Shown here: in pieces, positions 1 to 64,000 of the stretch
Layout: each line of letters opens with the position of its first letter
How positions within the stretch are numbered: position 1 is the stretch's first letter
DNA from: Clavelina lepadiformis
Lineage: Eukaryota; Chordata; Ascidiacea; Aplousobranchia; Clavelinidae
DNA: 64,000 bases
NCBI RefSeq assembly: GCF_947623445.1
Contig: NC_135242.1
Coordinates: forward strand, 21,948,001-22,012,000
Direction: 5' to 3'
Notes under the pieces: generated by a model
What the model was told of the DNA's origin: nothing
Databases searched by the model: none
What the model saw: the letters and a program-made list of their open reading frames with translations, nothing else
Translations under genes and position numbers: made by a program

Positions 1-53
1 GTTTATATTTTTCCGCAAGTGACTCTTTCATTGAACAAGTTTGCCCACCCCTG
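1..53. mobile_element. Right end of a hAT-like MITE (cut by window)
   Basis: The stretch ends in AAGTTTGCCCACCCCTG, which has the shape of a hAT-type terminal inverted repeat, followed by GTCTAGAA as a possible 8-bp target duplication. The left end lies outside the window, so neither the pairing of ends nor the duplication can be confirmed. Confidence 0.3.
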
Positions 54-223
54 GTCTAGAACGTCGCCCTAAGAACAAATAAAGTACGAAGTGTTTAATA
101 CCCAAAGTGCAGTACCAAAATTAGCTTGTCAAGTAAACTCGCAACTGATAATTAGTTAATTCAAGTCAATAAAAATTTGTAAATTTATTTCGATTCTCAA
201 AATCATATTACGTGTCGTACGTA

Positions 224-313
224 GCTCCAGTGGCGCAATCGGTTAGCGCGCCGTACTTATAAGACAGTACAGGAGAGATGCGGAGGTTGTGAGTTCGAGC
301 CTCACCTGGAGCA
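224..313 (+). tRNA. tRNA-Ile (anticodon UAU) with a short intron
   Basis: A full cloverleaf can be drawn. The acceptor stem GCTCCAG pairs with CTGGAGC and is followed by discriminator A. The D-arm is GCGC..GCGC, the anticodon stem is CCGTA with TGCGG, and the T-arm is GTGAG-TTCGAGC-CTCAC. The anticodon loop reads CTTATAA, giving UAU, which decodes AUA isoleucine. About 16-17 extra bases lie just 3' of the anticodon, at the standard position 37/38 for eukaryotic tRNA introns. Intron-containing tRNA-Ile(UAU) is usual in animals. Internal A and B box promoter sequences coincide with the D and T arms. Confidence 0.95.
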
Positions 314-878
314 TACAGTTTTTAGGAAATACTAATAACACCATAACATACCAGTTTGTTTAACATCACAACAATGAAATTTTAACCACTTTTCATCTAT
401 CATGATAATTTTATAATAAATTGTATTAGTGTCGTTATTAAGCAATTTCACAAGCTCAAAGTCAAAACGTTGATTTTAAACTATATACAGACATTTCTCC
501 ACTTACAAACAAACCAAGTTCTGACGTTTTGTTAGTATCTCTAATTTGTTTTAAGTCGAAAATTTATGTACAATCATTTATGTGCATTGTAATCTAGAGA
601 TGTGCAGAACCCGAACGTCCGGCACGGGCGTCACCTTTTTTAAGTGTTCTCACGAACCGGAACTTTACTCTCGGTTTTGCTTGAACGTTTGCTTTTTTGG
701 ACCTAAAAACAAACAATAATGATCATTTCAATATCTGTTGTCGGGAATATTTTCTAATGTTGCTGTGCCCATCTTACGTTAAAAAAATCCTGCATAATAC
801 GTCATGCATAGGCCTATAGCCTGTGTTTCTGGATGGTTTCTGTTCTTTTTCATCAAAATGGTGACCGCAAATAAGTTA

Positions 879-1121
879 GGCTGCCACTATTTTACCTGAA
901 ACAATCGTGTGTTCAAAGCTATTTTTCACAGCTTCTTGTTAACCATAAGTTAAATGTTATAACACAGTAACCTAAACCCAGCATAAATCTAGCTTTTAAT
1001 CTAAGTCTAACTTCAATTAAGCCCTAAACAACTTATATTGACTTCTTGAATACCCGTTGTCCTAACCTAACCGCTATCTTCAATTGTAGGTTACGTGGCC
1101 TGCTTACGGTGAAATAGTCAC
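879..1121. mobile_element. Short inverted-repeat MITE, copy 1
   Basis: The stretch starts with CTGCCACTATTTTACCTG and ends with CGGTGAAATAGTCAC, which are imperfect inverted repeats. Its interior (CTATTTTTCACAG, AGTAACCTAAA, TCTAACT) matches the element at 33400-33628 in the same order and orientation. No ORF is present and no clear target duplication was found for this copy. Confidence 0.5.
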
Positions 1122-1667
1122 TCTGTATAAGTTATATAACTTATACAAATAAGTTTATGTTCCTAAAAAAATCTATTTGATCACTATTGTAATTTCTGTA
1201 GTAATTAATCTCTGTTGTAAGGCTGCGCTGGAATAGGCTACCATACTCTCAGTTGCAGTGACATGCCGTACAGGCAGATTAATAAGCTTTCTTGTGGCCT
1301 ATATTGTCTTAAAATTTCGTTAGAGTCCTCTAATTCAAAAGAAGCAAATAAAGCAAAATGGTTGTTGTCCAAGTTATAGTTGATTGACAATGATTATAAT
1401 TAGATTACGCATTCTCTTGTGCATAAGACTGCCAAATAAAATATTCCTCTTAGCTATGTGTGTGGTAAAGTATTCTCTTGAAAGCATTTTATTTTCAACA
1501 AAATGCTTGACATTTGGATTCGTTGAAAAATGCGAGGTTTATTTGTTTGTATTCGCGTATGTCCACAAGAGGGAAAATGCTGCATAGTCTACTTATAAAC
1601 AAAGTACCATCACTGAAAAGACTTGTAATGAATAAATGTTTTAGGGGTTGTTGTCGAATGCTTGACT

Positions 1668-1904
1668 AGGGACCATTCTACGGTATATACCAAAATGTAG
1701 CTAATGTAACTAAAGGAGCTAACAAATTACACTAACTACATTTTGCTATTTAATAGCTACTTTATATATAATGGTTACAATATCTAGGCCTATATTAGCT
1801 ACATTATCTATATTGGCTACTAAATCTATATTGGCTACATTATATATATTAGCTACATTAACTACGTTAGCTACATTGGCTACATTTCTATATGAATCGT
1901 CCCT
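1668..1904. mobile_element. MITE with an internal GGCTACATTA-like minisatellite
   Basis: The ends AGGGACCATTC and GAATCGTCCCT form an 11-bp inverted repeat with one mismatch. Between about 1755 and 1890 the interior is a degenerate tandem array of units like TATATTGGCTACATTA. The target duplication is unclear. No coding sequence is present. The array probably grew inside the element, which is an inference from its position. Confidence 0.45.
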
Positions 1905-2543
1905 CAACTAATCGCCCAATGCTTGGCCGTCTTTATTTGTACAAAGCGGAATGGATGAGCTGTGCTGAGATGAACTGATTGTTCCAGATTGGAAGCTGGT
2001 AAGTCCGTGTTAAGATGTCATACAAATTCTTACAGGTATTCGGTTCTACCGGTAATGACGTGTTTATTGGTTGGTTTATTACTTTTCCACCGCACAACAA
2101 TTACAGTTTCCAAGTATACAAGTGGGCAACAGTGCAAAATATTGCAGACAAATGTATAATTCTCAACCGTAAGGGTCTGTTATTAGAAGACTGAAGCTAC
2201 TTGTATACTGAGGGGAGAAGAACGCTTCAGAATATGAATGGATATATATATAGCCCACTATAATATAAGCATACGACGACCATTATTAATTGCAATTCCG
2301 GTGTATAACTAAGCTATATATAGAAGATTAACACGGTCGGTGTTGTTTGTCGTATTGTGATATAAATATAAAAGATTAAGTCTAGAAAGTTTTCAATGCC
2401 TGCTGGGCAAATGGGCATAACACAAGCAGCGAAGAAACCACGAGCAAAAACTTAAGTGTGACGTAATGATTAATATAGAATCGCTAAAGGACGTAACGTA
2501 TTGGGCTGTAGGCGTCAGAGTGGCAGGCTTTATATGGACATGA

Positions 2544-3233
2544 CTAATTCATCGGAATCTCACAGAGTCCACGGAGGTTGGCATAGCAGGAGTAGTCATT
2601 GGTCTTGTAGAGACGGGTGAGGTCCACCTCTCCGCAGTATTCACTGTAACTTTTAAAGTTGTTGGGTTCGTTTGGAGCCCAATGAATGTTATCTTGGCTT
2701 CCATCCAACCATTCCCAACTTCCGTCTCTCTCGGGGTCGTGAAGCCCAATCCAAATCCAAACATCAGGCAATTCGCTGAAAATTTTTCTAAAAAGAAGAA
2801 GACGTTTTTACTTTAAGTTAAGGCATTGATTCTTGACAACCATAAAAATTTTGCTAATTTCATAAAAATAACGACAGATTTACTTGTTTTTAGTAGTGAC
2901 AATGGAAGGTTTTTAGTAGTGACAATGTTTTTAGTAGTGACAATCAGTTACCATGTATTTCATGTATAAACGCGCAAACAGGCCGCCTTTAGATATTCGT
3001 ATAGCTTACTTTCTGGCGGCAAAGTCTTTCGCTCCTACCACTATAAGGTCGCCACCCAAGTTTTGACAGACACTCCGACTGGCCGACCAACTTTGCAGGC
3101 TGGGAGTCAGCTCATAGCGATATTTTATTGCCTCGTTGTTACATTTTTCGATGATGTAGAGTGGCGGGCAAACTGCATTTGCTCGAACACAATTCAGCGT
3201 AACCAGGCTCAAAAGCGTAATTTTAAACAACAT
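2544..3233 (-). CDS. Secreted C-type lectin-domain protein
   Basis: Two exons (3233-3010 and 2787-2544, minus strand) join through a GT-AG intron to give 155 residues. Residues 1 to about 19 form a signal peptide (hydrophobic MLFKITLLSLVTLNCV), so the product should be secreted. The rest is one C-type lectin domain. It has the WSASRSVCQNLGGDL helix, WIGLHD (the family's WIGL core), the calcium and sugar-binding EPNN, then YCGEVD, TNDYSCYANLRGLCEI and the closing cysteines. EPN is the mannose-type triplet. The second calcium motif, usually WND, appears as TND, so calcium binding is likely kept. The length is typical of single-domain invertebrate lectins. Such proteins act in microbial recognition or self-marking, but the ligand cannot be read from the sequence. 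The intron holds a short tandem repeat. Confidence 0.88.
2887..2944. repeat. Three tandem copies of TTTTAGTAGTGACAAT
   Basis: The unit TTTTAGTAGTGACAAT occurs three times in a row in the intron of the lectin gene. A GGAAGG spacer lies between the first two copies. The copies are almost identical, which suggests a recent duplication. Confidence 0.85.
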
Positions 3234-3682
3234 AGTTTTGCTGAAGTAATTAACTACAATATCCTCCTGAAACGAAGTTAAGGTTTCATTAGATACCTCT
3301 ATTTTTACCTGCCTTTAGCATTTCTGAGTTCTCAATTTGTTTCACTATAAACACTCAGAACTGTATAGATTATATAAAACCACCAAAGTCAAAATGTCTT
3401 GCAAATAGATCAGCCCCCATTGCGTCTTGTGTACAGCTAGGTACTGTTCTTATTTTGATGGTTGAAATCGGCAGGGATATTATATCGTGCCAAAACCTAA
3501 AAAATCTGCTTCAGAAAACGCAATATCCTCCGGCAATGGAAATATTTATGGCAGATTATCGCGCGAAACATCGTGGGCGTTCATTATCAAGCGTAGATGG
3601 AAAACCGCAGTAAACAAGTGTACTTCGTAACTTTAGCCACTGTGTTTATAACAGTCAATTAATTAATTATCAATCATAATAT

Positions 3683-3784
3683 TTTTCGTCAAAAGCGCGC
3701 TAGAGATGATAAAATCAAGGCAGCAGTTGTTATTAGCATGCGCGAATGAACGGAAAATAGTGACACAACCGAAAAGGGTTAAAC
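3683..3784. repeat. Dispersed repeat, copy 1 of 2
   Basis: About 100 bp beginning TTTTCGTCAAAAGCGCG are similar, in direct orientation, to 56493-56590. Shared blocks are GTCAAAAGCGCG, CAGTTGTTGTTAGCATGCG-like and GAAAAGGGTTAAA-like. No terminal inverted repeat or ORF is visible. The family is unknown. Confidence 0.55.
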
Positions 3785-4179
3785 AGTAAACTATTGTCCT
3801 ATATATAGTTTTCTTTGTCGTGCTTTGTAGGGAAAAGCTTGGCTTTTATTTTAACAATAATCCAGATCAAAGCAAGTAATAAAGCTACATATAGCATATA
3901 TAGACCATGCAGTCATACAGTAACAAATTTCTCTTTCGACTTAGCAACAGTAATGTCGTAACTGGCATCTTATTAACGAGAGTTATCTTTCTTGTTTTTG
4001 ATACCTTGTCTTGAGCACCTTGTCGTTTTTGAAAGCTTTAATGGTTTGGATTTTCTTTAAATTCCTGTAACCAGTTGGTGACACTTCGCCATTGCCACAA
4101 ATAATTCCAATTGACGAGTTTTTACACGTCAAATTTTCGATAGAGAGACGTAGAGAACCCGACACCGGACAGTTTATAA

Positions 4180-4355
4180 CAGGGATGTCCAACCTGCGGC
4201 CCGCCTGAGATTTTTGTGCGGCCCGCTAGTCATTTTCACTCCAAAAGTATGTACTTCATGTACCCATTTTTCTTGAAATTTAATAGGTTCTGCGGCCCAT
4301 TGAATTATTTCAAGTGACAATGCGGCCCACTATAATAAAAGGTTGGACATCCCTG
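4180..4355 (+). mobile_element. hAT-type MITE, 176 bp, copy 1
   Basis: The inverted ends are CAGGGATGTCCAACCT and AGGTTGGACATCCCTG-like. They are flanked by near-identical 8-bp target duplications, GTTTATAA and GTTTTTAA, which is the hAT hallmark. The interior has CGGCCCGC and GCGGCCCAC motifs. The same family appears in reverse at 11579-11796. It has no coding capacity and must have been moved by a transposase made elsewhere. Confidence 0.85.
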
Positions 4356-7300
4356 GTTTTTAACGTCTATTGATCAGCCCTCACAATTCGAACTTACACA
4401 AATTCAACTACGATTGGCATCAAACCAAAAGCAACCAGCAAGCGTAATCAGATTTGTAAACGGGCCTTATATTGTTAACCCGAACTCGATATTTTATTTG
4501 AAGACCGAATTAGACCCAAAAGTTAATTTTACTGAATGAACCATATTGCTCTTTTGATGCCATTTTTTGACCAGCGACCTTTTCCAAGTTGTGCTTTTGG
4601 CTCTGAGGGAAGTTTTTTGCACTCTGCGAGCATGGACATTCCCGTGAAGAAAGTGAAATTACGACTCAAAGCTTTCATGACTGTCAACTACTCCCCTCAT
4701 GCTTGACAGTCAAGATCGTCCCTCGAAGCTGATGATGTAAAATCCCACCAAGTACTGGACCTCTCTATATATAGCCGAGCTCAAAGCAATCGCTAATTCG
4801 ATGACGTAATGAAGACCCAAAAGTTATCGCAAAACAAGTCATTGGAGCCGTGCGGGTGTGATGCTATTCCTTCACAAAGAAGCTTCAAGAAAAATTTTGA
4901 TTTATCTAAAACAGTTAAAAGCAACAAAACGCCGCGTGCATGTCTTTCATACTAATCGATAAACGTCACTATCATGCATTGACGTAGCAGGTTGCTGCAA
5001 AAAATGTTTCGATAAACTTGGTGGTAAAGACTTAAATGATACAGTTAAGCTCGATTATTGGCTTGTTAATTGAAAGCAAAATCTTTTCTTTATCCAGTGT
5101 TTGTACAATATAGTTAAGTATATAGTGCATATACGTCATGTTTTATTGGTGAAAGCAAACGTATAGGCTAACATACGTCGTTATCTGAAGGAGATAATAA
5201 ACACGCCATAGGCCTATAGTGCAGTGGTTTTACCTCGAGGCTATGCGTGTTTTTTCTGCTGATGATTCTGAGATAAGCTGAGTGTGCATACCGTCAAAGC
5301 AACATCGCTCATACTTCTATCGTCGAAAACTTTGCCATAAATTTTTCTGACATTTATTTTATCGCTATAAGGCGAATGTGAAAGAGTGAGATGCTGAAAA
5401 TGTGACAAGTTATCTGTAACATATTCTTTTCATGATTTTAGCACCCTATGCTGACCGCTTATACACGAAAAGGTTTACGGTGTCGCAATGTTTTAATTTT
5501 GTTTGGAAAATTCTGCTTTTATTCGAGCAGACGTTTAAGACTGCTTCTTTATTCTGCAAATGATTGCTTTGCCGCCAGTCTGTAATCCCTCATAAGAAAT
5601 TTGTGTCCAACCTTTAATTACAAACCTAAACTTAACTAACTATTGTATCACTTACATTTAACAGACTATTTATCACTGTGCTAATTATATTTGTAGAAAC
5701 AATGACGTTTACCAAGAATCTGAACGTGTTTCCAGAGCGAAACCTTGAGTTTCATACACGTTTGAAACGAACACTTACAAAGATTGCCATTTTTTATTTT
5801 TTATTTTATTTTATTGTCTGGGTTATGTAATATCTCGGGAAAAGAATGTTGTAAAATGCCTGGTGGTGAAATCATTCTTTTTCGATTTCTTCAAGGCAAG
5901 ATTGATTTTGGGCTGATAAGCTGATATATTTAAAATATCTGAGATCATGCGACCCTATTGCAATGAAAATCTTTCCTTTTTTTGAAAAGCACGAAAACAA
6001 TTCGAAAAAGTTTGCAAAAAATTACAAAATTTAGATGTTATCGGGAGTGTCGAACTGCAAGAAAATACCACTTATAATGTTTTTTATATCGACAAATAGC
6101 ATCGTGCATTGACGTAATAGGTTGCTGGAAAAATATTTCCACGACCGTGACTGTAAAGTTTTGCAAAATGCTGAACCCATGTACATCATTTCAACGCAAT
6201 CCAACAAAAAGGTTTTGCAATGTCTGTCTTGATATCGTGTTAACACATGTTAACTATCATGTTAACTTGATTGCGCATGCTGGCTTGCAATGCATTGCTT
6301 TTAAGCCTTGAAATGTGTTCCAAGTGCAAGTCAAGTCTATAGAAATCAGGTTAATTAATGAAGCGCTCAAACGTTTGGAGATTTTATGGAGATATGTCTG
6401 AGTAATTGGAATACCGGTGGAAAATATATCAATATGAAATACACAACGGTAGAATATATTTCCATATAAAAACGTTTGGCAGAGTAAATATTTTGTTATG
6501 GTGTTTGGATGCTATATTTGTAGAACTTTATATTCATGCAGCTTCACGATGTAGGATATGCATGCGGCTTGTAAAGGCAACCTGCAGAAAGCCAATAAAA
6601 TTTTCAGTCCAAAAGTTGTTCAGCGATGGCGGAAGCGATTCATCCCGTTTCAAACTAATCCAGCAGTACAGGAAACAATTGTTGCAATCTTGTCGCAAAA
6701 ATCAGTTCTCATAATAGCGAACTGATCAAGGAAATAGAGCAATAATGTGCACATTCAAACCCAATAGGAATATTGAATTAATTCCGCTGGGAATTACCTA
6801 CTGTATGTGTTCTCGAATTAGGTTTAAAATTGATGTCATATGAAGTGTATACATAAAATGAAAAGGAATTTTGAAATCGCAGTATAGGACTACACATAGC
6901 GAACGGCGTTTATTTTTGAAAAGAATTTACCAAATCCAATAATGCAATAATTGTACCTGTATATAATGCAGCGTCCAAGAATATTTCTTTCAAAATTTCT
7001 TCTGACTTTATGTCGAAGATCTAAAATGTGAACGTGTAAGTGTAATATTTGAACAGGAGTAATACATTTTTTCATAACTCGCTGCTTAATCGAAGAAAAA
7101 CAACAACATGTGAGCACGGACACGATACTGTCACAGATTCTCAAGTTGACACCAAACTTGGTCGATTGTTTTTCAAGCAAAGCAAACTTCTTTGATCCGT
7201 AGATAATAATCAAAAATAAAAGTTTGTTTGATTGAAGTACGAACTTCATACGAACAGCTTGTACAATGACTAAACAATTTTTCGCAAATCAATTCGGTCC

Positions 7301-8772
7301 TGCATGCATGCTTAGGATCTTCCAGCAAACTTATGACATAAACGCTGGATTCTGACCTTTTATCAATGTACAATACTGTAGTTTGCTGTTGTGTGTGGTC
7401 AGTGTCATGCAAAGCGAGTGGAAAAAACGGCACTGGGCTTGGTTTCTTGAAGTTTGTTTTGGGTGAAGACAAACTCCAAGAAAGAAGGTAAACTTGTGAA
7501 TTTTATTGAAGATTGCAGTGTACATAGTGAGGCAAAAGATGTAGACAAATTAAAACGTGTCTTGTAATTCCCGATGATTAATAAAGAATCGTTTTGAGGC
7601 AGAAAGATTGCGACGGTGAGTTAGTCTTTGTGATTTATCTTTCCTTAAATGCGCCAGTGCGATTTGTGACGTGCATACTACCAACGCATACACGAGGCTA
7701 GCCTATCCAGCAGGCAAGCAGAAAAGGACGTACAAATACTGTAATGTGGTTTTGACATATAGTCCAAGAATAGCGGACGCCTAAAACGTATAGAAATAAT
7801 TAAGTTCTTTTTACTATAAGCAAACAAGATCACAAACAATTATTTAACAATTTTCTTCCTCCTGGAGTTATACTTTACGACCAGTTTCAAAGTTTACGAA
7901 TATAGTCGGACCTCTTTAATATTTGTCTGCTATCCGCAAATGGAGATCACCAACGAGTTTAATAAAACTATCATATAGGCAATTTTGCTCATTGTCTTTT
8001 ACATAGCTGGCAGCAGAGGGAATTATGAAACCATTCTTATGCATGGGTCAGTGCGATTCTAAGTCTTTTATGAACTCCATACTTGACAATCTGCATAACT
8101 TTTGTAAAAGACCAATTTTATATATAACTGAACTTGTGTAAGTTTGCAGTTAATACTAAAAAGGCGTCTGTTGCGCAGTCCAAGGAAGATATGTGTATAT
8201 AACTTAAAACTTCTTTAATACTTAAACTTGAAAACGAAGCAGGAAGCTTAAGAAAACGATAACAAATGTCTTATTGCCAAGATTAAACACAACACGATAC
8301 GATAATTTCAATAGATCCTTCTTATAAGGAGCTAACATAACATCGTTTTGCGTTAGATTTCGTCGAACCATATTTTATCAAAATAAATACAAGGTGCAAG
8401 AGGCCAGATGCATTAAGCAGACTTTCACCTTAATACAATTTTTGTGGAAAAAGTTTGTTTGACTTTTTCCCGGAAACAATCAAGTTTGTGACGCAAACTG
8501 CCCCGTTGCTATTACTGTCCAGAAAAAGAAATAAGACAATATCGGTTTCAAACGGTTTTAGGTCAATATAATTTCTTTTTTCATGTTTTTCTTTGCTCTA
8601 TTTGCTTTTTTGAAAAACCGCTTTTCTGTAAGAAAAAGGGCATCTTGGTGACAAAAATTTTAAGTTTAAGATCTTTTTTCAGACCACATGACATTGGACG
8701 CGACCGTGTACAGAGCAGCAATTTGGTGGGGTTTAGATCGTCAGCTTCAAGAGTGGATCTTCATTGTTAGTC

Positions 8773-10776
<2,004 letters not shown>

Positions 10777-13700
10777 ATTAAGTCACAGATAGGTTTTAAC
10801 CAACCCCGCAAACTTTGAACTGTACATGAAAACGAAATGCCCGAAACTGTAATGCATTTTTATTGGTTCATAATATGATGTGTCTTTATTGAATTGCTTG
10901 TGTAGCGTATTGGTTATCGCCACGCTTTTCCAAAGCGCTTGTCAATAAACTGAGATGTCAAGTAGTGACGAAGCCGTACGAAATATCTTGTTAGATCATG
11001 AGAAAGCGCGCAGCAGATTTCGGATGATATAGCATATAGCTGATGAGGTTTGGTGACTGATGAACTGTATGGTGTATCTGCACATTTAAGTGTTAAGGAT
11101 TGTTAAGAAAATTATGATACAATATGTACATGTAAATACAGTGGATCGAAATTGTACCAAATGTTTGTGTCAATTTTAAATCTTGCGAGAATAATTCTTT
11201 GATGTCATCAATATTTTGGCTCAAGAGGATTTCTTGCGATTTACAAGGTAGATTTCACAAATTAACTGACTGACAATTAACAGAAAAAGTTTCTTATATG
11301 GGGATTGCCCAACTTCGTTACCACGGATTTAAGTCAAGTTTGATCCTTTTTTATCAGGGTTTTTACAAAATTTCTTGCTGCTGTTTTCCAAGGTTTATAT
11401 TCCTTTATTTAATCTTTAAGTAATGTAGTTTTGATAGTGACTATTTCTTCGTGAGTAGGTCACGATTGAAGTTAGATGAAATTTAGAAAGTAGACTCAGA
11501 TTACGTTTAGGCTAGCACTTAAATTTGCTAGCATAGGTCTATAGGCTATTTACTAGCCTAAGTCTGCATGGTATAGGCCAGGGATGTCCAACCTTTCATT
11601 ATAGTGGGCCGCATTGTCACTTGAAATAATTCAATGGGCCGCAAAACCTATTAAATTTCAAGAAAAATGGATACATAAAGAGCTGACTGGTACATTTTAA
11701 TTAGGCTAAGATTCAAAGTTCAAAATACTACTTGGAGTGAAAATGACTAGCGGGCTGCACAAAAATCTCAGGTGGGCCGCAGGTTGGACATCCCTGGTAT
11801 AGGCTGTAGCAGTTGAGTTAAATTCACAAGAAGCTGTGAAAGATAGCTCAAACGTATGTTTTTTTAATGAAACACCGGTAGGTCGCCTAAGTCTTAGTTA
11901 CAATGTGAATTTCTTTAACAGATTTTGAATGAGGAAAGTTTTTTTTTCTTTTCAAGTTATCTTTTAAACTTTACACTTGTGAGCCGTGCTCTGTCAGATG
12001 GGTATTTTAGCATGCGTGATCTAAAATAAAAACAACTGCATTAAATTCTCAGTAATTTTGTGGTGATTTTTGGAAAAATGAATTTTGTAAGAAGTTTTAT
12101 GATTTTATTAAAGACGCCTCTGCGAAAATGATGTAATACAAAAGACGTTTTTATAGAGAAAATTCATTATTTTACGGTTTTTTTTTGGGGTGTCAAAACA
12201 TACCAGTATAGGCATGATGAACATTACAGCTAATACCGCTTTCGCTTTTGACAAAAAATAATATGATTGAATGATTGATTAATAAGAAAACTTGCTTAAG
12301 TTCAGCTTCTTAAAGTTTCTACATTTTGAACAACTTACAATTTTGGCCATATGTGGCTGCTTAGTTGACTCCACAAAGTAAAGTTACGTTTTTTCTTTGT
12401 CTTAAAAGTACGACAGTTTTCGATAAGAAATTGTAACTTGCAAACACACAAATTTCAGCGTGATGGAGTGCGCAGAAACCTTACTTCTTTGTTTATTCAT
12501 CATAAGTTGGCATTCAAGCAACCAGTTTTTTTTTTATTTATTATAATCCTCGTGCATGCATGCATGCAGGTGCACCACTTTCCACTATGGTTTATCAGAA
12601 CAGAAACCACACGTAGAAATAGTAGTAATCAATGAAAGAATGCAGCAAGTACGAGTTAATTAATAAAAGCACGTGTGGCAATCTACGCAACAATGCGTGG
12701 TTTTAAGGATCATTGGGATGGCACTAAAATGTAAATGCTTCCCCTGGAGCTCTTAACTCACAACTCATGGCATAAAAATGTGTATTTCATAAATGTCATA
12801 CGAATAACATATTGCCAATTTCCCTGCTCTTATCATTTCATCAAGTTTTTTATTTTAACTGTGTAACATGGAAACTCTCCCATGTCTTATACTGCTAATG
12901 GCCAGTCACATCAGCCAAACACTTGCCAAACCTAATTTGTTAACAAAAACTTGAACAGCTCACAACGAACTTTTCAGTCAGGCACAATACCCAAACTAAA
13001 ACTTCTTACAATTGCCATTTTCCTATAGGTATTTTAAAGATGCAGTGTTTCATGCCTGGGAAGAGTAGGTGCAAAATGAGGTGCTTTAAAATGTGTACTA
13101 ACAAGCAAAAACATGACCTAAAACATGAAACACTAAAATTTTCCAAAAAACTACAAAATATTGTCACAAACACATCAATTTGTATGTTGGCAGCGCAGTA
13201 TTACATTTTAATGTTACATTGAAAATATTGTTAACAAGTGTAAATATCTATTTAAATACTATGCAAGTCTGGTAAGTGCGGTAGTGTAAAATTTAATTAC
13301 AATTGTATTGTGATTTTAGATTTAATGCACTTAGTTAAGTAAAACAGTTGCTACATTGTCGTGTAACATCAATTTTTGAACTTGTTAGATGATGTTTTGA
13401 TATTGGATTGCTTTCAGCTTTGAATGTAACTTTTAATTACAAAATTGTAGGCAGTTGATTTTCTTTTATGCTTCAGATTCCGGCTGAAACCAGTTAATCA
13501 TTGATCGGCATAACAAGCCCCTAGCATTACGAATGTTATGTCATTAGTTTCCAGTAAAAATTTTTTTGTCCAATCAAGATTTACCTTTCGTGATTACTGA
13601 TGATTGATCTTTGCATTAAGATTAAATGTTTGAATCGCATATTTGTTATGGTAAATACACCTCGATACCAGTACATTATTTCTTAATTATGTATGCACCA

Positions 13701-14719
13701 GAACTGTGTAAAAGTTTTTCATGTAGTCATGAATTTTACTGAGATACTTGTAAAAGGTTTTTTATTAGCTAAGCATGTTTATTCGGCATGCAACCAAACT
13801 ATTGGTAGTTTCAAAATTGTCTTTTGCTATTAATTGATTAATTAAAACAAGCCTCCATTAGCTAAATACTTTTGATCATCATTCTATCATACAACCAACA
13901 ACTTCACTAGTTATTTTTCATTAACTTAGTTAATCATTAACTTAGTTAATCATTAACTACGTAAAGCGCAGCCCAAACCACTCACTTTCTGCGTACTTCT
14001 TTTTAAATTTCTTCTTGGCTTTATACTCTCTTATCAGAAATGGGCTATGTTTTGTTTAGCCAGTGTGTAAGAGAGACTACTTGTAATTAACGTTGATGAA
14101 AAAGCTGCATTGACAATGTAGTTTTAATTGGCGAATTTGTTGTTTCTTGATGTTAAATGACTGTTATTAAAGCGAGATCGATCACAGCATAGAAATGTGC
14201 ATTAAGGATATCTTATACCATCTTTTTAACACAGGGCTGGTAAATTCAATTGGCAACTATATCTGCATTGGAAGTTTGGAGTAAGATACAAAGATTTAAA
14301 TGGAAATCAAAGATGAGTTTAAGCCAGTTATTTCAAGTAGGGTATCGTTATTCTCGTGCGCAGTCTCATTGCCGTCTAACGTCGCTTTTTTGCTAGTGCC
14401 TTTTTTCCTGCCTTACTGTTTCGCAAAAGATGTACCCAATGGTAAACAATAATATCAAAAAGCTTTCATAGAACATAATTAATCATTGGGCATCAGTGGA
14501 GCTCATGTGCAATTTCATGGAGTAAAACATCATTGCTTCAACACAAAAAACGTTTGTAATAGATATTCGTGTCGCTTTACAACTTTCAACGCTTGTTTTT
14601 CTTTTATTGGTGCAGGTGTTAACAATGGCTTTTATGCGCGAAATATGATTAAAATTTGAAAGGTAAAACTCATAGATAGCACAAGTGGACTTTTTAAGTG
14701 AGCCTATCACAGCTTGGAA
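10777..14719. other. Gene-less stretch between fibrinogen-domain gene and NLR
   Basis: It starts with the 3' UTR of the fibrinogen-domain gene and contains a hAT MITE (11579-11796). A small tandem repeat of CATTAACTTAGTTAAT lies at 13919-13957. The open frames are short and look random. The end of this stretch should hold the NLR promoter, but no core element can be identified with confidence. Confidence 0.5.
11579..11796 (-). mobile_element. hAT-type MITE, 218 bp, copy 2
   Basis: This is the reverse-oriented relative of the element at 4180-4355, with ends CAGGGATGTCCAACCT and AGGTTGGACATCCCTG. The flanking 8-bp target duplications GTATAGGC are perfect, so the insertion is fairly recent. It carries about 40 bp of interior sequence missing from copy 1. 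Confidence 0.9.
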
Positions 14720-17700
14720 ATGGAGGTGAGAAGAGTTGAGTTGTTTTGAGCCTTGACACCATGCTTGTGATTAGCTGGATTTATTTCTGCTGCTCGGTTG
14801 TATCGATATTATATCAATGTCAGTTTAAAATGAAGTCTTTTTCTGTGTATATTTTTATTTCATATACATCAAGAAAATTTCTTTATTACCTATTACAACA
14901 ACTCTTACTAATATATATACTTGTTACAGTGTAATAATTTTCAAAATCCCTAACTACTAAGCCATCTGTTGGTAGTTGCTATTAGTGGTAATTTTCATCA
15001 AAAAGATGAAACATAAATGCATAAAAATGGAGTTTAACTGTTAGCAACTGCAGGGTTAATGTTTCAGAAAAATTAGTTTATTTTGCAGCATATCAGTTTT
15101 ACTAAATATAACAAAATATTTATTTGATGCTACGCAGTGTACTTTATGAAAAGAGCCATATTGCACTTGGACCCAATGATTAATGATCACACTTTATATA
15201 TTTTTCCAGGCAAATAATATCCCAAGTACATCTGCCAACAACAGCAATGATGATAGTCAAAGTAAGTAGTGATCAGCTTCTTCAGTGAATTTGTAATAGA
15301 CTGGAAATAATACACTGCTTTGTGGCGGCAATGTTTACAATTATAGTATTAATGTATTAATTATACCATTGAAATACAAATATTATAATTGCAATAAAAT
15401 CATGCAAAGGCATCATTATTATCCTACTACTGTTAAGTTACTAAATCTAAAATATTGAGTAAATAAGCCTATTTGTCTTCTTGACAGATTCCATAAACAT
15501 ACAGCAAAGTTCTGTCCACATTGGAGATACGTATCATCATACAGGTAAGCAGACATATCTACTTAACTTCAAAGATTGTATAAATTCACTGGAAAAAAAA
15601 AACAAATTTAACCAATACGCTGGTTAACTAATGTTTTATTTGAAGTGCTGGACCAACATTTTATACAGGGCTGGGATGATTAGACAAATTCCATTTTTAG
15701 TATTTCTATTTTTCATAACAATAAAGATCAGAGGCAACAAAGAACTGAATACCATTTGCAAGACCATCGCAGTGTTCGTATTGATCAACACATTCAAGGC
15801 CCGCTTCATACCGAGGATCAGCGCACTGTGCATTACCATGACAATCGTACCACTCATTATCACATGGAACAAACTACAAGTGTTCAGCCCAATGAACCAA
15901 GTCAATTGCCGAGCTCTGTGAATGATGAAGAACTATGTGAGTCCATAAAATGCTTGCGATAGTTTGCAGTTTATGATATCATACTATAGTTTGATAGATA
16001 GATGAATGCTAGTACATTGTACTTAGTCATAATGCAAACCACATTTGCATCAAATAGTCTTGCTGTTACTAGATAAGTTTTGACAATACCTCATAGATTA
16101 TTTACTTTTTACGAACTAGCACGTTAATTATCTGCTATCAGCCATAACATGTGTTATAAACTTTTAGTTGTATGTATGCTATTGCTACAGAAAAAGTTGA
16201 TTTATTATTTATAGTATATAAAGATTCTTTTTGCTTGTAATAGTGTGCACTTGTCCTTAAAAATAATTATGAATTGTTTCGGTCTGGTCTAAGGAGATTA
16301 GTTAAAGACTTGTAATGATAAGCTGAATCCAATATTGTTTACTTTTGTTATGAAGCTCTTTAGGTTACAAAGTTGCATATTATTTTTGACTTATTTTGAG
16401 AATTTTTAAATTACCTATTTTTCAACAATGTTATCTGCATTATTCTAATGATCACCACCTGACGGTCGATTTACATAATTTGATACCTTCACACTACCAA
16501 AATATTGCAGCCCAAAACTGGACCTGCAAAATTATGTGTGTTTAGAGTTACGCTATTAAACAGACAAGATGAATTGTGAGAAAAATTTCATTAAGATTTC
16601 AGCTTTCAGTTTAACTCTGTAATTTCAGCTAGGGGAGGTAAACTGCATTAAACTGGTCTAAATTTCATGATTTTCAAGACTACATAGCAAACATTGAAAG
16701 AAATATAATTTGTTGTGACGAGAACTGATGAAGTCTTAAATCGGTCGAATTAAGTTAACAATCATAGTATATTTGAGCAAGCCAATTTAGTTGGATTTTT
16801 AAAGTTAAGGCTAAAATATCACATGCACCGGCAAAATTAGTTGATATCCAAGCTTGTGATAAATCTGAAAGTGAAATTGGACTAAATTGTACATATGAAA
16901 TAGAATACAGATAAGCTGTATTTCACATGGCTAGTAACTTATAAACATGGTGACATGAAACTATCATTTTATGTACACATTGCGGCTTGGCATGGAATCA
17001 ACTAACATAACGAACAACCTCAGAGAACTTTCTACTGTTGTATTGTGAAATTTTAGTCAACTTCAACTTTGGGTATTGTCTGAATTTACGGATGGGTTGA
17101 GATGGTCTTAGTTTATTTATATTGTTTTTTGTCACTCATTGTCGTATTAAATGCAGAGAAAGGTAATCTACATAATTAGTATACTGTCAATGGATAGATC
17201 TCAGTTCTATTCCTTATTTTGCGTAACAATTAGCCGTTAGTATGTTGGCAATGAGCGCAACAAAATCTTCGAGACTAAAGAACAGGTTGGTGCTGTACTT
17301 CTAGACCAGTGGTTCTCAAAGTTTTTTTCCGATTCCTCCCTTACCAACCAAAACACCGTCAATCCCCCCCCTCCCCCAAACAATCACAAAAAAATAATTT
17401 CCAAAATTTTACACTACCTGAATATTGTCCCTGGATGATGTCTTTTGAAGATTTATCTCAAGAATAAAATTCAAAATTGCAAAAGAACGCTCTTACAAAA
17501 TAACCAAACAAATTTACAAACAAATCGTTGCTCATTGTTAGTGAGAATCGTTAGCCTCATGTTGGGAAGTTAATAAAGAAAATCGAGGAGAAAAGCGTGT
17601 GAGTTTTGCTCGAAGGTCTCCGCAAATATCGTGTGTTCCTCTTTTTTTCATCACTAGCTTACTAGTTAGTTCTATAAGTACCTTACTAACAATAAAGAGA

Positions 17701-20700
17701 AAACAATAGCCATTATGAACCAAACAGACACGTTTATAACGTCAGTCACTGCAATTAAGTAGCTTGTCCTCGCGCACTATTGTAGACATCTAAACAACCT
17801 CTTCGAGAAGATTTTTCTGTTACAAATAAAATTAAAGTTTTTTTCATATACAGTTTTTCCTCCCCAATTCCTCTAGAGAAAATTTCCTCCCTGGAATTAA
17901 AAATTCCCCCTTTAGTGAGCCAAGTGGCCCGGTTTGAGAAGCACTGTTCTAGACCTTACAGCTATCTACATCACATTAGGGCATCGCGGCTTTCCCTGCA
18001 AGCTGCTCTGTCTGCTCCCAACAGGCACATGGTCCATATGATTATGGAGCTTGTTTACAACCAGGGCTTTACCTTCACCACCAGTCATGGTCAGCGAAAC
18101 AGGCTAGAACAAGAACGGCATCCCAAAAGGATTGTACCCTTTATTTTTAACATCTATACCCAATTACCCATAATCTGTCAAACTTGTGTACTCGGTAAGG
18201 AAACAGTAGAAGGGACCTTTTTCCAGGACATGACTACCTTGTCGTCTTACCTCCATAAATGGTGATTGAAACTCAGCAAAACCAAAACAATATCAATAGC
18301 TTTTCACCTTAAAAACAAAGAAGCAAAACATGACCTTAAAGTTTGCTTCAACGGTTTGCCTGTGTCTTTCTGTCATTTCGGACCTTTTGCTGTCAACGTC
18401 ACTCATTCTTTCGCTTGTCCGGCAATGGAGCCATCCCACCTGCTCCAGTCAAAGCTGTCAGCTTCTGCAAATATGCAAGCCCAACGACTAAAATCAAGAC
18501 ACTAATATTTACCAGCCCCATTTAAGTTGCTAGAACAAATCAAGGGCTCAAACTTCTTTGCAGCTAATTGGGCGGACCATAAATGGTGTGTGGGGTGACA
18601 GCAAAGCCCAACTTCGCCAATTAACCACCGACGCCAACTCTCATTTCATCAAACTTTTACTATCCAGTTTGGCCTGGGTACGACTTAACTGCCAGCGGAC
18701 CGGGGCTGGACGTTGTTGTTCAAATTTGTACAAATGAAATGCGGTTTATGTGAATTCAAAATATCTCAAAGGAGTGAGAGATAGCGAGTTTATTTGTGAT
18801 TATTGTGTAAGGAAGTTGATGGGATGATCAAACACAAACACATACTTTGGTTTGTTTGTTGTTTTTCATTATTTGAAGTGTTTCTGTAAACAGTTTGTAT
18901 ACTTCATTTTCACCATTGAATTTTTGTTCTTTGATTCAACAGATCATAAATTGGAAGAAACTCTAAAAGACAGGGCCAAAATTCTTGCTTATGGTCCCTT
19001 GGAAATGCCAGTTGACCTCAATCAAAATATTGAAGCAGTTTCCCTTGAGATATCGCGACTACCTCTCCATGTTGTCGCTTTACAGGATTTAGGTCACTTC
19101 CATCGAAGAATAGATTTCTTATCGAGATTTTTTGTGAACAATCCTCACTCCAGTCATGTGTCCAGTAACAGCCTTAATCCAAACCAACTCTTTGTAGCTG
19201 CAAAGTTTTCTGCATCGCAAGAAGCCACCCAAAAGTTTGGTTCAGTAATGGGTCATGATCATGAGAAATATATTCAAACTTATGGCAACATTGTTGGAGT
19301 CATTGGACAAGCTGGTATTGGCAAATCTACTTTAACAAAGCTTCTGGTAAAAGCCATTCTTGAAGGAGACATGGATGTTCAGGCAAAATATATTTTCCAC
19401 ATTGCCTTTCGTGATGTCGATTTCACAACAAAATGCAATTTTTTTCAGTTTCTTATGACAAGCAGTTTATGTGATTGGGAGCACCATGATGCATCAGATA
19501 AAAAATTACTGAAACGTCTGAACCAGTGTGATGACGTTGTTCTGATTTTTGACGGCTTTGACGAAGCCATTATCACAAAACCGAAACATTGGGCATCAAA
19601 TATTTATCTAACAGGGCAAGCAACTGCTGAAACCTTCATCAAGAATATTATGTGTGGTAGGCTGCTACCACGAGCCAAGAAACTTTTCACTTCAAGGCCA
19701 AGGCAGTTTTATGAGCTGCATCATAATTACATTCCACGTTTTCTTGTCACTGTCTTAGGATTAAGTGAAGCCTCCCAGAAAGAACTATGCCAGAAAATTT
19801 GTGGTGAAAGAAGTGGCCAAGTTATCCAGTATTTGGATGACAATCCTGATATCTCAGCGTATTGTTATGTGCCAGTAAATTGCATTTTAACCATGCATTG
19901 CATCCACTCATGCATCATTGAGGGTGAAGAAGCCAGCTTGAAATCGATGACTAGCATCATGGCATTTGCTCTGGATGGATTTGTGAGGTCCGAACACATG
20001 CGTGGTCATGAAAGTGAAGTCTCTAAGCTTGCAGATTTAGCCTGGAATGGTTTCCAGAAACAAAAGATTGTCTTCAGTGAAGACGATTTAGCAGAAGTGA
20101 AAATCAGCACTAACACCTTGCATTCCTTCCTAAATACTTCTGTAAACTTTCATAGCAAATTGCGAGTTGGGGTGAAGATTCTAGATGGTGACAAGAGGAG
20201 CTATTTTGCGCACCTGATCTGGATGGAGTTCTTTGTTGCAGTAAAGATGATTTTTTTCATGACAACCAGAGAATTTCAACTTTGGGTAACCAAACTGGGT
20301 GAAAATAGATTTGAAGTTGTTGCAAAATTTGTTTATGGCTTTTGTGCTGAAGAAACATCAGAACGTTTAAGAAGAATTTTCTCTCTCAATGATGGTGGTA
20401 GTTTCTTTCAAAAAAAAGACATGTTGAAAGAGTTTTTGCTTCAATTTACACCCATTTGCTTTCACAGTGGTAGAAATTCTTCCGACTATTTAAGCATTTG
20501 TGGATGGCTGAAAGAAGCAAATTTACATGATTTCAATAATGCTGTGTCTTTTGTTTTGCCCAAACAACTTTCACTTTTCAATGCCGTTCTGCCGAGTGAT
20601 ATTTCAAATTTTCATTACCATCTTCGCTCAAACAATGACTACTGGGTGTTGACTGTGTCGCTAAATGCTACGTATTTAGAGGGTAGCTGTCATCGTATTT

Positions 20701-23700
20701 TTCATGAGATGGCTACAACAATGCAACAAAACACAAACATTAAGGTAAGATTCATGTAAGTCACATGTTACCTGGCATATCGGTGCTAATATGTATATGC
20801 ACATTTTGATTTCATATTAACTTACAACATATGATTTAAATATTAATTTATAACAGAGCTGTTTGCATAATATTTTTACGTATTGGATTTTTCATGTTTG
20901 AACTAATATTTTTATGTATTGGATCGTTAGCTTACATGTTTAGTGAAATTTTTGTTAGTTAGTTTACATGCTTTGATGAAATTTTTGTTTTTGTTACATT
21001 TTCAGATTGAAAGAGTAGACATTCCTGAAAGCAATATTTCAGATATGGATATGGAAGCGATGTGCAGATGTTTGCCTATAATAAGAACTATTTCGATATC
21101 TAAGTGTGTCATTACTCAGCAGCAAATGTCTAAACTGGGACAAAGCATTGGGCGTCTGGAAGCCCCAGTAAGCACATTTGTGAGATAAATTAAGTTAAAT
21201 ATTTGTTAGCATCATACATGGTTTTTATGCTGAAAAATATGTTAAGATGAGCATGAGAAAGCAGGTAACACATAATCGTTTATGGTGAACGCTTTTGAAA
21301 ATGATACTCAGTTATGATAAAATAATTTAAAGTTTTTAAAACTATAAACTCTACCATAGATGCCATAAGAATTATTAATTAAAATGATGCGCAATTTTTT
21401 TTACTGTAGATGGATGAGTTACGTCTGAGTGATATCCGTTTGGAAGACAGTAAAGCAAGAGATTTGTCAACATGTATTCACAATATAAAAACACTGAGTT
21501 TGGATGACGTTGGCATTTCCTTTGCTGGAATTGAGTTTTTGTCAAATGCAATTGAACTACTGACAGAACCAGTAGGAGTTTTTCAGCTATAGATTTGATC
21601 TTTTTATATGTTAGTAATAACTAATAAGTCAATAATGAATTGGAAAGTTAGTAATGTTGATAACTACTTGTGGAAAGTTAATAAGTTTTATTCATGTCAT
21701 GATGATTAGCGATAGCCATGTTATTAACCCAATTTTTGTGAGAAATGAAGATACAGTATATTATCTGTTTAGTTTACTATTTCCGTGGAGATACTTTTCT
21801 ATATATGCTATCAGTTTGATGAAGAATTTTGTTAATAAGAGAGTTTGCTTTTTACTACAGAGATTTTTCATGAAAACTGTCTTCAAGTTCTTTTAACTTC
21901 GAAATCATATGGGTGGTGCATATGTTTGAGTGATCATTAACATTTACCACATATCAAATATCCAGTTTTGCATATAAATTTGATGTCTTATGATTTTTAG
22001 ATGGATCATTTTAGCATCAACGGCAGAAAGTTTTATGATAATGAAGTTCAGTGCCTAACTAAATGCCTTGGAAATGTAAAAGTATTTTTCATGGGTAAAT
22101 CGGAAATGTCAACACGTGGATATGAAATATTATCTCAGGGAATCAAGAGTTTGTCCAAACAGGTATGTGAATTGGTTAAAGGTTCGGTAATCTGTGATAT
22201 TTAACCGCAATATCATACTCAAATCGCAGCTGGAATCGCATTGGAAATTTCACGTAAGATTCAAGCTGTACCCATAAACCAAAGATAGGCTTAGCCGATT
22301 CATTTCACATAAGTTGTTCTTATTTTTGTACAAATTGCTGAGCATGGTTAGGTCATTGTTGTCTAATGTCGAAATTATGATGGTGGCAATCTTTTCCGCC
22401 TTTTACCGGTTTCAACTTTAAGTTGAAAATAGCCATTAGGAAACAACAATACCCAAGTTCATTGGACATCATGTTTACGAAATTAGTAATTATAAAACAG
22501 TCAGACCTCGTTAATTGGGACTACTATGTTTCGTCACAAAATGTCGGTTTAGCAAGGTATCCGGATAATCACAATCAAAACTATAGCAGGGCGAAATTTT
22601 TCATGTCGGACCATACTATTGAACTGTGACTGCAGGCTCAAGGTACTTGAAATTCAAGCCTATTAGACAAGTCCTATGAGTGAGATTGCTGCTTTCATTG
22701 TGTGTAGATAATTGGCTATTGTTTTCGTCATCTACAAACGCACAAAAACTTGCATTCACAACCAATCTTTTTCACTGCACACCTCACCATCTGTTTATCG
22801 GATTTTTTTATATTGATGTACTGTCTATTACATCTGTTCCGAAACTACTGTGTTGGAGCCGTACGGCAGAGTTTCCGGATTAAAAGGGTAAAATGCATGA
22901 GAAGAAATTCACTCCCTGCAGTTTTGTGTCAGATAGTGGAGATTCCGGTTGTTTAGAGTTCGAACTAAAGGGGTCTGACTGTACACCACACAGTTCTTTT
23001 GCTGTTGATTAACTTGACTTATAAATTATTAATTCACGTTGGTTGATATCATAATTAAGATGTCCCATTCATACGCAAACTTGGTGTAACAATTCTAGCT
23101 GCTGTGGACCATGCTTAAAGTCTCAGAAAACCAAAGGAGACTCGAGAGCTTACCGCCTACAGCAGCTCTTGCTCATGTCTACTCCACCACCGAGTGCTTC
23201 GCACTTGTCTGTTATCACAGTAAACACAACCACCAAATTGACACTTTCATAAATGGCGTTTTGTGATTGGATGTCCACACTGCTGGACAATCTTCCCATC
23301 CTTGCGGGCATTTAACCTACTGGTCTTTTCGATGATAAAGCCATTCTTTCTCCCGCTTGTAGATGAACAAGGCTTCTATCAGCTCCATCGAAAACTTTTC
23401 CCCAGGGTAACGAATCAGGCTCGATGACTATAATCACGAAACCCATCCAGCTACACTGCAACCATTAGAGCAAGTTGAAAATTTAGACAACAGTTCGACT
23501 CGTTGGGTGGATCATATATGTAATGTGAAGCGGCAGGAAAGCCCTGCTAGACTTTACAGCTTTATCACCGATGTTACCTTCACAAGAGTAGCAACCCATA
23601 TATATGTCACATAGTGACATATTTTCTCTTGACTCAAATTAACTCAAGTTACCTTGTGACTGTCATATGGCAAAAAATGCAGCTTTAGGTACAAAGTCAA

Positions 23701-26700
23701 ATATTATTCTAAGAAATTACAATTTTCGAAAAAATATTCACCACGCTAATTCGGAAACAGCCACGATATTTTGACAACCAAGTTAACGCAAAGCATAGTA
23801 TAATAGCAGTAATTATAATCACAGTTTTAATTTGACTCGAATCTCAACTAAAATTGACTCGACTTGACTCAAGTTACAACTCAAATTGATTCGGTTTTAC
23901 TCAAATCAGAAAAAATGGTATGTTTGCAACACCGGTATAATACACCACCTGCAAGGGAGGTTAAGTGAGTATGTACAAACTTTACCTATTTTTGTTGCTT
24001 ACTTGAAACGTGCAATTCAAACTTGATTCAAACACCCCATCTTGCACATGGTTTTGACATTGTTCACATTCGACATGTGCCGTCACTTATGTCATAAATA
24101 GTGACAAGTTTGTTTTGTTTGCTTGAAAATGTCTTAAGGATGTATTTTGACAAGTATTTCTTAACCACTAAATGACCCTCAGTTTAAACTTACTATGTAA
24201 GGTGCATTTGTGTTTTTAGTTAGACATGCTAGCAATGCGTGATCAGTTAGGAGATGAAAGAGCGTATGCTTTATCATCATCCATCTGCAACATCAGGAAT
24301 CTTAATGTCAGTGAATGTTGTACCACAGCAAATGGAACAGCATTTTTATCTGAAGCAATTAAAAATCTTATTAAACCGGTAAGAACACATTCAGTTGTGG
24401 TAAACTTTTGTTTATGACCAACAATATTTTTACACATATCATAATTTTTTAGTAGTTGGAATCGTTTTTTAATGTGCATAATGCATGTTCTGTTGTGGCC
24501 TATTTTGTTTCATTACACATTTGTGAGTTACTTAAAATTCAAAATACAAAGTGTGGTAATATCTCTTTTCACGCAGTTGGAGACAGTATTCATCTACGAC
24601 AATAAACTTGGTAATGAAGGGGGTATATCATTGTCAAGATGCATTCATAACATTAAGAAGCTGTATGTGAATGAGTGTGGTTTGAAAGAAGAAGCAATCT
24701 TACATATTTCAAACGCCATTGCTGCTTTAAAACAACCGGTGATTTAAGTTATGAATTTTTTCTTGCTTGTGACCACTCCTAAATAAAGTTGGAACATTAT
24801 TTGATCTGAAATGGTTAAGGTGGAATATCTTAATTTGTCCCGAAACAACTTTGGTGACGAAGGAGCAGTTAATTTGTCGAAATGCATTCACAACATTAAG
24901 GGATCAAATCTTTCAGAATGTGGAATCACAAGTATTGGCATTAAAGCTTTGTCACTCTCTATTTGTAAGGCCTTACATCCGGTAAGTAAACGAAAGCATC
25001 ATTACCTAGTAAACACTCCACCAATTCATAAACAATAAACATAATACTACCCAGAAAGTGCTGCATATATAATTTGCTTTTGTAGACAAGTTATTTTACG
25101 CTTATCACAATTATAAAAGTTTCACTGCAAAAGTTTTTATTTATGCGCTGTTAACTATTTTCAGCTTGATAAGATTGATCTTGGCTTTAACAAGCTTGGT
25201 GATGCCGGTGCTTTGTCATTGTCAACATGTTTGCATAACATTAAAACTCTGAATGTTGCAAATTGCGGCATAAGCAAAGTTGGAATCAAAGCTCTTTCAA
25301 GCGCTATTATGAGCTTGCCTCATCCGGTACGATCATATCTATCTCTTTCTATGTACTGCACACTTATGTGAAATACAACTGCATGTTAATTGATTTTTCA
25401 TGAGTTCAAGAATAATAAATAAGGCTCTTTATCATTCCGAGAAATACTGGCCATCTAGAAAGATTAATCAATATTTTTGAAGTAATTAATGTATATTCGA
25501 ATCAATCTGTTGATGTATTTCTGATTTGACAATATATTTGGCATTATTATTCTCTTGAATAGGAAACATCACACACCACCCACTCACTCATTTGTAAAAT
25601 TGAACCATACTTTGAATGTTTTGTTGGTTACCCTTTCTTAAGGAGTTTTGTAAAGTTGGTATTTTCTAGTGATTATTATATGACATGTGCTATCATATAG
25701 CGTCATATTGTCATGAAATATTTTAATATTTTGATAGCTGGAAGAACTTTGGGTAAACTTCAATGAGTTTGGTGCAGAAGGTATTGCTTCATTGTCCCAA
25801 TGTCTTCACAAAATAAGAAGGTTACATGTCATGAGTTGCCACCTCACATCCAATGATATCAGTCCGTTATTCGAAGCTATAGGGCGCCTTTCAACACCAG
25901 TAAGAAAATTTTGCTAAAATTGCTTATTTTTTATTCATTTAAACCATTACGCATGTAAATTTGTCATAGAAATTGTTACTGACAAACTTCATGCCAATAC
26001 GTTTTCTTTGAAGCTGTTGGCCTATACATTAAAGAAGTTATAGATGGAATATATGTTTATAGATGGAATTTTTGACCGTGTCGCAAAACCCCTTGGGGGA
26101 TCAAGGCGCTTTTGCTTTGGTGGAATGTCTTCATAAAATAAAAAAAGTTAGATTGAGTTACTCCAAGATCAAGAAAGATGGAATAGCAGCTATCTCCACA
26201 GCAATCAAACGTCTGCCAAGACCTGTAAGAAGTTGTAGGTTATAGCTTATGTTAAGTGTGTTTACTTCTGGTTTGTAGCAGTTGCTTTTTTGTTACCTTA
26301 GGCAAGGCTAATGTTGGCAGCTGACATTAATTTAAGCTCAATGTGAACAATACTTGTTATGTGCATGAACTACAGTTGTTCGAATATTTACATAATGGAT
26401 TTTTAGTAAAAACTTTTCTGTTCCACCAGAAGAAAAGCTTTTAAATCATTTCTTTTCAAATCGAGTTAAAAGAAAATGGTAACATGCCATAACATATTTA
26501 AAAGAGGTCTATAAATACAAAACTGTTGTTATAATTAAATAACAAGGTTTGCATTAAAGCCTATACTCTGACATTTGTTATGTTTGAATGTTTTGTCCCA
26601 CGCTAAAACAGTTTGTAATTCTACTTAAAAGGAGTTATGCTTTGAATATACATTACTTAATAATGAGCGTCACTCTGCTAATTGAATTACAGCTGTTATG

Positions 26701-27207
26701 TATCTATCTACCTACTCAATAACTGAAATAACATCATATATTGATACTAATTTCGTAAACATGCCTTCCATGGTGACAAAATAAAGCTTTAAAGTGTTAG
26801 TGCAATATTTAGTAAAATAAGTCTCCCAATTTCTGATCGGAATCTACTGTAGTTTATTTAAAAGACTTAAGGCTTTTGTGCTCACATAAACCTCATTACG
26901 AGGTTGAATCAACCACTATACGGTTGACCAGAGTCGTTTGCGTATGGACTATGGATCAATCAACTCTGATTAAGTTTTAGCATTAGCTAAGTATTGGTAC
27001 AGTTTCTATGTTATACCATGTTTTGTTGTGGAGATAAGAAGTGGCTTATTTTATTTTGTACTTATTTTGACTGTGAACTTACTTATTTACTTTACTGCTA
27101 CTACTTTATTTACTTACTAATATACTTACTTATTTTGACATACTTCTAAATTATTGTTTCCAATTTTTCAGGAAAGACCGGATGTTTCTAACTATGATTC
27201 TCAATGA
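14720..27207 (+). CDS. NACHT-LRR (NLR) receptor with a His-rich, RHIM-like N-terminus
   Basis: Fifteen exons close in phase to 1205 residues: 14720-14725, 15210-15261, 15488-15544, 15727-15936, 18943-20744, 21006-21167, 21410-21571, 22001-22162, 24220-24378, 24577-24738, 24820-24981, 25165-25326, 25738-25899, 26063-26224, 27172-27207. The 6-bp first exon (ATGGAG) is the least certain. Residues 20-90 are rich in His, Gln and Arg and include INIQQSSVHIGDT, which resembles a RHIM. The NACHT ATPase has Walker A GQAGIGKST (230-238) and Walker B VVLIFDGFDEA (307-317). Nine phase-0 exons of 162 bp (one of 159) each encode about 54 residues of leucine-rich repeat, with a shared LGDEGA..LS.CIHNIK core. 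The protein should be a cytosolic pathogen sensor that oligomerises on nucleotide binding. No CARD, death or pyrin domain is seen. Donors after exons 7 (GTAGGA) and 10 (GTGATT) are weak. Confidence 0.88.
17225..18735 (+). mobile_element. Dead LINE fragment (Jockey/CR1-like RT), split by a MITE
   Basis: Conceptual translation in shifting frames matches a LINE reverse transcriptase of the Jockey/CR1 type. VGAVLLDLTA sits left of the MITE at 17307-17946. To the right come HMVHMIMELVYNQGFTFTT, KLSKTKTISIAFHLKNKEAK and the C-terminal SLAWVRLNCQRTGAGR. Several stops and frameshifts are present, and the YADD region is missing. The element lies in NLR intron 4 in the sense orientation. A second piece of the same family is at 23090-23590. 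The exact subclade is uncertain. Confidence 0.75.
17307..17946. mobile_element. hAT-type MITE, 640 bp, inserted in the LINE
   Basis: The ends CAGTGGTTCTCAAA and TTTGAGAAGCACTG are a classic hAT terminal inverted repeat. Perfect 8-bp duplications TTCTAGAC flank it (17299-17306 and 17947-17954). Removing the element and one duplication restores a continuous LINE reading from VLLDLTA into the next block, so it landed inside the LINE. No transposase frame is present. Confidence 0.93.
22498..22981. mobile_element. pogo/Tigger-like MITE, 484 bp
   Basis: It starts CAGTCAGACCTCGTTAAT and ends AAAGGGGTCTGACTG followed by TA. The sub-terminal blocks (AAAATGTCGGTTTAGC, GTTTCCGGATTAAA, GGTAAAATGCAT) match the larger element at 57837-58783. 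The left flank is AA rather than TA, so the target dinucleotide has decayed on one side. It lies in NLR intron 8 and has no ORF of note. Confidence 0.8.
23090..23590 (+). mobile_element. Second dead LINE fragment, C-terminal pol
   Basis: Broken frames show RAYRLQQLL, LDNLPILAGI, DDKAILSPA and then WADH-like and ARLYSFI blocks. These follow the order of the C-terminal region of the LINE reverse transcriptase at 17225-18735. It is sense-oriented in NLR intron 8, has multiple frameshifts, and is bounded on the right by another repeat. Confidence 0.65.
23591..23935. mobile_element. Probable hAT-like element with GACTCAAGT motifs
   Basis: The ends GTAGCAACCCATA and TGGTATGTTTGCAACACC form a loose inverted repeat. 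The interior carries several TTGACTCAAATT and CTTGACTCAAGTT motifs, shared with the larger composite at 42660-43810. No target duplication was confirmed. Confidence 0.4.
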
Positions 27208-29557
27208 TTTGCTCTTTTGAACATAGCTAAGTTCCACATCTCATCATTATCAAACAAGGAAAAGTTTTTTTAACTAAGCATTTTAGTTTCTTATCTTGAA
27301 ATGAATATCTAAAATCAGGTGGTTTATTTATTTTCACTTTTTTACAGTAATTACATCGGATTTTGCATATGATCATGATTTTAATACTTTTCTTCTTTAA
27401 AATTTACTTTTCACCAAACATACTTTATGGTTTGGATATAAACTATAATTGATACTTGTTATATGCATAAAGGAATCTATGGTGAATATCGAAGCGAATA
27501 TAATCAAGATATTTGTCAAAATAATGTGCTCCAGTTTTGAATATAGTGAATGCCTGTATGTTTTTCTTCGGCAACTTTTATAGCCTATTTATATAGATTG
27601 CTTATGGTGTAATTATGTAAATTTACAGAAAATCATATGCGTTGTTGTCATATAGAGTTATTTATCAAAAATTAGTTTATCAGAAATTTTATTGTGCGGT
27701 TTTGTTATTACTGTGGCGGTCGTGATAGTAAATTGTAATAATCTATATAACTGGCATTTTAATTATCCCCACATTATCATGTCCATTTGCATATATAGTT
27801 TGGGGCTAATTGTAGCTGATTAAATAAAAATATTTATGTCCCAGCATTTCACTGATGTTGCACTGTTACCGTCAATGGCTATTCTCCGTTTCCGCCATTG
27901 TCATTACAGTCGTTTTCAGCGTGCCCCGCTACAAACAATGGATAGAACGGGAGTTATTTTGAAATTGCAAAAGCTTGTATTGTGTATACGTGTAGACCAC
28001 GCAATTAATGTGATGCGTAACCATAAAAACCAATAAAGCGTAAGATTAAAAATGGCAAGATAAGCAGCAGTTTTGACGAGTTCGACAAATATAGACTGTT
28101 TCGTTCAAGTGCATCAAGCATCAAAATAATCTTGCTTTTCTACCAGCATAACATACTTGTTAAACTTTTGAAATTATCACGTGAAAAGTATCGAGTACCG
28201 GGACCAATTGGAATTTTTGAAAAAATTAATTCGGTACAGAGATTCGTTACTTTCTTTTAAAAGTACTGACGATACCGGTATCGGTACTGAAAAAGTACCG
28301 TGGTACAGTAATCCGGTACTGTCCACCTACAGTCAGTTATAAAAACGTGCGACCGACGGAAAATTGCAAAGCCAGTCAGCGAAACTAACTTTTTGCATTA
28401 TAACTTCCATGAAACACTTCCAGATTGTAGGGGTATGATCACTTCTCCCTTTGCTCTGTACCTCTCTAGATCTGCCACTGCATCCTGCAATTTACACTCA
28501 AATTTTACACGGAAATTATGTGCGCCGATGTGACTCCGGTACCTTTTTGGTGCACTTGATGCCTTGTGCAATCGTATTCATTGCATGACGCAGCTAAAAC
28601 CAACTATTATTATTTTGAAAAACTAAAGCGGGCAGTCGTCGAATATATCGTCCCGACATAATAAGTTTGTTGGTCAGTTGTCATGGACTTCTGTATACTG
28701 TGTCTAGTTTCATTCTAAGACTATTTGAACAAGTTTAAATAAATATAAAGAAAATGCATAGGTTTATAGATGTAAGCTAAATGCTTGTCAAAATTTTTGC
28801 TCCGATTTCGTACACGCAGATGTTAATGTTTTCTTATTAATTTCTTGTTCAATATTTCGATAGTAATCTTAAAAGAATTAACAACATATTTGAAATTTAC
28901 TGATTTAAAAGAACAAACTAACAACAGCTCTGAAATTCTGCTTCAATATCGTTAGCATTGCAGACTACTCCGGTGTTCATTCAAATTGTTATAAAAGTTG
29001 ACTGTTAATGATATCAAATGTGTCGCAATCCTGCATTTCCGTCTTGAAGAATACAAGTCATAGCCTTAAGCGATATCCATATCGTCGGGTACTATTTTCA
29101 ACAATTGCAGTGTCTTTATATACTGACTGCGGTGGTATCTTCTTAACTTATATATTGCGTAACGATAACTTGTGTTTACTTCAATTGCATTGAAGCGATT
29201 TTCGTAAAATAACGGGTAGCGTAATACGTGACAAATGTAGTTCCCTATCAGTTAGTATGTTTGTGTACTTAGTTTTTAGTTAGTATACTTTCCTAATTAA
29301 ACCTGGAAAATTCCTGTTCGTGCACAGGAAAAAGTGAGAACGAAATATAATGTCGAAAATCAAACTCAAGTGAATTTCTTGTTCATTTATTAAAGATTAC
29401 ACTTATAACATTCAATGATTGTATCGATTTTTATATCTCAAACCAAATCTATTGCTTTGTATACTTAACAGAATTTAGCTTCAAACATTCAGAATTATAG
29501 TTATTTGTCAACTGTCATAATCTAATTCGTTAAAGTTTCCGAAGTAGACTTCTGAAA
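27208..29557. other. Gene-less stretch between NLR and lysozyme
   Basis: It contains the NLR 3' UTR on the left and the lysozyme 3' end on the right; a minus-strand AATAAA at 29391-29386 fits the lysozyme. Near 28190-28336 there is a GGTACCG-rich patch ending GTCCACCTACAG, related to the hAT MITE at 40012-40302 but without a recognisable left end. No exon is seen. Confidence 0.5.
28190..28336. mobile_element. Partial hAT-like element, GTACCG-rich
   Basis: The right end CCGGTACTGTCCACCTACAG and the repeated GGTACC/GTACCG motifs are similar in style to the complete element at 40012-40302. The left terminus and target duplication are not found, so it is a fragment or a diverged copy. Confidence 0.35.
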
Positions 29558-30550
29558 TTAGTAACCTCTTTGCCGGTAGAACTGTGCTCTGGCGATCACG
29601 TCATTTGAGTAATCGCCGTGTGTGGTGTGGGCGTCGATGTTATGCCAGGAGTCGACTCGTTGCTGACCGATGTTGTAGGCAGCTAGAGCTCCTTGCAAAA
29701 CTTGATCAGCATTCCAGTTGGGAAACTTGCCTCTGATCAAACTATGCATGTCGCTTAAGATTTCTGTGGCTTGCATAAGATGATCAAGAGAGTAAGGTCC
29801 TCCCCTAGGCGTGTGCCATTGGTTATCAATCTGTACAGAGTATAGGAGATAAAGCATTAACTATCGGCTAATCTGATAAACCTGTATTCCAGTAAAAAAT
29901 TACGTCACGATCTTCGATGACTGACAAAGATATTGCTCTTACCTGCATAAGACCGAACGCGTGTCCATAATCTCCCGTTCCAGCTGATGAGAGTCCAGCA
30001 CCTGCCCGACTTTCTCGGCTGATAATACCTGCAAATCAACAACTTTGGTAGCGCAACCAGACCTAAAATCTAATGCGCCAATGCTTACATTCTAATAGGT
30101 TGTTAATGCTGTGCACTTACCAGCTACGACAGCCGGGTCTTGATTGAATTGGCGAGCTGCTGTTGTTATAATGGGCTTGTACTGGTTCATCCTTGGAAGG
30201 TCTGTTTCAGCCATTTTGTGAGATGCCTGCACACCTTTGTTAAATAAAGGTTTGAGAACCGTTAGGGTCGGTAGCCGTAAAGTATAGGTCTTTGTCTGAT
30301 CTTCGTTGGTTAATGAAGAGTTAACGGTTAGTAAAGAATGAAATCGTTACAACTATTTACGGCAATATTTCCACAACCTATTTCTATATATAAGCTTTTG
30401 TATGAGTGGTGGTTTGGCAGTAAGCAATTTAAATTATATCAGTACGCCCACATGTCATTGTCAAGTACACTAACCGCTGTAGGGAAGGTTATCTCCTCTT
30501 GCACTTGTTTGTGAGGCACCTGTCGGATTTAGACGTCCAATGTCACCCAT
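29558..30550 (-). CDS. Goose-type (g-type) lysozyme
   Basis: Four exons on the minus strand (30550-30475, 30234-30121, 30028-29943, 29830-29558) close in phase to 182 residues. The product hydrolyses the peptidoglycan of bacterial cell walls. Family landmarks are PTGASQTSARGDNLPYSG, GVQASHKMAETDLPRM, GIISRESRAG with the catalytic Glu, TGDYGHAFGLMQIDNQWHTP with the two conserved Asp residues, the core helix ALAAYNIG, and the C-terminal DYSNDVIARAQFY. The length is close to the usual 180-200. No signal peptide is seen from the ATG at 30550. The enzyme may therefore be cytosolic or leave by a non-classical route, or an upstream leader exon was missed. The likely poly(A) signal AATAAA is at 29391-29386. 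The first-exon donor GTTAGT is acceptable and keeps the GVQAS join. Confidence 0.93.
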
Positions 30551-31904
30551 AGCTGTTGTGGTACTCAAAGAAAAGTAAAGTATAAAACCTCTTGTTAAAT
30601 GTATTGAGTAAAAGTAGCTTTTTAATAGCTGCACAAAAACATTTTCATTACAAGAAACACAGTTCTTTTAAGTTCCTAAGTAGAAATAGTTGTTGCTGTT
30701 TGGTACTGGGCCTGCTCATTGCAGATTTAGTCTATTAGTCGAGCGCTAACGATGTGCTTTTGAAAGATAAATACTGTACCTAATAAAAAGAATTTGTTTT
30801 ATTGTTAGTTTTTGCCACCAAATTTAACGAAAATAGGGCTTAATGCTTTAGCTAAGACGCATCACCTTCAGATATATACTAAATTAAACAGTGGCTGATT
30901 TATACTTTAGCTTAGGTTCTTCCACCCAAATCGAATTCAAAGCCACACCTTCTGTGACAACCTTTCGCTTTGCTGACACTTTATAAGCAGTTTAACTCTA
31001 TAATATACTTTTAAGTGCAAGTACCGGTTCCGCTTTTATTAGTTTCTGTTCCTCCCTGGAACACTTGACATCTAGTGCAATCGAGTTTATTGCGTGGGCT
31101 GTATGGAACTAGTCTATATTACGAAACCAATCATTAATGTTTTGAAGAACCGAAACATCGAAATCCATTGCTCACGAACCAGACGTCTGCCAGTAACAGT
31201 AGCCAGCTTTTAGGATTAGATAAATCAATATGTCACACATAGGCCTACATTACGATACAAAACATCAGATCGACATTGGCAAACTTTCGGTAAATGCTGA
31301 ATTGTATTATTTCGATGGTATTGTGGTAATTGGAAATGACACAAATGGTTGGTAATGTTGAGCAGTTTCTGCCATGAAGTGCCTGCAGTATGTTAAATTA
31401 GAAAGCATTCACCAGCCTTGGCGGTGCGTTCTCGCGACTCAACTTCGTTTAGTGGAAACAGAAAATGACACAATCTTGCCCACCATTCCAAATTTTCCTA
31501 CGAGCACGTATAGTTTCTGCAGTGGTAGTTGGGTTGGAGCAGGTGCAAGGAATGAACAGGCCGCTTTATCAAATGTTTGCTTATTGCAAACGAACGCGAT
31601 TAATCCACGTAAGACCCAGCGGTGTGTTCTGAGACCAAACAAGTCGATTAATTAAGGCCAACACATAGAAGAACCGAAACAGCGCGTTGGCGTTGGTGCA
31701 AACCGAAACTTTTGAAATAAGAGTACCGCAATATGAAGAACACCAGTTGGCAATCGATATTTCGTTTTAGATGTAATATTGGAAGGGAAATCTGATATTG
31801 CCAATCTGGATTGACTAACATGAATTTTTTTCTGTTGAAGACCTGGTATGCAATTCTTCATTCGTAATAATTTCTTTGGTTTGATTAGTTCGACTTCAAA
31901 AAAA

Positions 31905-32560
31905 CTTGTGATAATAAAGGGATATTATAGTATACAAATCAAACAGAATATAGAATTCTTTTTTTCAGACGTCTGCTTTACGAAACATGACGTCAATGAT
32001 AGATAACATTGCGTACCGATAACTTTCTGTTTTCCATGTTAAGTCGTGACATAAATATCGCGCCTGCCTATCTTGCGTGAGTTATGCACAGCTGTTCAAT
32101 GCATTCATTCTACTACAATCAACCCTATAACATGGACGTCTTTATGCTGTTGCTGTGCCAATGTTTTGTCTAAATGTACTTGTTCAAAGAAACTTCAATA
32201 TAATCAGTATATACAGTTGTCATTCGTATGCAACCGTTGTTCAATTCTATTTGGATAAGTTCTGTGTCAAGATAGACAACTTTATTGTCATCTTCACAAG
32301 GTCACAAGGACTTTGGTGATATATTATAGCAGTAGAAAACAAGTCATTATAATATTGATCACTGCTAACTGAAGCTAGTAATCAGACAATAAGCCGTCAA
32401 GGTGAACAATTAAATCTGTGGGTGAAAAAAGTTGACAACGACCTTATGAGATTCACATATCATTAACCGCAATAAACATTTCAACAAGTGCTTATTGTAG
32501 TGAAGTGGATCAAACTCCCAAGTTCAGGTGCCATATACCTACTTTCCATTACAAACTCAA
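31905..32560 (+). repeat. 656-bp repeat, copy A (inverted pair with 40875-41534)
   Basis: It starts CTTGTGATAATAAAGGG and ends CCATTACAAACTCAA. Over its full length it is highly similar to the reverse complement of 40875-41534, and similarity stops sharply at both ends. It has no terminal inverted repeat, poly(A) tail or long ORF, so the class is unknown. At 32244-32259 it reads ATTCTATTTGGATAAG, one base away from the Ciona spliced leader as I remember it. Confidence 0.85.
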
Positions 32561-32745
32561 AACACCAAAAACAAATAATTCACAGCCCTGCATTTCCCAT
32601 GTATTTAGTCACTTGCCAGCCTACTATAAAACTTAAGGTTTGTCCGTCCATGTTTTCAACCAGCCGGCGCGTGTAGCCGCCTACCCCAAATAAAACAGCT
32701 CACCGCCCCACCGTGTCGAACACAACTTGAAAAGTGGCTTGATAG

Positions 32746-33096
32746 CAGTGGCGTAGCCAGAAAGAAAATTGGGGGGGGGCAAATATTTGACGAGTTCAAG
32801 GGAACTATCCAATACAAATACATTATATTTTCTATTATTATATTATATTATACAAATTTTATTATATTTTCAACAAAAGGCTCAACTTCGTAATCCAAAC
32901 TTTGAAAATTTTGGTCCGCTAATTTTTTTGAATTAGGCGCTTTACATAATTTTGACCTTTTGTGTAATGCAGCTAACAGGAACCGGTGTGTGATAAACAG
33001 GAAAAGAAACCGATGAGTAATGGCAACTGACTCCAAAGTTTAATGGGTTTGGTCTTTCAACGCTCTACAGTCAGCAATTGTTGGCTACACCGCTAC
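32746..33096. mobile_element. Possible hAT-like MITE
   Basis: The left end CAGTGGCGTAGCCA and right end TGGCTACACCGCTAC are near-inverse. A run of G follows the left end, a form common in CAGTGGCGTAGCC elements. No matching target duplication was found, so the limits are approximate. Confidence 0.4.
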
Positions 33097-33399
33097 AGTT
33101 TAATTGGTCCATGCAACCCTACAGTTTAACTTTCCTTATTGCGAAACATTACGCAACTTTTCGGTTCCTTTTTAGAAGGCTCTGTGGTTAACAACCTTCA
33201 TGACGAACGGTAACAGCATTGTCATAATAAGTTGGTATTTTACAGATATTAGCTACTGCAGCAAATTGTTGCAAAAATGGCTAAAGCAGAAATTTTCATA
33301 TTGCATTAAAAACTTACTGTTAGCTAATGTCTAGTTCATGTGGTGTTTTGTATTGAAAATTGTATAGTAGCTTGACAAATTTTTAGCCTAAATTTAAAT

Positions 33400-33628
33400 G
33401 TTGTCACTATTTTACCGGAAAAATCGTGCGTTCGAAGCTATTTTTCACAGTTTCTCGTAAATCTAACTTAAATTTTATATCTTAGTAACCTAAATCTACC
33501 TTTTGATCTAATTCTAACTGCAATAGAACATCACACAGCTAAAATCAGCTTTTTGCATGGCCTTTTTCCTAGCATAACCCCCTATCTTTAACAACGGGTT
33601 GCGTGACTACATACGGTGAAATAGCCAC
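33400..33628. mobile_element. Short inverted-repeat MITE, copy 2
   Basis: The ends GTTGTCACTATTTTACCG and CGGTGAAATAGCCAC are flanked by a perfect duplication AAATTTAAAT (33390-33399 and 33629-33638). The interior matches 879-1121. The 9-10-bp duplication differs from the 8 bp of the hAT MITEs, so it belongs to another superfamily. Confidence 0.75.
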
Positions 33629-34488
33629 AAATTTAAATTCATAATTAACACTTAAATCTTTTTTGCATCATACTTTGCCTTCGAAGACAACCGCGAAGAC
33701 GGCGATCAAGTGACGGTGTCATGATGAGTCCCAGTTGGAAAGTCTTAACGAACTTCGATGCTTCTATTTCTTGGATATAGTTTGGCAGTTTGAAGGTTAA
33801 CTTTATTTATATTTTACCACAAGAGCTTTCGCAAGCATAAGCTTGCTTCTTCAGGTGTAGGCTACTGCAAAATGTCTAATTGTTTGAAGATTGCGCGGAA
33901 ATCTTCCTAATCGCATCCACGTGGCCCTGGTTGCATTTTTTGTTACAACAAATTTTTCTCTAAAATGTTTAGTTAATTATTTAATAGATGACAGTGAATT
34001 AAAATACATTGGGTAGTGTTTTCTATGGAGCAAGGGCTCCACCTATCGCGATCAAGTGAACGATTACAGTACGAAATCGAACACTGCGTTGCAGCACCCT
34101 TATCAATACGTGGTAACTTTCTTGACCTATGTGCTTCTAGCGGCCTGAGTGGTGCAACTCATGCAACAGACTTCTTATGGGCAGTTGTATTATTTATGTT
34201 GTTGGTTATTCGTAATATTGAGAAAGTGCACAGCACCTATAACAAAACCTTTTCTTGTGAGCTATTTCTGTTGTAATATTAAAATCTTTCGGTTGACAAG
34301 AGGTTAGAGTATTTTAACCGCACGCAACAATAGAGTCAGATAAATAATTCAACAGGTAAATTAAGTTAGCCCTCATCAGTCAAAGAGTTCTTCATGCTAA
34401 TCATTATGTTCAGCACTTTTTTGTAATGATCGAAGAACCGAACGTATTTTAATGTAAGGGTTTGGTTCGCCAATGTTTATGGATTACC

Positions 34489-35054
34489 CTTTAACCCTAT
34501 CCTAACCAGGCTCGCGAGTTTACTAAAAAACTAGGTGTGGCCGACCCCGCACACATATTTTCAATCGTTAATTACTAGAAAACTATACGTCGTAAACTGA
34601 TCGGATTTTGACAGGTTAGTAGAAAAATCATCTGGCTTCCTGTATACATCCTAATTGTAAAACTAAAGAAAGTGAATTTAGTGTAAATTAAGTATTTCTA
34701 AAAGTGACACATTTCTAGAAATTCTTCTTGTTACGTCGCGTCCCCGCTGTGCGGAAAACCAGCTGACCGCGAGAAGAGAACGAAAGAGAATAGTTAGTCG
34801 AGTTATTGGTGCGTTAATGAGTAATACGCTTCAATGCGGAGAGCAGAGCAAAGCAGAGAAAAATTATGAAAATATCGCAATATCTTAAAAATTACAAAAT
34901 CCAACTTTATCAAACAAACATGGACAGATAGCTGAACATTTTTTAGGAAAAGTCACCAAATTTCAAGTTTCTACAGCAAACAATGCAACTGTACGCCACG
35001 TTTTGCTATGACAGTGTGCGGGAGAAGCCAAGCCTAGTTAGAATAGGGTTAAAG
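34489..35054. mobile_element. MITE, 566 bp, with 24-bp inverted ends
   Basis: Left 34489-34512 starts CTTTAACCCTATCCTAAC and right 35031-35054 is its inverse; they differ at 2 of 24 positions. No clear target duplication was seen, so the superfamily is not assigned. No ORF is present. Confidence 0.65.
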
Positions 35055-36386
35055 AAGTGCATTATGTCCAGTTCGTCGGGTGTTGTTGTTCCAGCAGCAG
35101 TATAGCAATCTTTGCTATTGTGAGTTTATTTTTTATCCCACAGTCGGCGGTAACCCATGCGCGTGGAAGAGCGTTGGAACGAGGATCTGAATGTGATGGT
35201 ATCGGGATCTGTAGTTGCTTACGCGAATGACACTTATCTTTGTTGTTGTATCCGACGTAATTGAAAAGTGATATCACTCCATTACGTTCGCTTATGAAGA
35301 TGTTTTGCTTTGAATGCACGAGAAGAGATGGATTTTTTTGTATCGTTTGTTTTATGCCATGGACTGTGTGGAGTCAAAAGTATAGTGCTAGCCTTTTTGT
35401 TAAAAGGATCACCTAAATGTAGGCTAAAATTAGAAGGGGTCATATTGGTTGCTTATTTTTTTAATGTAAATATTCCATGAGAGTTTAGCAGGCCAAGCTA
35501 TTGTATGGAACAAAAAAAAAACGGCAAAACCGTATTTACTTGATTGTATGCCACGTGTGACGGTGCTAAAAGTTAATTTACGCCGCGTGTTCGTAAGCGG
35601 CAGGTAAAGGTACAGTAAGTCACTAAATCTCACTGGAACATAAGCTACTGCAAGTCTTTGCAAAATCCTCTCTACGACAATATCACAAACGGATAAAAAT
35701 TCGGTTACGAAAAAATGTAAGCCGCAAAAAATGTTAAGAAAAACTTTTAAGTCGCGGCTTGCAATCGATTAAATAGGGCACATGACGTTTTCCTAAGACA
35801 TAATGCAGACTTGAGCGAAGCAGGTGTTGGTCACCTGATGGATAAGACCTTTCATCACTATATTATAGGTAGGGGTTTTTACAATGTATCAAACTTCAAC
35901 AAATACTTCAAGTCGTCCAAGTGTGGATAGCTAATTAATTAGAACATATCACGAAGTATTTCTTCAACATTTATCCATGTCCATATAAGCGTTTGGATGA
36001 ACTACAAGTTCGATGACGAAGTTAACACTCACACAGCTTGGTAACGTATTAACAAAAACTTCAGGCTGCTTAGGTTTGGTTAGTTGATCATATCGCACGT
36101 CACATACTGTCTTTGAGCATTTAACCAAGGTATAGGTTCAGAAGTAGGAGGTACACGTTCATATAATTTAACATTCACTCAATGAAAATTAAAAAAACAA
36201 ACAGCAACACTAACAAATCCGTAAGTTTTAAGATATATTATACTTCAAACTCATAAACTTTTATTTGTACTTTGCATTGTTAGATATAAATAACACACAT
36301 AGGTTATATTTTGTCAAATGCAATGCATGGTGTTTTAAGCCAGGTTGAGAGATTATTTATAAATAAAAATTATTAAATAAAAACTT

Positions 36387-36578
36387 CTAAAAATCCAAGC
36401 CCTCTGTGTAGTGATTAATTGATATAAAGCAAACAACACCAACAATTACATAGCCAGTGTTAACAAGCACACCATTGGGTGCTTTCAGATATTGTCTGGC
36501 CAAAACATGTTTATTTGCACAAATTCCACCAGTTCTCATACCACCAGTTGTAATGACATAGTACCTTGCGCAAATACC
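36387..36578 (-). CDS. Possible small membrane-protein exon
   Basis: An open minus-strand frame runs for about 62 codons and ends in TAG at 36389-36387. From its internal ATG it is 50 residues (start MRTGGICANKHVLARQYL). It carries a predicted membrane segment, VLVNTGYVIVGVVCFISIN, and a short polar tail. The amino-acid mix looks protein-like rather than random, and it lies about 100 bp downstream of TEX261 on the same strand. I do not recognise the family. It could be a separate small gene, an exon whose partners I could not find, or chance. Confidence 0.3.
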   Translation of the reverse strand, partial: GICARYYVITTGGMRTGGICANKHVLARQYLKAPNGVLVNTGYVIVGVVCFISINHYTEGLDF

Positions 36579-36681
36579 TTTTTAAGGTTTGTCCTCACTT
36601 ACATACTGCATCAATGGACTAATAATAATTCATAAATTGCCATTTTTGTAAAGTTCATTTCAATAATTTTTCATCGTAAAT

Positions 36682-38510
<1,829 letters not shown>

Positions 38511-39011
38511 TTTTTAGAATACAGTCTCTAATACAAATAATCAATCAATTACCATTAACCAAAACACCAACCTTTCAATTCTCAAATACTTTCTTTAGCA
38601 CATACCAGACTATTAGACAAATCAAATTCATACCGATAAATAAAATAAACATACAGGAATGCCCTTTCTCATACATTAAAACACATTTTGTGTTTCCAAC
38701 AAATTTCATGTTTCAACTAAATCTTGATAATAACACAAAAGTCTTGCAACCTTTTTCTCTGCTGGTTAAGAAATTAATTTATATGTGGCTGAAATGAAAA
38801 AATCAGCAGCATTTGGCAGTTGGTTGATAAAAGCGTATTATTCACATGAAATAATGCAACACAATTTATTTTACTGCCTAATACAGTAGAAACGCCAAGT
38901 GTTTAATATGTAACATTGCATAACAAAACAATAAAGATGTCGCTAGCGGGTTCGTTTTTCTCTTTCAACTAAAAATCACTGAATTGATGGTCACCACACA
39001 ATGCATGCAAA
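38511..39011. other. Spacer between SRP14 and TEX261
   Basis: About 500 bp hold the 3' UTR of SRP14 and the TEX261 promoter. A minus-strand poly(A) signal AATAAA lies at 38870-38865. The open plus-strand frame 38471-38797 is a low-complexity shadow. Confidence 0.6.
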
Positions 39012-39359
39012 TCACTGTTCAGCAACTTTTGTCTTTGCTTTCTTCTTTCCATGCTTTTTAAGCCCGTCCAAATTTGCTCTCAGAACACTTGTGTATGCCA
39101 TTTGAAAGCGATTAATGTCTTTTGCATTTACAACTGTGCTCAGCTTCTTTTTACCATTTGTGGCTCGGATCAGACATAATCCTTCACCCGTAGCTGAAGG
39201 TTGCACCTTCACTTTTACGTTGATTTTGTTTTTCCTTGGTTTTGGTTTTGTTCTTCCATCATACTTTTTCATAGTTACATACACTGTTCCAGAATTGCGA
39301 CATTTTTGATACAAAGTGGTTAATTCAGTTAAAAATGCATCATTTTCTAGCAACACCAT
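39012..39359 (-). CDS. SRP14: Signal recognition particle 14 kDa protein
   Basis: This is a single uninterrupted frame of 115 residues. SRP14 pairs with SRP9, binds the Alu domain of the SRP RNA, and slows translation while secretory proteins are brought to the ER. The match runs throughout: MVLLENDAFLTELTTLYQKC, TVYVTMKKYDGRTKP, LIRATNGKKKLSTVV, INRFQMAYTSVLRANLDGLK and a Lys-rich tail. It lacks the Ala-rich extension of the human protein. Vertebrate SRP14 has several introns and this copy has none, yet the frame is intact and has a poly(A) signal nearby, so it is probably the working gene. Confidence 0.95.
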   Translation of the reverse strand: MVLLENDAFLTELTTLYQKCRNSGTVYVTMKKYDGRTKPKPRKNKINVKVKVQPSATGEGLCLIRATNGKKKLSTVVNAKDINRFQMAYTSVLRANLDGLKKHGKKKAKTKVAEQ

Positions 39360-40011
39360 ATTTCCTTATTTTAGCTTCAAATAAGCAAATAACTCAGCCT
39401 TACCACTATTAGAAGAATATATTAGTTCATTAGCTACAGAGCTATAGTATGGTTGTGTACAGACTAAAATATGGTAAGGTATCGTATCAAATCTTTCTCA
39501 TTGGTTTGAGGAAAGTCTTTGTTTGACTGAAACTTGGCGAAAGTTCCAATACACACACGTTTTTATGTAGACCATAGTGGAAAGTCTGGCAACTAAACAC
39601 ACGAGACTCATCAGCGAGGATGCTTAAATTTTTTTTCCTTGCGCCGATTTATAATAAATAAACAAAGAATTGAAAGCTTCAGTGCATGCCTTCATACCTA
39701 ATATGCGTCTTTGCACTCATGGTTTTGTGTATTATGACTAATAAATAAATATACACAATTTGTTTATTTATTATAATAAAGTGTGAAATTGACAAATTTC
39801 GGTGTGCACGTTTATAAATCTCGTGCGTGCAACCGTAACACTTTCGATTCTGGTCTGTCACAGAACCTCCGCTCAAACACAGACCATTTTGAGTCTATAA
39901 ATGTAGCACATATAAATATTTTTGTTTTTTATCAAAGCCAAACATGCTTATAATGATATTGATTGCCATTGTTGGGCTTCATGAAGGCATGTGTGATTGC
40001 AAGAGTGTGAC

Positions 40012-40302
40012 CATAGGTGGGCAGAACCGCGGTACTATACAACCGAATTACTGAAATCTTAAGTAAAATTGCAAGCAATTAAGGTCACTTATGTTTTTAT
40101 CTTGAGTAACCTTTACCGGGGGCATAATAGCGGCAAACATTGCATTTGTAGCAACATCTTTTACACAAAAAGTACCGATACCGACAAAGTACCGAACTAC
40201 ATTTTTGATATAGTACCCAATATCGGAACAGTCGGTACATTTTTTGCCAAGTACTGGTACCGTTACCAACGGTACTTTCAAAGTAACGACTGCCTACCTC
40301 TG
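40012..40302. mobile_element. hAT-type MITE, 291 bp
   Basis: The ends CATAGGTGGGCAG and CTGCCTACCTCTG are flanked by perfect 8-bp duplications AGTGTGAC (40004-40011 and 40303-40310). The interior is rich in GTACCG and GGTAC motifs. No transposase is present. Confidence 0.85.
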
Positions 40303-40874
40303 AGTGTGACTCATACGAACTGCACTGTCACGGCTACAGCTCAACTAGGTCTAATACTGCAATACTGCGTGAAAAGCCCACATGATATATGCGCTTAACA
40401 AATCGGCAAAAAACTTGTTGCATTAACCATTTCTCCAAAGAACAGCCTTTCTGTATGCGTTGCATTAGTAAAGTTTCACCACCACTTAACATGCTATCTG
40501 GAAATCTCACTGGGGGAACTTTTGACGTGGAGATACAGTTTGAAGGCAAGGCATATGCCACAGTGGTTTACGTTTTCTCAAAATGTCACCGGTATCAGAG
40601 TGAGTGGCATTATCAAGCTTATAAATATTCGTCTTGATGTTGTTCGCATAAAAATTAATACCATCTTCTTACGAATTTTTTGCACATATTCAGTAAATTA
40701 TCATGGAATTTTCTTTTTGAAACTTAAATTAGTTTGGATACTTGTATAAAAAGTCAAATTTTCCACGTTAGCAAATCAACCCAAAATTTCACGTTAAGTA
40801 TTAGTTTCACGTTAAGCACAAGTTAAGTATTTTAAACAACAAAATGCAGGTGACGTCTTTGTAAAAACTTGACG

Positions 40875-41534
40875 TTGAGTCTGTAATGGAAAATGGATGT
40901 ATGACACCTGAACTTAAGAAGTTGACCCACTTCACTACAATAAGTACTTGTCGAAATGTTTATTGCGGTTAATGATATATGAATCTCATGAGGTCGTTGT
41001 CAACTTTTTTCACCCACAGATTTAATTGTTCACCTTGACGGCTTATTGTCTGATTACTAGCTTCAGTTAGCAGTGATAAATATTATAATGACTTGTTTTC
41101 CACTGCTATATTATAGGACCGAAGTCTTTGTTACCTTGTGAAGATGACAATAAAGTTGTCTATTATTCTAATAAAGCTTATTCAAATTGAATTCAACAGT
41201 GGTTACATAGGAATGACAACTGTATATACTGATTATATTGAAGTTTCTTTGAACAATTACATTTAGACAAAACATTGGCACAGCTACAGCATAAAGAAGT
41301 CTATGTTATAGGGTTGATCTCAGTAGAAAATGAATGCATTGAACAGCTGTGCGTAACTCACGCAAGATAGGCAGGCGCGATATTTATGTCAGGACTTAAA
41401 ACGGAAAACAGAAAGTTATCGGTACGCAATGTTATCTATCATTGACGTCATGTTTCGTAAAGCAGACGTCTGAAAATAAGAATTCCTTATTCTATTCGAT
41501 TTGTATACTATATTATCCCTTTATTATCACAAGT
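40875..41534 (-). repeat. 660-bp repeat, copy B (inverted relative to copy A)
   Basis: This is the reverse-complement relative of 31905-32560, with sharp edges at TTGAGTCTGTAATGG on the left and TTATTATCACAAG on the right. Differences are scattered single bases and short indels. On the minus strand, 41192-41177 reads ATTCAATTTGAATAAG, again one base from the Ciona spliced leader but at a different position from copy A. Confidence 0.85.
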
Positions 41535-42659
41535 CTTTTCATCTCTGGCCTTCGAAACTTGGACGGCAATTTATGCATTCATGCAATCAAAACGAAATAA
41601 AGTAACAAACACACATTTGTATGTCATATTATCCGCAAATAGCCTACTTGGTTAAAACTAAAAGTAAAACAAGCAGGTCTTGTTTGGTGTCTAAAGTTGT
41701 GGAGTCACATAAATACTAAGTAGCCTATAAGGTAAGTTGGTATGATTATCTTAATTTTAATCTTTTCCTGCTCCTTATCTGTTCGTGAGCGTATGGTTTA
41801 TTGTGTTTTTTACCACATCGTTTCGCTCTGCACAGGTAATGGCGAAAAATAAACAATACAAAAAACAACACATTAATCATAGGACTTATTGCACGACTTA
41901 AGCCCGTCGAAGGTTCCTCATCGCTTGAACTTCGGATTGTTATTGTCGCAATTATCAGATTATTATCGCAATTTTCTACAATCGTAAGGATTACGTGATC
42001 ATTAGCACCTTGCTTTATCGTAGAATAAAATTGAACAAAAACAATGCAGAAATTAAATCGAAACAACGCGTATCTCCATTTTGCATCGCAGCAGAATAGC
42101 TCTCTGGTGAATTGCTCTCTGCTGTTCGTTTTCTTTTATTGTTTCTCTTTTGTTGTGTATGTGCGCGCGTTACTTGTTGTTAGTTGTTATACGACATGCG
42201 TTCTCTCTTGACTCGTGAAAATACAAGTTGTGATACCATGGGAGATCGATTGCGCGTGTGGAAGTAAATTCTGTGATGATAAACGCATCCAAAAGAGCAT
42301 GAACCCAATGTTGCAGCAAAATTTTCTTAGTTATATGATGACAAGTTGACAACAACGGCAGTAGTCTTATTAAGTTTAAAAATATAAATAGCGTTTATTT
42401 TTGAAACTTTTCATATGTGTATATAGGCCTACTATATAACGCGGCAGAACTATTATTTCCGGCATGTGTTTTAAAAATTTACTTGACTGCATGAAGTTAA
42501 TAACATAGCCATGTACAGTAAATATCTGTTTTTGACTATTATGTGGGAATTATTTTGGTTAGTTGGTCGAATTTTAACGATTGGTATTCAGTGATGGTAG
42601 TCACAATTTGGTAGAAGATATCTAATAAACAAGTGCTTCAGATGGTTTGCACTTGTATA

Positions 42660-43810
42660 ATACTAGACAGAGTTGTAACCAAGTCATTTTTTCTGACTCG
42701 AATCAAGTCAGTACCTGGTTAGTTTCTAAAACTTAACTATGCGGTGTGTTCATGTAAATACTGTATACTGGTAAAATATTTGCGAAGCTTTTCCAAATAA
42801 AGGCTCTTGGTACTTTCTTTTAGAGAAGTGTAATACATTATGAAAGTATTCCTTTTTGTTTCGTAAAGCTGTATTCTTTGCTGTCGTGTGTACTTCAACT
42901 GTCTGATGTAACTCAAATTCATTCGTTTTAGACAATGGATGGGGTCAAGTCTGAAACTTGACCTGATTATGTCATCATTGACTGAGTTGCGTTTAAGTAA
43001 TTCAACTTCACTGGACTCAGCTGTCTGAGTCTCTGAGATGACTCGCATATTTGCCTAACATCATGGTGGTCGGTAGATGTGACGGCATTGAAGATGATTA
43101 CGCAATGATAATGGAATAACATAAGATTTTTTCAAGAGAAAGTATCAACTGGACTAGAATCGCTACAGCTATGGGTATTGGTCACCTACTATGTGGTGTT
43201 ATTGACAGCGAACGGCATAAAGTTAACAGCTTTGACGTGACTTGAGTCATGACTTAGGTTGGCTTGAGTCAGGCAAAACTGACTTGGTTATTAGGGATGT
43301 GCTGTTCAAATTGAATAGTCCGATTCCCAGAGTCATAATGACTCGACTGTAGACACCTTTTGCAAAGATTTCACTCGATTTGAGTCCCTTTCTATGAAAT
43401 AGCTTAAAAGAGACTTGACTCAAGTCAATATTTCAAAAGACTTAACTTGACTCGAGTCAGTCCATGTTGATTAGATTTTTTTATATAAAAACAATATTTT
43501 TTTCTTACTTTCGTCCATACCATTAAGGTGTAACTTGAAATGAAGTGAAGTTTTTTTATACGAATGCATTCAGTGCAGCGAAATGAAGCAAATCTTGAAA
43601 CGTTTTAAACGCTTCTTAACAAATGGTGTTTTTGCTTTCTGTATGGCTTGGATTCAGATATCACTTGATTCGACTTGAGTCTTATTTTCAAAATCACTTG
43701 AGTTAATTTGAATGTTATTTGCCAAATGACTTGACTTGAGTGTTATTTTCCATATGACTTGACTTGCGACTCGAGCTTGATGACTTGGTTATGACTTTGC
43801 AGCAGCTACC
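42660..43810. mobile_element. Composite element built of GACTTGAGTC motifs
   Basis: Left AGTTGTAACCAAGTCA and right TGACTTGGTTATGACTTTGC give a loose inverted repeat. Between them, GACTTGAGTC, GACTCAAGTC and diverged forms recur many times on both strands, especially 43238-43800. A second terminus-like TTAGGGATGTGCTGTTC at about 43293 hints at a nested insertion. The boundaries are approximate. Confidence 0.4.
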
Positions 43811-44414
43811 TAAGTTGATTGTGTGCACGTGATTTTGTTTCATTTACAGAAAGGCTGGTGAGACAGAAACAATAATAATTTGCTTTCAGTAATTTTGCAG
43901 AAAGTAAGACTAAGTTTTCTTTTCGGCGACTCATTTGGTTTAGTTTTAGTCTCTTCTGAAGCATCATCTCAAACCATCGATTCATCACATTTTGTAGGTC
44001 GCTACAAAATCTCGGCACAATCATGTACATTCTAGTTTATTAGTTTATTTACTTTGTTTTTGCATAGTTTGTCAACTCAATTATATACTTTGTAAATATT
44101 TTGTTGCTTTTGACAGCCTGGTTGAAGTTGCTTACCGGCTCCCTAACTATATACTTATTCAAAACGTGAAGTTGGTTGCTCTATGTACAATTTTTGATCA
44201 GTTTTGTTAATCTGTATTTAATGTCAAGTTGATCATTATCTACTACATAGTTACTTACTTGTTAATTAATGATAGATAAAGTTTATCAACAATGAATACG
44301 CAACCAGGCTACAAACATTCGCGCTGGTTCCTCGACAGGCATTTTGTTTGTCTAATTAAGCATTTTGTCATGATCCATGCGTACATGTGAGCGTAATTAA
44401 CTTATGGTCTAAAA

Positions 44415-45192
44415 CGGGGGTGTCAAACTCTATTGCAACAAGGGCCAAAAGTCAAAACTTATTTAACGCCGCGGGCCGTAAGGATAAAACTTGATTGAAC
44501 ATTTCGTGGAACAAGTACATGAATTGGAACATGCGGCGGAACTATGGCGAAGGTCGTGCTGTTGTTGCGTTGCTGAGTTGTTGCGTTGTTGACTCCTTGT
44601 CTCAGAAGGTCGCTAATTCTGTTCTCTGTCTCCTTCGCTCATATATTAAAATAAATGAACACGAGGTTCTGAGTTTAACCTTTACTCAAACTCATGCGTC
44701 CTGTGCACAAGCGGTGCAAAACGGAATGTGTCGGTAAAACGAACGAGCAGTGCCGAAATCAACACGTGCTGGGAGCATTGTGAGGGCGACAACCAGCGAC
44801 AAAACAAACACCCCATGGCCGCTACAGAACAACACCAAATCTTTGATGTTTTTGACGATTTTTGACTGGGTTAGTTTTGATTATTCTTCTCTTTCATCGA
44901 TATGTTTCATTCATCTCCTTGCAAAAGCATTAAAGAATTAACAAAGAAAAAAGCAGCCCAGATTACAAGCGTTAGAATAAATCGATTTACTCCATCGTAT
45001 GATGGGGCAACTGCTGTGCTGCTGTCTTGTGCGATTTGTTATAATCTTGTTTCTTGCTTAAAAAAAGTAAGTTATACTGTACAATGATCTCGCGGGCCGG
45101 AAATAGTTCAATGTATAAAATAACATTGCGGGCCAAGTTTTATTGTAAAGCGGGCCGGATGTGGCCCGCGGGCCAGGAGTTTGACACGTATG
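44415..45192. mobile_element. hAT-type MITE, 778 bp, GCGGGCC-rich ends
   Basis: It starts CGGGGGTGTCAAACTC and ends GAGTTTGACACGTATG, flanked by perfect 8-bp duplications GTCTAAAA (44407-44414 and 45193-45200). Sub-terminal GCGGGCCG/CGGGCCGG blocks occur on both sides. Internal open frames match no transposase. Confidence 0.88.
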
Positions 45193-46870
45193 GTCTAAAA
45201 GAACTCAATTAATGAACGAATTTGAATTGTATTAGTGTGCGTATTTGCGAAAAAGATAAAAAAACACACACTGCTTTTTAGTTAAGCCCATATCAACGTT
45301 TTTACCTATTTGCCTAATTCACCAGTTTGCCTCAATTGGTAACTTTTTTATAATCTCCTAGTGGCATTGATTTTGGAAAATTTGACTGTATAAGCTACTT
45401 TTCAACATTAAATAGATAAGCTTGTTTAGCCGTGAACTTTGACACCTTGCCGTCGAAAACACTTTACTCAGCAGCATTCTTGTTTCCACCCCTTTGTGTT
45501 CATTGCGGTATGACTCTGGTAACGTGACAAGGAAGTTGCGGGTTACGACAGTCATCAGTGGTTGTTAATTGTTGTTAAAGACTGAAAATGTTGTGGTGTG
45601 CAACTTAGCTTAGGTCTATGCCTTTTGTTAAATGTAGTTAACTGACTTCCTGTTGACAAAATGTAAATTGCGGTACTGTTGGACAATTTTAAGAAGACGC
45701 TTCTGTATGAAGCTTTTTGTAGTTTTTAAAAAGTCTTTGATGCTAATTCAATGTCAAAGGAAACCTCTTAGTATATAGCAGCAGTGTCTGTGCTGAACCC
45801 CCAAAGTTGTCACATCATACCAGTTACTCGTTTGAATGTTAACTTTACGATAATGTACGTAACCAAGTGGTAATTAAACTGCTTTCATTATAGGAAATTG
45901 TAAAGCATTACAAATATTTACTGTTTCCAGCCGTATTAACCGCTGATAGGCGACAGTTTATTCAATGTGGAACTCTTGAGACAAAAGAGTTACCCCGTGT
46001 GTATTTTTGTGGAGCCTATAACAGCATATCCAGCCATAAACAAGTATTTGTTTTCGACTCCTTGCACTCTTGTATGTTTCAAAAATATAACTTGTGTCTT
46101 GTACGGTACAAGTGCTTAAATCATTATATGAGTAATTTTCTTTTGGCTCCGCAAATACCTACATTTGTTGCTGCAGGCTAAATTGCGTCAATAATAATTA
46201 TCCAACAGATTGTTGCATTATTGTATGCGCTGTCTGTGCTGCGGAAGCACCCATTTAAACAACTTCTATTATTAGAAATGGTTGTTTTAAAATGATCGAT
46301 CAATCTGGTAATGGTTAGTGCAGGAACAGGATACATGCCCACACTTCTTCCTCTTTTAAATTTATTGTGATTTGATGCTGTGTATAGTTGTTATCGCTAA
46401 CCTTTCACTTTGTAGCTTTCACGAAAAGTGTTCGATAGTTATTTACGTCAGTACATAACAGTTTGATAGAATGTGTGATTAAACTTCTTAACTTGGAATC
46501 TTTAATCAGTTCATGACAATAGTGACAGACACGGAAGCTGTGTTTTTCATTAGTTTTCTGATATATATAAATATATTTTATATTCATACCATAAGTGAAC
46601 ACATGAAAATGGTGTTGCTAATAAAAGATGGAATGCTAAACCAGAACCAGACACAATATGTACAGTATATACTTCTTGTATTATTCTAACGATCTATCGC
46701 TTTCCCAAGAGGTGTAATTGAGCACCATATTAAGGAAGAGAATGCCCGCATGGAGCTGTGGTTTTCCCATAAGTGCTCTGAGTGCTCTCTTATTTTGTGA
46801 TGCGGTAAACTAATTGTAATAAGTCATTAAATTTAGGTGTATTGTATAAAATTAGTAATGACTTTTTAAC

Positions 46871-49800
46871 ATGGCGAAATGTAAAAAAGGACTAAAAGTC
46901 AAATATAATGGAAGAAGTCCAAAAAATTCAATTAAAAATATTCTTCGATCAAAAGAGAGGATACAGAAGTTGTCAAAAAAAAACAGAAATGCTCCAAAGA
47001 TTAAATCAAAGGTTGCTTCGTCGGTGAAAAACAGTTGCCAGGACAGTGTTGAAGCTGAGGTACTAATAATTATAACTTATAAGATGATTTGTCTTACATA
47101 TATTTGAATGTATTAATTAGTGCTATTGTAGTGTAAAAGCCATTGTTTTAAATATTTTTGTTCTCTTTATTGTTATTTTAATTGTGTTTCTATGATCAGT
47201 GCTACGTATATCAACTGTAGGTTTTTGATCACAGTATTCTGGAAATTCTGTATACTTTTACAAACTTTTTCATCATTTTTATGCTCATTTTTTGTGTAAA
47301 AATTTGTTTGCAGGATGAAAACCAACGTACATTTTTATCAGACGATGCTTCAGAAGAGACAAAAACTAAACCAAACGAGTCACCGAAAAGAAAACTTAGT
47401 CTTACTTTCTGCAAAATTACTGACAGCAATGGATGTTACACTGTAAGAAGTGGTTCCAGTGATGATATAACTGACTACAGTTCAGATAACGTAATCCATG
47501 GAAGTGATTCATTAGACGTTTATAAAGGAAGCAATGATGCCAGAAAAAGAAAACCAAAATGCGAAAGAAAAACCATGAAAGACCATAATTGTGACACTGC
47601 CGTCCATGGCGAAGACAGTGAATTCAGCAATGTCTTTACCAGCAATAGTTGCGATGTGGCAACAGTAAACAAGGACAATAACGCTTTTCTTGCTGCGAAC
47701 AAAGTTAACGTAAACTCCACATTTATTGAAATGGAAAACAGAAAGGAAAACGTTGTGCTATCAGAAGACGATAAGCAAACCAAGCCAGATGAAGCCACCG
47801 AAGCAAGGAGGCCATATAATTGTCTCTTTATTGACAGCAAGCCAATTGTACAAGAGAGCAACTACTCTTCTCTTCCATTCTCTTTGCAATTACGTTTGGA
47901 AAAACAAGACAAAAAGCCAGTCAAGAGCAAAAAAAGAGTGAAATTGGTCAATACCAAAATGTGTTTCATGAGACTGCTTGGTTTGTCTGCCTTGAACCTT
48001 GCAAAAGTTGATGGAAATTCGACTTCCATGCATTGGGCAACGTCTTCGTCAAACCACAGAGTGAGGCTGACTACTAAATATCATAAACGCATAAAAATTC
48101 ATAATTTTATCGAGTACTGGTTGTATATTCAACGCATAAATGCTACTCATTTGTGTTTTAAACAAGATTCAATTATACTGAAGATTAAATTTGTGTTTTT
48201 GTGCTTGATTTGTGTTAAGTTTGTGTTTTTGTGTGGTTGATTATGGAAATCAGGCCATTTGAATGCAGACAATTAATCTCATTCAGTTTCAGAAGAATGC
48301 CCAATATTATGGAACTGGAAAACTGCCGTGCCCAGATCTAGGAGATGGCTGGTTTTTTGAACAAATCGTTCGACAGCAAGGCAAATCAGCTGGACAGTTT
48401 GATGTTTATTATTACAGGTTTGCGTAAATATCTTGACAAATAAGATACCATTGCTATATGGAAGTGCGTAAATGCATTTGACCATTTTTATTTTGATAAT
48501 ATATCACTTAAAATTAATTGCTTTTGAAGAATTAACTTTTTTACTGTACATTTACTTAAAATATTTCAGCCCCACTAATGTCAGGTTGCGATCGAAGCTG
48601 AAACTTCAAAATTTTATTGGGGATAAAACATCTCTCCGAAGCTTTGACTACAATGCTGGCCGCTTTCGCAAAGCTGGAGAAGTGATACCGAAAAAAGTAA
48701 GTGGTTGCAGTTGATTATATTATTTGCCGATTTCGTTAATCATAACATAATCATAATCATCATTGTTATTGTTATTGTTTGTTATCATTGTTTGTTATTC
48801 TCATAACAAATGGCCATTTTGTTATGACTCATTCAGGTTTTTAGGTTGAAAAGAGACGAAAGTTTTTAAGGAATTTGTTGTTAGTGTCGATTTACAAACT
48901 ATGCCTTTAAGCAAAAAGCTGTCTTTATATAAGTTTGTTGTAAAATTCCACTACTGCTTGCTGTCTTTCACTTCAGTATATAAATGTTGCCTATTAATCG
49001 TTTTGGTAACCACCAAGTTGGACTTATGTGGAGTACTTTAGCATGGTAAACCAGGAACCATGTACATGTATCTCTGTGCTCTTGAAACCAGTTCAATAAA
49101 TCGTGCAATAATTTGTTAAAACAAGTTTTCATTGTGATTTTCTTATTTATTTGTATGCATATGATGTTCATATACAACAATTCATATACAGCTGTTCAAT
49201 TACATACTCATCTTGTAGGCTGGAACAAGGAGTAAAAAAAAGTGTTTTATGGAAATTTTCCTTCTCATTTATGTCCATAAAGTTTTCAGAGTTTGAAAAT
49301 CTACTTTTCGTAAAAATAGTTTTTTTTTATGTTTCCAAACCTTTAAGATATTTTTCAAATGTATGTATAGCATATACGTATTTCATGATTTCACACGTAA
49401 CTTAGGGAAAACATGTATCCAACCATGCATACAATGGGCCTGATGTTTATCAAAATGTTATCTTTTGTGACTACCCTAAAAGGTCAACTCGTGATAAGGT
49501 TGAACAGACGTATGATATGGACTTGGAAAGCCGACCACTGCTGGTTGCTCTGTAACAGCATTGATTTATACTGCTTCCTATTCAGCTGAAACAAATTTGT
49601 TATATTTTTTGTCTGTTTTGACAAAGAGTTTGCTTAAATTTTAACAATTTTATTTGTGTGGTACCAAGCATGTCTTTATCAGTTGTGGTTATTGATTGTT
49701 GTTAATGTTTAGGATGCACTTTTAACTGACCAATTAGATTGGAGCCTTGAAGCTAAGCTGCCGCTGGTAGGAATGAAAACAGAAAATGGTAATTCAACTA

Positions 49801-52800
49801 AATTAATGAGATTAATGTCTTCTTTGTAATTGTCGGGGAAGTATAGATTTAATTGCACTAGTTCAAAGTTTGCAATTGCAAGAAAAGTTCTACTAAATTC
49901 ACAGCGTTAGTTAAAAAAGTAATAATATTGTCCATTTAGAATCCAGTGCAGAGAATTTTCCGCAAGCATTGGTACCAAGTCAACCAGCCAGGGAGAGGAA
50001 ACGGAAGAAAAGAAAGAAGAAAAATATTATGAAAGTATTAACGGCAAAGTATGCAAAATGTAGAAAAATGAATGACTTCAGCAGATCTTCATGCTCCTAT
50101 GCACAGGAAACGACTTCTTCCACAGAAGAAAGAGCTAATGGTGGGATGGTCTTTGAAAATATTTAGTGAATTATGCATAAAATCACTGTGAAATGTTTAA
50201 AAGTAATTTCCTTGTACACGTATGTTCAGATAAAGATGAAGAACAAAACTTTGAAAACAAAGATATATCGACAAGTTCAACAGGTACGATATTTATCCAT
50301 TCTATGTCTTGAAATTATCAATGTGTTTTGCTATGTCATATTTCAAATGCTGCTGAACCTGCTTGGCTGTCACACTATGGCTGTAATAAAGCCCATCCGA
50401 ATATATTAGGCCTGTGAAAGATGTTTGATGGCTTCATGAACAGGGTATTAATGGCTATTTTCACATTTAAATAAGTATTTTGTTACAATAGTTGGCATTT
50501 GCAAGTTTGGATAATGATTGTAAAAACGTCAGTGCCATGTTTTCGCAATGATGTCTTTTGCATAAAACTCAAAGATAAAAGGATGCATTGAATTACTTCA
50601 AGCTATTAAAACATTGTTAAACTGGCGAAATAGAGTCTAAGCTTTGGTTGACATTATTTTAATAACATTGTCTCCATGTAAACATGAAATGGGCCCATGT
50701 GGACTCTTTGTTATAACACAGCTAGGGATTTTGAAGTGATTTTGAGATAAGAAGCACAGTTAATGGCTTTGAACCAACAAAAATGCTTAAATTGTCTGTG
50801 ATGCGATTCACTTTCGAAGAGTTTTGAAGGGAAGTAGTTGACATATATATATTTTGTTTGGCATTTTGCCAGAACTGGATGGGTTGTTTTGGGTTATTCG
50901 AAATTTTGAGTTTATGAGTTAGTGACCGAAACTGCTTGCAAACTCTTGCGTTCGGTCTGAAACAAGAGTTTATTTTTAATCGGATAAATCGATCATATAA
51001 TTTAATAAGACCAGCTGTCAAAGCTATCCATACATGTCAAACTTTATTAAGTTCTGCCAACTTTGCTCCTGTTTGTTTAGTTTCCTTACAAACATTGAAA
51101 TCTTTGTGCAAAAATTAAACTTATAGTTAAGCAATTGTAGAAGTTAACTGATAGTTATAGATATTATGTTATAAATTGACGTTGCCTACTGTGCCAGTCT
51201 ATTAAGATTTATAAATTCGTCTGTAATGAGTTCATTTATAACACAATTCACCTATAAAATTGTTGCCAATTCACTTTTTGTTTGGTTCCGGCATAATTCC
51301 TATCTTTTGCATGCGTTAAAGTTTGCCTAAATGAATGGTACTGCCTATACCATTGTTGACACACAGTCTTCTGTGATGAAACAATGCTTTCAACCAGGAA
51401 TTGCAACATTTAGTTCAATAAACCTGTAAAATGCGTAGGCTACGTGTTATTCTTCAGTTATTGTGTTAATGTACCATTAAGTTTATCGCGCATTCGCATT
51501 TTTTCTGGCACTGCATCATTCCCAATCTGCCATTACATACACGGTATTCATATGGCATTAAATTAAAAGGGAAAGAGCTCGCAGATGACAAAAAATTTTC
51601 CAAAAATTTAAAGTATATATAACATGATTACTATGGCTGGGAATTTAGCCAATTTTCTTTAGCCGGATGGCATTATGCGTTATCTGCCATAGTCACTAAT
51701 TGTCATGCCACATTGTTGAATACAGGCAAAACTTTGGTTAATTATAAACAAATGTAATGAAAAAGATTGTATTAGCAACTTATGTCATGCTAGACCACAA
51801 AGTTTATCAGGAAAACAAAGTATTTAAGCATAAAAATGATTAACAGCAGCAAATTTTCATGAGTCAATGAATTATCAAAAATTTTGCTCCAAATTCTCTC
51901 CACCTTGTACGTTTTTGGTTTGTGATTAACAAAATCTTTTGCAGCTTTGAGCTCTTAGCCGCTATATAAATATCCAAACGTTCACAGCCCTAATGGATAC
52001 TGTGTATGATATTCATCTTAAGGATATAAAAAATTGTTCAAAAAAAGTTTATAGATACACTACGTAGTTACCATTCGACATTGTTATTAGAATAACAGGT
52101 TGCCGAAGGAATAAATTCTAATTTGGTTACTTATTGAGGAATGTCAACGTTTCATTGGTAGCAGCAAGGATAATTATGCAAATGAACACGGTTGTTGGAA
52201 ATCAGGCTTACCCTTAGTTTCATATTCCATGGATGACGAAGCATTGCAATTAAAGTTGATACATATTTTGTAAAACATGCCCATTTTCATGTAATTAGAT
52301 GCAAAGTAGGTGGTACACACATCTCTTTATTGTTAATGGTACATCCAATGTGAAATGCTTTCAATCTATCAACATAAAAATCATCTCTGATTTGAATTTG
52401 ATTATTAAAATCATAGTGTTGGTAAATCATGGTCCTTTTGACTCGTAGGAAGCTGTATGTTTTGTGCAATCGTCAGTCATTGCACACCATATAAGTCCAT
52501 TGTGTTCTTCATATATCGCATTTTTCTTTTGATTCTTTAACCGACTTGGTGAAGTGCCAGGTTTTTCACATCCGCAAAGAGTTGACAAATCTGTTACAAA
52601 AGTTTGCAGGTTAAAGTTTAACAGTTTAAAAACAATATTCCTCCAAGTCATACCAAGAAAATTAAAGAAACTTGTAATGCACATGGAATTATTAAGAGAC
52701 GTCTTCCTTGTAGTGTTGATTGTGTCATTCATGCCCATTTCAATGGAGCCGAAGGTTTTAAGTGGAAGATTTTTTTTCAGGAACTCAGCAATTGGGAGAA

Positions 52801-55800
52801 ACGCCGGCTACATCAACTAGCAATGGATTTAATACTTTCAAAGAAGAAGTAAGATTTTTGCTCCAAAGTCACTCAGCGTATCTGTCAGATTCAGTAAATT
52901 AATATGTCATCCAGGTTAAATCAACGTGCTCCGATCTTCTTTTGGATGAAGAAACGTCTGACAAAATCCTGATGACTGCATGGGAATTTCTTGCGGATGA
53001 GAAAAAGCAATGGTATGCGAATCAAACTCTGTGTTCAACTGCTACTAAATCACTGAAAGCAAATACAATGATGAGAAGAAGACTATCGAGACAGAAGCCT
53101 TATCGACCGATATCGGTAAATAAAATTAGTCAGACAGACTCCTTATTTCTATTTTATCAGCAACCATAGGATAAATGACAGATACATTCATGCACAACAT
53201 GTTGGTAGTGCCCTAGATTAGGAATAATGAACAAAACATGTTTGTTCTGTTTTAGTTTGCAATGAAAACTAACACTAGACCATTCTTGGCTTGGAATCCA
53301 AACACGCGTTATCGATCAACGAGATGCAAAAAATGTGATGCGTGTCGGGCTCCAAACTGTGGAAAATGCATACACTGCAGGTAATTAATAATTTACACAC
53401 GTTGCAGGCGCTTGACCCTATTCTATTATTATTTTCCATTTCTAATCAATTGCAATAAACGGCAGCCGCCACACACTGCACTAAAGAAATAAATCTAAAA
53501 ATTTAACTGCAAGTGAAAGAATATGTAAAAGTGCAAATATGAATATTGTATGAATAATAATGTAAGTGTGAATATGAATATGTAAATATGTAAAATGTAA
53601 AAGTTACAACTGTTATAGATGGAAAGAAAATTCGAAATCTTTTAATACTCAAAATTTAAACTGCAGAGACATGAAACAATTTGGCGGCTCAGGCCGTAAG
53701 AAACAAAGCTGCATTCAGCGGAGGTGTCAGTTCAAAATAAGACGCGATGAACCTCCTACGATGGCGCAAAGATATGTTACGTTTGAAAAATCACCGCTAG
53801 CTCCTGTTTGTAATAACTTGACCCCCGCTCAAAGACATTCTGATTTTCTTCCGCCACCTTTACTTGACTTTGATGAGCCAAGGACTTCTACTCCTGTTTT
53901 GTACAGCAGCACGCCTATCAGAAAACCAAATCTAGACTACTGCTCGCAAGTTTCCAGCACCAGAGTCAACAGATTTCCAATTATGTCTACTACCCCTTTA
54001 TTTCCTGAGACAGAACTGCCACTTTCATTTACAGACGACACTCCTCTAGCACTTGTTACATCCATAACTGATCAACCAGAATTCGTCCAGGACTTAACTG
54101 CAAACACCATTCCATTCACTGACGTGTGTGCCACGACTTTTAACAAGGGTTTACCAGTCACTGCAACCCCTGTAGAGCACAATATCCTCATTCAGACAAC
54201 TGTTGAACAGCAGATATCGGCAAGTAGAGAAAAATCAAATTTTCTGGAAAATTTGCCGACTTTGCCTTCAACTGTTCGGCCAAGAGAAGAAACTGACAAC
54301 AGTGATGGTATAAAAACGCCACCAGCATATAATATAGACAGTGCAGGCAACAGTGTTGATTATGATGTCATCAGTTGCTTAAACAGTCCACCCCGCACAA
54401 CTGATGACAATGCGGAAGCAGTTCGAAATGTTTCCAAGGGTAGTACAGACAAGAAATCTGAATCTGCCATACACTCACCACCTGTGTTAAACGAACGTTT
54501 GATTGATTCTTCAGTTGACAAAACGATATCCGTTCTCAGCACCACTTACGTTGAATCGCCAAACAACATGGATTGCGATGATGATGTAAAAACACCACCA
54601 ACGTTCAAAGCCTGTCTGTCTGATGAGGATGTTCTTGCTACTGGTTCACCTGACAAAGATTGTCGTACTTTTCAAAATGAAGACGATTCTGTTGTAAATG
54701 AGGATACGGAAATTGAACAGGAGAAAAGCAGGTCCTCAGGTTTCAACTCAGAAGTTGAAGGAATAAGCGGCATTAAGGAATTGCCCAACAGCAGCAGCCA
54801 ATATACAGATACAAAAGTGAATAACACCCGAAATGCAGTCACATCAACTTCAAATGATAAAAATAGGACTGTAGAAAAATCTTCAGTGATAGCCCAATCA
54901 AGCAAGGCTGCTGCTTCAGTCTATGATCAAAACAGCAGAAAACAATATTTTGAGGTTACCGACACATGTTTTGGCAACCATAAACAGCCATCATATTTGG
55001 AATTCTACAGGTCTCCAATCAAGCATATGCAAAAAACCAAAGAAACTCCACCAAGAATCAGACGCGTTGAATGCAACTACCAGCATAATACTCCACTTTT
55101 ATCCCCACCAACTCCCAAACACCATAGACCAACTCAAAGACAAAGATACTGTATTGAAGATGGACGTCAAATCAGACCATTTGTCAGTCCGTCCAAAGTA
55201 CGTAGTGCAATGAGTGGATATGAAATGGAAAGACCGTTTGTTGATCCATCTGTTTTATACAAACCTCATCAGTACGTGGAGCATGACACACATTTTTTTG
55301 GAGCCAGCGATTTTTCTGAAGCCAATCCAGGCAATAGTAAAAACATATTTCTTTCAGAAGACATCACGGAGACGTTTACAAGTGATCTTCAACATGTGAG
55401 TAACATGCAGCTGTTTCTGTGACATGTCAGTAATTAAGCTGTGAATATGTCTTTGGTGTCGTAGAGTACAGAAATTGATTGCATAATTGTTCGTACTTGG
55501 TAGGAATGCAGACTTTTATATTTTATAAAGTATTAAGTTAACTTGTATTTTAAGGGATGCCGTTACGAGAATGATTATCTGGTTAAAGCAGAAGATTTAG
55601 AATCTGCAGGTTTTCCACAACACAGAGCACATTTTCCACGGCCACCAATGATCCACTACAATTCCCCTAGGCAGCCACAGAAGAAAACTATAAGGAAATC
55701 TACAAGAGGGAAGAGGAAAAATTTTCAAATCCCACAAGACCAGAGAAATAATATGCCTTACATGGACTGGCAGCCCTGTCCAAGACATGGGCATGTAAAC

Positions 55801-55974
55801 CCACTACCACGAACATGCCAGGCAAAGTTTCGGATGCCACCTTCTCATTTGTTGCCAGAGGCCATTTATCATGAACGGCCATTTTTTCCTCCTCCAAGAC
55901 CGGTTTTTATGCCTCTACACCAAACTTATCGCGGGCCCAGGAGATTTCCTCCTTACTTTGACAACTACTGTTAA
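46871..55974 (+). CDS. MBD plus CXXC zinc-finger protein (MBD1-like)
   Basis: Twelve exons close in phase to 1353 residues: 46871-47059, 47314-48060, 48293-48417, 48570-48696, 49713-49788, 49940-50140, 50230-50283, 52781-52848, 52915-53115, 53256-53380, 53667-55395, 55555-55974. Residues 328-390 form a methyl-CpG-binding domain (LGDGWFFEQIV, GKSAGQFDVYYYSPT, LRSKLKLQNFIGD, SFDYNAGR). Residues matching the MBD1 contacts Arg22, Asp32, Tyr34, Arg44 and Ser45 are all present (R339, D349, Y351, R361, S362). Residues 620-658 are a CXXC finger (CKKCDACRAPNCGKCIHC, then KQFGGSGRKKQSC and a last Cys) of the KFGG, CpG-binding type. Basic Lys/Arg runs suggest nuclear location. Exon 12 carries repeated SPP/TPP motifs, and the C-terminus is Pro, His and Arg rich. 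A possible extra exon at 49406 is left out. Poly(A) signal at 56450-56455. Confidence 0.85.
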
Positions 55975-56492
55975 TTAACTATAACTGAAAACAGTTTTAT
56001 TGAGACCTAAGTGTGTAGGGCCCATTGTATTTATGTGGTTACTTCTATATCATTAAGTGTTAAGATATTTTAGCACTGTTTGCAGTTAATGGAACTATGA
56101 AGTTTTCTTTGGATACTGCGATTGCTGTGCTTTTTTAAATTAAATCGTGTTTTTATGAACTTACAGAACATAATTATGCCATGTTTACTGTTTGACTTGC
56201 GTTTTGCACTTAGTTAATACACCAGCGTTCTTCACACTGGTTTCAGTTTTCTGTTGCTTTTCGAAGAATATTGTTTTGTCAACTCAACTGATTACTTTTA
56301 CACCGTTTACAAGTTTTCCGAAGGCTTGATGGTCCTGGTCCATTTGCGTCTTATAAACTACTCATAATATGTTTTCACCTTACAAATTAATTATAATTGA
56401 TAGATTCTTTTTCATGCAACTCTTCCCATTTTACCTATTCTTGGATTGCAATAAAAGTTTTCAATAAAAAAATCGATCAAGCAATCATTTTC

Positions 56493-56590
56493 TTTTCGTC
56501 AAAAGCGCGGTGGGGTTGAAAAAGTCAAGCCAGTTGTTGTTAGCATGCGTTAATCAACGTGGAAAACTGACAAAGCAGAAAAGGCTTAAA
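56493..56590. repeat. Dispersed repeat, copy 2 of 2
   Basis: It begins TTTTCGTCAAAAGCGCGG and follows the same block order as 3683-3784. It lies just past the poly(A) signals of the MBD-CXXC gene. The family is unknown. Confidence 0.55.
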
Positions 56591-57836
56591 ACGTGCTCAA
56601 AAATAATTACTGGTAAAATCTGGCACGGCCATTAAACTCATATTTCTCAGGTTTGTGGATGTGAAAATGAAATATACGTGCTGTATACACTAAATAGCAA
56701 GTTTTGCACATCGGGTAGAATGGTTGATAGTAACTGTGTGTTGTTCTATTCATCTATTGTTTACTGGTAAGCATATGTTGTAAAAATCTTCAAACTTGTA
56801 AAACAAAGTTAAAATTGTGGAAGCAAAGCAGTCAGTGTCCTAGCTAAATTCGCGTTAGAAATGGTTTTCTAACTAATATTGCAACTTGTTCAAATAAATT
56901 TCGATCATTGTTCCAAATGACTTTCGTAAAAGCACTGATCAAAATTTAAACAAATGATGACATGTTCACATGTATCTAGTGGTGAAAAAGGTGTTTATGG
57001 AGATTTTATCTAGTAGTTTATAATTCATGGTGTTGTTTTGTTTTAAGGTTTAAATTTCAAAAACGAATAAAAGTAAAAAAAGTTAAAAGTTTTTTACAAA
57101 ACAAAAAAACTTAATTTAAACAATTATTTACTGTTTATTTACTGCCGATGTTATAGTTTAAGCTTTGAAACCACCTGAAATTTAACATGTACACGCGTTA
57201 ACAATAACACTATGAAACATAAAATAACGTGTTCTTTTGGATTGAATCGGGAAACTTCTCTACAAGAATTGGTTGCCATGCGTTTGAGAAGGGTTTGTTT
57301 TTGTTGTATGAGGGCATAATATGTCATGCTTAAAGAAAATTAGCTTACTTTGTATTGAAAATTGGCAACCACGTGTTTGCTTTGTTGTATTTCCTTAATG
57401 GGAAATTAATAAGTTGCAGAAATTGTCTGACGGTGACCAGTCCAATACGGTTGCCTGTACCGCAGGTATAGCGGCCAAACTACATTGCAGAGTTTGGCTT
57501 GGCAGGCAGTTGCAAACCCAAGAATTTTTGGGTCTAGTATACAAACGCAAAACGCGTTTGTGCGCTTCTGCATTAGTTCTAAAAGTTAGGTGAGCATATT
57601 GATGATTTTCGTTCATGTCTGTGATGCAAAGCCTATACACTTTCCCTTGGGTCAATGACGTCCAGCGAATTGGATCTTAATTTTACCGCCCGGCGACCTA
57701 GTTTTCAAAGTAGGCCTAGGACAATTCGGTTATTTGGTAAACGCTCTGTTGGAAAATTTACGTTCAGTGTGCCCTATAAATACCCTAATAAATACAATGC
57801 TAAAGTTTGCGCCACACCAAAGTACGGTATGTATTA

Positions 57837-58783
57837 CAGTGAGACCTCGTTAATCCGGACCACTTCGTTTCGTCAGAAAATGTCGGTTTAGCGGGGTTTC
57901 CGGATTATTGGAAAGTAAAAAATCAATCAATCTTGCAAATGCAGCACCGTGTTCAAAATGCAGTATGCACCTTACTCCAATTCTAAGTACCGAGTTTCAG
58001 GCTGGACAGCAACTAAAATAAAATTATATTTTTTGTATGATCCGACCCAGTGTCGAACCCCAGAACCACCGTATTAAACACGAATGCTCTAAGCCAGAAG
58101 TGACGATCATGCGGCCGCAAATCGATTTGAAATACCGCTCTTGCATGGTGAAGCATTCCGGCGAGACCAGCAGTCTAGAACTTTCTTAGGACTGTTTCCA
58201 ATTTTTGCGCAATGCGATATCAAAAGCTAATAGCACGATTGAGTCGCAGCAGTATGTCTTCAATAGATTGCCGCACTCAACCTACGTAATGTACGTATTT
58301 TTTTGCGACCGCGGAAGCGTTGTTTGTTAGTGTTGATGAACAATTTATTTTTTCGTTTCTAAAATACTGTACAGTATTTCATAGTATGACTAAAAAGCTG
58401 TGCGGCTTACTCAGCTGTAACTGACAAAGTGGCTTGCCACAACGAATAGGACCGTCACCGCTGCTACAACGTCATTATGCAACGCAACGCAATTATGCGT
58501 AGATAATAATCGGCTATTGTTTCGTCAACTAACTACCCAGTGTACATAGTGTATTAGGACAATCGTGAATCATTTTCGCTTAACTGTTAATAATAATCCG
58601 GTTTATCGGATTTTATTGCTATTGATTTAGCACATTTGTTCCAAAACTTTTGTGTCGGAGTCGGACAGCGGGGTTTCCGGATTAAAGGGGTAAAATGCAT
58701 AGGAAGAAATCCGTTCCCGGCAGTTTTGTGTCGGATAGCGGGGATTCCGGTTCATCGGGGTACGGATTAACGAGGTCCCACTG
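57837..58783. mobile_element. pogo/Tigger-like non-autonomous element, 947 bp
   Basis: It starts CAGTGAGACCTCGTTAATCC and ends with its inverse (TTAACGAGGTCCCACTG), with TA directly on both sides (57835-57836 and 58784-58785). This is the Tc1/mariner-pogo signature. CCGGATTA motifs recur near both ends. The element at 22498-22981 is a shorter relative. No transposase frame remains, so it depended on an autonomous partner. Confidence 0.9.
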
Positions 58784-59561
58784 TACTTTTAATATAGAAT
58801 ATTAAGACGAACCCGAAGCTTTGGGTCAACTCTGGCAACCAACTTAAAATAACATTTTGTTTTTCCAAACTTTATAAATGAATCTAAGATTAATTCCCTC
58901 AGGCCCAAAATCTCAACTCTTATGACTGAATTACTTCTAAACTAAATTTAAAGAAAGAAGCCAAATCCTGGCAGAATTCAAACACTAAACCACCAATATA
59001 CTAGCCTCGATGCCAACCACTACACTACAGAATTATCTTCTTCCTTCACTTGAAAATGATGAACTTACAGGTGGAAATCTGCCAATTCCTATAGCCTATA
59101 TCATATATTGTGATTTTTTAACTTCGGTAAATGAACGCCGGTGAAATAGTCACTAAGCCCAGTTTCGAGAGAGCTTGGATGCAAGGTAGACATCTTAACT
59201 TATATACGGGATTCTTAACTTTGTGAAGTATATACACATGGAATACTGTATATGCAAGCTTTTTGGAAAATTTGTGCACCTATACTGACTTAGTGAAAAA
59301 ACAATGTCAGTTGCTAAGGCCAAGAAAAATTAATATGTGCAAATATACTCCCAATAAGTATTTTATAACATTCTCACGATACGGACGATGGGTGAAGTTT
59401 ATTATGAATGTGTTTTTTGTTTGACTTTCCTTAAACTCAAAAGTGAGTATCTTCACTTTCTTTTGTTGATTAATACATGTATACTTATAACTTGGCTCAA
59501 TCTTTTAGGCAGTAATTTTTTCAAGTGACAATTTGTATTAAATTTCAAATTAAATCTGAAA

Positions 59562-61187
59562 ATGCAGGCTCCAATTATTCTTTTAAAAGAAGGTACTGAC
59601 AGTTCGCAAGGCATCCCTCAGCTTGTGAGCAACATCAATGCATGCCAGGTAATTGCCGAAGCAATTCGCACCACTCTTGGACCGCGGGGAATGGACAAAC
59701 TCATTGTCCAAAACAACGGAAAGGCCACAATATCTAACGATGGTGCAACGATATTAAACCTGCTCGACGTAGTTCATCCAGCTGCAAAAACTTTAGTTGA
59801 TATTTCAAAATCTCAGGATGCGGAGGTTGGGGATGGCACCACCACCGTTACTTTGCTTGCTGCTGAATTCTTGAAGCAGTCAAAGTCTTATGTTGAAGAT
59901 GGTGTGCATCCCCAAATTATTATTCGGGCATACAGGAGAGCAACTCAACTGGCGATAGAAAAGATCAGAGAGATTCAAGTTGAAATTAAAAAAGATGATC
60001 CAAAAGAGCAAAGAGAACTTTTGGAGAAATGTGCAGCAACAGCATTGAGCTCCAAATTGATTGCTTCATACAAGGATCTATTTGCCCCAATGGTTGTGGA
60101 CGCAGTGATGATGCTTGATGATCTTCTTCCTCTAAACATGATTGGCATTAAAAAGATATCTGGTGGTGCGTTGGAAGATTCCAATTTAGTTGCTGGTGTG
60201 GCTTTCAAGAAAACCTTTTCTTATGCTGGGTTTGAGATGCAGCGTAAAAAATACAAAAACCCCAAGATCGCGTTACTCAACGTTGAACTTGAATTGAAAT
60301 CAGAAAAGGAAAATGCAGAAATCAGAGTCAACAATGTCGAAGATTACCAGGAAATTGTTGATGCAGAATGGCAAATTCTTTACGATAAAATGAAACTAAT
60401 ATGTGAAAGTGGTGCTAATGTAGTCCTCAGCAAGTTGCCCATCGGTGATGTTGCTACTCAATATTTTGCTGATCGTGACATGTTTTGTGCTGGACGAGTT
60501 ACACAAGAAGATCTGAAGCGAACCATGAAGGCTTGTGGCGGCAGTATCCAGACCAGTGTCCAACAGCTTACACTCGATGTTCTCGGGACATGTGAAGAAT
60601 TTGAGGAAGAGCAAGTAGGTGGAGAAAGGTTTAACTTCTTCAGAGGATGTCCACAGGCAAAGACATGCACAATTCTTCTCCGTGGCGGAGCCGAGCAGTT
60701 CATGGAGGAAACAGAAAGGTCTCTTCATGATGCAATCATGATTGTGCGCCGGGCCATCAAGAACGATGCCGTTGTTGCAGGAGGAGGAGCAATTGAAATG
60801 GAAATCAGCAAGTACCTTCGCAACTATGCTCGCACTGTCAAAGGAAAGCAACAGCTCATCATTTCTGCTTATGGAAAGGCCTTGGAGGTTACGGCCCGAC
60901 AGTTATGTGAGAATGCAGGCTTTGATTCTACAAATATTCTCAACAAGTTACGACAGGTTCATGCTAAAGATAATGGAAAGTGGTTCGGAGTTGACATCAA
61001 CAATGAAGATATTGCTGATAATTTTGAAGCCTGTGTGTGGGAACCTTCAATAGTGAAAATCAATGCTTTAACAGCGGCATCTGAAGCAGCTTGTTTAATT
61101 CTGTCTGTCGACGAAACCGTTAAAAATCCTCGCTCCGGGCAGAGTGACCAGCCAGCCCCAGGCAGAGGCCGTGGACGCCCTCGTTAA
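59562..61187 (+). CDS. CCT7: T-complex protein 1 subunit eta
   Basis: This is one uninterrupted frame of 541 residues, close to the usual 543. CCT7 is one of eight subunits of the cytosolic chaperonin TRiC/CCT, which folds actin, tubulin and WD-repeat proteins using ATP. It shows [32 protein letters not shown], the ATP-binding [15 protein letters not shown], the apical-domain [40 protein letters not shown], and the eta-type tail ending GRGRGRPR. The start ATG sits at the expected [13 protein letters not shown]. Vertebrate CCT7 is split into many exons; here there is none, yet the frame is intact. NELFA starts 412 bp downstream on the same strand. Confidence 0.97.
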
Positions 61188-61599
61188 AGCTCAAATTTCA
61201 TATTGGGTTACCTGAATTGCATGTTGTGAAGCGTATCCCAACTTATAGTGAGCAATAAGAAGAGACACTGAATTTTTTTATAAATTGACATTTACAGTTC
61301 AATATAGACTAGAACAATTTCTTGCATTATGCGTAACGCACCACCTTGAACATTGATGTAATATTGTTTTAAAAAATTGTTAAGATAGGCAGGTTATTTT
61401 AGTCTACATGTGCTTATATTCCTATGTTTCTTATGCACGGAATTATTTGTTAACAATTACGAAACATGGTTTGCAACTCCTGTCTTTCTTGGTATTACTT
61501 AAACAAAAGTTACCATTATAATCTTCTGCAGTGTGCATATTGTAATGTCATCTGTTTGCTTTAGGTATAATATATCTTAAGGATTGGTACAAATAGAGC
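61188..61599. other. Spacer between CCT7 and NELFA
   Basis: 412 bp contain the CCT7 3' UTR and the NELFA 5' region. A TTTGCTTTAG acceptor-like site lies about 35 bp before the NELFA ATG and could serve a 5'-UTR intron or trans-splicing. No repeat or exon is seen. Confidence 0.5.
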
Positions 61600-63809
61600 A
61601 TGGCACATGTACGTGACAGCGATACAGCTCTCTGGCTGCACAATAAGCTTGGATCTGCTGAAGAATTATGGATTCCATCAAGTATAAGTGGAATAGTAAA
61701 ATCCACTACAATTGACAACATTTATCGATGCTTTCCTGTTCTAACAACTACAGTGAAATTAAAATTGCTGATGGGCATTCTTCATCTGCCTAGAAGAAAC
61801 TTGGAGGAGGTCATTTATTTTAACTCTTAATTCACTGTGTTACTGTTTTAAGTCACTGATAAATTGTAATTTGGTCAGCGTCCTTTTGAAGTTCGTTTCT
61901 TGAAAAGAGTGTTCTTGTCATTTCTTGCCTGAATTTACGTTCATGTTTATGTAGATGAAGCATACCATTGAGGGAATAGTCGAAATAGCCTTGATTGATT
62001 CCGATGTGTGGGTGAAGCTTATTGCAAATATTGTCAAAACTTATCCAATGGAATTTAATTTAAACCTGGACCTCCGATCAAGCCACATTGCACAGAATGT
62101 CATTCAACAGCTCACAGAGAAAGGTGAGTCGTTGGTTACGTTTGCTCTAGAATTTTCCTGAAACTATACGCTGGCACATTATCATTATATAGGCCTATGT
62201 ATATATTCTGTCTTTGCCGTTGCAGTTAAAGAAGCTGATACCTTTGCCAGCCTGCCACTGGAGTGCCAACTGGTGAACAAGACTTCATTGCAAAGTTTAG
62301 TTGGTAGCCTGCCTCCGCTAAATAGACATTTTGCACTAAAGCGCAAGCCAAAATCTGCGTCACTACGTGCGGATTTGTTGCAAAAATGTAAGACCAAACA
62401 CGGGTTACTTGCTTGTTGTGATTCTATTAAAGCTAATTATATTTATATATACTACATCCAATAGCTGCCATTACAAATAGTTTTTTGTTATTTCTGAGAC
62501 AGACGTCTCATGGCAGCTATTTGGTTGTGTGGAACCTTTTATTAAGTGTTTGTATATTATACTACAGCTAGTGAAGCGGTCAGCCAAATGCGAAAAGGAG
62601 GAACAAGCGGTGGAGCGAAATCTTTTCCAGTTAAACATCGTGACATGGCCAGACGTTCTTCAGATGTGGTATCGTCCAGACGTACACAAGCAAAAGCACC
62701 ACTGAGTCGTACAGAAAACTTTAGAGCAACTCAAGGAACTCCGAGCTCAGCTAGGAACATTTCAAGAGTCTCCGGAAGACAACAGGTTTTTGCCGTTACT
62801 ATTCATCTTCGTACTTTATCAAAACATTTACTAAACGATACTTCTTTGTGTAGGCCGGAGGTACAAAGCTCCTTGATATTTCTGAGCAACCGATTGGTGG
62901 AAGTGGGATAGGTGTGAGAGATAGCAAGCGGCGAAAGAAGCTTGCCCAACAGGAGAGCGTTGTTGCATCACAATCTCAAGAAGAAGAAGAAGAGGTAAGA
63001 TTTGCAAAAAGTACCTCGTGCTTTAGTACCCAGTTTTTATTCACGCCTTGTTTAAAAAAGTTATTTGCTGTCGATTGGCAGTAATTGTTCATGTCTGATG
63101 TTTCAGTCATTGTCGTCCAAAGCAGGCACAAGTCTCAACGGATGGGGTGGTAGTAGGAGCCCCTTCCCCATTAAGTACCAAACACTTAAAAACCTATACA
63201 GTTGTAAAAAACATAGCAGTCTTTACTTCCCGGAGTATGTCGCGTTGATCTATCAGGTCTACGTCTATTTCCTTCTTGATTTTCGGAAGCGTGCGGCTCA
63301 TTTCAGTTACTTCCATCGCGTATTACATCACTTTTCCTAGCTGTCGTTGGAGTAGGCTGTTTCTTGTAGCTTACATTTTAGATTGTTGTTTCTAAGGAAA
63401 AGCCGGCCAACTATGCAGATGACCTACCGCCTGCGGCTTCTGTGACATCACAAGGGGATGAAGTCACAGAAGGTCTAGAAGTCGCTCCCTTGTCTCATAC
63501 TCGTCGAAGCACGGCTGAATCAACTGAACCTGAATCATCAACAGACGAAGAAATGCCACCGAACGAAATACAACCTGAAGGTGACTGTCAAATCCTTAGT
63601 TTGCAAAAAACTAGTAGGTGCATGCGGTTTGGGCGGTATTTTTGCTCCTGCAGGGTAATCAACTGTGATTTAACTCAAAATGATTACTTAACAGCTCCAC
63701 AGCAGGCCTCATTTTTGGACACAAGTAAAGCAACGTCGAGTGAAAGCGAAATTTCCTCCCCTATTCATTCCACTTCATCAAGCCAAGAAGACATAAGATC
63801 ACCAATATT
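61600..63809 (+). CDS. NELFA: Negative elongation factor A, 3' end outside the window
   Basis: Seven exons are visible: 61600-61809, 61955-62123, 62226-62387, 62568-62785, 62854-62994, 63382-63580, 63695-63809. All join in phase, and the last ends in a GTAAGT donor so the gene continues beyond the window. NELF-A is the subunit of the NELF complex that helps hold RNA polymerase II in promoter-proximal pausing. Its N-terminal domain is clear: MAHVRDSDTALWLHNKLGSA, DNIYRCFPVL, VKLKLLMGILHLPRRNLEE, LPLECQLVNKTSL and HFALKRKPKSASLRADLLQK. Later comes KLLDISEQPIGG and a KRRKK basic patch. The C-terminal conserved region is missing because of the window edge. The first donor (GTCATT) is weak but both neighbours match the family. 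Intron 63581-63694 is a multiple of three and open, so retention would be in frame. Confidence 0.92.
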
Positions 63810-64000
63810 GTAAGTTTTGTATATAGTGAGCCATAATCCTATTGAAGGCATGTGTTCATCTCCCAGCATTGCCAACTCTTATTGTGTGGGTTCATTTTAT
63901 CGGTCATGGTCCTTAATAATGGACAAGGAAAGCTTGGTCATTGCTGGCCTTATCTTTTTAATTTTTTATGTTTATCCTAAATTACTTTGTAATTAATTTA

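Follow-up and report, generated by a model that had tools for sequence, protein, structure and literature searches.

An NLR gene that begins with small exons

The window, i.e., the whole 64,000-nucleotide stretch of Clavelina lepadiformis DNA analyzed here, contains an ascidian NLR gene with the NACHT domain, winged helix and LRRs of the animal NLR architecture (Table 1). In the joined 713-residue product, Pfam identified a NACHT domain at residues 226-393 (about 19293-19796) with 64.9 bits and a NOD2_WH winged helix at residues 468-509 (about 20019-20144) with 32.2 bits. The exon encoding them ends with the donor AAG/GTAAGA after 20744. Four exon translations (24577, 24820, 25165, 25738) matched LRR_6, two of them above and two below the curated cut-off. 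Elsewhere in the window lie a gene for SRP14, a long open frame in which a CXXC zinc finger was matched slightly under the cut-off, and a TCP-1/cpn60 chaperonin gene consisting of a single open frame, which presumably resembles CCT7.

Table 1. Features of the window (positions count from its first nucleotide).
Feature	Position	Strand	Basis or remark
Exon 1 candidate (ATGGAG, M-E)	14720..14725	+	inferred; least secure part of the gene model
Exon 2, N/S/T-rich linker ANNIPSTSANNSNDDSQ	15210..15261	+	splice sites and frame
Exon 3, motif exon SINIQQSSVHIGDTYHHT, phase 1-1	15488..15544	+	splice sites, frame, L005 counterpart PINIHKSSVHIGDTNV
VHIG core tetrad	15514..15525	+	pattern search; 17 bases at C3:21963514-21963530 correspond to 15514-15530
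Exon 4, strand-rich, phase 1-1, hinge ends in EEL	15727..15936	+	splice sites, frame
Exon 5, NACHT and winged helix	18943..20744	+	Pfam
LRR exon region, limits approximate	21006..26230	+	sequence
SRP14 gene	39015..39365	-	
Long open frame	53581..55419	+	
Chaperonin gene	59556..61184	+	

The predicted joins between exons 2, 3, and 4 and the NACHT exon at 18943 preserve the reading frame. Exons 3 and 4 each complete a split codon with their first two bases, so that exon 4 adds DQRQQ after HHT. The exon 1 candidate scored best among the ATG mini-exons that precede exon 2 in a suitable phase. Exon 3 is flanked by good splice sites (CTTGACAG upstream and GTAAGC downstream). When candidates for phase 1-1 exons were scored over the first 1.8 kb of the locus (L023), exon 3 came first (11.6) and exon 4 tied for second place (8.2). 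The two weaker repeats that an earlier note on this DNA had described in exon 4 are present; they were delimited by eye as the pseudo-repeats TEYHLQDHRSVRID and TVHYHDNRTTHYHME. Pfam found no death-fold domain in the 713-residue model, which agrees with the earlier note, where no CARD, death or pyrin domain had been seen. According to the predicted exon joins, a short motif precedes the NTPase domain, and judged from its sequence the gene begins with this conserved motif at the place where a death-fold domain is usual.

Conservation of the motif exon in the closest paralogue

The search for paralogues covered the whole genome (209 Mb, 95 contigs) and gave at least 64 matches, with 63 of 146 candidates scored; two of the matches were the window's own exons. 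The closest paralogue among the matches listed is L005 on C5, whose NACHT exon is 62% identical to that of the window gene. Its linker, motif (PINIHKSSVHIGDTNV) and hinge exons have the same order and phases as in the window gene, and an exon candidate ENNSSSITRHGFEGTHSHNNENE has the phase of window exon 2. In exon 3, 11 of 16 aligned residues are identical, and both INI and the entire SSVHIGDT are unchanged (INIxxSSVHIGDT). In a Nei-Gojobori style count, the motif exons of the two genes differed with a pN of 0.17 and a pS of 0.65, compared to a pN of 0.34 for exon 4 and 0.21 for the NACHT exon. Fisher tests on the motif exon gave values of 0.001, 0.004, and 0.009 for three alignments of the exon end. 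Together, these values indicate that exon 3 is coding and under a constraint about equal to that of the NTPase.

On this sequence evidence exon 3 is more than a chance open frame, and the short VHIG-containing third exon proposed earlier is borne out as real: it recurs in L005 with mostly synonymous changes. The earlier note had named an altered VHIG core between preserved flanks as a refuting condition; in the window-L005 pair, the sole usable paralogue pair, the core is retained, and this check was thus decided in the note's favour. The core alone is not rare, since [VI][QH][VI]G occurs four times in the six-frame translation of the window; the longer pattern S.[VI][QH][VI]G[DN] occurs once. 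Exon 4 is 47% identical in L005, with RTVHYHDNRTTHYHME as the best-kept stretch (14 of 16 residues).

Motif exons upstream of other NACHT exons

The survey was extended to L005-L022, the 18 closest NLR paralogues among the matches listed. Upstream of the NACHT exon, 14 of these 18 genes have a short exon candidate with a small motif. The VHIG class is represented by L005, a class termed C by L006-L008 (e.g., NLSNFTGVMNTGDMTVHGDVIITTGH), and a class termed A by L013-L015 (TTIQGSNIVNSNVIMNSGPVTIT). L009 has IRIENSTIGN, L010 has DCQVG, L011 has DCHVG with the altered sister motif ESNIK in L012, and L016-L018 have VNINQTTINQQ and variants thereof. For L019-L022 no motif exon was found (1.5 kb upstream were scanned for L020). 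Selection of the exons relied on splice score and composition and on inspection by eye; most of the candidates can be read in phase 1-1, with ambiguous exon starts in L006-L008, L010, L012, and L013-L015, some of which have a phase-0 start that is as good or better. The hinge exons often end in EL. Pfam gave no match for nine further motif peptides, nor for six more.

A tree built from the 19 NACHT exons groups the genes with VHIG, C, A, and VNINQ motifs each in a fully supported clade, and likewise L011 with L012, of which the latter lacks, by eye, the G present in its sister. The deeper branching is without resolution, with 8 of 16 inner branches open. In L006-L008, which are located on C2 at 0.3-0.63 Mb, pN of the motif exon is about equal to pS and the NACHT exon is constrained. 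The motif exon of these genes appears either relaxed or diversifying, and its sequence possibly represents a diversifying specificity motif.

A second NLR group is located on C4 between 0.4 and 3.7 Mb (L030, L081-L090), with NACHT domains that in most matches are 26-28% identical to that of the window gene. Class-C motif exons are present in three genes of this group: two were recognized in the seven upstream regions inspected, and the third came from a reverse query with the C motif. No class-C exon was found within 1.3-1.5 kb upstream of each of five other NLRs of the C4 group.

Related motif stretches at caspase loci

A query of the whole genome with the C motif of L006 gave one match beyond L006-L008, at C5:21092458 (E 0.0035). 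Three exon candidates with phase 1-1 were recognized in the region around it (L064); they belong to classes A, B, and C. L070, located on the same strand about 7 kb farther downstream, carries stretches of classes A, B, C, and D ahead of its caspase exons. Pfam recognized Peptidase_C14 in three exon pieces of L070, two of them above the cut-off, and the peptides SHG and QFCRG are present, which we take to be the catalytic His and Cys sites of a caspase; with the domain and both catalytic peptides, L070 is a caspase. The L070 candidates have phase 1-1 for B and D and phase 0-1 for A, the exon starts of A and C being ambiguous. No caspase exon was seen in L064, whose array may belong to the L070 gene or be a duplicate.

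The genome scan with Peptidase_C14 gave 65 exon matches, 12 of which lie between 20.93 and 21.38 Mb of C5, in a stretch shared with the NLRs L013-L018, L021, and L022. L072 and L074 (A, B, and D) and L073 (A, B, C, and D) likewise have such stretches ahead of protease exons that are related to those of L070; in L079, A, B, and D precede another caspase match. Among the ten caspase-side regions, A-D type stretches were found in five (L070, L072, L073, L074, L079), and no motif was recognized in L075 and L076 by motif search, nor in L077 and L078 by exon scan; L077-L080 were surveyed by exon scan only. An A-motif query also gave two partial copies, at C5:21077318 and C5:21499499. Upstream of a caspase match on C8, at positions 1836-1940 of L080, there is a phase 1-1 exon candidate with ITVNSGTGNIIIGQSTQN, which has an IIIG core and a motif unlike A-D.

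NLRs and caspases are intermingled on C5 at about 20.88-21.58 Mb (L013-L018, L021, L022, L064, L070, L072-L074), with motif stretches common to both. The caspase L072, for example, is located about 12-15 kb upstream of the NLR L014 on the same strand; PMC12881547 describes a comparable gene neighbourhood for fungal NLR-effector pairs. Regions L062 and L063 contained no NACHT domain, and L063 has, by eye, retrotransposon-like open frames within the NLR/caspase cluster. CARD, the one death-fold domain searched for genome-wide, gave five matches, four of them over the cut-off: one beside a caspase on C2, two near a caspase on C9, and two elsewhere. None was found at the NLRs described here or on C3.

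Strength of the similarity between NLR and caspase motifs

Besides the query itself, a genome search with the C motif of caspase locus L073 gave an identical copy at C5:21391469 and a match at C4:3464435 (48% identity, E 1.0). The last site is located about 430 bases upstream of a NACHT match of the distant group (27% identical to that of the window), and a phase 1-1 exon candidate there reads QSTNKKSIHLEGANLSNFQGTLNIGGDISGQIA. The reverse query with a C motif of a C4-group NLR matched its own gene and two further NLRs of that group; the only match outside the C4 NLR group was the C stretch of L070 (44% identity, E 0.09). Singly these E-values are modest; it is the positions of the matches that make them convincing.

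A C profile of 10 columns built from four NLR exons only scored 27.5 bits for L064, 24.1 for L070, and 21.0 for L073. These three sites outranked every site that is no NLR C motif in 382,776 words from 347 kb of partly overlapping loci; the next-best score was 18.8, in L014 and L015 on the other strand. The loci are not a random sample, the C match having been the reason to include L064, and L070 having been added as the flank of L064. In gapped alignments of the NLR A motif with L079, L073, L070, and L064, the score was reached by 7, 95, 2, and 12 of 3000 shuffles, respectively. An A profile without gaps performed less well (215 of 4000). Codon tests favoured constraint for C in L064-L070 (Fisher 3.7e-5) and for D in L070-L072 (0.014), and gave no or weak signal for B in three pairs (0.064, 1, and 0.57). 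The C exon of the C4-group NLR pair L088-L089 has no synonymous and two nonsynonymous changes (test value 1). At the sequence level, these comparisons support the presence of related motif stretches of classes A and C at NLR and caspase loci, with class C occurring in the close NLRs, in the distant C4 NLR group and at caspase loci.

Search for a partner of the VHIG class

In the DNA fetched, a VHIG profile scored high only for the window and L005 (40 bits); the next site reached 18.5. The pattern [IV][HQ]IGD[TNK] had 18 matches in the genome and 22 in the reversed control, i.e., no excess. None of the 16 other VHIG-pattern sites was convincing as a motif exon; L055 and L057 are weak splice-bounded candidates in other phases. 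A genome search with the 20-residue window motif found only the motif itself, and since it missed L005, this search is insensitive. Pattern and peptide searches of the genome and the profile search of the DNA fetched revealed no caspase or further gene of the VHIG class beyond the window gene and L005, and the kinase or adaptor with a matching motif that the earlier note had envisaged in the same genome did not emerge. Within the N-terminus of the window NLR, the C profile scored another site higher than the window motif. Aligned with the motifs of L079 and L080, the window motif was no better than chance (585 and 450 of 3000 shuffles), and with that of L073 the match was weak (126 of 3000).

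Proposed signalling mechanism and alternatives

The occurrence of common motifs in related NLRs and caspases suggests a signalling route. We propose that exons 3 and 4 would form the signalling module of the window NLR in place of a CARD, pyrin or death domain. Such a module would consist of short, probably strand-forming motifs on small exons, open to duplication and exchange. Oligomerization of the NACHT domain into a wheel would cluster the N-terminal motifs, which could then stack with cognate motifs on an effector and activate it by proximity. In the case of classes A and C, the sisters of the VHIG class, the effector would most likely be a caspase, given that the protease exons of caspase genes in this genome are preceded by related motif-coding stretches. 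The proposal builds on what was read from the DNA, namely exon 3, its conservation in L005, the motif slot of the paralogues, and the likeness of NLR and caspase motifs. We infer from this that the exons are spliced as modelled, that motif would bind to motif, that binding would activate the caspase, that the VHIG class would act likewise, and that amyloid might be assembled. For the window gene, we consider the chances about even that effectors are recruited through the motif without a death fold.

The pairing of the motifs may occur by amyloid as in fungi or through a small folded beta module. In the former case, NLR wheels would nucleate fibres of exon-borne amyloid motifs that recruit and activate motif-matched caspases, and VHIG would represent a RHIM-convergent class; this full reading is tentative, and we regard it as rather unlikely as a whole. 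The earlier note had already suggested that the receptor may signal by amyloid seeding. In 18 motif peptides, strand alternation was no better than in shuffles (p 0.15 to 0.99) and was discarded as proof of amyloid. The motif exons exceeded exon 2 and the hinge exons in beta/aggregation propensity (Mann-Whitney about 0.002), in sets picked by eye that include near-duplicates and by rough propensity scales.

The alternative that the motif exons encode ordinary small folded beta modules, e.g., closed by NACHT oligomerization, which bind their partners without amyloid, is doubtful as well, if a little less so. The shuffle result on strand alternation and the variation in length and class of the motifs would fit with it, as would the AlphaFold2 prediction of exon 4, in which four regular strands have a pLDDT near 80 followed by a low-confidence tail (mean 72.5, pTM 0.50). 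However, this prediction is based on an alignment of two sequences, and the mean pLDDT of the five models ranged from 72.5 to 51.9. In addition, exons of 16-18 codons are unlikely to fold alone, which argues against such modules.

A further possibility is that the exons are N-terminal NLR linkers under low constraint and that the likeness to caspases reflects an old exon duplication without interaction. The equal pN and pS in L006-L008, the missing codon signal in the B stretch and in the C exon of the C4 group, the composition rich in N, S, T, and Q, and the unpaired state of the window motif are in accordance with this explanation. It is nevertheless improbable in view of the constraint detected in window-L005, in C of L064-L070 and in D of L070-L072, and of the presence of class C both at caspase loci and in two NLR groups, one of which has NACHT domains only 26-28% identical to that of the window gene.

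Relationship of the window motif to the RHIM

The earlier note had described the window motif as RHIM-like. The Pfam model RHIM PF12721 did not match the exon-3 peptide, the N-terminus or the entire protein with E-values up to 10 allowed, a result to be read with the fact that the HMMER filters discard most weak matches. The RIPK3 peptide used as positive control reached 38 bits in the same library. A genome scan with PF12721 gave two subthreshold matches, neither of them in the window; one, L002, by eye resembles a dynein heavy-chain gene and was dismissed. In a PDB search no match was obtained with the exon-3 peptide, and the RIPK3 peptide found RIPK3 and RIPK1. PMC12119088 gives the canonical RHIM tetrad as (V/I)-Q-(V/I)-G and mentions natural variants; the window motif deviates from the canonical form with VHIG, having H for Q.

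Of the 44,007 six-frame 18-mers in the window, 129 reached the summed ungapped similarity of the window motif to RIPK3 and RIPK1; among shuffled sequences, 1235 of 3000 N-termini and 288 of 5000 exon-3 peptides did so. The gapped alignment of the motif to RIPK3 alone was better than chance, with 27 of 3000 shuffles reaching its score. A profile of RIPK3 and RIPK1 did not include the window motif among its ten best sites. With the null result for PF12721 and a working RIPK3 control, the RHIM was rejected as a family label, and RHIM membership of the window motif was not supported by the profile check or by the ungapped tests, which were at or near chance. The likeness consists of the core tetrad and its register, and is as such compatible with convergence. 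A TMEM132 Ig match to exons 3-4 (E 0.0036 to 0.07, below the cut-off) was set aside as likely compositional.

That the motif is a true divergent RHIM by which the NLR signals via RIPK-like or IMD-like partners in an amyloid co-assembly is very unlikely: the V-H-I-G-D core in RHIM register and the RIPK3 alignment equalled by so few shuffles speak for it, but neither peptide nor protein matched PF12721, no site genome-wide passed its cut-off, the ungapped RIPK1/3 tests and the RIPK3/RIPK1 profile failed to single out the motif, and PMC12119088 reports that tunicate RIPK1 homologues were not found.

Comparison with known signalling systems

In bacterial systems with BASS motifs and EAD10, short modules likewise pair an NTPase with effectors. 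The exon-3 peptide showed a weak match to EAD10 (14.5 bits, E 0.037, below the cut-off), and no significant sequence link emerged from this comparison. With the RHIM of RIPK1, RIPK3, ZBP1, and TRIF, the window motif has in common the V-x-I-G-D core with S and hydrophobic flanks; it differs in lacking a match to the RHIM model, in the H for Q, and in its location on an NLR instead of a kinase or adaptor.

The animal inflammasome and apoptosome, in which an NLR or Apaf-1 is connected to a caspase by CARD or PYD, resemble the putative ascidian system in the NACHT receptor, the caspase effector and the presumably homotypic N-terminal modules. In contrast to them, the ascidian genes are without a CARD match and have motifs of about 16-38 residues rather than six-helix death folds.

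Like the NLRs of fungal amyloid signalosomes (NWD2/HET-S, PNT1/HELLP, RHIM-like PP motif), the ascidian NLR has a short N-terminal motif. In fungi, a related motif is present on a separate effector, generally encoded in a gene cluster, as stated in PMC7889193 and PMC12881547. By sequence likeness, classes A and C would correspond to this arrangement, with the NLR motif related to one on a separate effector candidate. The fungal effector is a HeLo-type pore protein, whereas the candidate effector here is a caspase; moreover, the ascidian motifs are located on small exons, form arrays on the caspase side, occur in an animal host, and are only putatively amyloid. Among the literature matches listed, from which subscription journals and preprints are mostly absent, none described motifs of this kind for an ascidian NLR or caspase.

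If the proposed route exists, NLR-to-caspase signalling would not need a death fold, and exon-borne modular motifs would be a means of rewiring it. If the amyloid reading is also true, the system would be an animal counterpart of the fungal amyloid signalosomes with a caspase as effector and a second metazoan signalling-amyloid system beside the RHIM. The motif pairs named here on NLRs and caspases of one chordate are concrete candidates for experiments.
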